Below, piece after piece: positions 1-59,320 of a stretch of 59,320 bases of DNA. Under the pieces are notes generated by a model. It was not told the DNA's origin. It was given only the letters and a program-made list of their open reading frames with translations, and did no database searches. The stretch's first letter is position 1; each line of letters begins with the position of its first letter. The stretch comes from Sinomonas notoginsengisoli. GTDB taxonomy: Bacteria; Actinomycetota; Actinomycetes; Actinomycetales; Micrococcaceae. The stretch spans positions 1 to 59,320 of the forward strand of contig NZ_JAIZDP010000015.1 in assembly GCF_021554725.1 (NCBI RefSeq), given 5' to 3'. Made by a program: the position numbers and the translations under genes.

Positions 1-449
1 CGCCGGCGCCCGTACCTCAGGCCGCTCCGCCGGCGCCCGCACCTCCGCCGCCGCCCCCGCCCGTACCTCAGGCCGCTCCGCCGGCGCCCGCACCTCCGCC
101 GCCGCCCCCGCCCGTGGTGAGCCCGGGTGCCGGGATCGTCAACAACCCCGCCGGTGCACAGAGCTACGCGTCGACCCAGCTTGCCAGCTTCGGCTGGGGG
201 AGCGGGGAGTTCGGGTGCCTGGTCAAACTCTGGAACCAGGAATCCAGCTGGATGACTGACGCGACCAACCCGTATAGCGGCGCGTACGGTATCGCACAGG
301 CCCTTCCACCTTCGAAGTACTCGACCGCTGGCAGCGACTGGCTCACGAACTACCGCACCCAGATTAATTGGGGCCTCGGCTACATCGCCAACCGCTATGG
401 GACCCCCTGCAACGCCTGGGCCCACGAGGTCTCCTACAACTGGTACTGA
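1..449 (+). CDS. Transglycosylase-like (SLT/Rpf-type) secreted protein, C-terminal part
   Basis: The gene enters from the left edge; the frame is read from base 3 to a TGA at 447-449. The first visible part is a proline-rich linker made of a 17-residue repeat (V-P-Q-A-A-P-P-A-P-A then a run of seven P), two full copies. It is followed by a compact domain of about 110 residues with W-N-Q-E-S-S-W, G-A-Y-G-I-A-Q and W-G-L-G-Y-I-A-N-R-Y-G motifs. These resemble actinobacterial lysozyme/SLT-like transglycosylases, where the Glu of N-Q-E-S-S-W would be catalytic. Such proteins act outside the membrane on peptidoglycan, and the linker would carry the domain through the wall. The N-terminus (signal peptide, possible LysM or G5 domains) is outside the window, so the full architecture is unknown. 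Confidence 0.75.
   Translation, partial: PAPVPQAAPPAPAPPPPPPPVPQAAPPAPAPPPPPPPVVSPGAGIVNNPAGAQSYASTQLASFGWGSGEFGCLVKLWNQESSWMTDATNPYSGAYGIAQALPPSKYSTAGSDWLTNYRTQINWGLGYIANRYGTPCNAWAHEVSYNWY
12..113 (+). repeat. 51-bp tandem repeat, two copies, proline-rich linker
   Basis: Two copies of a 51-bp unit (12-62 and 63-113) encode the 17-residue proline/alanine linker of the transglycosylase-like protein. More copies may lie to the left of the window edge. The two copies appear identical by eye, which points to recent expansion or homogenisation. Confidence 0.85.
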
Positions 450-532
450 GCGGTCGCGCTGGTTCTCACGCGTAGTACCCCCGCGGACGGGCTGGCGCCA
501 AGAGGTGCGAGACCGGCGTCGGCCGCTACCGG

Positions 533-547
533 TACCCTTGATGGGTG
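533..547 (+). promoter_or_regulatory. Leaderless promoter of miaB
   Basis: A -10 box TACCCT (533-538) lies 6 nt before GTG 545, so transcription would start at the start codon itself. No Shine-Dalgarno sequence precedes the GTG. The same geometry recurs at many genes in this window. Confidence 0.5.
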
Positions 548-2077
548 AGTTCCATCCTGCCCGCCCCCGCGACCGAGCGCAGGGACGCCCCTCGTTCCTA
601 TGAGGTGCGCACGTTCGGCTGCCAGATGAACGTCCATGACTCCGAACGGATGTCCGGCCTCCTCGAGTCGGCTGGCTATGTGCGTGCGGAGGAGGGTTCC
701 GAGCCTGACGTTGTGGTGTTCAATACGTGCGCCGTGCGGGCGAACGCGGACAACCGCCTCTACGGGCACCTCGGGCAGCTGCGGCCGGTGAAGGAGGGGC
801 ACCCGGGCATGCAGATTGCCGTGGGTGGCTGCCTCGCCCAGAAGGACCGGGACACGATCTTGAGCATTGCGCCGTGGGTCGACGCCGTGTTCGGCACGCA
901 CAACGTGGGCGCGCTCCCCGCGCTGCTCGAGCGGGCGCGCCACAACGAGGAGGCGCAGCTCGAGATCCTCGAATCGCTCGAAGTCTTCCCCTCGACTCTG
1001 CCCACCAAGCGGGACTCGGTGTACAGCGGGTGGGTGTCCATCTCGGTGGGCTGCAACAACACGTGCACCTTCTGCATTGTGCCCAGCCTTCGAGGAAAGG
1101 AACGGGACCGCCGCCCGGGCGAGATCCTCGGCGAGGTCCGGGCCCTCGTGGACGACGGCGCGATCGAAGTCACGCTACTGGGCCAGAACGTCAATTCCTA
1201 CGGCGTGGAGTTCGGCGACCGGCTGGCGTTCGGCAAGCTCCTGCGCGCGTGCGGCGAGATCCGGGGCCTCGAGCGGGTGCGGTTCACGAGCCCCCATCCT
1301 GCCGCGTTCACCGACGACGTCATCGAGGCCATGGCCGAGACGCCCAACGTCATGCCGCAGCTGCATATGCCGCTGCAGTCCGGTTCGGACAGGATCCTGC
1401 GCGAGATGCGCCGCTCATACCGCAGCGCGAAGTTCCTCGGCATCCTCGACAAGGTCCGGGAGCGCATCCCGCACGCCGCGATCACCACTGACATCATCGT
1501 GGGCTTCCCCGGCGAGACGGACGAGGACTTCCAAGCGACCCTCGACGTCGTTGAACGCGCGCGCTTCTCGAACGCCTTCACGTTCCAGTACTCCCAGCGG
1601 CCTGGAACGCCCGCGGCGACCCTGCCGGACCAGCTGCCCAAGGCCTTGGTCCAGGAGCGCTACGAACGCCTCACCGCACTCCAGGACCGCATCGCCGCCG
1701 AGGAGAACGCGAAGCAGGTGGGCAGCACCATCGAGGTCATGGCGACGGCCTGGGCCGGCCGCAAGGCAGAGGAAACGCACCGGCTCTCCGGCCGGGCGCG
1801 CGACAACAGGCTCGTGCACTTCTCAGTCCCCGGTGGCGCTGTGGCGCCACGCCCCGGCGACCTCGTGACAGTGACGGTGACCGAGGCGGCCCCGTTCCAC
1901 CTCATCGCCGACCCCGCCTCCGCGGCCGACTACTCGCTGCGCCGCTCCCGAGCGGGAGATGCGTGGGACCGCTCGCAGGCCGACTCGTGCGGCGTCCCCT
2001 CCGTGCGGGCAGGGGACGCAGGGGCGCACGGCGCCGTGAGCCTCGGCATGCCGTCCCTGCCCGTGCGCTCCTCCTGA
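545..2077 (+). CDS. miaB: tRNA-2-methylthio-N6-dimethylallyladenosine synthase
   Basis: Radical-SAM methylthiotransferase that adds a methylthio group to i6A37 of tRNAs. It has 510 residues. The UPF0004 domain carries three cysteines for one [4Fe-4S] cluster (C26 in T-F-G-C-Q-M-N, C62 in N-T-C-A-V-R, C96 in G-G-C-L-A-Q-K). The radical-SAM motif C170-x3-C174-x2-C177 (C-N-N-T-C-T-F-C) follows, then a TRAM domain (about 385-455). The last ~50 residues are a low-complexity tail rich in S, G and R. The GTG start at 545 is supported by the leaderless -10 box and by the start of homology just after it. miaA, which makes the i6A substrate, follows at once, so the two consecutive steps are encoded together. 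Confidence 0.97.
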
Positions 2078-2079
2078 GC

Positions 2080-3000
2080 GTGGCCACACGGCCGATCGTT
2101 GCGATCGTGGGCCCCACGGGCTCGGGCAAGTCGGATCTCGCGGTCCAGATCGCGCTCGCAGTTGACGGCGAGATCGTCAACGCGGACGCCCTCCAGTTCT
2201 ACCGTGGCATGGACATCGGCACTGCGAAGATCACCCCCGAGGAGCGCCGCGGCGTGCCGCACCACCTTCTCGACGTGCTCGACGTGACCCAGGAGGCCTC
2301 CGTGTCCACGTTCCAGACGTGGGCGCGCGAGGCCATCGCGGACATCCATGCACGCGGGCGCCGCGCTATCCTCGTCGGCGGCTCGGGGCTCTACGTCCGG
2401 GCGGCCCTCGATGTCCTCGAGTTCCCGGGCACCGACCCCGCGCTCCGGGGCCGCCTCGAGGCGGAGGCCGATCGCGACGGGATCGAAACGCTTCGTGGAC
2501 GGCTGCGCGCCGTCGATCCCGTCTCGGCTGCCAGGCTCGGCGACGCGCGCCGGATCATCCGCGCGCTTGAGGTCCATGAGCTCACGGGGCGTCCGTTCAG
2601 CTCGTTCATGCCGGTGCGGCAGTATGCGGCGCCGGCCGTGCAGATCGGCTTGGACCTGGACCGGGCAGCGCTGCACGAGCGGATCGCCGCCCGCGTGCAC
2701 CGGATGGCCGACGCCGGTCTGGCCGCCGAGGTCTCCCGCCTCGCCGCCGCGGGCCTCAGGGAGGGAAAGACCGCGTCCCGCGCACTCGGCTACGGCCAGT
2801 TCCTCAGGGTCCTCGACGGTGAGTGCACTCCCGAGCGTGCCGCGGAAAAGACCATCGTCGCAACCCGGCAGTTCGCCCGACGCCAGCTCACGTGGTTCCG
2901 GGCCGATCCGCGGGTGCACTGGCTCGACGCCCTGTCTCCGGACGTGGTGGGGCAGGCGCTGGCTGTTGTGCGCTCAGCGGACGCCATGTCCGGCCGGTAG
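2080..3000 (+). CDS. miaA: tRNA dimethylallyltransferase
   Basis: Transfers the dimethylallyl group from DMAPP to A37 of tRNAs that read UNN codons, giving i6A, the substrate of MiaB. It has 306 residues. The P-loop G-P-T-G-S-G-K-S lies at about residues 10-17, the D-A-L-Q-F-Y-R-G-M substrate loop and G-G-S-G-L-Y follow, and [13 protein letters not shown] is near the C-terminus; all are typical of MiaA. The frame is open further upstream, but those starts would put 39 non-homologous residues inside miaB. The GTG at 2080, two bases after the miaB stop, gives the normal family length. Its TAG stop also forms part of the likely dapF -10 box. Confidence 0.96.
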
Positions 3001-3012
3001 GCTTGAACCATG
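2998..3012 (+). promoter_or_regulatory. Leaderless dapF promoter overlapping the miaA stop codon
   Basis: TAGGCT (2998-3003) is a good actinobacterial -10 box, and its first three bases are the miaA stop codon. Six bases later comes the dapF ATG at 3010, so a leaderless dapF mRNA is expected. No convincing -35 element was found; it would lie inside the miaA coding sequence. Confidence 0.45.
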
Positions 3013-3951
3013 ACCCTATCCGCGCAGTCCGCCCCTGACGTCCTTTCCGGCCTCGCGGGCCTGCAGTTCGCGAAGGGCCACGGCACGGGGAACGACTTCG
3101 TCCTCGTAGCCGATCCTGCTGGCGAGCGGCACCTCGCCGAGACCGAGGCCGCTGCACTGTGCGACCGCCATCAGGGCATCGGCGCGGACGGACTCATCCG
3201 TGCGATCCGCTCCAGGGAGCTGCCTGAGGGCGCGGCGATCCTCGCCGAGGAGCCGGCAGCCGAGTGGTTCATGGACTACCGCAACGCGGACGGCTCGCTC
3301 TCGGAGATGTGCGGCAACGGCGTCCGCGTCTTCGTGGCGTTCCTGCTCGAGCAGGGGCTCGTGGAGCTTGATGCTGGGGCGGTGCTGCCGATCGGCACGC
3401 GTGCGGGCGTGAAGCGCGTCGAGCGGCGCGAGGGCGGATTCGCCGTCGACATGGGGCCCTGGGCGTTCATCGATCCGCAGCGGGCCGCAGCGAATGCGGC
3501 GGACGCGACTGTCACGGCCGTGGGGCTCGACGTTGCCCGCCCTGCCCTGAGCGTAAGCATGGGCAATCCGCACACCGTGGTGGCCCTCGCCGAGCCCGCA
3601 GAGCTTTCCGGCCTCGGGCTGCACACCGCGCCCGCCGTCGAGCCCGTGCCTCCGCACGGCACGAACGTCGAGTTCGTCGTGCCCTCCGAGCCGCTCGTGA
3701 CCTCCGGTGTGGGCAGCATCTCGATGCGCGTGCACGAGCGCGGCGTGGGGGAGACCCAGTCGTGCGGGACCGGCGCATGCGCTGCGGCGGTGGCGATCCG
3801 CTACTGGGCTGGCGCCGGCGCTCCCGACCGCTGGGACGTCGACGTTCCCGGCGGCAGGGTCAGCGTCGCATTCGTGCCCGGTACTGACGGCCGCGAGCAT
3901 GTGGAGCTCTCCGGCCCTGCTGTCATCGTGGCCCACGGCACCCTCGGGTAG
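3010..3951 (+). CDS. dapF: Diaminopimelate epimerase
   Basis: Converts LL-diaminopimelate to meso-diaminopimelate for lysine and peptidoglycan synthesis; it is a cofactor-independent cytoplasmic enzyme. It has 313 residues with two related halves. Both catalytic cysteines are visible: C101 in S-E-M-C-G-N-G-V-R and C252 in Q-S-C-G-T-G-A-C. The N-terminal [10 protein letters not shown] and the G-N-P-H-T-V motif are also standard. It has a leaderless start and converges on the DUF488 gene with only 18 bases between their stops. No terminator was recognised in that gap. Confidence 0.97.
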
Positions 3952-3969
3952 CCCGGCCTAGCTCGGCAC

Positions 3970-4515
3970 TCAGAGTAGGGGCGCGGTCTCGGTACCGGGC
4001 GGCGGATAGGTGATCTGCCCGTCCCGGATCCTGGCGAATGGGGTCAGCGTGGCGTGCTCCGTCGAGGTCGGCGACACGAGATGGACCACTTCGGTGCCAG
4101 CCACGAGGAGGGCGTCGGTGATGAGCCTGCGGTGGCAGCGCCACGGTAGAGCCTCGCTGCACATGATGGCCGGGATCGCCTCGGCAGCGAGCGCCAAGAG
4201 CTCGTCCAAGCCCTCGCGGAAGGCCGGGGTGCCCATGGAGTCGGCGTAGTCCCGGAAGCCCTTGACCCTCCAGCCTCCATTGGGGCTCGGGACCCCGGCA
4301 GGGGTATGGCGGCGTCCGCCGAGCGCGGCCATCCACCGGTACTCGATGTCCGGCGGGAGGGCCTCTCGGATCGCCTGCTGGTTCCACTGCGGATGCTTCC
4401 GCGAGGCCGGGAACGAGCGCACATCGACCAGATGCGTTACCCCGCTGGGCCGAAGCATCGACACGACGTCATCGAGCTCTCGGGTCGAATGCCCGATCGT
4501 GAAGATACGGCTCAT
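3970..4515 (-). CDS. DUF488 family protein
   Basis: A 181-residue cytoplasmic protein of the DUF488 family, whose biochemical role is not settled. Family hallmarks are I-G-H-S-T-R-E near the N-terminus, V-D-V-R-S-F-P-x-S-R-K-H-P-Q-W, and a conserved C-S-E-x-x-P-W-R-C-H-R-R segment about two-thirds along. The frame is open upstream, but the residues before the ATG at 4515 look like read-through of intergenic DNA, and the I-G-H-S motif starts six residues after this ATG. It follows the RsmC-like methyltransferase gene by 17 bp on the same strand, so the two are probably one transcript. Confidence 0.85.
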   Translation of the reverse strand: MSRIFTIGHSTRELDDVVSMLRPSGVTHLVDVRSFPASRKHPQWNQQAIREALPPDIEYRWMAALGGRRHTPAGVPSPNGGWRVKGFRDYADSMGTPAFREGLDELLALAAEAIPAIMCSEALPWRCHRRLITDALLVAGTEVVHLVSPTSTEHATLTPFARIRDGQITYPPPGTETAPLL

Positions 4516-4532
4516 GGGGGTATCCGGAGGCG

Positions 4533-5150
4533 TCAGCTCGTGCGGGTGACCACGAGCACGCGGAAGCCCTTCGACGTCGCCGCACGCGCGACGTCGAACG
4601 CGTCCCCGAGCTGGTCCGCGAGCCACCGCGCCAGCGAATCCGAGCCGAGGTTCTTCTGCACCACCAGCCACGCCTCGCCGCCCGCCGCGAGGCGCGGCAG
4701 CCACATTAGGAGCAGCTCGTGGAGCGCGGCCTTGCCGATGCGGATGGGCGGATTGGACCAGATCGTCGCGAAGCGGACGTCAGGATCGACCTCGTCCGGC
4801 AGCTGTGCACGGACGTTGTCGAGGCCCAGGACGGCTGCGTTCTCCTGGGTGAGGGACAGGCTGCGGGTATTGACGTCCACGGCATGGACGGTGGCGGCAG
4901 GCGAGCGGAGGGCCATCGTCAACGCGAGGGGTCCCCAGCCGCAGCCGATGTCGAGGAGGTGCCCCTGGGGTGCGGGTTCCGGAACCTCGGCCAGGAGCAC
5001 GGCCGTGCCCTTGTCGACGCCGTCCGGGCTGAAGATTCCCGCCGAGGTGCGCAGGGTCACCTCGCGCCCGTTGAGCACGACGGCGAGCGGGCGGCGTACG
5101 TCGGGCACGTCCGGGTCGGCGTTGAAGTAGTGGGCCTGGTCCATAGGCAT
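4533..5150 (-). CDS. Class I SAM-dependent methyltransferase, RsmC/MTS type
   Basis: A 205-residue methyltransferase with the small-domain methyltransferase fold shared by RsmC and RlmG, which modify guanines in rRNA. The SAM-binding motif L-D-I-G-C-G-W-G-P-L lies in the middle and the catalytic N-P-P-I motif of base-N-methyltransferases is present (S-N-P-P-I-R-I-G-K). It lacks the N-terminal pseudo-domain of E. coli RsmC and corresponds to the stand-alone actinobacterial form, so the exact rRNA position is uncertain. Two in-frame ATG codons, 5150 and 5144, are possible starts. The reading frame stays open far into hflX on the opposite strand, which is an effect of high GC content and not part of this gene. 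Confidence 0.85.
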   Translation of the reverse strand: MPMDQAHYFNADPDVPDVRRPLAVVLNGREVTLRTSAGIFSPDGVDKGTAVLLAEVPEPAPQGHLLDIGCGWGPLALTMALRSPAATVHAVDVNTRSLSLTQENAAVLGLDNVRAQLPDEVDPDVRFATIWSNPPIRIGKAALHELLLMWLPRLAAGGEAWLVVQKNLGSDSLARWLADQLGDAFDVARAATSKGFRVLVVTRTS

Positions 5151-5219
5151 CCAGCGTAGCGGCAGGCCCTTGCCGCATCCGCAGGGGGTCCGATTCCAGT
5201 GAGGGCGGCGGACGTCAGC

Positions 5220-5225
5220 TACAAT
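5220..5225 (+). promoter_or_regulatory. Putative -10 box of the hflX leader
   Basis: TACAAT is the closest match to a -10 consensus in this stretch. The -35 region is weak: cagtga with 17-bp spacing. The predicted start point would be about 5232, which coincides with an ATG. Confidence 0.45.
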
Positions 5226-5231
5226 GGACGG

Positions 5232-5249
5232 ATGCTCCTGTTCATTTGA
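5232..5249 (+). CDS. Possible leaderless mini-ORF, peptide M-L-L-F-I
   Basis: ATG-CTC-CTG-TTC-ATT-TGA begins six bases after the TACAAT box, the spacing seen at the leaderless genes in this window. It would encode a five-residue hydrophobic peptide, and its stop codon is the first base of the 18-bp tandem repeat. Short leaderless ORFs in the leaders of actinobacterial resistance genes can control downstream expression when ribosomes stall on them. HflX is a ribosome rescue factor, so the position is suggestive. There is no direct proof of translation, and a chance ATG is possible. Confidence 0.35.
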   Translation: MLLFI

Positions 5250-5294
5250 CGCTGTTGGCGAATCTGACGCTGTTGGCCAATCTGACGCCATTGA
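5247..5294 (+). repeat. 18-bp tandem repeat, about 2.7 copies, in the hflX leader
   Basis: Units at 5247-5264 and 5265-5282 differ at one base; a partial third unit starts at 5283. The core reads tgacgctgttgg. The repeat starts at the stop codon of the mini-ORF. It may be a regulatory RNA element or a slippage product. Confidence 0.7.
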
Positions 5295-5510
5295 TTCCCG
5301 GTGCGCCGCCCCCTTGCAGGGACCGCAGCGCCTCGCGTCGAACGACTCGCGCCGAGCCGAGGTCCCATTCCGGCTGGCCCGAACAGGCATCCCCAGGAGA
5401 ATTCCTTGCCACCCGAGCCAGCGCCGGAGGCCTTTCCACAGGTCCCTCCCCCTGAAGGCGCCCCCGCCGAGCGCCAGCACTATTCTGGAACTGCATCCGT
5501 GAAGGAGACC

Positions 5511-7127
5511 ATGACCGAGAACAACAACACCCCCGCACCCGCGGGCAACGGCGGGCCGCAGGACCTCAGCCCCGCAGACATCCAGGCGGTCATCGACCGG
5601 ATCCTGGCCAAGGAGGAGGCCGCCGCCAAGAAGGCCAAGCGCCCGTCGCCGGGCCAGGACGGCGGCGAAGACGACGGCGGTGCGGCCCGTGGTGCCCTCA
5701 GTGATGGCCGTGCGCTTGCCATCTCGGACCTCGACGCCGAGCACGGAGACTACGACGGCGACCAGCAGGACCTGGCCGAGCGGCGTGCGCTGCGCCGCGT
5801 AGCGGGGCTCTCCACCGAACTCGAAGACGTCACCGAGGTCGAGTACCGCCAGCTGCGCCTCGAGCGCGTTGTCCTGGCGGGCCTGTGGTCCGAAGGGACG
5901 CTCCAGGACGCGGAGAACTCGTTGCGCGAGCTCGCCGCGCTCGCCGAGACGGCAGGCTCGGAGGTGCTGGACGGCGTCGTGCAGCGCCGGCAGAAGCCCG
6001 ATGCGGGGACGTTCCTCGGCTCGGGCAAGGCACTCGAGCTCCGGGACATCGTCGCAGCGACGGGTGCGGACACCGTCATCGTGGACTCGGAGCTCGCCCC
6101 GTCCCAGCGTCGTGGCCTCGAGGACATTGTCAAGGTCAAGGTCATCGACCGGACCGCGCTCATTCTTGACATCTTCGCCCAGCACGCCAAGAGCCGTGAG
6201 GGCAAGGCGCAGGTCGAGCTCGCGCAGCTCGAGTACCTGCTCCCGCGCCTGCGCGGGTGGGGTGAGTCGATGTCTCGCCAGGCCGGTGGCCGCGTCGGCG
6301 CCGCGGGCGGCGGCATCGGCTCCCGCGGGCCTGGCGAGACGAAGATCGAACTCGACCGCCGGCGCATCCGCACCCGCATGGCCAAGCTCCGGCGTGAGAT
6401 TGCGGGCATGAGGCCGGCACGCGAGACGAAGCGGGCCAACCGCAAGCGCAACGAGGTCCCCTCGGTGGCGATTGCCGGTTACACGAACGCGGGCAAGTCC
6501 TCCCTCCTCAACCGGCTCACGGACGCGGGCGTCCTCGTGCAGAACGCCCTGTTCGCGACCCTCGATCCGACAGTGCGCCGCGCGGAGACCCCGGACGGCC
6601 TCCCGTACACGCTCGCGGACACGGTCGGATTCGTCCGCTCGCTGCCCACGCAGTTGGTCGAGGCCTTCCGCTCGACGCTCGAGGAGGTCGCCGATGCGGA
6701 CCTCATCCTGCACGTCGTGGATGTCTCGCACCCTGCCCCTGAGGGCCAGATCGCGGCCGTCCGAGAGGTGCTGGCAGACGTGGACGCCCGCAAGGTGCCG
6801 GAGATCATCGTGCTGAACAAGGCAGACGCCGCGGACCCATTCGTCCTTGAGCGGCTGCGGCAGCGCGAGGCGCGCAACGTCGTGGTGTCCGCGCGGACCG
6901 GTCAGGGCATCGTGGAACTCAAGGACGCCATCAGCGATGCCATTCCACGGCCGGACGTGGCGCTCACGCTCCTCGTTCCGTACAGCCGCGGCGACATCCT
7001 CAACCGGCTGCATACGTCGAGTGCCGAGATCCACTCGCTCGAGCACGTCGAGGCTGGCACCCGCGTCGAGGCCGTGGTCCGGGAAGAATTCGCGGCGGAG
7101 CTGGCACCGTTCGTTGTCCATGACTGA
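5511..7127 (+). CDS. hflX: GTPase HflX, ribosome-splitting/rescue factor
   Basis: HflX binds stalled or antibiotic-blocked 70S ribosomes and splits them. It has 538 residues. An acidic, Ala/Gly/Lys-rich N-terminal extension of about 80 residues is followed by the HflX ND1 domain (P-D-x-G-T-F-L-G-S-G-K-A, residues ~163-174), a helical linker with the G-G-x-x-S-R-G-P-G-E-T-K-I-E-x-D motif, and the G domain. The G domain carries G1 G-Y-T-N-A-G-K-S-S, G3 D-T-V-G-F and G4 N-K-A-D. The ATG at 5511 is preferred because A-A-G-G-A-G lies just upstream; a GTG at 5499 is the alternative. The preceding ~280-nt leader suggests expression is controlled after transcription starts. A strong hairpin follows the gene. 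Confidence 0.95.
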   Translation: MTENNNTPAPAGNGGPQDLSPADIQAVIDRILAKEEAAAKKAKRPSPGQDGGEDDGGAARGALSDGRALAISDLDAEHGDYDGDQQDLAERRALRRVAGLSTELEDVTEVEYRQLRLERVVLAGLWSEGTLQDAENSLRELAALAETAGSEVLDGVVQRRQKPDAGTFLGSGKALELRDIVAATGADTVIVDSELAPSQRRGLEDIVKVKVIDRTALILDIFAQHAKSREGKAQVELAQLEYLLPRLRGWGESMSRQAGGRVGAAGGGIGSRGPGETKIELDRRRIRTRMAKLRREIAGMRPARETKRANRKRNEVPSVAIAGYTNAGKSSLLNRLTDAGVLVQNALFATLDPTVRRAETPDGLPYTLADTVGFVRSLPTQLVEAFRSTLEEVADADLILHVVDVSHPAPEGQIAAVREVLADVDARKVPEIIVLNKADAADPFVLERLRQREARNVVVSARTGQGIVELKDAISDAIPRPDVALTLLVPYSRGDILNRLHTSSAEIHSLEHVEAGTRVEAVVREEFAAELAPFVVHD

Positions 7128-7143
7128 ACCGGATCGGGAGGCG

Positions 7144-7179
7144 ACGGACGACGGCGGGGCCGCACCCGCCGTCGTCCGT
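7144..7179 (+). terminator. Perfect 15-bp hairpin after hflX
   Basis: Arms 7144-7158 and 7165-7179 are exact reverse complements with a 6-nt loop (gccgca), 17 bp after the hflX stop. There is no clear U-run, as is common for actinobacterial hairpin terminators. It ends just before the ATG of the helicase gene at 7188, so the helicase may also depend on read-through. Confidence 0.7.
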
Positions 7180-7187
7180 TCGGCCCC

Positions 7188-9203
7188 ATGGGTGTAACCG
7201 AAGACGCGGCCCTGGCGCTGCTCGACACCGCCGTCGCGGCGATGGGCGGCCAGCAGCGCGAGGGGCAGCACGAGATGGCGCGGCAGGTGACCAAGGCCAT
7301 CGACGAGGGGCGCCACCTCCTCGTCCAGGCGGGCACCGGCACGGGCAAGTCACTCGCCTACCTGGTGCCTCTGATCGCGCACGCCCAGACGAGCGATCGG
7401 CCTGCCGTCGTCGCGACGGCCACGCTCGCGCTCCAGGCGCAGATCGTGGGCCGTGACATCCCCCGGCTGCTCGAGGCAGTGAACCCCGAGCTGGAGCGAC
7501 CCATCGATGTGGCCCTTGTCAAGGGCCGCTCGAACTACCTGTGCCGGCACAAGCTCGAGGGCGGCTTCCCGGCAGACGAGCCAGCGGAGGGCGCCTTGTT
7601 CGCGCTCGGCGAGGACACGGCCGTGGCCCACCCGGGCGCCGGCCCGACCACGCAGTTGGGCCGCGAGGTGGCGCGTCTGCGCGAATGGGCCGAGGAGACC
7701 GAGACCGGCGACCGCGACGATCTCGTCCCCGGCGTGTCGGACCGCGCCTGGCGACAGGTCTCGGTCACCGCGCTCGAATGCCTCGGCGCCCAGAAGTGCC
7801 CCTTCGCGGCCGAGTGCTTCAGCGAGCTCGCACGGAAGCACGGCACCGAGGCGGACATCGTGGTGACCAACCACGCGATGCTCGCGATCAACGCCTTCGA
7901 GGGGCTCAATGTGCTGCCCGAGTACGACGTCGTGGTGGTCGACGAGGCACACGAGCTCGCTGATCGCGTCACGGGTGCCGTGAGCGCGCAGCTGTCCTCC
8001 CAGATGATTCAGGCGGCTGCCTCCAGCGCCCGACGCCACTGCAGTATCCCAGTGGACGCTCTCCATACCGCGGCCGCGGCGCTCGAGGTTTCGCTCACCT
8101 CGGCACCGACCGGGCTTCTCGCCCGAGGGCTGAACGAGGAACAAGCCCAGGACATCGCGCTCGTGCGGGATGCGTGCCGTGTGGCGCTGTCCGATTCGAA
8201 ACCGGGGGAGGCGCAGGCGTCCGACGGCGGCCGCCAGGTCGCGCGGTCAAGGCTTCTCGCGCTCGTCGAGGTCTGCGAGCGGCTCCTGGGTGCGGAGGCG
8301 AATCGCGAGGTCGTGTGGGTGACCCGTACGGGTCCCCCGGATCCGGTCACTGGATTCTCCGCCCCGGATGACTCGGGTCCGGCGATGCTGCACATCGCAC
8401 CGCTGAATGTGGGTGGCCGCCTCCGTGAGGGGCTCTTCGACGGTCACACGGTGGTTCTGACGAGCGCGACGCTCGCTATCGGCTCGGCGTTCGAACCGAC
8501 GGCGGGTGGACTCGGACTGCTGGGCGGCGGGGCGCCCTCGTGGACCGGCGTAGACGTCGGGTCCCCATTCGACTATCCCAGACAGGGCATGCTGTACGTG
8601 GCCAGGCATCTCCCCAAGCCCGGCCGCAGTGTTTCGCCTGAGGCCCTCGACGAACTCGAGGCACTGCTGACGGCCTCCCACGGCGGTGCACTATGCCTCT
8701 TCTCGTCCCGGCGCGCCGCGGAGGATGCCGCGCATGAGCTGCGCGGCAGGATCGACGAGACGATCCTGTGCCAGGGCGAATCGTCGATGAGCGCTTTGGT
8801 GAAGCAGTTCTCCGCGGAGCCGGACACGTGCCTTTTCGGCACGATGTCCCTCTGGCAGGGCGTGGACGTCCCCGGGCAGTCCTGCCGCCTCGTCGTGATC
8901 GACCGGATCCCGTTCCCCCGGCCGGACGATCCGCTCATGACGGCACGCTCCCGTGCGGTCGCCCAGGCAGGCGGGAACGGATTCATGAGCGTCTCGGCAA
9001 CGCACGCCGCCGTTCGCCTCGCCCAGGGCGCCGGGCGGCTCATCCGGTCGACGGCAGACCGTGGAGTCGTCGCCGTCCTCGACTCGCGTCTTGCCACCGA
9101 GCGGTATGGAGCGTTCCTGCGCAGCGCGCTCCCACCGCTGTGGAGCACGACCGAGCGGAACATCGTGCTCGGTGCCCTCGGCCGGCTCGCTCAAGCGGGC
9201 TGA
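7188..9203 (+). CDS. DinG/XPD-family ATP-dependent DNA helicase with Fe-S cluster
   Basis: A superfamily 2 helicase of 671 residues, expected to unwind DNA 5'-3' in repair or R-loop and D-loop removal. Walker A is A-G-T-G-T-G-K-S (~residues 48-55) and the DEAH box is at 252-255. Four cysteines, C119, C198, C204 and C210, lie between these motifs in the arrangement that holds the [4Fe-4S] cluster of XPD/DinG proteins. Helicase motifs IV-VI follow, including T-S-A-T-L, W-Q-G-V-D-V-P-G and Q-G-A-G-R-L-I-R. It is the YoaA/DinG form without an exonuclease domain. lexA converges on it, but no SOS box was seen in its short upstream gap. Confidence 0.93.
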   Translation: MGVTEDAALALLDTAVAAMGGQQREGQHEMARQVTKAIDEGRHLLVQAGTGTGKSLAYLVPLIAHAQTSDRPAVVATATLALQAQIVGRDIPRLLEAVNPELERPIDVALVKGRSNYLCRHKLEGGFPADEPAEGALFALGEDTAVAHPGAGPTTQLGREVARLREWAEETETGDRDDLVPGVSDRAWRQVSVTALECLGAQKCPFAAECFSELARKHGTEADIVVTNHAMLAINAFEGLNVLPEYDVVVVDEAHELADRVTGAVSAQLSSQMIQAAASSARRHCSIPVDALHTAAAALEVSLTSAPTGLLARGLNEEQAQDIALVRDACRVALSDSKPGEAQASDGGRQVARSRLLALVEVCERLLGAEANREVVWVTRTGPPDPVTGFSAPDDSGPAMLHIAPLNVGGRLREGLFDGHTVVLTSATLAIGSAFEPTAGGLGLLGGGAPSWTGVDVGSPFDYPRQGMLYVARHLPKPGRSVSPEALDELEALLTASHGGALCLFSSRRAAEDAAHELRGRIDETILCQGESSMSALVKQFSAEPDTCLFGTMSLWQGVDVPGQSCRLVVIDRIPFPRPDDPLMTARSRAVAQAGGNGFMSVSATHAAVRLAQGAGRLIRSTADRGVVAVLDSRLATERYGAFLRSALPPLWSTTERNIVLGALGRLAQAG

Positions 9204-9214
9204 CCCGCGCATTC

Positions 9215-9922
9215 TCAGACCGAGCGCAGCACCGAGACGACCTTTCCCATCACCGTGGCCTGATCGCCCAGGATGGGCTCGTACCGGGTGTTCTGGGGCA
9301 GCAGCCATGTGTGACCGTCGCGCTGCCGGAAGGTCTTCACCGTGGCCTCGTCGTCGAGAAGGGCGGCGACGATGTCGCCGTTCTCGGCGCTGTTCTGCCG
9401 GCGCACCACAACCCAGTCGCCGTCGCAGATCGCGGCATCGATCATCGAGTCGCCTTTGACCCGCAGCATGAACAGATCGCCGTAGCCCACGAGCTGGCGA
9501 GGGAGTGGCATGACATCCTCCACAGCCTGATCGGCGAGGATCGGCCCACCCGCTGCGATGCGTCCCACAAGGGGCACCATTGCGGTGTCCGCGGCGCTCG
9601 CCATGCTCTCGAGGGTGGCACCGCCTGAGCCCAGCATGCCGGCCGCGCCCTCCTCACTGACGCTGAGCTCGCCCTCGTCGAGGGTGAGCGGCATCAGGAC
9701 CTCCATGGCACGGGGCCGTTTCGGGTCCCGGCGGAGGTAGCCCAGCTTCTCGAGCTGGCTGAGCTGGTGCGTGACGCTCGAGAGGCTCGCGAGGCCCACC
9801 GTGTCGCCGATCTCGCGCATCGAGGGCGGATATCCGTTGACCTGCACCGATCTCTGGATCGTCTCGAGAATCCGCTTCTGGCGTGCGGTCAATCCCTTTG
9901 CCGCCTTGGTCCGTGGTGCCAT
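9215..9922 (-). CDS. lexA: LexA repressor
   Basis: The SOS regulator: it represses DNA-damage genes and cleaves itself when RecA filaments form. It has 235 residues. The N-terminal winged helix ([10 protein letters not shown] onward) binds DNA. The autocleavage bond is A124-G125 ([10 protein letters not shown]), and the catalytic pair is S159 (K-G-D-S-M-I) and K196 (A-T-V-K-T-F). The linker contains an S/G/E-rich insert typical of actinobacterial LexA. The ATG at 9922 begins a lysine-rich N-terminus. Its promoter, about 175-200 bp upstream, overlaps a near-consensus SOS box, so autoregulation is expected. Confidence 0.98.
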
Positions 9923-10096
9923 GCCGCCCCTGCCCCTTCATCCCGCCGCCGGCTCCGGCGGGTTGTTGCCCCGGGCCCAGAACTGTCGGACCCCCTCTGC
10001 ACCATGTGGACATGGTTTGCGGAGGGAACACTGCAGCTCCGGGTTCCAAGTGGTCCTGGATTCCTGGTACCGGGCCCGTTACCCGGTGCTGCTCCC

Positions 10097-10125
10097 ACCG
10101 TAGGCCAGTTCTCAGCACCTTTCAA
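10097..10125 (-). promoter_or_regulatory. lexA promoter
   Basis: Read on the minus strand, TTGAAA (-35, plus coordinates 10120-10125) and TACGGT (-10, 10097-10102) are separated by exactly 17 bp. The -35 element overlaps the SOS box, so bound LexA would block RNA polymerase. The predicted start is near 10090. Confidence 0.6.
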
Positions 10126-10137
10126 ACATTTGTTCGA
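10122..10137. promoter_or_regulatory. SOS box (LexA operator)
   Basis: TCAAACATTTGTTCGA matches the actinobacterial SOS box TCGAACnnnTGTTCGA-type palindrome with one deviation, an A in place of G at the third base. It overlaps the lexA -35 box and is about 145 bp upstream of the LysM gene, so it could control both directions. Confidence 0.75.
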
Positions 10138-10282
10138 GCGAGTCTGGACACGATTCGTTGTGAGGTGCTAAGAAGAGAGCAGAGAAATCGAAGATGAATT
10201 CGACATTCTGCTTGTCGCTGGATTCGGAGTTAGCCAAAAGTTCGAACGGTCGACTCCCGGCGCGGGCAGGGGAAGGCGCACC

Positions 10283-10654
10283 ATGGCACACGCGATCGTC
10301 CTCGGCGGACATTCTGGCCTCCGCAGCATCCGGCCCGAGCTGCCCCCGCTGCGGCTCACACGGCGCGGCCGGATTGTCCTCGTCGTTATGCCGCTCTTCT
10401 TGGCGGCGCTCGCTGCGCTCGTGGCGTGGGCCGCGCTCGTGGCGCCCGCGCGGGCTGGCGTGGAACAGCTTGACGGCGCAGGCTCAACTGTCACGGTGAC
10501 CGTGCAACCCGGCGAATCGCTCTGGACGATTGCCGCGCAGCGGGTCCCTGATCAAGACCCGCGCGTGACCATCAGTCAGATCCGGGAGCTCAACGACCTC
10601 TCCGGCACGCGCGTGCTGCCCGGCGAGCAAGTCCACGTTCCGCTGTCCCGCTGA
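10283..10654 (+). CDS. LysM-domain membrane protein, SOS-linked (ChiZ/Rv2719c-like position)
   Basis: A 123-residue protein with one transmembrane segment (about residues 29-52, after a basic R-L-T-R-R-G-R stretch) and a C-terminal LysM domain (about 71-121, V-Q-P-G-E-S-L-W-T-I-A through G-E-Q-V-H-V-P). It should be anchored in the membrane with the LysM domain outside on peptidoglycan. It is divergent from lexA with a SOS box between them. The same layout is known for Rv2719c/ChiZ next to lexA in mycobacteria and yneA next to lexA in Bacillus, where the product delays cell division after DNA damage. By context this protein is probably a damage-induced division inhibitor; the cell-division role is inference. 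Confidence 0.8.
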   Translation: MAHAIVLGGHSGLRSIRPELPPLRLTRRGRIVLVVMPLFLAALAALVAWAALVAPARAGVEQLDGAGSTVTVTVQPGESLWTIAAQRVPDQDPRVTISQIRELNDLSGTRVLPGEQVHVPLSR

Positions 10655-10764
10655 GCCGGACGACGGCCGAGCAGTCCGCAGGCCCGGCTCGTCGGCAGCG
10701 GTCGGGCCCTGTGCTGAGATAGTTATTGCGCCGTCCCGAGTGCGGCTGATGGGGCGCGCTGGCG

Positions 10765-10779
10765 TAGGCTAGACCGGTG
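10765..10779 (+). promoter_or_regulatory. Leaderless hisC promoter
   Basis: TAGGCT (10765-10770) lies six bases before the hisC GTG at 10777; no Shine-Dalgarno sequence is present. The -35 element is not clear. Confidence 0.5.
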
Positions 10780-11898
10780 GACGACCAGCTCGAACGACTC
10801 AACCGGCTCCCCCTCCGCGATGATCTCCGCGGCCAGCATCCCTACGGAGCCCCGCAGCTGAACGTCCCCATCCAGCTCAACGTCAACGAGAACACCCACG
10901 GCGTCCCGCGCGATGTCCAAGACGCGATCGTCGAGGCTGTCCGGTCTGTCGCCGGAGGCCTGAACCGCTATCCCGACCGCGAGTTCACCGAACTGCGGGA
11001 CTCGCTCGCGGAGTACCTCGGGCACGGGCTCACGGCAGACCAGCTGTGGGCCGCGAACGGATCCAACGAGGTGCTCCAGCAGATCCTGCAGGCGTTCGGT
11101 GGCCCCGGCCGCTCCGCCCTCGGCTTCCCGCCCACGTACTCGATGTATCCGCTTCTAGCCTCGGGCACGGGCACGGACTACCTCAAGGGCGTCCGTGCCG
11201 AAGACTATGGGCTTTCGGCAGAGTCGGCCGCACAGCAGGTGCGCGCCCTCGCCCCCAACGTCGTCTTCCTTTGCTCTCCGAACAACCCGACCGGGACCGC
11301 TCTGGGACTCGACGTGGTGGATGCGGTGTACGAGGCGGGTGAGGCGAGTCAGGCCATCGTGATCGTGGACGAGGCGTACGCCGAGTTCGCCCACGCCGGA
11401 ACCGAGAGCGCGCTGACGCTCCTGCCGGGGCGCCGACGGCTTATCGTCACCCGCACCATGAGCAAGGCCTTCGCGCTCGCCGGCGCACGGCTGGGCTATC
11501 TGGCCGCAGCCCCGGAGGTCATCGATGCGCTGCGCCTGGTACGTCTGCCGTACCACCTCTCAGCAATCACCCAGGCCACCGCACTCGCCGCATTGAGCCA
11601 CCGCTCCTCCCTGATGGCGGAGGTCGAGGAGATCAAGCGGCAGCGCGACCGAATTGTCTCCGAGCTCGAGCGGATGGGGCTCACGCCGGCATCGTCGGAT
11701 TCCAACTTCGTCTTCTTCACCGGACTGGAGGATCCCCAGAAGATCTGGCGCGGCCTACTCGAGGCCGGCGTGATCGTCCGTGACATCGGGATCCCCGGCA
11801 GCCTGCGGGTCACCGCGGGCACCGAACGCGAGACCACAGTCTTCCTGGAGCGCCTCGAACAGCTGCTGGCCGCAGAAGGGCGCCTTCCCGCCGCCTAG
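10777..11898 (+). CDS. hisC: Histidinol-phosphate aminotransferase
   Basis: PLP-dependent aminotransferase of histidine synthesis that converts imidazole-acetol phosphate to histidinol phosphate. It has 373 residues, fold type I. Visible motifs are L-N-V-N-E-N near the N-terminus, A-N-G-S-N-E, S-P-N-N-P-T-G, D-E-A-Y-x-E-F and the PLP-lysine in [10 protein letters not shown]. The GTG start fits the leaderless promoter. hisB follows after 51 bp, and the hisC TAG stop is part of a -10 box for hisB, so hisBHA can be transcribed alone as well as with hisC. Confidence 0.95.
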
Positions 11899-11901
11899 AA
11901 T
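11896..11901 (+). promoter_or_regulatory. -10 box for hisB overlapping the hisC stop codon
   Basis: TAGAAT begins with the hisC stop codon. The predicted start is near 11908, giving a ~40-nt leader with A-G-A-A-G-G-A before the hisB ATG. No strong -35 was found. Confidence 0.4.
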
Positions 11902-11949
11902 GGACTAAACAGCCCCGGACCGAATCCTCCAGCAGAAGGACATCCACCC

Positions 11950-12582
11950 ATGAGCACCGAGCTGCAGACCGTGCCCGTGACCCAGCGGACTGCGCGGATG
12001 GAGCGCATCACGAGCGAGTCCTCGGTCGTCGTCGAGGTCAACCTCGACGGCACCGGCCGTTCCGACATCTCCAGCAGCGTCCCGTTCTACGACCACATGC
12101 TCACGGCCCTGTCCAAGCATTCCCTGATCGACCTCACGGTCCGGGCGACGGGCGACACTCACATCGACGTCCACCACACGGTCGAGGACATCGCCATCAC
12201 GTTCGGCGAGGTGCTCAAGCAGGCGCTCGGGAACAAGGCGGGCATCCGCCGCTTCGGCGAGGCGTCGGTGCCGCTGGACGAGGCCCTGGCGCGCGCCGTT
12301 GTCGACGTGTCGGGCAGACCCTACCTCGTCCACACCGGCGAGCCGGCCGGACAGGAGTACCACCTCATCGGCGGGCACTTCACCGGCTCCCTCACCCGGC
12401 ACGTCTTCGAGGCGATCACCCTCCACGCGGGCATCTGCCTGCACATGACCGTGCTTGCCGGCCGCGACCCCCACCACATCGCCGAGGCCCAGTTCAAGGC
12501 GTTCGCCCGCGCCCTCCGCGCCGCGGTCGAGCCCGATCCACGGATCGGCGACGCCATCCCGTCCACCAAGGGAGCCCTGTGA
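11950..12582 (+). CDS. hisB: Imidazoleglycerol-phosphate dehydratase
   Basis: Dehydrates imidazoleglycerol phosphate to imidazole-acetol phosphate; a manganese enzyme that assembles into a 24-mer. It has 210 residues, the monofunctional actinobacterial form without the phosphatase domain of E. coli HisB. Metal-binding histidine motifs are present: Y-D-H-M-L (near residue 50), D-x-H-H-T-V-E-D and, in the second half, E-A-I-T-L-H-A-G and D-P-H-H-I-A-E-A. The ATG at 11950 has a fair ribosome-binding site. Its stop overlaps the hisH GTG by four bases, so the two are probably translationally coupled. Confidence 0.97.
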
Positions 12583-13334
12583 GCACCAGCCCCGACGCGC
12601 TGCCGGAGGCTCCGGAGGGGACCGAGGGCGCCGTCGTCGTCGACCCCCGCCACGTGGGCGGGAAGGCACCGGACCCTCAGGGGCGGCCCACCGTCGTCGT
12701 GCTCGACTACGGGTCCGGCAACGTGCGCTCTGCGGTGCGCGCCCTCGAACGCGCTGGGGCCGCCGTCACGCTCAGCGCCAGGGCCGAGGATGCACTCCAT
12801 GCGGACGGCCTCGTGGTTCCGGGCGTGGGCGCGTTCGCGACCGTCATGAAGGAGCTCCGGGCGGTCGACGGGCTGCGCATCATCGGCCGGCGCGTGGCCG
12901 GGGGCCGGCCCGTGCTCGCCATCTGCGTGGGTCTCCAGGTCATGTTCGAGAGGGGCATCGAACACGGCGTCGCTGCGGAGGGCCTCGGCGAATGGCCGGG
13001 GACCGTCGAGCTCCTGCCGGCCGAGGTTGTGCCCCACATGGGCTGGAACACCGTCAAGGCCCCGGAGGGGTCGAAGCTGTTCGCGGGTGTCGAGGACGAG
13101 CGGTTCTACTTTGTCCACTCGTACGGCGTCCAGGAGTGGAACTTCGAGGTGGCCCAGCCGCGCATGGCTCCGCCGCTCGTGACGTGGAGCGAGCACGGTG
13201 CACCGTTCATCGCCGCAGTCGAGAACGGTCCGCTGTGCGCCACCCAGTTCCATCCGGAGAAGTCCGGAGACGCCGGGGCGCGGCTCCTGCGCAACTGGGT
13301 CGAGTCGCTCAAGAAGCCCGCCGAGGCCTCCTGA
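12579..13334 (+). CDS. hisH: Imidazole glycerol phosphate synthase, glutaminase subunit
   Basis: Class I glutamine amidotransferase that supplies ammonia to HisF (not in this window). It has 251 residues; homology begins near residue 37 ([10 protein letters not shown]), so the N-terminus is longer than usual. The catalytic Cys116 lies in L-A-I-C-V-G-L-Q, and the His-Glu pair is in T-Q-F-H-P-E-K-S. The GTG start overlaps the hisB stop (GTGA). A later start would remove the extension, but none has a better ribosome-binding site, so the coupled start is kept. Confidence 0.95.
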
Positions 13335-13337
13335 CGC

Positions 13338-13496
13338 ATGTGGTCGGTCCTGCTCTTCGGCCTCGCTGGGCTGCTTGTGGGGGGTGCCCTGTCATTCCGC
13401 AAGCAGGGCCTGCCCAACTGGACGTGGATCGCCTTCGGGGCGCTCGCGGTTGCCGCTGTCGTGGCGGCCTATCTGCTGACACTGCCGGCTTCCTGA
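13338..13496 (+). CDS. Small two-TM membrane protein between hisH and hisA
   Basis: A 52-residue ORF with ATG at 13338, three bases after the hisH stop, and TGA at 13494-13496. It starts M-W-S-V-L-L-F-G-L-A-G and is mostly hydrophobic: one segment at residues 3-19, a short polar turn with F-R-K-Q-G-L-P-N-W, and a second segment at about 30-48. Tight placement in the his operon and high-GC codon use support a real gene. A similar tiny membrane protein sits at this point in related actinobacteria as far as I recall, but its function is unknown. It is easily missed because of its size. Confidence 0.7.
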   Translation: MWSVLLFGLAGLLVGGALSFRKQGLPNWTWIAFGALAVAAVVAAYLLTLPAS

Positions 13497-13526
13497 GCCG
13501 GCAGCCGTGACACTGAGGGAGACACC

Positions 13527-14267
13527 ATGACCCAAGAGGAGCAGATCCTCGAACTGCTGCCCGCCGTGGACATCGTCGACGGTCAGGCGGTGCGCCTCGT
13601 CCAGGGAGAGGCCGGAAGCGAGACCGGCTATGGCTCCCCGCTTGACTCCGCGCACGCGTGGCAGGACGCCGGGGCAGAATGGGTTCACATCGTGGATCTC
13701 GATGCGGCATTCGGCCGCGGGGACAACCGCGCCCTCATCGCCGACGTCGTGAAGAGCCTCTCCCTGAAGGTCGAGCTGTCCGGCGGCCTGCGCGACGACG
13801 CCTCTCTTGAGGCCGCCCTCGATCTTGGAGTGGCCCGGGTGAACCTCGGGACCGCCGCCATCGAGAACCCCGAGTGGACTGCCAAGACGATCGCCCGCCA
13901 CGGTGACAGGATCGCAGTGGGACTCGATGTGCGCGGCACTACGCTCGCCGGCCGCGGTTGGACCAAGGAGGGCGGAAACCTCTGGGACGTCCTCGCCCAG
14001 CTCGAGGACGCCGGATGCGCGCGGTACGTGGTCACCGACGTGACGAAGGATGGCACACTGCGCGGCCCGAACGTCGAGCTGCTCACGCAGATGTGCGCCC
14101 GCACCAACAGGCCAGTGGTCGCCTCGGGGGGCATTTCGAGCCTCGAGGATCTGCGCGCACTCCGCGAGCTGGTGCCTCTCGGGGTCGAGGGGGCGATCGT
14201 GGGCAAGGCTCTCTACTCCGGTCAGTTCACCCTGCCTGAGGCGCTCGACGTCGCCGGGCGGCGCTGA
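13527..14267 (+). CDS. priA: Bifunctional HisA/TrpF isomerase PriA
   Basis: A (beta/alpha)8 isomerase that in actinobacteria catalyses both the ProFAR isomerisation of histidine synthesis and the phosphoribosylanthranilate isomerisation of tryptophan synthesis, replacing trpF. It has 246 residues. The catalytic Asp near the N-terminus is in L-P-A-V-D-I-V-D-G and the second in [11 protein letters not shown]. Phosphate-binding motifs are S-G-G-L-R and S-G-G-I-S-S. Dual function is inferred from the actinobacterial type. The ATG at 13527 has G-A-G-G-G-A-G upstream. Its stop directly abuts the next ATG. Confidence 0.94.
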
Positions 14268-15215
14268 ATGCCGCACGCGCACGACGGCGGCCACGCGCAC
14301 GACGGCGGCCACGCGCACGACGGCGGCCACGCGCACGACGGCGGCCACGAGGCGTCGGGCGCGCACCGGCAGCTTCCCGGCCATATCGCCGCGGCGCTCG
14401 CACGCGCCGGCAGCCCCGCCGACTCGGCGGGCCAGCCGTGGGCGGGCCGCGACCTCAGCGGCGAGGGGAACCCCCTCCACCAGTTCGACACGGATGACGG
14501 CCGGCCGGATCCCGGTGTCGCCGCTGCGCTCACGGCACTCGCCGCAGGGACCGGCGACGAGGCGGGAGTACACCGGGCGCTTGCCACGGCACGCGTGTTC
14601 GTGGCCGTCGTCGCGAGCCTCGCCGAGGGGGGCCTCGGCGAGCACGGCTTCGCAGAGGACAAGGAAGCGGACATGGCACTGGTTACGGTGGCCGCGCCGG
14701 ACGGGCGCAAGGCGCTGCCGGTCTTCACCTCGGTGGAGAGTCTCGAGGCCTGGCACCGCGAGGCACGCCCGGTGGCCGTGTTCGCGCCGCGGGCGGCCCT
14801 CTCCGCGGTCTCAGAGGGTGCCGAGCTGCTCGTCCTCGACCCGGGCGCGGGTTTCACGTTCGTGCTGCGCCGCCCCGGCGTGTGGGCGCTCGCCCAGCAG
14901 CGCGAGTGGACGCCGTCGTACGCTGATGCCTCCCTCGTGGCCGAGGTCGAGCGCGCAGCGGAGGGCCTCGGCCCGGTGCGCGGGATCGAGATCTCCCCGG
15001 GTCCAGGTGTCGCCTCGAGGGATTCGTCCGGCCGGCTGGTGGCGGGAGGCGGCCCCGGGCCTGAGCTGCGGCTCATCCTCGCGCTCGCGCCCGGCTTGTC
15101 AGCGGATGAGGTGCGTGAGACCGTGTCAGAGCTGAACGGCAGACTGGCTGGCAGCGCGCGCTTTGCGGAGGCCGTAGACTCCATCGAGGTCAAGGTCCGC
15201 CCCGCACACGGCTGA
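14268..15215 (+). CDS. SseB family protein with N-terminal His-rich repeat
   Basis: A 315-residue cytoplasmic protein whose central and C-terminal part resembles the SseB N-terminal domain family (F-V-A-V-V-A, T-V-A-A-P-D-G-R-K-A-L-P-V-F-T-S, then A-L-A-P-G-L-S near the end). The role of SseB-like proteins in actinobacteria is unknown. The first 27 residues are unusual: M-P then four copies of H-A-H-D-G-G, which could bind metal ions. The ATG begins one base after the hisA stop, so expression is coupled to the his operon. No membrane segments were seen. The family call rests on the pattern of conserved stretches and is moderate in strength. Confidence 0.75.
   Translation: MPHAHDGGHAHDGGHAHDGGHAHDGGHEASGAHRQLPGHIAAALARAGSPADSAGQPWAGRDLSGEGNPLHQFDTDDGRPDPGVAAALTALAAGTGDEAGVHRALATARVFVAVVASLAEGGLGEHGFAEDKEADMALVTVAAPDGRKALPVFTSVESLEAWHREARPVAVFAPRAALSAVSEGAELLVLDPGAGFTFVLRRPGVWALAQQREWTPSYADASLVAEVERAAEGLGPVRGIEISPGPGVASRDSSGRLVAGGGPGPELRLILALAPGLSADEVRETVSELNGRLAGSARFAEAVDSIEVKVRPAHG
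14274..14345 (+). repeat. 18-bp tandem repeat, four copies, encoding (H-A-H-D-G-G)n
   Basis: Four identical units of cacgcgcacgacggcggc, plus the first three bases of a fifth. Identity at wobble positions points to recent slippage expansion, so copy number probably varies among strains. Confidence 0.95.
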
Positions 15216-15263
15216 GTCGCCGCCCGGTCACCCCTGGGCGGGGCATGTGAAGGGGAATCGCCC

Positions 15264-16574
15264 ATGAATTTCGCCCACTACGGGCATCTCTGGCGTCGGG
15301 TGGAGGTTCGGCGCCTCCTGCTGGTGGCGATGGTCGCGAGGCTCCCGCACTCGGCGGCAGGAGTCCTGTTGACCCTGCACGTGGTCCAGACACTGGGGCT
15401 GGGCTATGCGGCCGCGGGTGCGGTTGCCGCCGTCCTGACCATCGGGATCGCGCTCGGTGCACCGTGGCGCGGCCGGCGCGTTGACACCGCGGGCCTGCGG
15501 GCGGCACTCGTCCCCTCCGTGATCGCCGAGGCGGTCCTCTGGGGCGTGGCCCCGCACCTCGATTACCCGTTGCTGCTGGCCGCGGCCCTTGTCGCTGGGC
15601 TGTTCGCCCTGCCGATCTTCTCTGTGGTGCGGCAGTCCCTCGGTGTGATGACCGGAGCGGAACAGCGGCGCACAGCGTTCGCGCTGGACTCGATCGGCAC
15701 CGAGATCACGTTCATGGTGGGCCCGGCCCTCGCCGCGCTCGTGGCGGTGAACGCCTCGACAGTATGGGGGATCACCGGCGTGGGCGCCGCGGCTGCGCTC
15801 GCGGGGCTCGCGCTAATGTGGTTCAACCCGCCCACCCGGACGGGGCAGACCGGCGCGCTGGTGGAGGCGGCATCCGAGGACGCCAATCCGTCAGACCTTC
15901 CCTCGGGTCGCGAGTCTGCGGAATCGCCCGCGCCCACTGAGGTCGCCTGGGGCCAGGCTGACGGCGCGTCGGGACTTGCGCGGCTGCTGCGGAGGGCACG
16001 CGGCGAGGCGCCAATGGCCGGTGTCGCCGTCATCGTCGTCATGGTCGTCGCTGCGGGGGCCGGGACGGTCCTCTCCGGCACGGACGTCGGGATCGTCGCC
16101 GTCCTGCGAGAGCACGGGCGAGGCACGCAGCTCGGCGTCGTGTTCTTCTTCTGGTGCGCAGCCTCGCTCGTTGGAGGCATCCTCTATGGGGCCATGCACC
16201 GTCCCGTGCCCCCGCTCGCGCTCCTGACTGCCATGAGCATCCTGACGATCCCCATGGGCTTCGCCCACGACACGGTCACCCTCAGCCTGCTCTCGGTCCT
16301 GCCGGGGCTCCTGTGCGCGCCCACACTGTCGGCCGCCTCGGAACGCGTCGCCGAACTCGTCGCGGAGGAGCGCCGCGGCGAGGCCATGGGCTGGTACGGA
16401 TCGGCCCTCACGGCGGGGACCGCGCTCGGCTCGCCCCTGGCGGGTACCCTGATTGACGCGGTCGGGCCGTGGGCGGGCTTCATCGGGATAGGCGCCGCGG
16501 GTTCACTTCTGTGCCTCGCTGGGGTCATCGCGCAGGGCTCACGACGCCGCCGCTCGCCTCAGGCGGTCGCCTGA
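15264..16574 (+). CDS. MFS transporter
   Basis: A 436-residue integral membrane protein with about 12 hydrophobic segments, split by a polar, E/S/P-rich central loop (about residues 190-245) after the sixth segment. This is the layout of the major facilitator superfamily. It starts M-N-F-A-H-Y-G-H-L-W-R and lacks an obvious substrate signature; drug or sugar efflux are both possible. A-A-G-G-G-G-A-A upstream of the ATG at 15264 serves as ribosome-binding site. It stands alone between the his operon and the convergent DUF1844 gene. Confidence 0.85.
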   Translation: MNFAHYGHLWRRVEVRRLLLVAMVARLPHSAAGVLLTLHVVQTLGLGYAAAGAVAAVLTIGIALGAPWRGRRVDTAGLRAALVPSVIAEAVLWGVAPHLDYPLLLAAALVAGLFALPIFSVVRQSLGVMTGAEQRRTAFALDSIGTEITFMVGPALAALVAVNASTVWGITGVGAAAALAGLALMWFNPPTRTGQTGALVEAASEDANPSDLPSGRESAESPAPTEVAWGQADGASGLARLLRRARGEAPMAGVAVIVVMVVAAGAGTVLSGTDVGIVAVLREHGRGTQLGVVFFFWCAASLVGGILYGAMHRPVPPLALLTAMSILTIPMGFAHDTVTLSLLSVLPGLLCAPTLSAASERVAELVAEERRGEAMGWYGSALTAGTALGSPLAGTLIDAVGPWAGFIGIGAAGSLLCLAGVIAQGSRRRRSPQAVA

Positions 16575-16667
16575 GCGACCGCCGGGGCGGCACCGCAAAA
16601 CGCCGCACCGCGCGCTCTGGCGTGGACATCCATAGCGTGTTGCGATGCGCGTTGAACGTGTCTGGGG

Positions 16668-17093
16668 TCAGTTGACGGGGCCGGTGTACTTCTCGCCCGG
16701 GCCCTTGCCCGGCTCGTCCTGGACGGCCGATGCCTCGCGGAAGGCCAGCTGGAGCGAACGGAGCCCGTCGCGCAACGGACCGGCGTGCTGGGACCCGATT
16801 TCTGGAGCTGCCGCCGTGATGAGGCCGGCGAGGGCCGTAATGAGCTTGCGCGCCTCGTCCAGGTCCTTGAGGTCCGCTGCGTCCGGCCCATCGGCGAGAC
16901 CGCACTTGACGGCTGCGGCGCTCATGAGGTGCACCGCTGTGGTCGTGATGACTTCGACGGCGGCGACCTCCGCGATGTCCCGGACCTCTGTGCTCACGTC
17001 CGGCGTGGCCGAGGCCTCGTCAGCGCCGAAGCTGTGGCGGTGGGTGTCCTCGGAGGATGCAGATGCGGACGCATTGGGGGTGGTGCTGCTCAT
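16668..17093 (-). CDS. DUF1844 domain protein
   Basis: A 141-residue protein with a polar, Ser/Ala-rich N-terminus and a helical DUF1844 core (about residues 36-110: R-D-I-A-E-V-A-A-V-E-V through D-L-D-E-A-R-K-L-I-T-A-L-A-G-L). The family is conserved in actinobacteria and is usually found divergent from infC, as here; its function is unknown. The acidic C-terminus ends in G-E-K-Y-T-G-P-V-N. The ATG at 17093 opens onto the shared infC control region. Confidence 0.88.
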   Translation of the reverse strand: MSSTTPNASASASSEDTHRHSFGADEASATPDVSTEVRDIAEVAAVEVITTTAVHLMSAAAVKCGLADGPDAADLKDLDEARKLITALAGLITAAAPEIGSQHAGPLRDGLRSLQLAFREASAVQDEPGKGPGEKYTGPVN

Positions 17094-17315
17094 GCTGCTA
17101 AGCTTTGCACAGACCGACTGGATGTCGTTACCTGATGTGATCAGGCCGGGTGTGTCAGCCAGAGGACGCCCGTGCGGCAGGCTCCGGAGAACCTCCGGCA
17201 GTGCCTGTTGCGGGGATTCGCGCGTTCACCCTGTATACTCGACAGATAGTTTGCAAGCGGAGATCACCTCCCACCTGTCGGCGTCCGGGCCTTTGGCCAG
17301 GAAAGCTGCCGGGTA

Positions 17316-17350
17316 CTCAGGTTGGCCGGGGCGGCGAAAGCCGCTCTGAG
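17316..17350 (+). other. Compound hairpin with GAAA tetraloop in the infC leader
   Basis: Outer arms ctcag (17316-17320) and ctgag (17346-17350) enclose an inner perfect stem gcggc (17331-17335) / gccgc (17340-17344) capped by GAAA. GNRA-capped stems are typical of functional structured RNA and possible ribosomal-protein binding sites. Confidence 0.5.
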
Positions 17351-17384
17351 CAGGCACGCCCCTCAGGGGAGCGCGCGCCATCCG

Positions 17385-17416
17385 AGGCCTCCGATTGCAC
17401 CGGCAATCGGGGGCCT
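17385..17416 (+). terminator. Attenuator-like hairpin in the infC leader
   Basis: Arms 17385-17398 and 17403-17416 pair over 14 positions with one G-U and a four-base loop (accg), followed by tccttgttgcc. It lies 46 nt before the infC start. A hairpin this strong inside a leader suggests premature termination controlled by product level or translation, but it could instead only protect or structure the RNA. Confidence 0.55.
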
Positions 17417-17462
17417 TCCTTGTTGCCGGGGCACGACAGTCACCGAGTACAGGAGCTTGAAC

Positions 17463-18578
17463 ATTAGCGATCCACGCATCAATGATCGAATCCGCGTTCC
17501 CGAGGTTCGCCTCGTAGGCCCTGCGGGCGAGCAGGTGGGCATCGTGCGCATCGAGGATGCGCTTCGACTGGCAGCTGAGTCAGACCTCGACCTGGTCGAG
17601 GTGGCGCCGCAGGCCAAGCCACCGGTATGCAAGCTGATGGACTTCGGCAAGTACAAGTACGAGGCTGCGGTCAAGGCGCGCGAGGCCCGCAAGAACCAGA
17701 CCAACACGGTTCTCAAGGAAATCCGCTTCCGCCTCAAGATCGACAAGCACGACTACGAGACGAAGAAGGGCCACGCCCTCCGGTTCCTCGGTGCTGGTGA
17801 CAAGGTCAAGGCCATGATCCAGTTCCGCGGCCGCGAGCAGCAGCGCCCGGAGATGGGCATCCGCCTGCTCCAGCGTTTCGCGGAGGACGTCGCCGAGGTG
17901 GGCGCGATAGAGTCCACCCCGCGCATCGACGGCCGCAACATGGTCATGGTCATCGGCCCGCTCAAGAACAAGGCCGAGGCGAAGGCGGAGGCCCGCCGTG
18001 CCGCGCAGCGCACGGCCGACAAGGCCAAGGCCGAAGCCGCGAAGGCCGCACCGGTAACCGCCGAGCAGTCGTCCATGACCCAGTCGCTGGGGGACGCCCT
18101 GCCCGCTGAGTTCCTCGAGGCTGCCAGGGCGCGCGAGGCTGCCCAGCAGGCGCCGGCAGTAGAGGCCACGGAGCACGAAGTGGTCTCGGCGGAGGCGCCT
18201 GCAGCCGAGGAGCCTAAGGCGGAGGCCCCTGCAGCTGAGGAGTCGAAGGCCGAGGCCCCTGCAGCTGAGGAGCCGAAGACCGAGGAGCCGAAGGCCGAGG
18301 CACCTGCAGCCGAGGCGCCGAGGACGCCGGCCGAGGCACCCAAGGCGCCGAGGACGCAGGCCAGCGCGGCTCCGGCAGCGCCGAAGTCCGCGACTCCGGC
18401 GTCGCCCGCACGCCCTGCGGCGCCGAGGCCACCTACGCCGAAGCAGTCCGCGCCCAAGGCGGCAGCTCCCAAGCCCGCGGCTCCCAAGCCGGGAGCACCG
18501 CGACCGTCCTCGGGTGCACCGAAGCCCTCCGCCCCGAAGCCGACGGCACCCCGGCCGTCCGGCCGGCGGGGCAACTAG
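17463..18578 (+). CDS. infC: Translation initiation factor IF-3 with long C-terminal extension
   Basis: IF-3 binds the 30S subunit and checks start-codon choice. The start is most likely ATT at 17463: A-G-G-A-G (17451-17455) is seven bases upstream, and the protein then begins [11 protein letters not shown], the normal IF-3 N-terminus. TTG at 17457 is too close to the ribosome-binding site. A rare AUU start is the known device by which IF-3 limits its own synthesis. The N-domain (about 3-73, [16 protein letters not shown]) and C-domain (about 81-167, K-E-I-R-F) are complete. The remaining ~200 residues are low complexity: first K/A-rich, then acidic repeats, then a basic A-P-K-P tail. Total 371 residues, about twice the usual size. 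Confidence 0.95.
18192..18323 (+). repeat. 30-bp repeats encoding [10 protein letters not shown] in the IF-3 tail
   Basis: Three consecutive 30-bp units (18192-18221, 18222-18251, 18252-18281), a 15-bp partial unit and a diverged fourth unit. Third-codon positions differ between copies, so the repeat is older than the one in the sseB-like gene. Confidence 0.8.
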
Positions 18579-18673
18579 CCAGACCGGGCCAGGGCTGCCT
18601 TCCTCTCAACGAGGGAGCGCCGCCCGTCGGGTCCACCGCTGCCGGTTCCGACCGGCAAGCGGAAGCAACCAGT

Positions 18674-18693
18674 CGGCCTGCGTGAGCAGGCCG
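18674..18693 (+). other. GTGA-capped hairpin before rpmI
   Basis: Perfect 8-bp stem (18674-18681 with 18686-18693) capped by the GNRA loop GTGA, in the 168-nt infC-rpmI gap. A second 6-bp hairpin with a tccg loop lies at 18641-18656. These are candidates for L20/L35 autoregulation or RNA processing. Confidence 0.5.
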
Positions 18694-18746
18694 CCAGAGA
18701 AATCCGCGGCCCCAGCGCCGTGGGAAGCAGAAGGAGATCGGTTCCC

Positions 18747-18941
18747 ATGCCGAAGATGAAGACGCACAGCGGCGCCAAGAAGCGTTTCAAGCTGACCGGT
18801 TCCGGCAAGCTCAAGCGCCAGCAGGCCAACCGCCGCCATTACCTTGAGCACAAGCCGACCACGCTCACGCGCCGCCTCGCTGCGGACAAGATCGTGACGG
18901 GCGGCGACGCCAAGGTCATCAAGCGGATGCTCGGCATCTGA
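18747..18941 (+). CDS. rpmI: 50S ribosomal protein L35
   Basis: A 64-residue basic protein of the large ribosomal subunit. It begins [14 protein letters not shown], the universal L35 N-terminus, which fixes the start at ATG 18747; an upstream in-frame ATG at 18720 would add nine non-conserved residues. A-A-G-G-A-G lies ten bases before the start. It is the second gene of the infC-rpmI-rplT operon. Confidence 0.98.
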
Positions 18942-18956
18942 TTTCTTCCACCCACC

Positions 18957-18972
18957 GGCCCTGAGAAGGGCC
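18957..18972 (+). other. GAGA-capped hairpin before rplT
   Basis: Perfect 6-bp stem ggccct/agggcc with a GAGA (GNRA) loop in the rpmI-rplT gap. A less stable ccgggc/gcccgg stem follows. Confidence 0.45.
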
Positions 18973-19037
18973 ACCAGCCATCCCGGCCGGGCACATAGCG
19001 CCCGGGTGTCTGGGAGAGATTCAAAAGGAGTACGCAC

Positions 19038-19421
19038 GTGGCACGTGTGAAGCGGGCAGTCAATGCCCACAAGAAGCGCCGTACCGTCCTCGATCGGGCG
19101 TCCGGTTACCGTGGTCAGCGCTCGCGCCTGTACCGCAAGGCCAAGGAGCAGCTGCTGCACTCGTTCGTGTACAGCTACCAGGACCGCCACAAGCGCAAGG
19201 GTGACTTCCGCCGCCTGTGGATCCAGCGCATCAACGCTGCGTCCCGCGCCAACGGCCTGACGTACAACCGCCTCATCCAGGGCCTCAAGGCCGCTGAGGT
19301 CGAGGTGGACCGCCGCATGCTCGCCGAGCTGGCCGTCTCTGACGCAGCCGCATTCTCGGCCCTGGTCGAGGTCGCCAAGAAGGCCCTCCCGGCCGACGTT
19401 AACGCCCCGGCCGCCAAGTAG
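19038..19421 (+). CDS. rplT: 50S ribosomal protein L20
   Basis: A 127-residue rRNA-binding protein needed early in 50S assembly; in several bacteria it also represses its own operon by binding the leader RNA. The N-terminal extension [15 protein letters not shown] and the R-G-Q-R-S-R-L-Y-R motif are typical. The start is GTG at 19038 with A-A-G-G-A-G seven bases upstream. The last ~10 residues are an Ala/Pro-rich tail. A strong terminator follows about 55 bp after the stop. Confidence 0.98.
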
Positions 19422-19475
19422 CATCCGCGAGGCGCCGCTCGTTCCCGCTCGGGACGGACGGGGTCCGTGGTCCAC

Positions 19476-19507
19476 AGCGCCCGTGCAGCCACCGCTGCAC
19501 GGGCGCT
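19476..19507 (+). terminator. Terminator of the infC-rpmI-rplT operon
   Basis: Perfect 13-bp stem (19476-19488 with 19495-19507), 6-nt loop ccaccg. A second 8-bp stem follows at 19521-19543. There is no U-run. This double hairpin separates rplT from the rRNA methyltransferase gene. Confidence 0.75.
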
Positions 19508-19554
19508 GCCGCGTGCAGATGCCCCGCACCGCCGCTGCGGGGCCCGCGCCTCGC

Positions 19555-19569
19555 TAGAGTTGGTCCGTG
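19555..19569 (+). promoter_or_regulatory. Leaderless promoter of the TrmH-family gene
   Basis: TAGAGT (19555-19560) is followed after six bases by GTG at 19567, which is itself followed directly by an ATG codon. Start-site geometry matches the other leaderless genes here. Confidence 0.5.
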
Positions 19570-20472
19570 ATGCCCCGCGACACGATGACCAATCCCCGCG
19601 CGGACCGAGTCCGGGACGTGGCCAAGCTGGCCACGCGGACGGCGAGGAACCGGCGGCGGCAGTTTCTCGCCGAGGGCCCGCAGGCAGTCCGGGAGGCGCT
19701 CCGCCTCGATGCGGCCCGGCGGGCAGACGGGGGCCGGGCCGCCGTCGTGGAGCTCTACGCGAGCGAGGCATGCCTCTCCCGATACCCTGAAATAGCGCAC
19801 CTCGCCGAGGCGACAGGCGCTCTGCGGCTCGCTGACGACGAGGTGCTCGCGGCGATGGCGGATACCGTGAGCCCGCAGGGGATCGTGGCCGTGTGCTCGA
19901 TGCTCGACGTCACACTCGACGCCGTCCTCGCCGCCGGGCCGCGTCTCCTCGCCGTCATGTGCCGGGTCCAGGACCCGGGCAACGCCGGCACGATCCTGCG
20001 GGCCGCGGACTCCGCTGGTGCCGATGCGGTAGTGCTCACGGCGGGTAGCGTGGACATCTACAACCCCAAGGCCGTCCGCAGCACGGCCGGCTCGCTCTTC
20101 CATGTCCCGGTGGTCCTCGGCGCAGACCTCCCAGCCCTCGCGGACCAGGCCCGGGCCACGGGCCTGGGGATCCTCGCGGCCGACGGCACGGGCACCCTCG
20201 ACCTCGACGTCCTCCAGGACGAAGCCGCTGGCCGCCGCGCGGGTGCCCGTGGCGTGCCTAGCCAGACGCACGACGACGCGCCGGTCGCCTACCGCCTCGA
20301 AGACCCCACCGCATGGCTGTTCGGCAACGAGGCCCAGGGCCTCGACGCGACCGAGAAGGCACTCGCAGACCAGCGGGTGGCGGTGCCCCTGTACGGTCAG
20401 GCAGAGAGCCTCAACGTGGGCACTGCCGCGACGGTGTGCCTGTATGCGAGCGCCCGGAGCCAGCGGCGCTGA
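19567..20472 (+). CDS. SpoU/TrmH-family RNA 2'-O-methyltransferase
   Basis: A 301-residue SPOUT methyltransferase with an N-terminal substrate-binding domain (F-L-A-E-G-P-Q-A-V-R-E-A) and a C-terminal knotted catalytic domain. SpoU motif 1 is Q-D-P-G-N-A-G-T-I-L-R-A-A, motif 2 is W-L-F-G-N-E-A-Q-G-L-D, and motif 3 is V-P-L-Y-G-Q-A-E-S-L-N-V-G-T-A-A. These motifs indicate 2'-O-methylation of ribose in rRNA or tRNA; the target is not known. A gene of this family commonly sits between rplT and pheST in actinobacteria. GTG 19567 or ATG 19570 could start translation. Confidence 0.92.
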   Translation: MMPRDTMTNPRADRVRDVAKLATRTARNRRRQFLAEGPQAVREALRLDAARRADGGRAAVVELYASEACLSRYPEIAHLAEATGALRLADDEVLAAMADTVSPQGIVAVCSMLDVTLDAVLAAGPRLLAVMCRVQDPGNAGTILRAADSAGADAVVLTAGSVDIYNPKAVRSTAGSLFHVPVVLGADLPALADQARATGLGILAADGTGTLDLDVLQDEAAGRRAGARGVPSQTHDDAPVAYRLEDPTAWLFGNEAQGLDATEKALADQRVAVPLYGQAESLNVGTAATVCLYASARSQRR

Positions 20473-20555
20473 ACCTCAGCCGGCTAACCGGTAGGTTTGT
20501 TCCGATCGGCCGCGCGCGCACCTCGCGAGGCCTCAGATATGGAAGAGGGAAGACC

Positions 20556-21476
20556 ATGGCTTCTGGCGGTGGGACCAAGGCCGTCGTCGCGGCGCTGTCC
20601 GCGAACCTGTCCATTGCGGCGATGAAGTTCCTCGCCTTCGCTCTCACAGCGTCCTCGTCGATGCTCGCCGAGGCGATCCACTCGGTCGCCGACTCCGGCA
20701 ACCAAGTGCTTCTTCTGATCGGTGGCAAGCGGGCCAAGCGGCAGGCAAGCCCGGAGCATCCGTTCGGCTATGGGCGCGAGCGGTATATCTACGCGTTCAT
20801 CGTCTCCATCGTCCTGTTCAGTGTCGGCGGCCTGTTCGCGCTTTTCGAGGCGTGGGAGAAGTTCCATGACCCGCACGGCATCGAGGGCCAATGGTGGTGG
20901 GTCCCGCTGGTCATCCTCGTGGGCGCGGTGATCGCTGAGGGACTGTCCTTCCGGACTGCGATCAAGGAGTCCAACACTTCGCGCGGGAAGCAGTCGTGGG
21001 TGTCGTTCGTGCGGAATGCGAAGCAGCCTGAGCTGCCCGTGATCCTGCTCGAGGACTTCGGCGCACTCTTGGGGCTCCTGTTCGCCCTGTTCGGGGTCTC
21101 GATGACGCTCGTGACCGGCAACGGAGTGTGGGACGCCGCCGGCACAGCGATGATTGGACTGCTCCTCGTAGTCATCGCCGTGATCCTCGCGCTGGAGACG
21201 AGTTCGCTGCTGCTCGGCGAGTCCGCCACTCGGGCCGACGTGGCACTGATCGAGGAGGCGCTCACGGCCGATGGCACGCGCGTGATCCACCTCCGCACGA
21301 TGCACCTCGGCCCTGAGGAGCTGCTCGTCGGGGCCAAGATCAGCGTCGAGCGCGGTGCGAGCGGGGCCGAGATCGCGCGCTCGATCGACGCCGCCGAGGC
21401 GCGGGTCCGAGCCTCCGTCCCGAGTGCCCGGGTCATCTACCTCGAGCCGGACATCCACCGGGAGGATGGCTCCTGA
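20556..21476 (+). CDS. Cation diffusion facilitator (CDF) transporter
   Basis: A 306-residue membrane protein that exports divalent metals such as Zn2+ by proton exchange. The CDF core is visible: A-E-A-I-H-S-V-A-D-S-G-N-Q (metal-site His and Asp in TM2), H-P-F-G-Y-G-R-E-R-Y cytoplasmic motif, and a second metal-site segment L-L-E-D-F-G-A-L-L-G in TM5. About six transmembrane segments and a short cytoplasmic C-domain follow. The ATG at 20556 has G-A-G-G-G-A-A just upstream; longer in-frame starts overlap the methyltransferase gene. Metal specificity cannot be read reliably. Confidence 0.9.
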   Translation: MASGGGTKAVVAALSANLSIAAMKFLAFALTASSSMLAEAIHSVADSGNQVLLLIGGKRAKRQASPEHPFGYGRERYIYAFIVSIVLFSVGGLFALFEAWEKFHDPHGIEGQWWWVPLVILVGAVIAEGLSFRTAIKESNTSRGKQSWVSFVRNAKQPELPVILLEDFGALLGLLFALFGVSMTLVTGNGVWDAAGTAMIGLLLVVIAVILALETSSLLLGESATRADVALIEEALTADGTRVIHLRTMHLGPEELLVGAKISVERGASGAEIARSIDAAEARVRASVPSARVIYLEPDIHREDGS

Positions 21477-21485
21477 GCTGACGGA

Positions 21486-22778
21486 TCAGGGCAATGGCCT
21501 GTGCCGTTCCAGAGCGCCGCTGAGGAATGCGATGCCCAGGCCGAGGACGGCGAGCACTGCGCCGATGTAGGCCGGTGCCACGAAGCCCCAGCCGGCGGCG
21601 ATGACGGCGCCGCCGAGGAGCGCCCCGAGGGCGTTGGCGACGTTGAGCGCGGAGTGGCTCAGTGAGGTGGCGAGGGTCGCCGCGCCGGGGGCGGAGTCCA
21701 GCAGGCGTGCCTGGAGGGCCGGAATGAGGATTGACCCGGAACCGCCGACGACGAAGACCATCAGCAGCGCGAGCGGCCGGACCGGCGCCGCGAGCCCGTA
21801 CAGCACCATGACTACCGCGACAGCGGCAAGCGCCCGGTAGACGGTGCCCATCACGGAGCGGTCCGCCAAGCGTCCGCCGAGCATGTTGCCCGCCACCATG
21901 CCCAGTCCGTACAGGGCCACGACCACCGGCATGAGGGTCTCGTCGAGGCCCGCAACGCCAGTCATAGTGTGCGCGATATAGGTGTAGGTCGCGAAGAACC
22001 CGCCGAAGCCCACAACGCCTATGGCGAGTGCGAGCCACAGCTGCACGCGGCGCAATGCTGAGAGCTCGCGGCGGATGCTCGCCTCGGGGTGGGGCGGCTC
22101 GAACGGGACGAACCGGGCGACCATCACGACGCACGCGACGGCTATCACCCCCGTGGCCACGAACAGGAGCCTCCACCCGGCGGCCTGCCCCAACCAGGTC
22201 GCGGCCGGAACGCCGAGGACATTCGCGATGGTCAGCCCGGACATGACTGTCGCGATGGCCCACCCACGCCGGGTCGGCGCCACGAGGGACGCCGCAATGA
22301 CGGCGGCGGTGCCGAAGTACGCGCCGTGCGGCAGGCCCGCGGCGAAGCGCGAGAGGAGCATGGCCCCGTAGTCCGCCGCGGCGAACGAGGACAGGTTGGC
22401 CAGAGCGTAGAACGCCATGAGGCTCAGCACCAACGTCTTGCGCGGGAGCCTGGCCCCGAAGGCCGCGAGCAGCGGAGCACCCACGACGACGCCGAGCGCG
22501 TAGGCGGAGATGAGCTGGCCCGCCTGCGGGGTACTGATCGCGAGCCCGCGTTCGATCTCCTTCAGGAGTCCCATGGTGGCGAACTCGACTGTTCCGATGG
22601 CGAAGCCGCCCAGACCGAGGGCAAGCATCGCCCAGAAGAGCGGCCGAGGAGCCAGGAGGGTCGAGAGACCGGCGGTGCCCGGCGCAGAGCTGCTTGGCGC
22701 TAGAGCAGAGCCGCCCAGCGTGGGGGCGGTGTGCTGTGCAGTCGCGGAATCGGGCAGTGGAAGGTCAGGGGCTGGCAC
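21486..22778 (-). CDS. MFS transporter, arabinose-efflux/chloramphenicol-resistance-like
   Basis: A 430-residue, 12-TM major facilitator with the DHA1 layout (G-L-G-G-F-A-I-G-T-V-E-F in TM1 and L-I-S-A-Y-A-L-G-V-V-V-G-A-P in TM2). These resemble AraJ/Cmx-type efflux permeases for sugars or drugs. Several longer starts exist, up to 22970, but the GTG at 22778 has G-A-G-G-A-A upstream and leaves a 45-residue polar tail before TM1. Its 5' region is shared with the divergent Nudix gene. The stop is 10 bp from the CDF stop, so the two genes converge. Confidence 0.85.
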   Translation of the reverse strand: MPAPDLPLPDSATAQHTAPTLGGSALAPSSSAPGTAGLSTLLAPRPLFWAMLALGLGGFAIGTVEFATMGLLKEIERGLAISTPQAGQLISAYALGVVVGAPLLAAFGARLPRKTLVLSLMAFYALANLSSFAAADYGAMLLSRFAAGLPHGAYFGTAAVIAASLVAPTRRGWAIATVMSGLTIANVLGVPAATWLGQAAGWRLLFVATGVIAVACVVMVARFVPFEPPHPEASIRRELSALRRVQLWLALAIGVVGFGGFFATYTYIAHTMTGVAGLDETLMPVVVALYGLGMVAGNMLGGRLADRSVMGTVYRALAAVAVVMVLYGLAAPVRPLALLMVFVVGGSGSILIPALQARLLDSAPGAATLATSLSHSALNVANALGALLGGAVIAAGWGFVAPAYIGAVLAVLGLGIAFLSGALERHRPLP

Positions 22779-22895
22779 CGGTGGAGTTCCTCGTGTCGTG
22801 TCGGAGGTCGCTGGTGGCGAGGTGTGGAGGAACAACACTGGCCCTCGTCTAGCTGCCAACACTAGGGCCCGACGCATCATTCCGATGCGCCTGCC

Positions 22896-22911
22896 TACAC
22901 TGTGAGATGTG
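22896..22911 (+). promoter_or_regulatory. Promoter -10 of the Nudix gene
   Basis: TACACT (22896-22901) lies seven bases before GTG 22909. A nearly leaderless start is likely. Confidence 0.4.
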
Positions 22912-23385
22912 CAGACGCGAACGCCAGACGGTACCGGCAGCGAAGACGGCATGGGGAACTCCGCTGGCACGTTGACTCAGGTGGTGGGCGGCGCCATCGT
23001 CGACTCGCTCGACCATCCCACGAGGCTCCTTGTGGCCCGGCGGACGGCCCCTCCGGCGTTCGCCGGGATGTGGGAGTTCCCAGGAGGCAAGGTCGAGCCC
23101 GGGGAGTCGGCCGAGGATGGGCTCCGCCGGGAGCTGCGCGAAGAGCTCGGCGTCACGGTGGTGCTCGGCGAGGAGGTCCCCGGTCCCCTCGCCCAGGGCT
23201 GGCCGCTCAACGAGCGGGCCGCGATGCGCGTGTGGCTCGCCGAGGTGGACGACGGATCGCCGGCACCCCTCGAGGACCACGACGAGCTCCGGTGGGTTGA
23301 CCTCGAGGGCGAGGGGGTCGCCGAGCTGCGGTGGATTCCGGCGGACTTCCCGATCGTCGACGCGCTGCGCAGGCACGTTGCATGA
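22909..23385 (+). CDS. (Deoxy)nucleoside triphosphate pyrophosphohydrolase, MutT-like Nudix protein
   Basis: A 158-residue Nudix hydrolase that likely removes oxidised nucleotides such as 8-oxo-dGTP. The complete Nudix box G-G-K-V-E-P-G-E-S-A-E-D-G-L-R-R-E-L-R-E then E-L-G is present around residues 61-83, with the preceding W-E-F-P. The core domain starts near residue 25 (V-V-G-G-A-I-V-D); the earlier residues may be a non-conserved extension, and ATG 22951 is a possible shorter start. It is divergent from the MFS gene and convergent with the radical-SAM gene. Confidence 0.9.
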   Translation: MQTRTPDGTGSEDGMGNSAGTLTQVVGGAIVDSLDHPTRLLVARRTAPPAFAGMWEFPGGKVEPGESAEDGLRRELREELGVTVVLGEEVPGPLAQGWPLNERAAMRVWLAEVDDGSPAPLEDHDELRWVDLEGEGVAELRWIPADFPIVDALRRHVA

Positions 23386-23460
23386 TCAGCGGCAGGGGAT
23401 GACGCCAAGACAACGCTGATGAAGGGCCCGGGTCCTCAGGGAGCCGGCCCGGCGGGGTTT

Positions 23461-24579
23461 TCAGAAGAGCGAACCCTGTCGGGGCAGCGCAGACGACGGA
23501 TGCGGCGCGCGGTGGGCCGACCCGCCGTCATCCGCGTCACGCACTCCGCGGGCGGGGAACGCCGCGCGCACGCCCGTGTCCCGGTGGCCGAACGAACCGT
23601 CCTCACGCGACACCTTGCCGAACCCATGCCTGGCCTTGGCCGCAGCGACCCTCCTGCCGAGCCACGTCCTGTACTCGGCAGGCGCGTACGCGCCTTTTGC
23701 ATACAGCCGACTGTAGGGGCCCACCAGCCGCGGATGGGAGCGGGCCAGCCATCCCATGAACCACTCGCGCGTCCCCGGGCGCAGGTGCAGTGCTCCGGCC
23801 GTCACCCCGGTGGCTCCAGCACGGGCGAGCGCCGCCATCAGCGCATCGAGGTGCTCCTCCGAATCCGTGAGCCACGGCAGGATCGGCATCGCCATGACGC
23901 CACATCCCAAGCCTGCGTCCCGGAGTCTCGAAATGAGCGTGAGCCGCGCGGCCGGGGAGGGTGTGCCGGGCTCGAGCGCGTGCTGGAGCCCGGGGTCGAG
24001 CACCGCGAGCGACATCGCGACGCCGATCGGCACGTGGGCGCTCGCGGCTCGGAGCAGGGGGATGTCCCGCCCGAGGAGGGTGCCCTTCGTCAGGATCGAG
24101 AACGGTGTCCCCGAATCGGCCAGCGCATTGATGATTCCCGGCATCAGCGCGTAGCGGCCCTCGGCGCGCTGGTAGGGGTCAGTGTTGGTCCCGAGGGCCA
24201 CGTGTTCCCGCCCCCACGACGGTTTGGACACCTCGGCGCGCAGGACCTCGCCCACGTTGACCTTGACCACGAGCTGCCGATCGAAGTCGAGCCCTGCATC
24301 GAGGTCGAGGTAGGTGTGGGTGTTGCGGGCGAAGCAGTAGACGCATGCATGGCTGCACCCGCGATACGGGTTCACTGTCCAGCGGAAGGGCATGGAGGAC
24401 GCCGGCGGGACCTTGTTGAGCGCCGATTTCGCGGCGACCTCATGAAATGTGATCCCCTGGAACTCCGGCGTCCTGACGGTCCTCAGCGCGCCCGCAAGGG
24501 ACAGGAGGGGCGGCTGCGCCGGGGGGTCGGCATCCGATCCGGGGAGCGGTTCGGTGACCGTCTGCGTGTTCCATCGCAT
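23461..24579 (-). CDS. Rv2578c-family radical SAM protein
   Basis: A 372-residue radical-SAM enzyme of the family named after mycobacterial Rv2578c, related to spore-photoproduct-lyase-like proteins. The [4Fe-4S] motif C75-x3-C79-x2-C82 (C-S-H-A-C-V-Y-C-F-A-R) follows N-P-Y-R-G. Other conserved parts are G-T-N-T-D-P-Y-Q-R-A-E and P-I-L-P-W-L-T-D. The C-terminal ~40 residues are low complexity and end in R-Q-G-S-L-F. The substrate is unknown. The ATG at 24579 is chosen because a promoter with a SOS-like operator ends seven bases before it; ATG 24588 is an alternative. The mycobacterial relative is, as I recall, in the LexA regulon, which agrees with the operator here. Confidence 0.9.
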   Translation of the reverse strand: MRWNTQTVTEPLPGSDADPPAQPPLLSLAGALRTVRTPEFQGITFHEVAAKSALNKVPPASSMPFRWTVNPYRGCSHACVYCFARNTHTYLDLDAGLDFDRQLVVKVNVGEVLRAEVSKPSWGREHVALGTNTDPYQRAEGRYALMPGIINALADSGTPFSILTKGTLLGRDIPLLRAASAHVPIGVAMSLAVLDPGLQHALEPGTPSPAARLTLISRLRDAGLGCGVMAMPILPWLTDSEEHLDALMAALARAGATGVTAGALHLRPGTREWFMGWLARSHPRLVGPYSRLYAKGAYAPAEYRTWLGRRVAAAKARHGFGKVSREDGSFGHRDTGVRAAFPARGVRDADDGGSAHRAPHPSSALPRQGSLF

Positions 24580-24586
24580 GCACCTC

Positions 24587-24615
24587 ATTCGAATACAGCT
24601 TCGAAGACATGTCAA
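24587..24615 (-). promoter_or_regulatory. Promoter of the radical-SAM gene
   Basis: On the minus strand a perfect TTGACA (-35, plus coordinates 24610-24615) and TCGAAT (-10, 24587-24592) are 17 bp apart. The ATG at 24579 lies seven bases after the -10 box, so the mRNA is probably leaderless. Confidence 0.6.
24589..24604. promoter_or_regulatory. SOS-like box within the radical-SAM promoter
   Basis: TCGAATACAGCTTCGA has the 16-bp SOS layout with perfect outer T-C-G-A-A and T-T-C-G-A; only the innermost C and G of the consensus halves differ. It fills the -35/-10 spacer and overlaps the -10 box, an ideal repressor position. Confidence 0.5.
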
Positions 24616-24629
24616 GGAGCCGCGCCCGC

Positions 24630-25274
24630 TCAGTCAACGAGGGCCCACGTGATCGTCACCGACGCCGAGATCTCCGTCTCGCCGGCCTCGAACGGCGCGC
24701 TCGCCTCGGCTGCGGCGAGCGCGATGCGCCGGGCGGGGACCGGCGGTCCCGGGCCGTCCGCTGGCTCGCCGGCGTCGATGCGCACTACAGCGCCCAGAGC
24801 CCGCCCGGCCAGGGCAGCGAGCCGTTCGGCCGCGGACCTTGCGTCGAGGAACGCCGCCTCCTGCGCCGAGGCGCGTGCGGCAGAGGCGTCCGAGACGCCG
24901 AGCGCGATTCCGTGGATCCTCACGGCATCGCCGCCGGCCGCGACGATAGCGTCCAGGAGATCGCCTGTGCGCGTGATCTCTCTCGCGCCGATAGTCAGCC
25001 CGCGGCTCGCCGCGTACCCCACAAGACGCTGCCCGCGGCCTTCCTCCCACGCCATCTCGGGGGAGACCGACAGATGCGCCGAGGCAATGTCGGACCGCGA
25101 GACGCCCGCCTGCAGCGCTGCGGCGACGATCGCCTCAGAAGCCCGTGAGGCGCCGTCGTACGCATCTCCGAGGCGCGGCGCGTGGACTTCGGAGGCGATG
25201 CGGAGGATCGCGATGTCCGGTACCGCGAGAACCGACCCGGCTCCCGTGACCGTGATGGAGTCGGGGTGAGTCAT
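24630..25274 (-). CDS. SIMPL domain-containing protein (DUF541)
   Basis: A 214-residue protein of the SIMPL/DUF541 family. It opens with I-T-V-T-G-A-G-S-V-L-A-V-P-D, the typical first strand, and has R-S-D-I-A-S-A-H-L-S-V-S-P and G-Y-A-A-S-R-G-L-T-I in the middle. Many family members are exported, but no signal peptide is seen here, so it may be cytoplasmic. Function is unknown. Its ATG overlaps the stop of the upstream HEARH-motif gene (ATGA), so the two form a coupled pair. Confidence 0.85.
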   Translation of the reverse strand: MTHPDSITVTGAGSVLAVPDIAILRIASEVHAPRLGDAYDGASRASEAIVAAALQAGVSRSDIASAHLSVSPEMAWEEGRGQRLVGYAASRGLTIGAREITRTGDLLDAIVAAGGDAVRIHGIALGVSDASAARASAQEAAFLDARSAAERLAALAGRALGAVVRIDAGEPADGPGPPVPARRIALAAAEASAPFEAGETEISASVTITWALVD

Positions 25275-25699
25275 GGCCGAAGGTCCTTCCGTGGTCGGTA
25301 GCCGCCGTCCTCGAGGCCGGCGAGGCGCTCGAACGGGTTGAAGGAGGCTGCATCGCCGCGACAGACGAGGGCAACGACGGCGCCAGCCAGCTGGCCCGCG
25401 AAGTAGAGCGGGAGGAACGGAAGGCCGAGGCACACGGTGTACTGGGTCGCGTGGCGCGCCTCGTGGGCGCACAGCCCCCGTCGGCCTACGAGATCGGTGG
25501 CGCTCCCGCGCGTGAACACGACGTTCCCGACGGTGAACGCACCAGCCACAGGGAGGCCGGGCCTGTACCGCTCGGCGATGAACAGGCCGCCGGGCCCGCG
25601 GCGCAGGGGAGTCCGTGCCGCCAAGGCGAGGGCGAGGCCCAGCGGCGTCGACAGGTTGAGCGTGTTGAGCACGGCCCGTGCCCGGCTTCCGGCGCGCAC
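25271..25699 (-). CDS. Small membrane protein with HEARH motif
   Basis: A 142-residue protein I do not recognise. It has an N-terminal amphipathic/hydrophobic stretch (L-G-L-A-L-A-L-A-A-R), a G-A-F-T-V-G-N-V-V-F segment, then C-A-H-E-A-R-H-A-T-Q-Y-T (residues ~77-88) followed directly by a hydrophobic helix. H-E-x-x-H is the zinc-binding pattern of metallopeptidases, and a Q-x-x pattern after it recalls DUF4157-type domains. Residues R/K-rich at the C-terminus suggest a cytoplasmic tail. The GTG at 25699 lies six bases after a TACTAT -10 box, so the start is probably leaderless. Enzymatic function is only a possibility. Confidence 0.7.
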   Translation of the reverse strand: MRAGSRARAVLNTLNLSTPLGLALALAARTPLRRGPGGLFIAERYRPGLPVAGAFTVGNVVFTRGSATDLVGRRGLCAHEARHATQYTVCLGLPFLPLYFAGQLAGAVVALVCRGDAASFNPFERLAGLEDGGYRPRKDLRP

Positions 25700-25705
25700 A
25701 GGGGC

Positions 25706-25711
25706 ATAGTA
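25706..25711 (-). promoter_or_regulatory. -10 box of the HEARH-protein/SIMPL operon
   Basis: TACTAT on the minus strand, six bases upstream of GTG 25699. It is 10 bp from the divergent pheS -10 box, so the two promoters overlap back to back. Confidence 0.5.
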
Positions 25712-25721
25712 GCCCGTGAAC

Positions 25722-26825
<1,104 letters not shown>

Positions 26826-26830
26826 GTTCA

Positions 26831-29377
26831 ATGCGAATCCCCCTTTCGTGGCTGCGCGAGTACACGCAGCTCCCGGCGGACGCGACCGCCGAGGACCTCA
26901 TGGCAGATTTGGTCAAGGTCGGCCTCGAGGAGGAGGCCGTCCACCGGCCCTCTGACTCGATCAGCGGCCCCATTGTGGTGGGACAGGTGCTCAGCGCCAT
27001 CAAGGAGCCCCAGAGCAACGGCAAGACCATCAACTGGTGCCAGGTGCGCCTGGTCCCCGAGGGCCAGGAGCAGACCCTCACCGGCAAGGGCATCGAACCG
27101 TCCGGGGTCCAGGGGATTGTGTGCGGCGCGCACAACTTCGCCCCCGGGGACAAGGTTGTCGTGACCCTGCCCGGAGCGACCCTGCCCGGCGACTTCCACA
27201 TCGCGGCCCGCAAGACCTACGGGCACGTCTCGGCCGGCATGATCGCCTCCGTCCGCGAACTCGGCATCGGTGACGACCACGACGGCATCCTCGTGCTCTC
27301 CCGGATCGGACTCGACCCTGAGGTCGGCACGGACGCCCTCGAGCTGCTCGGCCTGAAGGACGAGGCCGCAGAGATCAACGTGACCCCGGATCGCGCCTAC
27401 TGCTTCTCGATCCGGGGCATCGCCCGCGAGTACTCGCACGCGACCGGCACAGAGTTCACCGACCCAGCCACCCTTGTGAAGGCGCCCCAGGCGCTCGAGG
27501 GGGGCTACGGCGTCGTCCTCGACGACCGTGCCCCCATCTACGGCGTCCCCGGTTGCGACCGGTTCGTCGCGCGGACCGTCCGCGGGATCGACGCGACGAC
27601 GCCCACCCCACAGTGGATGGTGGCGAGGCTGAGACTGGCCGGCGTGCGATCCATCTCGCTTCCCGTGGACATCTCCAACTACGTGATGTTCGAGCTGGGC
27701 CAGCCCATCCACAACTACGACCTCGACAGGCTCACCGGCCCCATCACGGTGCGCCGGGCCGCCGCGGGGGAGAAGATCACCACGCTGGATGACAAGGTCC
27801 GCACCCTCGACGCCGAGGACCTCCTCATCACCGACGAGTCGGGGCCGATCGGCATCGCGGGCGTCATGGGCGGAGCCTCGACCGAGTGCTCCGAGACCAC
27901 CGTGAATGTCTTGGTCGAGGCCGCCCATTTCGACCCCGTGAGCATCGCACGGTCACGCCGGCGGCACAGGCTGCCGTCGGAGGCGTCGAAGCGCTTCGAG
28001 CGCGGCGTCGACTGGAATGTCGCGAATGTGGCGGCGCAGCGCGTCGTCGACCTCCTCGTGGAGCTCGGCGGAGGCGTCGCGGATGAGGGCGGCACGGATG
28101 TCGGGACTCCGCCCACGCCGGTGCAGATTGATCTGCCCGTCGGTTTCGCCTCAGAGCGGATTGGGATGGAATTCAGCGACGAGCTCATCACGCGCACCCT
28201 CGGCGACTTGGGGTCACAGGTGGAGCGGGCCGGCGCGGACTTCCGGGTCACCCCGCCGAGCTGGCGCAACGACCTCGAGACGAAGGAAGACCTGTCGGAG
28301 GAGATCGCCCGACTCGTCGGCTACGAGAAGATCCCCTCGACCCTGCCGGTGGCCCCTCCGGGCCGTGGCTTCACGCGCAGGCAGCAGCAGCGCCGCCGCG
28401 TCGTCCAGGCGCTCGCGGATGCAGGCCTGACGGAGATCCTCGCGTATCCGTTCGCCACTGAGGCCGAGAACGAGACATTCGGTGTGGCCGAGGAAGGTGC
28501 GCCCCGCCCGGCCATCAGGCTCGCCAACCCCCTGAGCGAGGAGCACGGCTGGCTGCGCACCTCGCTCTTGCCGGGGCTCATCGAGACGGCCAAGCGGAAC
28601 CACGGGCGCGGATTCCGGGACCTCGCGCTGTACGAGGCCGGCCTCGTGTTCCTGCCCGACGGTGAGGCCCTCGGCACCGCGACGATCCCGCCGCTCGGGG
28701 CGCGGCCCTCGGACGAGGTCCTCGACTCGCTCTACGATGGCCTGCCGGACCAGCCCCTCCACATCGGTGCGGTGTTCACCGGCAAGGATTCCCCCGAATC
28801 CCCGGGCAACGATCCGCGCCTCTGGGACTGGGTCGACGCCCTCGACGCCGCGCGGCTGGTCGGCGACGTCCTCGGCGTTGAGCTCGTGGTCGCCCAGGGC
28901 TCGCACCAGGCGTTCCACCCGGGCCGCGCCGCGCAGCTGTCGCTCCGCTCCGGTGAAGTGGTCGGTTACGCTGGCGAGCTCCACCCGAAGCTCCTCGCAC
29001 GCCTGGACATGCCTGCGCGTTCAGTGGCGTTCGAGCTCGACGCGGAGACCATGTTCGAGGCGGCTGCCGATGTGGTCGTGGCCAAGCCCCTCTCGACGTT
29101 CCCGGTGGCGACGCAGGACGTGGCACTCATCGTCGACGCCAAGCTGCCGGCCGATGCGGTGCTCGGCGCGCTGCGCGAGGGCGCCGGGGAGCTCCTCGAG
29201 GAGGTCCATCTTTTCGACGTCTACACAGGCAAGGGCATCGACGAGGGCAAGAAGTCCCTCGCGTTCGGGCTCCGCTTCCGGGCCGATGACCGTACGCTCA
29301 CCGCCGACGAGGCCTCGGAGGCCCGTGCGGCAGCCGTGGCGCTCGCGGCCGAGCGGTTCGGCGCGGTCCAGCGGTAG
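26831..29377 (+). CDS. pheT: Phenylalanine-tRNA ligase beta subunit
   Basis: Large subunit of PheRS, 848 residues. Visible domains are the start M-R-I-P-L-S-W-L-R-E-Y, a tRNA-binding EMAP/OB domain (about 40-155, G-Q-V-L-S and C-G-A-H-N-F-A-P-G-D), the B3/B4 editing domain (with V-D-I-S-N-Y-V-M-F-E-L-G-Q-P-I-H), the B5 domain, the catalytic-like core, and a C-terminal ferredoxin-like anticodon-binding domain (F-P-V-A-T-Q-D-V-A-L-I-V). The start at 26831 follows pheS by five bases; upstream in-frame codons lie within pheS. Confidence 0.98.
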   Translation: MRIPLSWLREYTQLPADATAEDLMADLVKVGLEEEAVHRPSDSISGPIVVGQVLSAIKEPQSNGKTINWCQVRLVPEGQEQTLTGKGIEPSGVQGIVCGAHNFAPGDKVVVTLPGATLPGDFHIAARKTYGHVSAGMIASVRELGIGDDHDGILVLSRIGLDPEVGTDALELLGLKDEAAEINVTPDRAYCFSIRGIAREYSHATGTEFTDPATLVKAPQALEGGYGVVLDDRAPIYGVPGCDRFVARTVRGIDATTPTPQWMVARLRLAGVRSISLPVDISNYVMFELGQPIHNYDLDRLTGPITVRRAAAGEKITTLDDKVRTLDAEDLLITDESGPIGIAGVMGGASTECSETTVNVLVEAAHFDPVSIARSRRRHRLPSEASKRFERGVDWNVANVAAQRVVDLLVELGGGVADEGGTDVGTPPTPVQIDLPVGFASERIGMEFSDELITRTLGDLGSQVERAGADFRVTPPSWRNDLETKEDLSEEIARLVGYEKIPSTLPVAPPGRGFTRRQQQRRRVVQALADAGLTEILAYPFATEAENETFGVAEEGAPRPAIRLANPLSEEHGWLRTSLLPGLIETAKRNHGRGFRDLALYEAGLVFLPDGEALGTATIPPLGARPSDEVLDSLYDGLPDQPLHIGAVFTGKDSPESPGNDPRLWDWVDALDAARLVGDVLGVELVVAQGSHQAFHPGRAAQLSLRSGEVVGYAGELHPKLLARLDMPARSVAFELDAETMFEAAADVVVAKPLSTFPVATQDVALIVDAKLPADAVLGALREGAGELLEEVHLFDVYTGKGIDEGKKSLAFGLRFRADDRTLTADEASEARAAAVALAAERFGAVQR

Positions 29378-29394
29378 CCGCGGTTCCGGCAAGC

Positions 29395-30159
29395 ATGCTC
29401 CTGCGGGCAGTGCCACTCGGGTCTCCCGGGTCGGCGCTGCCCGCTGGCGTCAGCACCCCAGGCGAGCTCGAGCGCGGTGCCGCGATCCTCGATCCGGTCC
29501 GCCGGCACGAGTTCCTTGCGGGGCGGCTGGCCCTGCGGGGACTCGTTGCCGAGGCGACAGGCGTCGACCCGATGTCCGTGGTCTCTGCGTACACGTGCCC
29601 GGAATGCGGTTTGGGTGAGCATGGCGTTCCCGGGTTTGCGCTCGCCTCATCCGGTCCGATTGGCAAGGATTCTGCGCACGACGCCGGGCGGCGGCTCCCG
29701 CTGGACCTCGCCGCGAGCATGTCCCGGGCGCGCGGCTGGGCCCTCCTGGCGGTCCAGGCCACCGGGGCTGGCTCCCACGACGTCGGGGTCACCCCGTGGC
29801 GCGCCGGGGTCACCCCGTGGGGCGCCGAGGTCACCCCGTGGGGCGCCCAGGTCTGGTCATGCGAGCCCGCCAAGCCAGGGATCGGCGTTGACCTCGCCTG
29901 CGTGGCGGACTTCCGTCAGGTGATCCCGCAGGCTGCCTTCTCGGTGGGCGAGCGGCGTCGTCTGTCACGTTCCGGTGACCCGGCGGCGGAAGCGGCCCGT
30001 CTGTGGGCTCGCAAGGAAGCCCTGCTGAAGGCGCTCGGCACCGGGCTGCGGGGCGATCCCACCGAGGTCGAGGCCGTTCGCGACCCCCGACTCCACGATC
30101 TGAACGCCCATGAGCTCGGCCTTCCGGAGGGATTCGTCGCGGCGCTGGCATTCAGTTGA
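29395..30159 (+). CDS. Sfp-type 4'-phosphopantetheinyl transferase
   Basis: Activates carrier proteins by moving phosphopantetheine from CoA to a serine. It has 254 residues. Diagnostic motifs are G-I-G-V-D (Asp166 binds Mg2+) and W-A-R-K-E-A-L-L-K (Lys207, Glu208, Lys212), plus R-R-H-E-F-L-A-G-R in the N-terminal half. Between the two half-domains lies a 21-residue triplet repeat (V-T-P-W-x-A) absent from usual family members. It is the nearest PPTase to the NRPS-like synthetase encoded 1.4 kb away on the other strand and is its probable activator. It starts 17 bp after pheT, so it may be transcribed with pheST. The ATG at 29395 has no strong ribosome-binding site. Confidence 0.88.
   Translation: MLLRAVPLGSPGSALPAGVSTPGELERGAAILDPVRRHEFLAGRLALRGLVAEATGVDPMSVVSAYTCPECGLGEHGVPGFALASSGPIGKDSAHDAGRRLPLDLAASMSRARGWALLAVQATGAGSHDVGVTPWRAGVTPWGAEVTPWGAQVWSCEPAKPGIGVDLACVADFRQVIPQAAFSVGERRRLSRSGDPAAEAARLWARKEALLKALGTGLRGDPTEVEAVRDPRLHDLNAHELGLPEGFVAALAFS
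29788..29850 (+). repeat. 21-bp tandem repeat, three copies, inside the PPTase gene
   Basis: Units at 29788-29808, 29809-29829 and 29830-29850 each begin gtcaccccgtgg and encode V-T-P-W-x-A-x. The copies differ at a few bases. The insertion keeps the reading frame and sits between the two half-domains, where it is probably tolerated as a loop. Confidence 0.9.
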
Positions 30160-30166
30160 CCCGTGT

Positions 30167-30208
30167 CGTTGGGACGTGGCCCTTCAACGTTGGGACATGA
30201 CCCCTCAA
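30167..30208. repeat. 21-bp tandem repeat, two copies, in a convergent gap
   Basis: Units 30167-30187 and 30188-30208 differ at three positions, all transitions. The unit begins cgttgggac. It lies between the convergent PPTase and M1 peptidase genes; no hairpin terminator was recognised there. Confidence 0.8.
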
Positions 30209-30232
30209 CACGGTGGGCGGCTGCATGAAGGC

Positions 30233-31606
30233 CTAGCTGGGCAGCGGCGGGAGCCTCCGCTCGAAGAGCCACGGGCGCAGGAGCTTCTCCGGCGAGAAGT
30301 CGCCGGTGCCGGCGCCGACACGGCCGAGGAGCTCGACGAAGTCTGCGGTCGACGCATTGGCATGCCGGTTCTCCTCGCAGAACGCCCGCAGGGCGCGGAA
30401 GAACCGGTCATCGCCCATGGCGCGGCGCACGGCGTGAAGGGCGAGGGCGCCGCGCTTGTACACCCGGTCGTCGAACATGAGGTCCGGCCCTGGGGCACCC
30501 ACCACGATGTCCTCCTTCTGGGACGCCACGAGCCTCCACGCCACCTGGGCACGGGCGCTCGCCGAGCCCTGACCTGCATGCTCGCTCCACAGCCACTCGG
30601 CGTAGCACGCGAAGCCCTCGTGCAGCCAGATGTCCTCCCAGCGCCGCACCGTCACCGAGTTCCCGAACCACTGATGCGAGAGTTCGTGGGCGAGGAGCCG
30701 CTGGGACTCCCAGGACCTCGTGATGTGGTTGCGGCCCATGATCGAGAGGGTCTGGGCCTCGAGCGGGATCTCAAGCTCGTCCTCGGTGACCACCACGGTG
30801 TAGTCCCGGAACGGGTATGGCCCGAACAGCTCGGAGAACAACTCCAGCATGGACCGCTGGTCACGCAGCCCTGTGAGCGCGTTCTGCCGCAGGGGGGCCG
30901 GCACCGCCGCGTACACGCCGACGGCGGGGGAGGACCGGTGGGGGATGCGGCCCAGCTCGAGCATCTCGTACCGGCCCACGAGCAGCGTGGCGAGGTACGG
31001 CGCCATAGGCTCGTGGACCTCGTACACCCACGTCTCGCGGCTCGACTTGCGCCGATGCCCCACGAGCAGCCCGTTGGAGACGGCCCGGTAGCCCGCGTCC
31101 GCCGTGGCGCTGATGCGGAAGGTGGCCTTCTGACTCGGGTGGTCATTGCACGGGAACCAGGTGGGCGCGCCGATGGGCTGGCCCGCCACGAGCACCCCGT
31201 CCGCGAGCTCTTCGAAGCCTACTTCGCCCCACTGCCCATTCACGGGGCCTGGGTTTCCCTCGTACCGAACTTCGAGGGTGAAGTCGGTTCCCTTGGCGAT
31301 CGGTTCCGCGGGGGAGATGCGCAGCTCGTTGCCGCGCTGGGACGTCTTGGCCGGGCGGGCGCCGTTGACCTGGAGCTTGGGAGCGCGGAGCCCTGAGAGG
31401 CTCAGCGTGACCGCCTCGAGGCGCTCTTTCGCGGTGGCCCGGATCAGCGCGCGCCCAGTGAGGCGATTGCTCGCGAGCCGGAGGTCCACCTCGAGGTCGT
31501 AGTGCCGCACCCGGTACGCGGCGCTCCCGTGGTCGGGCGTGTAGGGGTCCGGCAGGGCTGGGTTCTTGGACTTCTTGGCAGGATGGATGTGCTTGTTCGG
31601 GCTCAC
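30233..31606 (-). CDS. M1 family metallopeptidase (aminopeptidase)
   Basis: Zinc aminopeptidase, 457 residues, single-chain form without the large C-terminal domain of PepN. The zinc motif H-E-L-S-H (residues 307-311) with the third ligand Glu330 (W-L-H-E-G-F-A) is intact. The usual G-A-M-E-N exopeptidase motif is diverged to P-L-E-A-Q-T. No signal peptide is seen, so it should be cytoplasmic. The GTG at 31606 overlaps the stop of the Pls-type synthetase gene by four bases, so the two are co-translated; a GTG at 31633 is an alternative. Aminopeptidases of this kind can degrade poly-lysine, so the enzyme may trim or recycle the synthetase product; that link is inferred from context. Confidence 0.9.
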   Translation of the reverse strand: MSPNKHIHPAKKSKNPALPDPYTPDHGSAAYRVRHYDLEVDLRLASNRLTGRALIRATAKERLEAVTLSLSGLRAPKLQVNGARPAKTSQRGNELRISPAEPIAKGTDFTLEVRYEGNPGPVNGQWGEVGFEELADGVLVAGQPIGAPTWFPCNDHPSQKATFRISATADAGYRAVSNGLLVGHRRKSSRETWVYEVHEPMAPYLATLLVGRYEMLELGRIPHRSSPAVGVYAAVPAPLRQNALTGLRDQRSMLELFSELFGPYPFRDYTVVVTEDELEIPLEAQTLSIMGRNHITRSWESQRLLAHELSHQWFGNSVTVRRWEDIWLHEGFACYAEWLWSEHAGQGSASARAQVAWRLVASQKEDIVVGAPGPDLMFDDRVYKRGALALHAVRRAMGDDRFFRALRAFCEENRHANASTADFVELLGRVGAGTGDFSPEKLLRPWLFERRLPPLPS

Positions 31607-34600
31607 CGGCTCGGAGCCTCCGGCTCCTTCCACGGGACCACCGGATTGCCCCGCCAGTACGTCGCCGCGGGCACGTGCTCGCCGCGCATGACGAGCGAGG
31701 CCGGCCCCACGGTCGCGCCGTCGGCGAGCTCGGCACCCGGGAGGATGACGCCATGCGGCCCGAGGGTGGCGCCCTCGCCGAGCACGACGGCGTCGATCGC
31801 CATGATCCGGTCATGGAACAGATGGGTCTGCACCACGCAGCCTCGGTTCACAGTGGAGCTCGGACCGAGCGAGACGAGGTCCGCCTCTGGCAGCCAGTAG
31901 CTCTCGCACCACGTGCCCGAGCCGATCGTGGCTCCGAGGGACCGAAGCCACCACACGAGGGCAGGCGTGCCGGACGCCGCGCGCGCGAACCACGGCGCGG
32001 CGACCATCTCCACGAAGGTGTCCTGGACCTCGTTGCGCCACACGAACGAGCTCCAGAGCGGATGTTCGCCGGCCTTGATGCGGCCCACGAAGAGCCACTT
32101 CGCGACAGTCGCGCACGCCGCCGCAACGGCACCGGCCGCGAGCATGACGGCGCCGCAAAGGAGGGCGGCAGGAAGATAGCCCCATGCAGCGGCGATCCAA
32201 TCGAGCACGCAGAGCACGACGACGGCGATCGCCACCGTGAGCACGACCGGCACCGCGCGGCACAGCTCCCAGAGGGTGCGGGCCACCTTGAGGCGGGGCG
32301 CGGGGCGGAACGTCCGCTCGGTGTCCGTCTCAATTACGGTGCGTCGAAGCCGGACTGGAGGGCTGCCGAGCCACGATGAGCCGGACTTGGCCTTCTTCGG
32401 AGTGGCCGAGAGGACGGCGACGAGGCCGTCCTTCGGCACCGAGCGGCCCGGCGCCGTCATGCCCGAGTTGCCGAGGAACGCCCGCTTGCCGATCTTGGCC
32501 GGCGCAATCTTCACCCAGCCGCCGCCGAGTTCGTAGCTGGCCACCATGGTGTCGTCGGCGAGGAACGCGCCGTCCGCTACGGTGGTCATCTTGGGCAGCA
32601 GGAGAACCGTGGACGCCTCGACGTCCCTGCCGACCTTCGCCCCTAGGATCCGCAGCCACACGGGTGTGAAGAGGCTCGCGTAGATTGGGAAGAGGACGTC
32701 GCGGGCGAGGTCGAGCACCCGTTCAGTTGCCCACACCTGCCAGCCGGTCCTCGAGCGGACGCGGTGGTATCCCTCGGTGAGCCCGAGGCCGAGCAGGCGT
32801 GTCACACCGGCGATGAGCACGAGGTTGAGGACAAACCATGTGACCGCTGCGAGCGGCGTTGCGGGGAGCAGGACACCGAACGCTCCGTGGAGGGAGCCGT
32901 GGCCGCCGGCGGCCCAGACGAGGACGATGGCCGCGACCGCGGCCGACGCGAACGGAATCAGGGCCAGGAGGGCCGAGCCAGCGGCAAACAGGGCGATCCA
33001 TGCGGCCTCGCGGAGCCGGGACCGCGGTACGGTGGCCTCCGGCCAGTGCGGCTTGGCCTTGCCCAGGCGCGTGGCTGGGGAACCGGAGACGCGCAGGCCC
33101 TCCTTGACCTTCCCCGAGACGGCCGACCCCGGGTCCACGACTGCTCCCGCGCCGATGCGGGCCCCTGGCAAGATGGTGCTGCGCGCGCCGATCGTTGCGC
33201 CAGCGCCGATGCTGATGCCGCCGAGGTATATCCAGTCGCCGTCGATCCACCAGCCCGAGAGATCGACCTCGGGTTCGATTGAAGCCCCCGGGCCAATGGA
33301 GAGCATTCCGGTGACGGGCGGGACGGAGTGCAGCACCGCGTCCCGGCCGATCTTCGCCCCGAGGGCGCGCGCGTAGTAGGGGACCCAGGGTGCGCTCGCG
33401 AGGCTGACGGCTTGGGCCAGGTCGGCAATCTGCTCGGCGAGCCACAGCCTCAGGTGGACGCTGCCCGAACGCGGGTAGCGGCCCGGGGTGACGCCACGCA
33501 GCAGCGCCCGCGAGGCCGCGACCGAGATCGCCATGCGGCCCCACGGGCTGACGAAGACGAGCCACATGGCAGCGATCCACCACCACGACAGCGTCGGGGC
33601 CGCGGACCAGCCGTCGACGGCAGAGAGCACGTTGTTCCCGACGGCGAGGTAGGTGAGCCACCGCATTCCCACGAGGATGAACAGCGGGACGCCCATGAGG
33701 GTCTGGACCGCCTGGGTCCGTCGCGAGGTGGGGCGCACGGTCCGCTCCCGCCCTGCGGCAGCTGCGCCTGTGCCGAGCACCGCCTCCACGAGCGCTCCGA
33801 CTCGAGGATGGGCGTACAGATCCGCGACTGTTACCGTCGGGTAGCGGCTGCGGAGAGCCGAGACCAGTTGGGCGGCGGAGAGCGAGCCGCCGCCGTGGGC
33901 GAAGAAGTCCGCATCGAGCCCAGGGGCGCCGGTGCCGAGTACCGCACCCCACTGCTCGACGATCCAGGCGGCGTCCTCGGGCAGCTCGAGGTCTGTCCCT
34001 TCCTCATCGTCGACGTCTGGGAGTGGCCAGGGCAGGGCGTTGCGGTCCACTTTGCCGCTCGTCTTGGTGGGGAGGGAGCCGACGACGGCGAGCACCGGCA
34101 CGAGCGCGGCCGGCAGTTCTCGTGTGAGCTGCTTCCGGGACGCCACGAGATCTGGGCTCGCGCCGTCGGCCGGTGTGAGGTACCCGACGAGGATCTGGTT
34201 CCCGGCCGCCGTCGTGCGCACCGCTGCGGCCGCGCCGGCGACGCCGCGTAGCGCCTGGAGCGCGGCGTCCACCTCGCCGAGCTCGATGCGGCGGCCGCCG
34301 AGCTTGACCTGCTCGTCGGCGCGTCCCTGGAAGATGAGTCCCTCCGGCTGGTACTGCACCAGGTCCCCGGAACGGTAGGCACGCTCCCAGCCGAGGGTGG
34401 GCATGGACGCGTACTTCTCGGCGTCCTGGGCGGGATCGAGGTAGCGGGCCAGCCCGACGCCGCCGATGATGAGCTCCCCGACGCCGCCCTCGGGGACGGG
34501 CACCCCGGCCGCATCGACGATCGCGAGGTCCCAGCCGTCCAGTGGCAGGCCGATCCTCACCGGACCGGCACCGCCCATTTGCGCCGCGCAGGCGACCACG

Positions 34601-35586
34601 GTGGCCTCGGTGGGCCCGTAGGTGTTCCACACTTCGCGCCCCTCGACGGCGAGCCGGGCGGCGAGCTCGGGCGGGCACGCCTCGCCGCCGAAGATCAGCA
34701 GGCGCACGTTCTCGAGCGCCTCGGCCGGCCACAGGGCGGCGAGGGTGGGCACGGTGGAGACGACCGTAATGCCGCGTTGCACGAGCCAGGGCCCGAGGTC
34801 CATGCCCGTGCGGACGAGGGCCCGCGGCGCGGGGACGAGGCACGCGCCGTGGCGCCAAGCGAGCCACATCTCCTCGCACGAGGCGTCGAAGGCGACCGAG
34901 AGTCCGGCGAGCACCCGGTCCTCGGGCCCGATCGGCTCGCTCTGCAGAAAGAGGCGCGCCTCGGCGTCCACGAATGCCGCGGCCGAGCGGTGCGTGACGG
35001 CCACGCCCTTGGGGGTCCCGGTCGAGCCCGAGGTGAAGATGATCCAGCAGTCGTCCTCGGGAACGGGCGGCCGCGGGGCCGGGAACGGCTTGGGATGCCT
35101 CTTGTCCACGACCATGGACCCGTTCCCGCGGAGAATCCCGGCTACCTTTGCCTCGCCGAAGACGAGCTTGGCCCGCTCGTCGGGGTCATCGGCGTCGACC
35201 GGGACGTAGGCGGCACCGATGAGCATCGTGGCGAGGATCGCGATGTAGAGCTCGGCGGTGCCGGACGGGATGCGCACGCCGATGCGGTCGCCTGCGCCGA
35301 GGCCTGCAGCGTGGAGCTTCCTCCCCATCGCCCGGACCTCCTCGAGGAGCTCCGTGTAGGAGAGCGCACGGCTCCCGTCGTCCAGTGCGGGGGCTTCAGG
35401 GAAGGCTCCCGCGCTCGCGCTGAGGACGTCGATGAGGGTCCTGGGCTCCGGGGCTCGATCCGAGCCGGGCAGCTGAGGAGGGAAGGTCTGGTCTACGGGG
35501 CCGGGTTTTGTCAGGACTGTCTCGAGGTGCTTTTCGTCGGGTGGTTCGTTCACGGCCGTGCCTTCAGGCTCATTGCGCGGTGTCAT
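31603..35586 (-). CDS. Pls/PosA-type membrane nonribosomal peptide synthetase (poly-amino-acid synthetase)
   Basis: A 1327-residue protein with the architecture of epsilon-poly-lysine synthetase (Pls) and poly-ornithine synthetase (PosA). The adenylation domain spans ~50-525: F-T-S-G-S-T-G-T-P-K-G at 184-194, N-T-Y-G-P-T-E at 321-327, Y-R-S-G-D-L at 404-409, G-K-V-D-R at 511-515. The carrier domain has F-F-A-H-G-G-G-S-L with Ser568. Six transmembrane segments follow (about 625-650, 667-690, 862-893, 905-933, 1110-1130, 1138-1163), interleaved with three left-handed beta-helix/acyltransferase-like domains (~740-840, 975-1060, 1210-1315). In Pls these domains link the monomers. The selectivity residues suggest a basic amino acid. 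ATG 35586 is given; GTG 35553, with G-A-A-G-G upstream, is an equally good start. It is the middle gene of a qor-pls-M1 operon. Confidence 0.92.
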   Translation of the reverse strand: MTPRNEPEGTAVNEPPDEKHLETVLTKPGPVDQTFPPQLPGSDRAPEPRTLIDVLSASAGAFPEAPALDDGSRALSYTELLEEVRAMGRKLHAAGLGAGDRIGVRIPSGTAELYIAILATMLIGAAYVPVDADDPDERAKLVFGEAKVAGILRGNGSMVVDKRHPKPFPAPRPPVPEDDCWIIFTSGSTGTPKGVAVTHRSAAAFVDAEARLFLQSEPIGPEDRVLAGLSVAFDASCEEMWLAWRHGACLVPAPRALVRTGMDLGPWLVQRGITVVSTVPTLAALWPAEALENVRLLIFGGEACPPELAARLAVEGREVWNTYGPTEATVVACAAQMGGAGPVRIGLPLDGWDLAIVDAAGVPVPEGGVGELIIGGVGLARYLDPAQDAEKYASMPTLGWERAYRSGDLVQYQPEGLIFQGRADEQVKLGGRRIELGEVDAALQALRGVAGAAAAVRTTAAGNQILVGYLTPADGASPDLVASRKQLTRELPAALVPVLAVVGSLPTKTSGKVDRNALPWPLPDVDDEEGTDLELPEDAAWIVEQWGAVLGTGAPGLDADFFAHGGGSLSAAQLVSALRSRYPTVTVADLYAHPRVGALVEAVLGTGAAAAGRERTVRPTSRRTQAVQTLMGVPLFILVGMRWLTYLAVGNNVLSAVDGWSAAPTLSWWWIAAMWLVFVSPWGRMAISVAASRALLRGVTPGRYPRSGSVHLRLWLAEQIADLAQAVSLASAPWVPYYARALGAKIGRDAVLHSVPPVTGMLSIGPGASIEPEVDLSGWWIDGDWIYLGGISIGAGATIGARSTILPGARIGAGAVVDPGSAVSGKVKEGLRVSGSPATRLGKAKPHWPEATVPRSRLREAAWIALFAAGSALLALIPFASAAVAAIVLVWAAGGHGSLHGAFGVLLPATPLAAVTWFVLNLVLIAGVTRLLGLGLTEGYHRVRSRTGWQVWATERVLDLARDVLFPIYASLFTPVWLRILGAKVGRDVEASTVLLLPKMTTVADGAFLADDTMVASYELGGGWVKIAPAKIGKRAFLGNSGMTAPGRSVPKDGLVAVLSATPKKAKSGSSWLGSPPVRLRRTVIETDTERTFRPAPRLKVARTLWELCRAVPVVLTVAIAVVVLCVLDWIAAAWGYLPAALLCGAVMLAAGAVAAACATVAKWLFVGRIKAGEHPLWSSFVWRNEVQDTFVEMVAAPWFARAASGTPALVWWLRSLGATIGSGTWCESYWLPEADLVSLGPSSTVNRGCVVQTHLFHDRIMAIDAVVLGEGATLGPHGVILPGAELADGATVGPASLVMRGEHVPAATYWRGNPVVPWKEPEAPSR

Positions 35587-35606
35587 GGTGCGGCCATTGT
35601 TTCAGG

Positions 35607-36578
35607 TCAGGGGACGAGGAGGACCTTGCCGGTCGTGGCGCGTCCCTCGAGCGCGGTGTGGGCGGCGGCGGCCTCCCACAGCGGGAACTGCGCACCGATG
35701 CGGACGTTGAGGGTGCCGTCCGCCACGGCTCCGAACACCTCGGAGGAGCGCCAGCGCCGCTCCGCGGCGTTGAGGAGGTGGTGCGCGATGGTCGGTCGCG
35801 TGAGGAAGAGCGAGCCACCGGCATTCAGCCGCTGGACGTCGACCGGCGGCACGGGGCCCGAGGCGGCACCGAAGAGCACGAGCATCCCGCGGAGGCGGAG
35901 GCACTCGAGCGAGCCGTCGAAGGTGTCCCGCCCGACGCCGTCGTACACCACATCCACGCCCGCACCGGAGGTGAGGTCGCGCACCTGAGCAGGGAAGTCG
36001 TGGTACTGGATCACGTGGTCGGCGCCTGCCGCGGCCGCGAGTTCCGCCTTGGCGTCGGTGGAGACGGTGGTGATGACCCGTGCGCCGCGCGCCTTGAGCA
36101 TCTGGATGAGCAGGAGGCCGACGCCGCCGGCCCCTGCGTGCACGAGCGCCGACTGGCCCGGTTCGATGTGGAAGGTCGAGGTGACCAGGTAGTGCGCGGT
36201 CATGCCCTGGAGGGGAAGCGCCGCGGCGGTCAGGAGGTCCACGCCTTCCGGGACCGGTAGCGCCTTGTCCGCATCGATGAGCGTGTACTGGGCATAGGTG
36301 GCGCGGCCCTCGGCTGTGGCCACCCGGTCGCCCACGGCGTAGCCTGCCTCCTCCGCGCCGGGCCCGAGGGCGGTCACGACACCGGCTGCCTCGGCACCGG
36401 GGGTGAAGGGGAACTGCACCTTGTAGAGGCCTTGCCGCTGGTACGTCTCGATGAAGTTCACTCCGGTCGCGGCGACGCGCACGAGGAGTTGGCCTGGGCG
36501 CGGCTCCGGCATCTCAATCTCGGCTGGGGCAAGTACCTCGGGTCCTCCGGGGGTGGCGGCGACGATGGCGTTGATCAT
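35607..36578 (-). CDS. NADPH:quinone oxidoreductase (QOR-type zeta-crystallin family)
   Basis: A 323-residue zinc-independent MDR oxidoreductase. It starts M-I-N-A-I-V-A-A-T-P-G-G-P-E-V-L, has the catalytic-site N-F-I-E-T-Y-Q-R-x-G-L-Y typical of QOR, and the NADPH-binding H-A-G-A-G-G-V-G-L-L. It probably reduces quinones one electron at a time. G-A-G-G-A-G lies just before the ATG at 36578. Its stop is 20 bp before the pls ATG, so they are probably co-transcribed, although a metabolic link to the synthetase is not evident. The promoter faces the argC control region. Confidence 0.92.
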   Translation of the reverse strand: MINAIVAATPGGPEVLAPAEIEMPEPRPGQLLVRVAATGVNFIETYQRQGLYKVQFPFTPGAEAAGVVTALGPGAEEAGYAVGDRVATAEGRATYAQYTLIDADKALPVPEGVDLLTAAALPLQGMTAHYLVTSTFHIEPGQSALVHAGAGGVGLLLIQMLKARGARVITTVSTDAKAELAAAAGADHVIQYHDFPAQVRDLTSGAGVDVVYDGVGRDTFDGSLECLRLRGMLVLFGAASGPVPPVDVQRLNAGGSLFLTRPTIAHHLLNAAERRWRSSEVFGAVADGTLNVRIGAQFPLWEAAAAHTALEGRATTGKVLLVP

Positions 36579-36660
36579 GGCTCTCCTCTACGTCTTGCTG
36601 CTGTCGTTGGGTGTTCCATGGGTCCGCACCCATCCTAGAGAAGGAATCTATGCATAAATA

Positions 36661-38927
<2,267 letters not shown>

Positions 38928-38934
38928 GGCTGGC

Positions 38935-39903
38935 ATGACAGAGAGCCCAGAGAGCACCAGGGCGAACATCCGGCTCGCCATGGACAAGGCCGAGACCCTC
39001 ATCGAGGCCCTGCCCTGGATCCAGAAATTCGCCGGCACCACCATGGTGGTCAAGTACGGCGGCAACGCGATGGTCAACGACGAGCTCCGCCGCGCCTTCG
39101 CCGAGGACATCGTGTTCCTCCACCACGTGGGCATCCGGCCGGTTGTCGTGCACGGCGGCGGCCCGCAGATCAGCGCCATGCTGAACCGCGTGGGCATTGA
39201 GAGCGAGTTCAAGGGCGGACTGCGCGTCACCACGCCGGAGGCCATGGACGTGGTCCGTATGGTCCTCACCGGCCAGGTGGGCCGCGAGCTCGTGGGTCTC
39301 ATCAACTCGCGCGGCCCCTACGCGGTGGGCCTCTCCGGCGAGGATGCGGGCCTCCTGCGTGCCGTCCGCACCGGTGCCGTTGTGGACGGCGAGGAGGTTG
39401 ACCTCGGCCTCGTCGGCGAGGTGGTCGGCGTCGAACCCGGCGCCGTCCTGGACATCCTCGAGGCCGGCCGCATCCCGGTCATCTCGGGAGTGGCCCCGGA
39501 GGTCGCCACGGGCAGCGGGACCCAGGACGGCGGCCTGCCCGCCTACCAGCCGACGGGCCAGGTGCTCAATGTCAACGCGGACACAGCTGCCGCGGCTGTC
39601 GCCGTCGCCCTCGGGGCTTCGAGGCTCGTGATCCTCACGGACGTGGAGGGCCTCTACCGCAACTGGCCCGACAAGGACTCGCTCATCTCGCAGGTCTCCG
39701 CCTCCGAGCTGCGCGGGATGCTCCCGGGCCTCGCCTCGGGCATGATCCCGAAGATGGCGGCATGCCTCAAGGCGGTGACCGAAGGCGTGGACCGGGCCGC
39801 GATCGTGGACGGCCGGAGCCCGCACACGATGCTCCTCGAGGTCTTCACGAACGCAGGCGTCGGAACCCAGGTGGTGCCCGACGGGGAAGGACAGCACGCA
39901 TGA
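38935..39903 (+). CDS. argB: Acetylglutamate kinase
   Basis: Phosphorylates N-acetylglutamate and is normally the arginine-feedback-regulated step. It has 322 residues. Motifs K-Y-G-G-N-A (K near residue 38), H-G-G-G-P-Q-I, V-N-A-D-T-A-A and G-M-I-P-K-M are typical. The ATG at 38935 is eight bases after the argJ stop; an earlier in-frame ATG lies inside argJ. An N-terminal helix before the kinase core ([12 protein letters not shown]) suits the arginine-sensitive hexameric form. Confidence 0.97.
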
Positions 39904-41216
39904 CCACCGAGAACCTCCCCGAGGCCCGTCCTCTGTCCGAGCTAGCGGGCGCCTCGAGCGGATCTGAGTGGCTGGCCCGTTACCAGGACTCGCTCATGGG
40001 TGTCTTCGGCACCCCGCAGCGCGTTCTCGTGCGCGGGCAGGGCTGCTATGTGTGGGACGCCGACGGCAAGCAGTACCTCGACCTCCTCGGCGGGATTGCG
40101 GTCAACGCGCTCGGCCATGCCCACCCGTTCGTCACGAGTGTGATCTCCTCACAGCTGTCCACACTTGGCCACGTCTCGAACTTCTTCACAAGCCCCACGC
40201 AGGTGGCCCTCGCCGAGAAGCTCCTTCAGGTCACCGGCGCTCCCTCCGGCTCGAAGGTGTTCTTCGCGAACTCAGGCACCGAGGCGAACGAGGCGGCGTT
40301 CAAGCTGGCGCGCCGCAACCGGGGGACGCCAGAGAAGCCACGCACCAAGGTGGTGGCGCTTGAGGGCGCCTTCCACGGCCGCACCATGGGCGCGCTCGCG
40401 CTCACGGCCAAGAAGGCCTACCGCGAGCCGTTCGAGCCGTTGCCCGGCGGCGTCGTGCACGTGGCGTTCGGGGACCTCGACGCGCTCGCCGCAGCAGTGG
40501 ACGAGACAACGCAGGCCGTGTTCCTCGAGCCCATCCAGGGCGAGGCCGGCGTCATTCCCCTCCCGGCCGGCTACCTCGCTGCCGCCCGGAAGATCACGCA
40601 CGACGCCGGGGCCCTCCTCATCGTCGACGAGGTCCAGACCGGGATGGGCCGCACCGGCACCTGGCTTGCCATCGAGGGCTCGGGCATCGTGCCCGACGCC
40701 GTCTCGCTCGCCAAGGGCCTCGGCGGCGGGTTCCCGATCGGGGCCCTCGTGACCTTCGGCGCCGACAACAGCGCACGCCTCGCCGCCGGCCAGCACGGCA
40801 CCACCTTCGGCGGGAACCCGGTCGCCACCGCCGCCGCGCTCGCCACCGTCCACGCGATCGAGACCCAAGGCGTCCTCGCGAACGTGCGCTCAGTGGGCGA
40901 GCGGCTTCGCTCCGCACTCGCCGCGCTGCCGGAGGTCGCCCAGGTCCGCGGCCGCGGGCTGCTGATCGGCATCGACCTCGTGGGCCCGGGCGGGGACGGC
41001 ACTGCGGTGGCAGCCGGCGCGAACCTGGCGGGCGCCGTCGTCAACGCCGCGCTCGAGGCCGGCTTCATCATCAACGCGCCCGGACCGCGCACCATCCGCC
41101 TCGCCCCGCCGCTCATCCTTACGGCGGAGCAGGCCGACACCTTCATTGCGGCGCTGCCGGGCCTCGTGGCCACCGCCGCGGGGCAGCTTGCCGCTGCAGA
41201 AAAGGAGACCACGTGA
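39900..41216 (+). CDS. argD: Acetylornithine aminotransferase
   Basis: PLP-dependent class III transaminase that makes N-acetylornithine. It has 438 residues. Visible motifs are [30 protein letters not shown], the [11 protein letters not shown] segment and the PLP-lysine in S-L-A-K-G-L-G-G-G. The ATG at 39900 overlaps the argB TGA by three bases. A slightly long N-terminus (about 25 residues) precedes the homology. Confidence 0.96.
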
Positions 41217-42184
41217 CCATCCGGCACTTCCTCAAGGACACCGACCTCAGCCCTGCAGAGCAGGCCGAGGTCCTCGACCTCGCGGTGCGCATGAAGGCTG
41301 CTCCGTACGAGGCGCAGCCGCTCGCGGCGGAGGGCGCGGCCCGCAAGACGGTGGCCGTGATCTTCGACAAGACCTCGACCCGCACCCGCGTGTCCTTCTC
41401 GACCGGCGTGTCTGACATGGGGGGCACCCCGCTCATCATCAACCCGGGCGAGAGCCAGATCGGGCACAAGGAGTCGGTCGAGGACACCGCGAGGGTCCTC
41501 GAGCGCATGGTCGCGGCCATCGTGTGGCGCACGGGGGCCCATCAAGGGCTCGTGGACATGGCCGCCAACTCACGGGTGCCCGTGGTCAACGCCCTGTGCG
41601 ACGACTACCACCCGTGCCAGCTGCTCGCCGACTTGCTCACTGTCAAGGAACACAAGGGCAAGCTCGCCGGGCTGACCATGGCGTACTTGGGCGATGCGGC
41701 GAACAACATGGCCAACTCGTACCTCCTTGCCGGCGCCACGGCGGGCATGAACGTGCGCATCGCCGGGCCTGAAGGTTACCTGCCCGCCCCGGAGATCGTG
41801 GCCGAGGCCGAGGATGTCGCCGCGACGACGGGCGGCTCGGTGCTCATCACAGTTGATCCGGTCGCGGCGCTCGAGGGCGCCGACGTCGTCGCGACTGACA
41901 CCTGGGTGTCGATGGGCCAGGAGGACGAGAAGGCCGAGCGGATGCAGCTCTTCCGTGACTACTCGGTGGGTGGCGCCGCGATGGCCAAGGCCGCGCCCGA
42001 CGCCGTGTTCCTCCACTGCCTCCCGGCGTACCGCGGGTACGAGGTCGCCGCCGAGGTCATCGATGGCCCGCAGTCGATCGTGTGGGACGAGGCCGAGAAC
42101 CGGCTGCATGCCCAGAAGGCCCTGCTCGCGTGGGTGCTGCACTACTCTGGCCAGGCCGTCGTCGAAGGCCTGCCGGCGGTGTGA
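41213..42184 (+). CDS. argF: Ornithine carbamoyltransferase, anabolic
   Basis: Converts ornithine and carbamoyl phosphate to citrulline. It has 323 residues. The carbamoyl-phosphate motif S-T-R-T-R, H-Q-G-L, D-D-Y-H-P-C-Q-x-L-A-D and the ornithine-loop H-C-L-P-A are all present. The GTG start overlaps the argD stop by four bases, so argJ, argD and argF are all translationally coupled to the gene before. Confidence 0.97.
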   Translation: MTIRHFLKDTDLSPAEQAEVLDLAVRMKAAPYEAQPLAAEGAARKTVAVIFDKTSTRTRVSFSTGVSDMGGTPLIINPGESQIGHKESVEDTARVLERMVAAIVWRTGAHQGLVDMAANSRVPVVNALCDDYHPCQLLADLLTVKEHKGKLAGLTMAYLGDAANNMANSYLLAGATAGMNVRIAGPEGYLPAPEIVAEAEDVAATTGGSVLITVDPVAALEGADVVATDTWVSMGQEDEKAERMQLFRDYSVGGAAMAKAAPDAVFLHCLPAYRGYEVAAEVIDGPQSIVWDEAENRLHAQKALLAWVLHYSGQAVVEGLPAV

Positions 42185-42197
42185 CGAGGCGATGGCC

Positions 42198-42716
42198 ATG
42201 ACCGCGATTCCCGGCTCCGCCCCGCAGACCAAGGCGGCTCGCCAGGCGCGCATCCGCGGGCTCTTGGCGGGCGCCTCGGTGCGCTCGCAGGCCGAGCTCG
42301 CCGCGCTGCTTTCGGACGACGGCGTGCAGGTTACCCAGGCGACCCTCTCGCGGGATCTCGTGGAGATCGGCGCGGTACGGGTGCGCGGCGCCGATGGCGG
42401 GCTGGTCTACGCGGTGCGCGGCGAGGGCGGGGACCGTAGCCCGCGCCTCGGCCCAGCGCCCGAGGTGCTCGATGCACGGCTCGCGAAGCTGTGCGCCGAA
42501 CTGCTCGTCACCGCCGAGGGGTCGGCGAACATCGCGGTGCTGCGCACCCCGCCGGGCGCGGCGAACTTCTTGGCGCTCGCGATCGACCACTCCGTGATCC
42601 CCGCGATCCTCGGCACGATCGCCGGCGATGACACCGTTATGATCGTCACGCGCGAGCCGGCCGGGGGAGAGGCCATGGCGGCCCGATTCCTCGAGCTCGC
42701 GTCCCAGGGGGCGTAG
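42198..42716 (+). CDS. argR: Arginine repressor
   Basis: Hexameric arginine-dependent regulator, 172 residues from the second ATG. The N-terminal winged helix (Q-A-E-L-A-A-L-L through V-T-Q-A-T-L-S-R-D-L-V-E-I-G-A-V) contains the S-R-D-L DNA-contact motif. The C-terminal domain has G-S-A-N-I-A-V-L-R-T-P-P-G-A-A and I-A-G-D-D-T-V-M-I-V, the arginine-binding and oligomerisation core. ATG 42198 is preferred over 42192 because G-A-G-G (42186-42189) is eight bases away from it but only two from the earlier codon. It should bind the ATGCATA boxes before argC and argG. Confidence 0.96.
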   Translation: MTAIPGSAPQTKAARQARIRGLLAGASVRSQAELAALLSDDGVQVTQATLSRDLVEIGAVRVRGADGGLVYAVRGEGGDRSPRLGPAPEVLDARLAKLCAELLVTAEGSANIAVLRTPPGAANFLALAIDHSVIPAILGTIAGDDTVMIVTREPAGGEAMAARFLELASQGA

Positions 42717-42956
42717 GGGTCGCCGCCCGCAACAGGCGCCAACCGGCACAACAGGCGCCAACCGGCACAACAGGCCCGCGGCGGCGCCTGTTGTGCCGGT
42801 AACGGCCTGCCATGCGCGTCCGGCGTGCTCCATCGAACGAGCGGTCCGGGGCCGACGATGCACCGGTTGAGCGAGGTGTTCGATCAGGAATAGAGGAGCC
42901 CGCCCGCGCCGTGCGACGTAGTCTGAACTGCGAAGAGCCACGAATCAGGAGGGCCC
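42717..42956. promoter_or_regulatory. 240-bp gap after argR
   Basis: It holds the repeat/hairpin element at 42731-42800, an inverted pair ATCGAAC (42832-42838) and GTTCGAT (42878-42884) of unknown role, a possible -10 TAGTCT (42919-42924), and the A-G-G-A-G-G ribosome-binding site of the next gene. No further gene was seen. Confidence 0.5.
42731..42800 (+). terminator. Repeat-built hairpin terminator after argR
   Basis: A 19-bp unit (aacaggcgccaaccggcac) is repeated at 42731-42749 and 42750-42768 with an 8-nt partial third copy. An inverted copy follows at 42783-42800. It pairs perfectly over 18 bp with 42742-42759, or over 15 bp with 42761-42775. So two alternative stems share one 3' arm. 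This should terminate argCJBDFR transcripts. Confidence 0.65.
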
Positions 42957-43418
42957 ATGCCGTACACCGTTGACTTCAAGGACGTATCCACCACGGGACT
43001 GGAGTCATCTCCCGTCGCCCAGGCGCTGGCAGGGCTGCGCGCCAACGAAGCCCGTTACTTCAAGAACAAGTACGACCACGACTTCACGGTCACGCCGGCG
43101 AGCGAGGACCCGGAGACGCTGGCCTACATCAACAAGGTCCTCTCCGAGGAGCGGAACATCGTGATCGCCTCGACCCCGCTCGAAGTCACGGAATTCGAGG
43201 TGGACGGCATCAGGATGTCGTACGTGTTCTACGAGTCAGGCCTGTCGATCAACGTCATGTACACCCTCGAAGACGGCGGGAAGCGCGGCGTCGGGTTCAA
43301 GCTGTCCGACGGGATGGACGTGCCTGAGGAGCTGGGTGACTTCAAGTTCGCGCGTCAGAAGTCGAAGTTGGCTGGGACGATCCGCGGCTCCTACTTCGTG
43401 ATCAAGGGCGAGTACTGA
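42957..43418 (+). CDS. Conserved hypothetical protein
   Basis: A 153-residue soluble protein that I do not recognise. It begins M-P-Y-T-V-D-F-K-D-V-S-T-T-G-L-E-S-S-P-V and is rich in acidic and aromatic residues, with E-A-R-Y-F-K-N-K-Y-D-H-D-F and a C-terminal G-S-Y-F-V-I-K-G-E-Y. No signal peptide, membrane segment or known catalytic motif is visible. A perfect A-G-G-A-G-G four bases before the ATG, together with lower Ala content than its neighbours, suggests good expression. Its 3' end overlaps the convergent DinB-like gene by 17 bp. Confidence 0.75.
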   Translation: MPYTVDFKDVSTTGLESSPVAQALAGLRANEARYFKNKYDHDFTVTPASEDPETLAYINKVLSEERNIVIASTPLEVTEFEVDGIRMSYVFYESGLSINVMYTLEDGGKRGVGFKLSDGMDVPEELGDFKFARQKSKLAGTIRGSYFVIKGEY

Positions 43419-43998
43419 ACCGTTCCGCCAGAGTGTTGAGCTTGACGAGATAGGCGGGCCAATCGATGTCGGGGAGGGCGCTGGTGCCAGTGCGGAAGCC
43501 CGCCTCTCCGTCGATCAGCTCGCGGATGATGTCCGCGTGCCCGGCATGCCGGGCCACCTCCGCGATGACGTGGATCATGATCCGTTCGAGCGTCACGTGG
43601 CCCCGGTCCCCGGGCCACCAGGGGACCTGCCCCGGCGCGCCGAGAGGCAGCTGCTCGATCGTCGCGTCGCAGAACGCCCAGGCGCGCCGGTAGAAGTCGA
43701 CGATGCCCGTGACCGTCTCGTCCTCGGTCGCGTACCAGTCGGACTGCGGGTCGGCGTCGAACTCCGCGTCCGAGACGAGCTCCTCCGGCGCTGGCCACTG
43801 ACGCCCGAAGGGCTTGCCGAAGTAGCCGATCTCGACGTTGGCCACGTGCTTGATGAGGCCGAGGAGGTTGGTCCCGGTGGGCGTGCGCGGCAGCCGCAGC
43901 TCCCGTTCGCTCAGGCCCTCGAGCTTCCACAGCAGGGCCTCCCGCTGGGTCTGGAGGTAGCGCTTGAGGGCGGTCTTGGGATCGTTGAGGTCCGTCAT
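43402..43998 (-). CDS. DinB-family (DUF664) protein
   Basis: A 198-residue four-helix-bundle protein of the DinB/YfiT superfamily, DUF664 branch; members bind a metal ion with three histidines and some use mycothiol or bacillithiol. The likely ligands are H in L-I-K-H-V-A-N-V-E and the H-x-x-H pair in R-H-A-G-H-A-D. It starts M-T-D-L-N-D-P-K-T-A-L-K-R-Y. The substrate is unknown. It lies alone on the minus strand, with its 5' end next to the ECF41-type promoter. Confidence 0.87.
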   Translation of the reverse strand: MTDLNDPKTALKRYLQTQREALLWKLEGLSERELRLPRTPTGTNLLGLIKHVANVEIGYFGKPFGRQWPAPEELVSDAEFDADPQSDWYATEDETVTGIVDFYRRAWAFCDATIEQLPLGAPGQVPWWPGDRGHVTLERIMIHVIAEVARHAGHADIIRELIDGEAGFRTGTSALPDIDWPAYLVKLNTLAERFSTRP

Positions 43999-44032
43999 GA
44001 CGCCATTCTCACCGAGATCCCACTGAAGAGCG

Positions 44033-44059
44033 TGTCACAGATCCGCAGGCAACGGTGTC
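44033..44059 (+). promoter_or_regulatory. Predicted ECF41 sigma-factor promoter
   Basis: TGTCACA (44033-44039), a 16-bp spacer, then TGTC (44056-44059). The published ECF41 target motif is, as I recall, TGTCACA-n16-CGTC, so this is a one-base deviation with exact spacing. It is directly upstream of the first FAD oxidoreductase gene. Confidence 0.65.
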
Positions 44060-44107
44060 TTGTGGTCGGAATCCCGACACACGGGATACCGGACCCTAGG
44101 AGACACC

Positions 44108-45307
44108 GTGATTGACAACAGGAGCAGCGCCAGCACCCGCGTCGTCGTGATCGGCGGCGGGTACGCCGGGACCATGGCGGCGAACCGGCTCACGAAGCGC
44201 CGAGACGTGGACGTGGCCCTCATCAACCCACGCGCGGAGTTCGTCGAGCGGGTCCGCCTTCACCAGCTTGTCGGAGGGACGCACGACGCCGTCCACGACT
44301 TCGCCGCTGTCCTCTCGCCGCGCGTCCGCCTCGTCGTGGATACCGCGGTGCGCATCGACGCCCAGCAGCGCGCCGTCGGGCTCATATCGGGCGCGACCGT
44401 CGCGTATGACTACCTTGTCTACGCCGTCGGAAGCTTCGGCGCGACGCCAAGCATGCCGGGCGTGGCGGAGTTCGCCTACCCGATATCGACCCTCGAGGAC
44501 GCGCGACGGGCCCGGGCGGCCGTCGACGTGGCGCCGGAGTCCGGCGCTGTGACGATCGTCGGCGCGGGCCCTACGGGCATCGAGACTGCCGCCGAGCTCA
44601 CGGAGCAGGGACGCGGCGTGACCCTCGTGTGCGGTGGCGAGCTGGGCCCGTATCTGGAGGCGCCCGCCCGCAGGGTCGTCGGGGACAGGCTGCGATCGCT
44701 CAAAGTGACGGTGCTCGACGGCGACGGCGACGGCGCACGCGTGGTTGAGGTGGGTGCGGCCACCGTGCTTCTGGAGGACGGCCGCGAGGTCGCCAGCGAC
44801 GTGACGCTCTGGACAGCGGGATTTGCGGTACCAGATCTCGCCGCGCGCAGCGGCCTGAGCACGGACGAGGCAGGTCGCCTCCTCACCGACGAGACGCTCA
44901 CGAGCGTGGACAGCCCGCGGATCGTCGCCGCGGGAGACTCCGCCTCACCGTCGGGCGCGCCCTACCGGATGAGCTGCCAGATCGCTGTCCCGCTCGGCAA
45001 TCTGGCGGCGGACACGGTGTTGGCGCGTATCGACGGCCGGGAGCCGAAGGCCGTGGCCCCTGGATTCGTCGGGCAGTGCCTGAGTCTGGGACGCCGCTTC
45101 GGCGTGTACCAGTTCGCTTCAAAAGACGACCATGCGACGAAGGCCTATGTCGCCGGACGCAGCGCGGCCATCCTCAAGGAGTCCGGGTCTGGGTTCGCCT
45201 ACGGGTCATTGGTCTTCGAGGGCAAGCGACCCGGACTCATGAACTGGGTCCCGTTCAAGGACACCGGGCGGCAGGGCCTGCTTGAGTCAGCGCGGGTCAG
45301 CGCGTAA
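44108..45307 (+). CDS. NAD(P)/FAD-dependent oxidoreductase (first copy)
   Basis: A 399-residue two-dinucleotide-fold flavoprotein of the NDH-2/AIF-like group. The FAD motif V-V-V-I-G-G-G-Y-A-G-T-M-A-A is at the N-terminus, the NAD(P) motif I-V-G-A-G-P-T-G-I-E-T-A in the middle, and A-A-G-D-S-A near residue 275 closes the FAD site. No membrane anchor was seen. The GTG at 44108 has A-G-G-A-G five bases upstream. It is followed by a close paralogue and an ECF41 sigma factor; oxidoreductases are a standard partner class of ECF41. The substrate is unknown. Confidence 0.9.
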   Translation: MIDNRSSASTRVVVIGGGYAGTMAANRLTKRRDVDVALINPRAEFVERVRLHQLVGGTHDAVHDFAAVLSPRVRLVVDTAVRIDAQQRAVGLISGATVAYDYLVYAVGSFGATPSMPGVAEFAYPISTLEDARRARAAVDVAPESGAVTIVGAGPTGIETAAELTEQGRGVTLVCGGELGPYLEAPARRVVGDRLRSLKVTVLDGDGDGARVVEVGAATVLLEDGREVASDVTLWTAGFAVPDLAARSGLSTDEAGRLLTDETLTSVDSPRIVAAGDSASPSGAPYRMSCQIAVPLGNLAADTVLARIDGREPKAVAPGFVGQCLSLGRRFGVYQFASKDDHATKAYVAGRSAAILKESGSGFAYGSLVFEGKRPGLMNWVPFKDTGRQGLLESARVSA

Positions 45308-45340
45308 TCACCGGATCGACCACCAGGAGGAAGAACCGTC

Positions 45341-46570
45341 ATGGAGAGCACCGCCTCAGCTGCTTCAGGGAGCACCCCGCGCACCCGTGTCGCCGTGATC
45401 GGCGGCGGATATGCCGGCACGATGGCAGCCAACCGGCTGACCCAACGACCGGACGTGGACGTCACCCTCGTCAACCCGCGCAACGAGTTCGTCGAGCGGG
45501 TCCGCCTGCACCAGCTTGTGGGCGGGACGCACGACGCCGTCCGCGACTTCGCCGCCGTCCTCTCGCCGCGCGTACGGCTCGTCGTGGACACGGCCGCGCG
45601 CATCGACGCCCAGCAGCGCGCCGTGGAGCTCGCTTCAGGCTCGACGATCGCGTACGACTACCTCGTCTACGCTGTGGGAAGCGCGGCGGCATCTCCGCTG
45701 ATCCCCGGTGCTGCCGAATTCGCCCACCCGGTGTCCATCCTCGAACAGGCGCAGCGGCTCCGCGCGATCGTGGCCACGACGCCGCCGAGGGCGCCCATCA
45801 CCGTGGTCGGCGCCGGTCCGCTCGGCATCGAAGTGGCCTCGGAGCTCGCCGAACAGGGCCGAGCAGTCACGCTTCTGTGCGGTGGCACGCTCGGCCCCTA
45901 CCTGCACCCAAGGGGCCGCCGTTCGGTGGCCGCCGGATTGGCGAGGCTCGGCGTCACCGTGCTCGAGGGCCCCGCGTCCCGGGTTGCCGAGGTGACCCGA
46001 GACGCCGTCCGCCTTGCCGACGGCCACGACCTTGCCAGCGCCGTGTCGGTGTGGGCCACCGGGTTCGCTGCCTCGGCGCTCGCGCTCCGCAGCGGGCTCA
46101 GTGTCGACTCCGCGGGACGGCTCCTGACCGACGAGACGCTGACCAGCATCGACGACGGCCGCATCGTCGCGACAGGCGACGCCGCCTCACCGTCGGGCAT
46201 GCCCCTGAGGATGAGCTGCCAAGCAGCACTTCCGCTCGGCTCGCATGCGGCGGACACGGTGCTACAGCGGATCGCAGGCCAGACCCCGCAGGACTTTACC
46301 CGCGGAATCGCCGCGATGTGCGTGAGCCTGGGCCGGCGGGATGGCGTCTTCCAGTTCGCCCGCTCCGATGACACGGCCATCTGGCTGCATGTGTCGGGAC
46401 GAGCTGGTGCGCTGCTGAAGGAAGCGGCGTGCACCAGCCCGATCGACCAGCTGGCCAAGGAGGCACGCAGACCCGGCTCGCATGCCTGGATCGTCAGGGA
46501 CCGCAGGCGCACCGCCCGGATCGCGTCCCGTGGCTCCGTGGGGCTGGTGCCCGCTCACAAGGGAGGCTAG
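45341..46570 (+). CDS. NAD(P)/FAD-dependent oxidoreductase (second copy)
   Basis: A 409-residue paralogue of the preceding gene. The first ~125 residues are nearly identical in sequence (for example R-V-R-L-H-Q-L-V-G-G-T-H-D-A-V and A-R-I-D-A-Q-Q-R-A-V). The C-terminal ~60 residues differ, ending in a basic, Arg/Ala-rich tail. Both nucleotide-binding motifs are intact (I-G-G-G-Y-A-G and V-G-A-G-P-L-G-I-E). A-G-G-A-G-G precedes the ATG at 45341. The pair looks like a tandem duplication with later divergence of the substrate end. Confidence 0.9.
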   Translation: MESTASAASGSTPRTRVAVIGGGYAGTMAANRLTQRPDVDVTLVNPRNEFVERVRLHQLVGGTHDAVRDFAAVLSPRVRLVVDTAARIDAQQRAVELASGSTIAYDYLVYAVGSAAASPLIPGAAEFAHPVSILEQAQRLRAIVATTPPRAPITVVGAGPLGIEVASELAEQGRAVTLLCGGTLGPYLHPRGRRSVAAGLARLGVTVLEGPASRVAEVTRDAVRLADGHDLASAVSVWATGFAASALALRSGLSVDSAGRLLTDETLTSIDDGRIVATGDAASPSGMPLRMSCQAALPLGSHAADTVLQRIAGQTPQDFTRGIAAMCVSLGRRDGVFQFARSDDTAIWLHVSGRAGALLKEAACTSPIDQLAKEARRPGSHAWIVRDRRRTARIASRGSVGLVPAHKGG

Positions 46571-46571
46571 G

Positions 46572-47504
46572 GTGGCGGCGATGTCACGCAGGGAGGAAAG
46601 TCCGCCACGGCATGAGCACGCGGTGGGTGTGGCAACAGAGGTGTTCGTGGCCCACCGTAACCTCCTGTTCACGGTCGCGTACGAGATGCTCGGTTCTGCT
46701 GCCGACGCCGAGGACGTCCTCCAGGAGTCGTGGCTGCGATGGGCCGAGGTGGACTTGGAGACAGTCCGGGACGGGCGCTCCTACCTGATCAGGATCGTGA
46801 CCCGTCAGGCTCTCAATCGCCTCCGGACGATGGCGCGCCGCAAGGAGGCGTACGTGGGCCCGTGGCTCCCCGAGCCGCTGCTGACATCCCCGGACGTGGC
46901 CGAGGACGTCGAGCTCGCCGAGAGCCTGTCCATGGCGCTCATGGTGGTGCTCGAAACCCTCACACCCACCGAGCGCGCCGTGTTCGTCCTGCGAGAGGTC
47001 TTCGACGTCGGCTACGAGGAAATCGCCCGATCAGTGGACAAGAGCGAGGCGGCGGTCCGACAGATAGCCCACCGGGCCCGGAAGCACGTCGAGGCCCGGC
47101 AGCCGCGCCAGCCCGCGTCAGCGGCGGAGGCCCGCACAGCGCTGGCCTCGCTGCAGCGCGCACTCGAGACGGGCGACCGGCAGGGATTCCTCGACGTGCT
47201 CGCGCCGGATGTCGTGTACATCGGTGACGGCGGTGGAATCCGGCAGGCGGCGCTGCGGCCCGTGGTGGGTGCAGATCGGATCGTCCGGATGGTGATGGGG
47301 GGTCTGGCAAAATCGGGGGTGATTCCGACCGCCGAGCCCGCGCTCGTCAACGGCACGCCAGCCCTCGTGTTCCGATTGAACGGCAAGCTCGACGGCGTGC
47401 TGGCCGCACGCGTCGACAGCACGGGGATCACCGGGCTCTACTACGTGCGCAATCCGGAGAAGCTCACGCGCCTCGGGGCGGACACGGTGGTCGTTCGCTC
47501 CTGA
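46572..47504 (+). CDS. ECF41-family RNA polymerase sigma factor with SnoaL-like C-terminal domain
   Basis: A 310-residue sigma factor. Region 2 (about 22-90, D-A-E-D-V-L-Q-E-S-W-L-R) and region 4 (about 120-175, E-I-A-R-S-V-D-K-S-E-A-A-V-R-Q) are followed by a SnoaL-like domain (~180-300). The three ECF41 hallmarks are present: W-L-P-E-P-L (98-103) between regions 2 and 4, D-G-G-G (209-212), and N-P-E-K-L (294-298). In this group the extension acts as a built-in regulator in place of an anti-sigma factor. GTG 46572 has G-G-G-A-G-G five bases before it; ATG 46581 is the alternative. It is likely in one operon with the oxidoreductases, driven by its own promoter type. Confidence 0.93.
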   Translation: MAAMSRREESPPRHEHAVGVATEVFVAHRNLLFTVAYEMLGSAADAEDVLQESWLRWAEVDLETVRDGRSYLIRIVTRQALNRLRTMARRKEAYVGPWLPEPLLTSPDVAEDVELAESLSMALMVVLETLTPTERAVFVLREVFDVGYEEIARSVDKSEAAVRQIAHRARKHVEARQPRQPASAAEARTALASLQRALETGDRQGFLDVLAPDVVYIGDGGGIRQAALRPVVGADRIVRMVMGGLAKSGVIPTAEPALVNGTPALVFRLNGKLDGVLAARVDSTGITGLYYVRNPEKLTRLGADTVVVRS

Positions 47505-47518
47505 CGTGCCGGGGCGGC

Positions 47519-48907
47519 TCACGAGCGCCATCCGCCCTCCTCTGCCAGCGAGGCGAGCAGGAGGGCCTCGGCCAGGATGGCCTTTCCGAAGTCGTCGAGG
47601 TCGATGGACTCGTCAACGCCGTGGGCGCGCGAGTCGGGGTCCTCGGCACCGTTGATGAGCACTTGGGCGCCGGGGATCGACGCCGCCAGCTCGGCGGCCG
47701 CCGGGATCGAACCCCCCACGCCCATGAGGACCGGTGGGACGCCCCAAGCCTCCTCCATCGCGCGCAGCATCGATCGCGCAGCCGGTGACTGGGCGTCGCC
47801 GGCGAACGACCTCGTTGCGCTCCCCGGTGCGAGGGTGACGTGTGCTCCGAGCGGGGTGTGCTCCTCGAGATGCGCCCGCACCGTGTCGAGGGCTCGGGCC
47901 GGATCGTCGCCGGGCGCGATCCTGAGACTGACCTTGGCCCTGGCCCTTGGGACGATGGCGTCTGGCGAGAGGTCCACTGGCGGTGCGTCGAGCCCGATGA
48001 CCGACAGTGCGGGCTTGGTCCACAGTCTCGATGTGATGCTCCCCGATCCGGCGAGCCGTACCCCCGGCAGTACAGCCGCGTCCGACCTGTAGTCCTCCTC
48101 GCTCAGCTCCGTCCCACCGGCGTCCCAGCCCACAAGCCCGGCAACGGCCACGCTTCCGTCCGGGGCATACAGGCTCGCGATGAGCTGTGCGAGTACCGCG
48201 AGGGCATCGAGTACCGGGCCACCGTAGGTTCCCGTGTGCAGGGCGTGCTCGAGCACGCGGACCTCTATCGTGGCTGAAGCGTAGCCCCTCAGGCTCGTGG
48301 TGAGAGCGGGCGTCCCGACGCGCCAGTTGCCCGAGTCGGCGACGATCACGACGTCCGATCGCAGGACCTTTGGGTGACGGTCCAGGAGCGCCGGAAGTGA
48401 TGGCGAGCCGATCTCCTCCTCTCCATCGATGAGCACGGTCACACCGAGGCCCACCTCGGGCCCGAGGGCTCGAACGAGGGCACGGTACGCCGCGAGGTGG
48501 AGGATGACGCCGCCCTTGTTGTCCGCGACGCCGCGCCCGTACAGGCGCCCGCCCAGCTCGGTGGCCTCGAACGGGGGCACCTGCCACTCGGCGGGGTCGC
48601 CCGCAGGCTGGACGTCATGGTGTGCGTACAGGAGGACTGTAGGACCTCCGGGTGGTGCAGGTTTGTGGGCGAGGACGGCAGGGGCTCCCTGCGTGCCATC
48701 CGGCCGCGGCGCCTGTACGACTCCGACCTCGGGAAAGCCCGCCCTGGTGAACAGGTCGGCGACGAGTGCGGCGCTGACACCGAGCGGGCTGGGGTCGAGT
48801 GTGGGCCAGGCCGAGCCAGGAATCGCGACGAGGCGGGCCAAATCCGTGATTGCCTCGTTGAAGCCTGCCTCGGCCTGTGCGCGCACATTCCCGCTTTCGT
48901 CTGGCAT
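47519..48907 (-). CDS. M20 family dipeptidase
   Basis: A 462-residue zinc exopeptidase of the M20 clan (PepV/CNDP-like). Metal-site motifs are L-L-Y-A-H-H-D-V-Q-P and G-R-G-V-A-D-N-K-G-G, the catalytic Glu pair lies in I-D-G-E-E-E-I-G-S, and V-A-D-S-G-N-W and the late H-G-V-D-E-S complete the site. An insertion for the dimerisation lid is present in the middle. It is cytoplasmic by appearance and probably cleaves dipeptides. It converges on the ECF41 gene; its promoter region faces that of argG. Confidence 0.93.
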   Translation of the reverse strand: MPDESGNVRAQAEAGFNEAITDLARLVAIPGSAWPTLDPSPLGVSAALVADLFTRAGFPEVGVVQAPRPDGTQGAPAVLAHKPAPPGGPTVLLYAHHDVQPAGDPAEWQVPPFEATELGGRLYGRGVADNKGGVILHLAAYRALVRALGPEVGLGVTVLIDGEEEIGSPSLPALLDRHPKVLRSDVVIVADSGNWRVGTPALTTSLRGYASATIEVRVLEHALHTGTYGGPVLDALAVLAQLIASLYAPDGSVAVAGLVGWDAGGTELSEEDYRSDAAVLPGVRLAGSGSITSRLWTKPALSVIGLDAPPVDLSPDAIVPRARAKVSLRIAPGDDPARALDTVRAHLEEHTPLGAHVTLAPGSATRSFAGDAQSPAARSMLRAMEEAWGVPPVLMGVGGSIPAAAELAASIPGAQVLINGAEDPDSRAHGVDESIDLDDFGKAILAEALLLASLAEEGGWRS

Positions 48908-48996
48908 GCGCCCACCCTCTCAGAGTGAAGGCGTCGGGCCAAGCGTTGTCACTGGGGCTCTGGCCGACGACAATGCCTGAGAGCTGACGCCACGGA

Positions 48997-49033
48997 TTGC
49001 GACGAATGCATATCTATGTAGACTGATGCATAA
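48997..49033 (+). promoter_or_regulatory. argG promoter with paired ArgR boxes
   Basis: TTGCGA (48997-49002) and TAGACT (49019-49024) with a 16-bp spacer. Two ATGCATA motifs (49006-49012 and 49026-49032) are exactly 20 bp apart, the same spacing as before argC. The first is in the spacer and the second just follows the -10 box, so bound ArgR would block initiation. Confidence 0.7.
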
Positions 49034-49081
49034 CAATTCGTAATCCGCTCTGCTGTGGATTCTGTGCCAAAGGAGAACCCC

Positions 49082-51785
<2,704 letters not shown>

Positions 51786-51835
51786 GAGCTCCTACTCCGC
51801 GCAGCCCGCCGACTGCGGCGGCCGTCCCCTTCCCA

Positions 51836-52654
51836 ATGACGGCCGCCGCGGCGCATCATCATTCCGTGGCCCGCGCGCTGATGCTCGTCGTCGCTCACCC
51901 CGACGACGACGCCGTCGGCATTGCCGGCTCGATCGCCCTCCACGGGCACGAGCCGGCGTTTCGTTTCGCGCTCGTCCACGCCACCGACGGAGCGGCTGGC
52001 CTGATCGCCCCCGAGGTCGACGCGACGCCCGCGACCCTCGGTGCCCTGCGGCGGCTCGAGGACGCGAAGGCCTGGGCGGCGCACGGCCGCGGGCCGGACC
52101 GCCACGAGTGGCTTGGGTACGACGACGGCAGACTCGCCCACGTGGATTTCGCCGAGCTCACAGCCCGCGTGGGCGCACTCCTCGATGAGGAGAGGCCGGA
52201 TGTCGTTGCGACCTTCGGCCCCGACGGCGTGACGGGCCATCCCGACCACATCGCCATCGGCCGGGCCACGGACGCGGCCTTCGTCTCCCTCGCGCTGGAT
52301 GGCGGCCCTGGACTCAAGCGACTTCTGCACTGGGCCATGAAGGAGTCGACGTGGCGGCGCGTCAATGTGGCGCGCCAGGCGACGGGGCTGGCGGCCTGGG
52401 ATCCATCGCAGGTCTACCACTTCCGCGGAATCCCCGACGAACTGGTGGACATTCGGGTGGACACGAGCAGCGTTGCCGAGCGCGTCGTTGCGGGCCTGTC
52501 GGAGCACAGGAGCCAGCGGCTCTCCCTGTTCGAACACCCCCTGGCCCGCGCTGCCTGGCTTTCGGCGACGTCGAGGGAGTACTTCGTACAGGCCTGGCCT
52601 CCGCGCGGACGGGGCGAGCCGCTCTTGACTGACATCTTCGAGGGTCTCGAGTAG
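51836..52654 (+). CDS. PIG-L family deacetylase
   Basis: A 272-residue zinc-dependent N-deacetylase of the LmbE/PIG-L family, which includes mycothiol enzymes MshB and Mca. Zinc motifs are A-H-P-D-D-D (residues 20-25) and G-H-P-D-H (about 138-142). The typical D-G-A-A-G-L and R-R-L-E-D-A-K follow the first. The actual substrate is uncertain; MshB/Mca activity or deacetylation of other N-acetylglucosamine compounds are possible. ATG 51836 gives a His-rich N-terminus; GTG 51866 (V-A-R-A-L-M-L-V-V-A-H) is a plausible shorter start. Confidence 0.87.
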   Translation: MTAAAAHHHSVARALMLVVAHPDDDAVGIAGSIALHGHEPAFRFALVHATDGAAGLIAPEVDATPATLGALRRLEDAKAWAAHGRGPDRHEWLGYDDGRLAHVDFAELTARVGALLDEERPDVVATFGPDGVTGHPDHIAIGRATDAAFVSLALDGGPGLKRLLHWAMKESTWRRVNVARQATGLAAWDPSQVYHFRGIPDELVDIRVDTSSVAERVVAGLSEHRSQRLSLFEHPLARAAWLSATSREYFVQAWPPRGRGEPLLTDIFEGLE

Positions 52655-52655
52655 G

Positions 52656-52671
52656 TACGCTGGGCCGCATG
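52656..52671 (+). promoter_or_regulatory. -10 box of the MDMPI-family gene
   Basis: TACGCT (52656-52661), seven bases before ATG 52669; a leaderless or near-leaderless start. Confidence 0.4.
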
Positions 52672-53415
52672 GGAACCCGTGCCGCAGCCCTGACCGATGA
52701 AGAGCTCCTCATGGCGCTGCGGGCCGCAGCGGAGGGGATCCACAGCGAGCTCGGCGGCCTCTCGGAGGATTCGGTCACGGCACCGTCTGAGCTGCCGGGC
52801 TGGACCCGCGGCCATGTGCTCGCCCACATCGAGGGGATCGCCTCCGCCCTCGCGCGGCAGGCCGAGCTTGCGCGACGCCACAGGCAGGCGGACCTCTACG
52901 ACGGCGGCTTGCCCGCTCGAGACCGTGCCATCGAGGCCGGGGCGCATGCCGCGGCGGGCGTGCACCGCAAGCGGGTCGGGGCGTCGGTGGACCGCGCGCT
53001 CGCGGCCTTCGAGGTGTTGAGCCCGGAGGAATGGGATACCCCGGTGCGCTTCCGAGATGGCGTGGTGCGCGACGCGGCCTTGGCGCTGTGGCGCGAGCTT
53101 GTCATCCACCGCGGCGATCTCGGAACCGGGTGCACCCAGCAGGAGTGGTCGGGTGCCTTCTGCCGGCATCTCCTCGGCTTCCTCGCCCCACGGGTTCCCG
53201 AGGGCCGCACCTTCGACCTGTGTGCCACAGGAGGTGAGGAGATCAGCCTCGGCGGCGGCAGCGACGTCGTCGTCCTCGAGGGGCGTCTCCAGGACTTGGC
53301 GGCGTGGCTCGCGGGGCGTTCCGTCTCGCACGGTGCCGTCCGCGCCACGCATGCCGGTGAGGCCGTGCCCCTGCCCGGGCTCGGGCCGTGGCCCTCGGCG
53401 ATTCCCACGAAGTAG
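52669..53415 (+). CDS. Maleylpyruvate isomerase (MDMPI) family protein
   Basis: A 248-residue protein of the mycothiol-dependent maleylpyruvate isomerase/DinB superfamily. The N-terminal four-helix bundle carries the metal-binding pattern L-P-G-W-T-R-G-H-V-L-A-H-I-E-G and, later, E-L-V-I-H-R-G-D-L; the C-terminal half has the beta-rich MDMPI C-domain (T-F-D-L-C-A-T-G, D-V-V-V-L-E-G). Most actinobacterial members are uncharacterised thiol-dependent enzymes, so maleylpyruvate need not be the substrate. Next to a PIG-L deacetylase it hints at a mycothiol connection, which is inference. Confidence 0.85.
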   Translation: MGTRAAALTDEELLMALRAAAEGIHSELGGLSEDSVTAPSELPGWTRGHVLAHIEGIASALARQAELARRHRQADLYDGGLPARDRAIEAGAHAAAGVHRKRVGASVDRALAAFEVLSPEEWDTPVRFRDGVVRDAALALWRELVIHRGDLGTGCTQQEWSGAFCRHLLGFLAPRVPEGRTFDLCATGGEEISLGGGSDVVVLEGRLQDLAAWLAGRSVSHGAVRATHAGEAVPLPGLGPWPSAIPTK

Positions 53416-53418
53416 CCG

Positions 53419-54054
53419 ATGGACTTCGATGGACTCGTCCGCTGGCTCCTGCGGGATCCGGTGGCAGTCGCTCCGGATCTCCTCGGCGCAGTGCTGACGC
53501 ATACGACGCCGGAGGGCGCCGTGAGTGTCCGGCTCACCGAGGTCGAGGCCTACCGCGGCCACCGCGGCTCAGACCACCCCGACCCGGGCTCGCACTCCTA
53601 CAACGGACGAACGCCGCGGAACGAGGTCATGTGGGGTCCTCCCGGGCGCCTGTACGTCTACTTCACCTACGGCATGCACTTCTGCGCGAACGTGGTGTGC
53701 GGTCCCGCAGGAACGTCGTCAGGGTGCCTCCTGCGGGCGGGAGAGATCATCGGGGGAGTCGAACTAGCGCGTTCGCGCCGTGCGTCTGCGAGGCGGGACG
53801 TCGAGCTAGCCCGTGGGCCTGCCAGGCTCACGCAGGCGCTCGGGATCGGCCGCGGTGACGATGGTGCGACGCTCGACGGCGCGCGGTTCCGCCTCGTGCC
53901 GCCAGCGCACCGGGCCGCTGGGGTGCTGTCCGGACCCCGGGTGGGGCTGGCCGGTCCGGGAGGATCCGAGGACTACCCGTGGCGGTTCTGGCTGCCCGGC
54001 GAGCCGAGCGTCTCCCAGTACCGCCCAGCCAAGCCGCGGCCCCTCCGCGCTTAG
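53419..54054 (+). CDS. DNA-3-methyladenine glycosylase (AAG/MPG type)
   Basis: Base-excision repair enzyme that removes alkylated purines. It has 211 residues. Family signatures are D-L-L-G (residue ~22), T-E-V-E-A-Y-R-G (catalytic Glu), [31 protein letters not shown], and [11 protein letters not shown]. The ATG at 53419 lies three bases after the preceding stop. The stop overlaps that of the convergent GNAT gene. Confidence 0.95.
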
Positions 54055-54713
54055 GCTGCGTCCGCCGGAGCGACGCTGATGGGAAAGGCCCGTGCCGCAA
54101 GCCGCGCGAGGAGGCGGGCGCGGACCATGGGCCACTCGGCGTCGAGCACTGAGAAGACGGCGGCGTCAACGCGTGGGCCGTCGTGGCCCGGCCGGTATGC
54201 GCGCAGCGTTCCCTCGTAGACCGCGCCGAGCGCCAGGAGGGCCTTCGCGCTGCGCGCGTTGCGGGTGTCCACCCGGAACGCGATGCGACTCAGGGTCAGG
54301 TCCTCGAAGCCATGCTGCAGCAGAAGCAGTTTGCTCGCCGGATTCATCCCCGAACCCCAATGGGGGCGGCCGAAGAAGGTCCCGCCCAGCTCGGCACGCC
54401 CGAGCCTCGCATCGACGTCGTACAGCCCTGTCGTGCCCGCGAGCGCCCCCGTCGCGCCGTCGGCCACGGTGAACGGCAGCGCCGAGGGGTCCGCAAGGCG
54501 CGCGGCAAAGAGCTCTGCCAGATCCTCGACCGAGTCAGGACGGCGTGCGGCCATGCCCGACCACAGCGAGTCGTCGATGTGGCCGAAGAGGTGTTCCGCG
54601 TGCTGGGGCGCCAGCGGAAGCAAACGGATGCCGTGCCCGGCGAACGTGAGCTCGTGATGCATGGTGCCAGTGAAGCATCCGGGCGTCCCCGCGTGGGCGG
54701 TGTCACCGGCCAT
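54051..54713 (-). CDS. GNAT family N-acetyltransferase
   Basis: A 220-residue acetyltransferase of the RimJ/RimL-like group: I-R-L-L-P-L at the start of the domain, [18 protein letters not shown] for acetyl-CoA binding, [12 protein letters not shown], and [14 protein letters not shown]. This subgroup modifies N-termini or small molecules; the target is unknown. The ATG at 54662 (M-H-H-E-L-T-F) would also be a reasonable start, closer to the domain; 54713 is the longest. Confidence 0.88.
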
Positions 54714-54732
54714 GTGGATAGGAACTTTCGCC

Positions 54733-54747
54733 TAACGTGGAGGTGTG
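54733..54747 (+). promoter_or_regulatory. Leaderless apt promoter
   Basis: TAACGT (54733-54738), six bases before GTG 54745. Confidence 0.4.
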
Positions 54748-55353
54748 AGTGATCCCAGCCCAGAAACCGCGGCCCAGACCCCTTCGACGAGCGGCGCCGC
54801 CGGCCCCGAGAACGTGCCCGGCGCCCGGGCTGTGGAGGACATCCTGGACCGTCTCTGCATGACCGTTCCGGACTACCCGAAGCCCGGGATCACGTTCAAG
54901 GACCTCACCCCGGTGTTCGCCGACGCCCAGGGGCTGCGGGCCATCGTGGACGCCATCGTCCGGCCGTTTGCCGGGCAATTCGATCTCGTGGCCGGGATCG
55001 AGGCGAGGGGCTTCCTGCTGGCGGCCGCTGCAGCCTACGCGACTGGCACCGGCGTCCTGACAGTCCGCAAGGCCGGCAAGCTCCCGCGTGAGACGTTCAC
55101 CGAGGAATACGCCCTCGAGTACGGCAGTGCAGCACTCGAGGTGCACACCACCGACATCCCGGCCGGCGCCCGCGTCCTCGTCCTCGACGACGTCCTGGCC
55201 ACGGGCGGGACGGTGGGAGCAGCGGTGCGGCTCGTCAACCGGTCGGGCGGCAGCGTGGTGGGCATCGGTGTCGTGCTCGAGCTCGTCGGCCTGGGCGGCC
55301 GGAAGGCGCTCGCGGGCGAGCGCGTGCACTCGCTCCAGCAACTCCATGACTGA
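54745..55353 (+). CDS. apt: Adenine phosphoribosyltransferase
   Basis: Salvage of adenine to AMP. It has 202 residues; the type I PRTase signature V-L-V-L-D-D-V-L-A-T-G-G-T is clear, and P-D-Y-P-K-P-G-I-T-F-K-D-L-T-P-V and G-I-E-A-R-G-F are family-specific. The first ~33 residues are a non-conserved S/P/A-rich extension. The V-R-K-A-G-K-L-P loop for adenine recognition is present. It is divergent from the GNAT gene. Confidence 0.96.
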   Translation: MSDPSPETAAQTPSTSGAAGPENVPGARAVEDILDRLCMTVPDYPKPGITFKDLTPVFADAQGLRAIVDAIVRPFAGQFDLVAGIEARGFLLAAAAAYATGTGVLTVRKAGKLPRETFTEEYALEYGSAALEVHTTDIPAGARVLVLDDVLATGGTVGAAVRLVNRSGGSVVGIGVVLELVGLGGRKALAGERVHSLQQLHD

Positions 55354-55402
55354 CCGGCGTCACATCGTGTGGAGGGTTTCGCGTCCGTTCACCGGAATCG
55401 CT

Positions 55403-55408
55403 GTAGAA
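55403..55408 (+). promoter_or_regulatory. -10 box of the HelD-like gene
   Basis: TAGAAT, a good -10 match; predicted start near 55415 gives a 30-nt leader with G-G-G-G-A-A-G-G before ATG 55445. The -35 box is weak. Confidence 0.45.
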
Positions 55409-55444
55409 TGGACGGTCGAACTTTTCTGACAGGGGAAGGCAAGG

Positions 55445-57718
55445 ATGCTCGACGCCGATCTTGCCCATGAACGGGACTACGTCAAGGGCCTCTACACGAG
55501 GCTTGACGAGCTGCGAGAGGAGAAGCGCGGCCAGCTCGCGGCCGTCCGCAAGGCGGGTGCGATCGGCTCAAGCCAGAACGTTTCGGAGCGCGACGCCTTT
55601 GCCGCGATGTATGAGGACCGGCTCGCCCAGCTCGATGCTGTCGAGGACCGGCTCGTGTTCGGCCGCCTCGACCTTGACGATGGCGAGTCGCAGTACATCG
55701 GCCGCATCGGCATGAGCACTGAGGACCTTCGCCGTCTCATGGTGGACTGGCGCGCCCCTGAGGCGAGCCACTTCTACCAGGCCACGGCATTCGACCGCCA
55801 GGGGGTGCGGCGCCGCCGCCACCTGATCCTCCAGGGCCGCGACGTCAAGGCCCTCGAGGATGACGTGCTCGACTCGGAGCTGCTCGCCGACGGCGCGGCC
55901 CACCACCAGGGCGAGGGCGCGCTCCTCGCGGCGCTCAACTCGAAGCGTACGGGCCGCATGGCGGATATCGTCAGCACCATCCAGGCGGAGCAGGACCGGA
56001 TCATCCGGGCCCCCTTGCCCGGCGCCCTCGTCGTGCAGGGAGGCCCGGGTACCGGCAAGACCGCGGTGGCTCTCCACCGGGCGGCCTACCTGCTGTACTC
56101 GCACCGCGACCGGCTCAAGAGCGCGGGCGTGCTGCTGGTGGGCCCGTCGTCGTCCTTCATGAAGTACATCGAGCGCGTCCTTCCCTCGCTCGGCGAGACC
56201 GGCGTGGTCATGTCCAGCGTGGGGCGCCTCATGCCCGGGATCACGGCCGTCCCCGAGAGGGACGCGCGTGTCGCGGCGCTCAAGGGCAGCGAGCGCATGG
56301 TGAGCCTCATTGCGGCGGCCGTCGCAAACCGTCAGCGGATCCCGCCCTCGGAGCGCATCCTCGAGGTCGAGGGCTACAAGCTGCTCCTGACGCCGCGCGA
56401 GGTGCGCCGCGCCCGCGAGAAGGCCCGAGCAACGGGGAAGCCATACAACGAGGCGCGGAACACGTTCGTCAAGATCCTCCTGCGGGAGCTCACAGAGCAG
56501 CTCCAGGCCAAGGTCGAGGCCAGCGGCTCCGGGAACACCGCGGACCGCTCCTACCTCGCCGAGGACGTCCGGCAGTCCCGCGACGTGCGCGTGGCCGTGA
56601 ATCTGTGCTGGATGCCCGTGACGGCGGAGAAGCTCGTCTCCGAACTGTTCAGCAAGCGCAGCATCCTCGACGCGGTCGCCGGTGACTTCACCCCTGAGGA
56701 ACGCGACCTCCTGCGCCGTCCCTCCGAGGCCCCGTGGACCGAGGCGGACGTGCCTCTCCTCGACGAGGCGGCGGAGCTCCTGGGCGAGCTGGACGCGTCC
56801 ACTGGCCACGAGGCAGCACGCCGCGAGGCCGAGCGCCGTCGTGATCTCGAGAACGCCCAGCAGGCCCTGAGGAACGTCGACGCGTCCCTGCGCGAGCAGG
56901 GCATCGACGGCGTGGTCGAGGCCGAGGACCTGGTGGCGTTCCAGCAGGGGCCGGAGGTGCGTCTCACCGCGGCCGAGCGCGCCGTCGGCGACCGCACTTG
57001 GGCATACGGGCACATCATCGTCGACGAGGCCCAGGAACTCTCCTACATGCAGTGGCGTCTGCTCGTGCGCCGCTGCCCCCTCAAGTCGTTCACCATCGTG
57101 GGCGATATCGCGCAGACCTCCTCGGCGGCGGGCGCGTCGTCGTGGGGGCACGCACTGCGGCCGTTCTTCGGCGACCGGTGGACGCTCGAGGAGCTGACGG
57201 TCAACTACCGTACGCCGAGCCAGATCGCCGAAGCCGCCGCGCGCATGGCAGCCGCTGCGGGCTTCGTCGTGTCCGCGCCCAAGGCGGTGCGCGAGGGCCT
57301 GTGGGACCCGATCATCGACCGGGTCACAGCCCGCGCTGACGGCGCAGACCCCGTGGTGCATCGGCTCGTCGAGGTCATTCCCGAAGAACTTGAGGCGGCC
57401 GACGGCGGTCTGGTCGCCGTCATTGCGGAAGGTCCACTCCTGCGCTGGGCACGCGAGGCACTGCGCGCGGCCTACGGCCCGCGAGTGGGCGGCGGAGCGG
57501 GGAGCTTCGAGCAGGACATCGTGGTGCTGGACCCGCGGGAGGCGAAGGGCCTGGAGTTCGACGTCGTCGTGGTCCTGGAGCCGTCAGAGCTGCTGGACGA
57601 TGCGCATGGGAAGGTCGGCGACCTTTACGTGGCGATGACCAGGCCCACACAGCGTCTTCGCCTCATCGCCAAGGGTCCCCTTCCCGCGGGAATCGTGCAG
57701 GGGGAGCCTGCGGGGTGA
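55445..57718 (+). CDS. HelD-like SF1 ATPase, RNA polymerase-associated
   Basis: A 757-residue UvrD/Rep-like ATPase. The N-terminal ~180 residues form the antiparallel coiled-coil arm of HelD (H-E-R-D-Y-V-K-G-L-Y-T-R-L onward), which in known HelD enters the RNA polymerase channels. Walker A is G-G-P-G-T-G-K-T-A (about 198-206), Walker B I-I-V-D-E-A-Q-E-L (about 522-530), with later V-N-Y-R-T-P and Y-V-A-M-T-R-P-T-Q-R-L. HelD releases stalled polymerase from DNA and in some actinobacteria protects against rifampicin. The usual rifamycin-associated element was not seen upstream. The tyrS start overlaps its stop. Confidence 0.9.
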   Translation: MLDADLAHERDYVKGLYTRLDELREEKRGQLAAVRKAGAIGSSQNVSERDAFAAMYEDRLAQLDAVEDRLVFGRLDLDDGESQYIGRIGMSTEDLRRLMVDWRAPEASHFYQATAFDRQGVRRRRHLILQGRDVKALEDDVLDSELLADGAAHHQGEGALLAALNSKRTGRMADIVSTIQAEQDRIIRAPLPGALVVQGGPGTGKTAVALHRAAYLLYSHRDRLKSAGVLLVGPSSSFMKYIERVLPSLGETGVVMSSVGRLMPGITAVPERDARVAALKGSERMVSLIAAAVANRQRIPPSERILEVEGYKLLLTPREVRRAREKARATGKPYNEARNTFVKILLRELTEQLQAKVEASGSGNTADRSYLAEDVRQSRDVRVAVNLCWMPVTAEKLVSELFSKRSILDAVAGDFTPEERDLLRRPSEAPWTEADVPLLDEAAELLGELDASTGHEAARREAERRRDLENAQQALRNVDASLREQGIDGVVEAEDLVAFQQGPEVRLTAAERAVGDRTWAYGHIIVDEAQELSYMQWRLLVRRCPLKSFTIVGDIAQTSSAAGASSWGHALRPFFGDRWTLEELTVNYRTPSQIAEAAARMAAAAGFVVSAPKAVREGLWDPIIDRVTARADGADPVVHRLVEVIPEELEAADGGLVAVIAEGPLLRWAREALRAAYGPRVGGGAGSFEQDIVVLDPREAKGLEFDVVVVLEPSELLDDAHGKVGDLYVAMTRPTQRLRLIAKGPLPAGIVQGEPAG

Positions 57719-59046
57719 CTGATACCGTAGAAGCCGTGCCGCAGACAGCAATTCTCGACTCCCAGAAGAACGATCCCAGCTTTCCCAACATCTGGCAGGA
57801 GCTCAAGTGGCGTGGACTCGTCCACGTCTCAACGGACGAGGCGGAGCTCGAGGAGCTCCTTGCTGGGAACCCGATCACGTACTACTGCGGTTTCGACCCG
57901 ACGGCACCGAGTCTGCACCTGGGCAACCTGGTCCAGCTGCTCGTGCTGCGGAGGCTGCAGCTGGCGGGTCACAGCCCGCTGGGGCTGGTGGGCGGATCGA
58001 CCGGTCTCATCGGAGATCCGCGCCCGAGCGCGGAACGCACCCTCAACACGAAGGACACCGTGGCCGAGTGGGTGGGCTACCTCAAGGCCCAGGTGAGCCG
58101 CTTCCTCTCGTTCGAGGGCGTGAACGCGGCGAGGATCGTGAATAACCTCGACTGGACGGCCCCGCTTTCCGCCATCGACTTCCTGCGCGAGATCGGCAAG
58201 CACTTCCGCGTCGGGACGATGCTGCGCAAGGATGCCGTTGCCTCGCGCCTCAGCTCAGACGAGGGCATCTCCTACACGGAATTCAGCTACCAGATCCTCC
58301 AGGGCATGGACTACCTCGAGCTGTACCGCCAGTACGGATGTGTGCTCGAGACCGGCGGGTCAGACCAGTGGGGCAACCTCACGAGCGGCACCGAGCTCAT
58401 CCGCAAGGTGGAGGGAAAGTCGGTGCATGCGCTCGGCACGCCGCTCATCACGAACTCGGACGGCACGAAGTTCGGCAAGAGCGAGGGCAACGCTATCTGG
58501 CTCGACGCCGCGATGTGCTCGCCGTACACGTTCTACCAGTTCTGGCTCAATACCGCCGACGCGGACGTCGTTGACCGGCTCAAGGTCTTCACGTTCCTGA
58601 CCCGGTCTGAGATCGAGGAGTTCGAGGAGGCGGTCAAGGAGCGCCCCTTCGCCCGGGAGGCCCAGCGCCGGCTTGCGTTCGAGGTGACCTCCCTCGTGCA
58701 TGGAGTGGAGGCGACAGAGAAAGTCATTGCAGCATCTGCCGCGCTGTTCGGCAATGGCGATCTCGGCGTTCTCGACGAGGGCATCCTGTCTGCGGCGACA
58801 GCGGAGCTCACCACGGCGGCGGTGACCCCGGACCAGCTCGGCATCATCGAGCTTCTGGTCGCGACAGGCCTGGCGGAGAGCAAGTCTGCCGCCCGGCGGA
58901 CCGTGGGGGAGGGCGGGGCCTACGTGAACAACACGAAGATCACGGATCCGGATGCCGTCGTGACTGCCGACGACGCCCTGCACGGCAGGTACTTCCTCGT
59001 CCGCCGGGGCAAGAAGAACCTCGCGACGGCGGTCCTCGAGGCCTGA
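57715..59046 (+). CDS. tyrS: Tyrosine-tRNA ligase
   Basis: Class I aminoacyl-tRNA synthetase, 443 residues. The HIGH-equivalent H-L-G-N is at 68-71 and the KMSKS-equivalent K-F-G-K-S at 252-256; Y-Y-C-G-F-D-P-T-A-P-S and S-Y-Q-I-L-Q-G-M-D-Y are typical of bacterial TyrRS. A C-terminal S4 RNA-binding domain (about 375-440) is complete. GTG 57715 overlaps the HelD stop by four bases. A second start, GTG 57736, lies seven bases after TACCGT (57723-57728) and could give a leaderless transcript. Confidence 0.97.
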   Translation: MTDTVEAVPQTAILDSQKNDPSFPNIWQELKWRGLVHVSTDEAELEELLAGNPITYYCGFDPTAPSLHLGNLVQLLVLRRLQLAGHSPLGLVGGSTGLIGDPRPSAERTLNTKDTVAEWVGYLKAQVSRFLSFEGVNAARIVNNLDWTAPLSAIDFLREIGKHFRVGTMLRKDAVASRLSSDEGISYTEFSYQILQGMDYLELYRQYGCVLETGGSDQWGNLTSGTELIRKVEGKSVHALGTPLITNSDGTKFGKSEGNAIWLDAAMCSPYTFYQFWLNTADADVVDRLKVFTFLTRSEIEEFEEAVKERPFAREAQRRLAFEVTSLVHGVEATEKVIAASAALFGNGDLGVLDEGILSAATAELTTAAVTPDQLGIIELLVATGLAESKSAARRTVGEGGAYVNNTKITDPDAVVTADDALHGRYFLVRRGKKNLATAVLEA

Positions 59047-59061
59047 CGCGAGCCTCTGCCG

Positions 59062-59090
59062 AGGCCCTCCGACGTTTGCCCGGGGGGCCT
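59062..59090 (+). terminator. Terminator after tyrS
   Basis: Arms 59062-59071 and 59081-59090 pair over 10 bp with one G-U, 9-nt loop, followed by tcgtgctgg. It lies 15 bp after the tyrS stop. Confidence 0.6.
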
Positions 59091-59147
59091 TCGTGCTGGT
59101 GTCGTCGGCGCTGTGATCGAGGCGACACGCCCGCTCCGGCTTTCGAG

Positions 59148-59320
59148 TTGCGATGCCCCGGGGCAGGGGGTAGTGTATTCCGAGTCGCCAACGCAGCGCG
59201 GGGGCGAAAAAACCTCGATCTGACCCCCCGGGAAATGCTCGGAGTCCGGCTGAGCCGGAACATTCTGCAGCGCCCCCGGAGGGGCGGAATTCAAAATTCG
59301 GATTTGAATCCGTTTTGAGA
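59148..59320 (+). promoter_or_regulatory. Strong promoter and structured leader, probably of a downstream rRNA operon
   Basis: TTGCGA (59148-59153), exactly 17 bp, then TAGTGT (59171-59176). The following ~140 nt have no ORF, hold G-C blocks and a short A-run, and end in an AT-rich segment (ttcaaaattcgg, ttttgaga) that resembles the leader before 16S rRNA in Micrococcaceae. The rRNA genes themselves are outside the window, so this is an inference. Confidence 0.45.

Follow-up and report, generated by a model that had tools for sequence, protein, structure and literature searches.

A predicted epsilon-poly-L-lysine cassette between pheT and argC in Sinomonas notoginsengisoli and the PPTase that tends to accompany it

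Does the large synthetase encoded between pheT and argC in Sinomonas notoginsengisoli represent an unusual, self-contained system for a cationic homopolymer, as the initial annotation of this sequence proposed, or a known system at its usual address, and which of the neighboring genes belong to it? We addressed this question in the 59,320-nucleotide stretch of DNA that contains the locus, hereafter the window. We consider, with good confidence, that the locus is an epsilon-poly-L-lysine cassette, inherited mostly vertically in the Micrococcaceae, in which a 4'-phosphopantetheinyl transferase (PPTase) would prime the synthetase, Pls, and an M1 peptidase of the PldII type would cut the polymer. 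The locus is genuine but mostly ordinary, being a known system that is common in this family.

The synthetase and the boundaries of the cassette

Three open reading frames were found at the positions previously annotated, namely 29395–30159 (plus strand, 254 aa), 31603–35586 (minus strand, 1327 aa) and 35607–36578 (minus strand, 323 aa). The 1327-aa protein matched TIGR02353 with 690.9 bits (cut-off 423) over residues 627–1316, and profile searches also detected PF00501, PF00550 and hexapeptide repeats. The top match in the PDB was the epsilon-poly-lysine synthase 7wew (667.7 bits), with which the A domain (residues 44–524; 34015–35457, minus strand) shares 68% identity over 473 aligned positions. 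The T (carrier) domain (33778–33966, minus strand; PF00550) contains Ser568 within GGGSL, a serine that is invariant among 16 aligned sequences. For the C-terminal polymerization region (residues 605–1327; 31606–33774, minus strand), the AlphaFold model (pLDDT 92.2, pTM 0.91) presents three pairs of long helices, each followed by strand repeats, and it is on this model, together with the hydrophobic stretches found at 630–649, 860–937 and 1104–1167 in a hydropathy scan, that the assignment of transmembrane (TM) helices is based. Serine and maltose acetyltransferases were the fold matches of the modeled region, and His1255 in its third unit is present in 58/58 alignment rows. The annotated layout of A domain, T domain, six TM helices and three beta-helices was thus borne out, and as every Pls feature that we tested is present, the protein is, as judged from its sequence, a Pls-type synthetase with a lysine-type pocket.

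As annotated, pheT and argC flank the block, and the same holds for most of the relatives from this family that were fetched. The quinone-oxidoreductase-like gene at 35607–36578 had also been counted in the block, yet we rejected it as a member of the cassette. In 16/16 examined Pls-less genomes, a hand-picked sample of the 109 available, it lies 107–1908 bp from argC (no more than 315 bp in 14 of them) even though pls and the M1 gene are missing; the PPTase gene is missing at 14 of these 16 sites and kept alone at the other two. The unit is thus PPTase–pldII–pls at 29395–35586, with the oxidoreductase gene as an outside neighbor, a delimitation that may be a new point. All three genes of the unit are full length with intact motifs. 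A promoter scan of 29300–36800 yielded a single site, at 36661 (plus strand) near argC, which is uninformative for the locus, and the two terminator-like sites in the same interval did not exceed what shuffled sequence gives.

The Sfp-type PPTase and its tie to Pls

The PPTase gene (29395–30159, plus strand) begins 17 bp 3' of pheT on the same strand and ends 1.4 kb from the end of pls, as had been noted. Its product matches PF01648 with 43 bits (cut-off 25) and holds the conserved D, E and K, while its N-terminal half has no Pfam match and a sequence search of the PDB gave weak matches only, to AcpS. Within the motif GVD-E186-WARKEALLK, E186 is found in 51/52 aligned PPTases; the G-D and KE-K residues are found in 52/52, partly by construction, as 51 of these sequences were selected by a motif requiring them. 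The window's genome contains two PF01648 matches, of which the Sfp-type enzyme is the longer and the other is AcpS-sized.

Among the sampled Micrococcaceae, at least two PF01648 matches were found in 126/136 genomes with a Pls relative, as opposed to 36/109 Pls-less genomes (Fisher p = 5.8e-24, the relatedness of the genomes being ignored). This census counted matches at E ≤ 0.001 and misses divergent PPTases, and its Pls-positive set includes a group of 42–57% identity that in part has another pocket code. A PPTase HMM built from the 52 sequences (nearly all from Micrococcaceae and Microbacteriaceae) finds a PPTase beside the M1 gene in four Pls genomes scored as having a single PPTase (G033, G040, G052 and G103), and also finds one in the Pls-less G084 and G119; its results agree with those of PF01648 in 19 genomes from which named loci were taken. 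In genera having both Pls states, the association was one-sided. An Sfp-type PPTase thus tends to go with Pls, in agreement with the annotated nearby enzyme, and this too may be a new point. In two members of the window's genus the carrier matches are limited to an ACP-sized one and Pls, yet two PPTase matches are present, and a Pls-less member has one carrier match and one PPTase match.

The PPTase could also be a general-purpose enzyme, placed beside pldII by inherited synteny and not by function. We find this reading rather unlikely. The PPTase may indeed have other clients, in view of the Pls-less genomes with at least two PPTases and by a third carrier in the window's own genome, an A–T–acyltransferase protein; in one Pls-less genus, 15/17 genomes have at least two matches. 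The two Pls-less sites at which the PPTase was kept alone point the same way. The neighborhood of pls was compared in 80 named relatives, which are the best matches and not all of them; the family was looked up for five of these genera. Outside Micrococcaceae and Microbacteriaceae, 40/40 named loci lack a PPTase gene within 3 kb of pls, and PPTases were found elsewhere in 13/13 genomes searched with PF01648. Within 3 kb, the PPTase is likewise missing at 9/33 named Micrococcaceae loci and at 7/32 further loci with the same code; for three such loci (L115, L157 and L173), the longer PPTase lies elsewhere in the genome. Against the general-purpose reading, where the cassette lies away from pheT and argC the PPTase is still attached at 6/7 named Micrococcaceae loci, it stands beside the cassette at 5/7 Microbacteriaceae loci (three confirmed with PF01648), at L116 and L124 it lies on the opposite side of pls, and the association within genera is one-sided. 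We consider that the PPTase probably activates Pls, although its transcript is probably shared with pheST rather than with pls.

The nearby PPTase sets the window apart from two Streptomycetaceae loci (L098 and L099), where no PPTase was seen within 8 kb on each side. The passages on coryneform pls in one account (PMC8117764) mention neither a PPTase partner nor an insertion site, and one paper on NAPAA names a Corynebacterium glutamicum PPTase without, in its relevant part, tying it to Pls. A PPTase partner of Pls was not found in our searches of the open-licence PMC literature, and the link may be in print elsewhere.

Occurrence, inheritance and expression

A Pls relative is present in 136/245 sampled Micrococcaceae genomes, and in this family pls usually sits between pheT and argC. 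The novelty of such a system in a Micrococcaceae-like host was overstated, as its location is the usual one, the genes, their coupling and self-protection are published, epsilon-poly-lysine clusters have been reported as common to Micrococcaceae (PMC11078813) and Pls homologues have been described in Arthrobacter, Glutamicibacter and Micrococcus (PMC8117764, PMC9223678). Domain order, A-domain code and coupled peptidase are as in the pls–pldII operon of Streptomyces albulus and its relatives, from which the window differs in the position of its cassette between pheT and the oxidoreductase–argC pair. Corynebacterium variabile and other coryneforms also have Pls plus peptidase (PMC8117764).

Pls distances track those of pheT (r = 0.91) and argC (r = 0.86) in a Mantel test of 48 loci and the window, a correlation that reflects relatedness and not strict vertical descent. 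A recent horizontal gain by the window's species was rejected on this basis, and inheritance in the Micrococcaceae is probably mostly vertical.

The locus may, by analogy, be silent, as C. variabile itself gave no epsilon-poly-lysine in culture, although its pls led to the polymer in S. coelicolor (PMC8117764). A locus that is intact yet silent, or decaying, and that yields no product under ordinary conditions is in our view unlikely, at perhaps one chance in a few. Broken relatives do exist: G002 matches from residue 303 onward only, and G152 has two internal stops. However, two of the three stop-containing matches inspected (among 13 listed), G032 and G135, have their stop at the normal gene end, and the complete genes of the window and the correlation with pheT argue against decay.

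The peptidase, the product and the proposed mechanism

The M1 reading frame was listed at 30233–31633. Most likely, however, translation begins with the GTG at 31606, which is part of the terminal GTGA of pls (31603–31606, minus strand); this places the gene at 30233–31606 on the minus strand and upholds the annotated translational coupling. The protein matches PF17900 and PF01433, carries the zinc motif HELSHQWFGN...E at residues 307–330 with conserved Glu283 and Tyr383, and is 45% identical to a pls-coupled Streptomyces M1; the HExxHx18E pattern is present in 128/129 relatives. An M1 gene lies no more than 800 bp downstream of pls on the same strand in 79/80 of the best named relatives and in 32/32 further code-matching loci, and in 54/113 M1-adjacent loci with the same Pls code the two genes show an in-frame NTGA overlap. 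The window's enzyme corresponds to the known partner PldII. That PldII of S. albulus is itself an M1 enzyme is suggested by Streptomyces L099, where annotated pls (A domain 89% identical to 7wew) and M1 metallopeptidase genes overlap by 4 bp. PldII is reported outside the cytoplasmic membrane, whereas the N-terminus of the window's M1 shows no obvious signal peptide when judged by eye.

Of the two roles annotated for the peptidase, self-protection agrees with the published function of PldII, a pls-coupled enzyme that degrades epsilon-poly-lysine (PMC8117764, PMC9223678), while control of chain length is disputed. Repression of pldII is reported to give chains of more than 40 residues (PMC9223678), but according to a review, inactivation of Pld and PldII left production and polymerization degree unchanged (PMC8506220); that the M1 enzyme serves to fix chain length, and not to protect the cell, is to us a doubtful proposal.

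Comparison with Pls and with PosA, the delta-poly-L-ornithine synthetase of Acinetobacter baumannii, decides between the two types that had been named for the synthetase. PosA resembles it in overall architecture, with a C-terminal region also modeled as three packed beta-helices, and its terminal domain is about 20% identical to that of S. albulus Pls; it is, however, encoded in a single-gene operon, unlike the coupled pls of the window (PMC10522769). By the terminal-domain profile, the 7wew match, the three-unit model and the pocket, the window's enzyme is of the Pls type: its code, DAESIGTVVK, is that of 7wew at 10/10 positions, and Ala235 at position 2 led us to reject the ornithine type. 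That the product is a different polycation, whether delta-poly-ornithine, poly-diaminobutyrate, poly-diaminopropionate or poly-beta-lysine, is very improbable, as position 2 is Ala as in lysine types and not Met, Phe or Gly, even though pocket codes are degenerate and that of PosA, DMEHNGTVSK, resembles those of lysine types, with Met for Ala at this position (PMC10522769). The enzyme thus very probably makes epsilon-poly-lysine from lysines.

In the mechanism that we propose, the PPTase would attach the pantetheine arm to Ser568, and the A domain, by its code, would adenylate L-lysine and load the carrier, steps of adenylation and loading that have been shown in print for Pls relatives. The three beta-helix units, like hexapeptide acyltransferases, would then couple lysine to an epsilon-amino group, either that of free lysine or that of the growing chain, with Pls presumably held in the membrane and with His1255 as a candidate catalytic residue. 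The PldII-type M1 would cleave the polymer, chiefly protecting the producer, by analogy with its named relative.

More broadly, there is in our judgment an even chance that Micrococcaceae and part of Microbacteriaceae carry a portable PPTase–PldII–Pls unit, which in Micrococcaceae came early to lie between pheT and oxidoreductase–argC and was lost or moved largely together, that many Sfp-type PPTases serve mainly Pls, and that epsilon-poly-lysine is a retained family trait and not a sporadic antibiotic. If so, many fast-growing, non-filamentous Micrococcaceae would be potential makers of this natural preservative, and the PPTase partner would offer a simple genetic handle to try as a factor when the polymer is made in other hosts. 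That the cassette has been retained for so long prompts one to ask how the polymer benefits the Micrococcaceae.

Identity and architecture of the synthetase

The interval between pheT and argC in the window holds four genes: a PPTase (29395-30159) on the forward strand and, on the reverse strand, an M1 peptidase (30233-31606), a synthetase of 1327 residues (31603-35586) and an oxidoreductase (35607-36578). These coordinates agree with the initial annotation except for the peptidase start, which most likely lies at 31606, and the proposed coupling of synthetase and peptidase by a GTGA overlap is present in the sequence at 31603-31606 (reverse strand). Downstream of the block, 36697-42184 is an ordinary arginine biosynthesis run, where Pfam identified OTCase (argF) and where we take the other genes, from their ORF sequences, to be argC-argJ-argB-argD.

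The assignment of the synthetase to the Pls/PosA type was borne out by a score of 690.9 bits against TIGR02353 (cut-off 423.1), and Pfam detected AMP-binding, carrier and hexapeptide domains. The solved structure that matches it best is 7wew, the A domain of epsilon-poly-lysine synthase (667.7 bits), with 68% identity across 473 positions. The pocket residues D234, A235, E238, S277, I298, G300, T322, V330, V331 and K512, whose positions we assigned from GrsA numbering and from published PosA residues, give the code DAESIGTVVK, identical in 7wew. Among 147 aligned rows (the window, 7wew and 145 loci), this code was found in 130, DAESIGTVIK in 9, DFECLSVVTK in 6 and DFEYLGTVTK in 1, with one row (L068) truncated. 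According to the PosA study (PMC10522769), position 2 is Met in PosA, Phe in PDAP types and Ala in lysine types; as the window's synthetase carries Ala, lysine is the monomer predicted from the pocket sequence.

Two further groups of synthetases were seen. A second Pls class in family genomes (L183-L191) is 44-52% identical and carries DAESIGTVIK; an M1 gene lies immediately downstream in none of these nine loci, and nearby only in L185 (4.0 kb) and L186 (1.5 kb, divergent). Six remoter Pls-like synthetases (L069, L070, L072, L073, L075 and L079; 27-30% identical) carry DFECLSVVTK, whose second residue, Phe, is the one reported for PDAP/PDAB types. In L069 and L070 an argD-like aminotransferase (32-33%) lies about 240 bp from the synthetase, an arrangement reminiscent of dat next to the synthetases of diaminobutyrate polymers.

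An AlphaFold model of residues 605-1327, based on 58 sequences (pLDDT 92.2, pTM 0.91), agrees with the helix-pair and beta-helix architecture: each of three units consists of a helix pair, then short helices, then a strand-repeat domain. Serine and maltose acetyltransferases were fold matches of this region (best E 2.6e-6), with a TM to the whole query of only 0.13, meaning that single units match; none of the best 60 of 167 PDB sequence matches had its best stretch beyond residue 634. The architecture is not new, since PMC10522769 already presents a packed three-beta-helix model of PosA. Of the residue types that we checked for conservation, invariant positions (58/58 rows) were D1011, R1082, E1186, E1234 and H1255, and H1255, in the third unit, is a candidate catalytic residue.

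The M1 peptidase partner

Both M1 domains were detected in the peptidase by Pfam, and the HExxHx18E motif is shared with 128 of 129 relatives; the exception, L198, belongs to a locus whose Pls carries two internal stops. In this broken cassette (genome G152) the peptidase match is limited to residues 20-247 and the PPTase is still there. At L068 (genome G002) the Pls match begins at residue 303, so that the A domain seems to have its beginning missing or replaced; peptidase and PPTase remain.

In 79 of the 80 best named loci (three at 637-665 bp) and in all 32 further code-matching family loci, pls is followed on the same strand, at no more than 800 bp, by an M1 gene, and the two overlap in frame by NTGA in 54/113 M1-adjacent, code-matching loci. 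A Streptomyces record annotated pls, with an A domain 89% identical to 7wew, shows the same 4-bp overlap, and its M1 protein is 45% identical to the window peptidase. An operon of pls and peptidase is reported for Streptomyces and Corynebacterium in PMC8117764. According to PMC9223678, PldII is translationally coupled to pls and breaks down epsilon-poly-lysine outside the membrane; repressing it reduces self-tolerance and gives longer chains. By contrast, a review states that loss of Pld and PldII leaves chain length unaltered (PMC8506220). Self-protection is thus the better supported role of the peptidase.

Association of the PPTase with Pls

A PPTase lies within 3 kb of pls in 24/33 Micrococcaceae and 5/7 Microbacteriaceae among the best 80 named loci, and in 0/2 Brevibacteriaceae, 0/33 Mycobacteriales and 0/5 others; it is also found in 25/32 further code-matching family loci. 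Seven named Micrococcaceae loci have neither pheT nor argC in the examined flanks, and the PPTase is still attached in six (L110, L113, L117, L121, L122 and L159, not L112). In L116 and L124 it occupies the opposite side of pls. As a control, the genomes behind 19 named loci were searched with PF01648 and match positions were compared with locus ranges. A match fell within the locus, beside M1, in 3/3 Microbacteriaceae (L131, L135, L144); 13 loci of other groups (L128, L130, L139, L140, L146, L149, L154, L164, L166, L167, L169, L172, L179) had PPTase matches in the genome, none within 3 kb of pls; and in L115, L157 and L173, three Micrococcaceae whose pls has no PPTase close by, a long one is encoded elsewhere in the genome. 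Adjacency is thus a trait of Micrococcaceae and part of Microbacteriaceae rather than of all pls loci, and is absent from some Micrococcaceae loci too. This supports a working PPTase-Pls link there, in which the window PPTase would modify Ser568 of Pls. The PPTase starts 17 bp past pheT and is probably on the pheT transcript.

At genome level, at least two PF01648 matches occur in 126/136 Pls+ vs 36/109 Pls- family genomes (Fisher p 5.8e-24, computed with relatedness ignored); for genera having both Pls states, the Mantel-Haenszel denominator was 0. One Pls-less genus (g3) has at least two matches in 15/17 members, which argues against PPTase exclusivity for Pls. The window's own genome has two matches (the window PPTase and an AcpS-sized one) and three carriers: an ACP-sized protein, Pls and a 927-residue A-T-Acyl_transf_3 protein (L219:1533-4316, contig C23), an NRPS-like membrane acyltransferase fusion that occurs in 3/15 genus genomes and is a possible second client. 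Within the genus, G008 and G013 have only the ACP-sized and Pls carriers yet two PPTase matches, and in G014, which lacks Pls, a single carrier and a single PPTase were found.

Genomic address, the empty site and descent

The TIGR02353 cut-off is exceeded in 14/15 genomes of the genus and 140/245 of the family, and a Pls relative at E<=1e-150 occurs in 136/245; PMC11078813 describes such clusters as shared among Micrococcaceae. The address between pheT and argC, initially regarded as surprising, is usual in the family: argC falls inside the examined region of 29/32 further code-matching loci. Among the best 80 named loci, the examined flanks of pls (up to 10 kb each side) contain pheT or argC in 26/33 from Micrococcaceae and in none of the 47 others. 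The 1.35-Mb record of Arthrobacter sp. StoSoilB13 (L100), labelled plasmid, includes pls with its pheT/argC surroundings and may therefore be part of a chromosome or a second chromosome. Five Mycobacterium avium/intracellulare plasmids (L102 and the H9-H13 matches) carry a Pls-like gene. On the plasmid that was inspected, this gene has large NRPS genes, a SagB-type dehydrogenase and a cysteine-synthase-like gene as neighbours, and no M1 gene was seen.

Of the 109 family genomes that lack Pls, 16 were examined over the stretch upstream of argC. The oxidoreductase was near argC in all 16 (107-1908 bp, within 315 bp in 14) and pheT was seen in 14; M1 was found in none, full Pls in none (four show only partial A-domain matches of 24-28%) and a PPTase in two (L207 and L212, one genus). 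In the Pls-less member of the window's genus (L203) the gap from pheT to the oxidoreductase is 120 bp. From these stretches, PPTase, peptidase and synthetase tend to be gained or lost together, and the oxidoreductase, which the initial annotation had included in a block reaching 36578, is ruled out as a cassette gene.

Since Pls distances follow those of pheT (r=0.91), argC (0.86) and M1 (0.92; Mantel p 0.001; 48 loci and the window), we read the cassette as mostly inherited vertically, but lost many times and moved in some cases. The poly-amino-acid synthetase locus is real and its outline was correctly recognised, though it is largely known already; the PPTase-Pls association and the anatomy of the empty site, neither found in the literature searched, are the candidate new parts.
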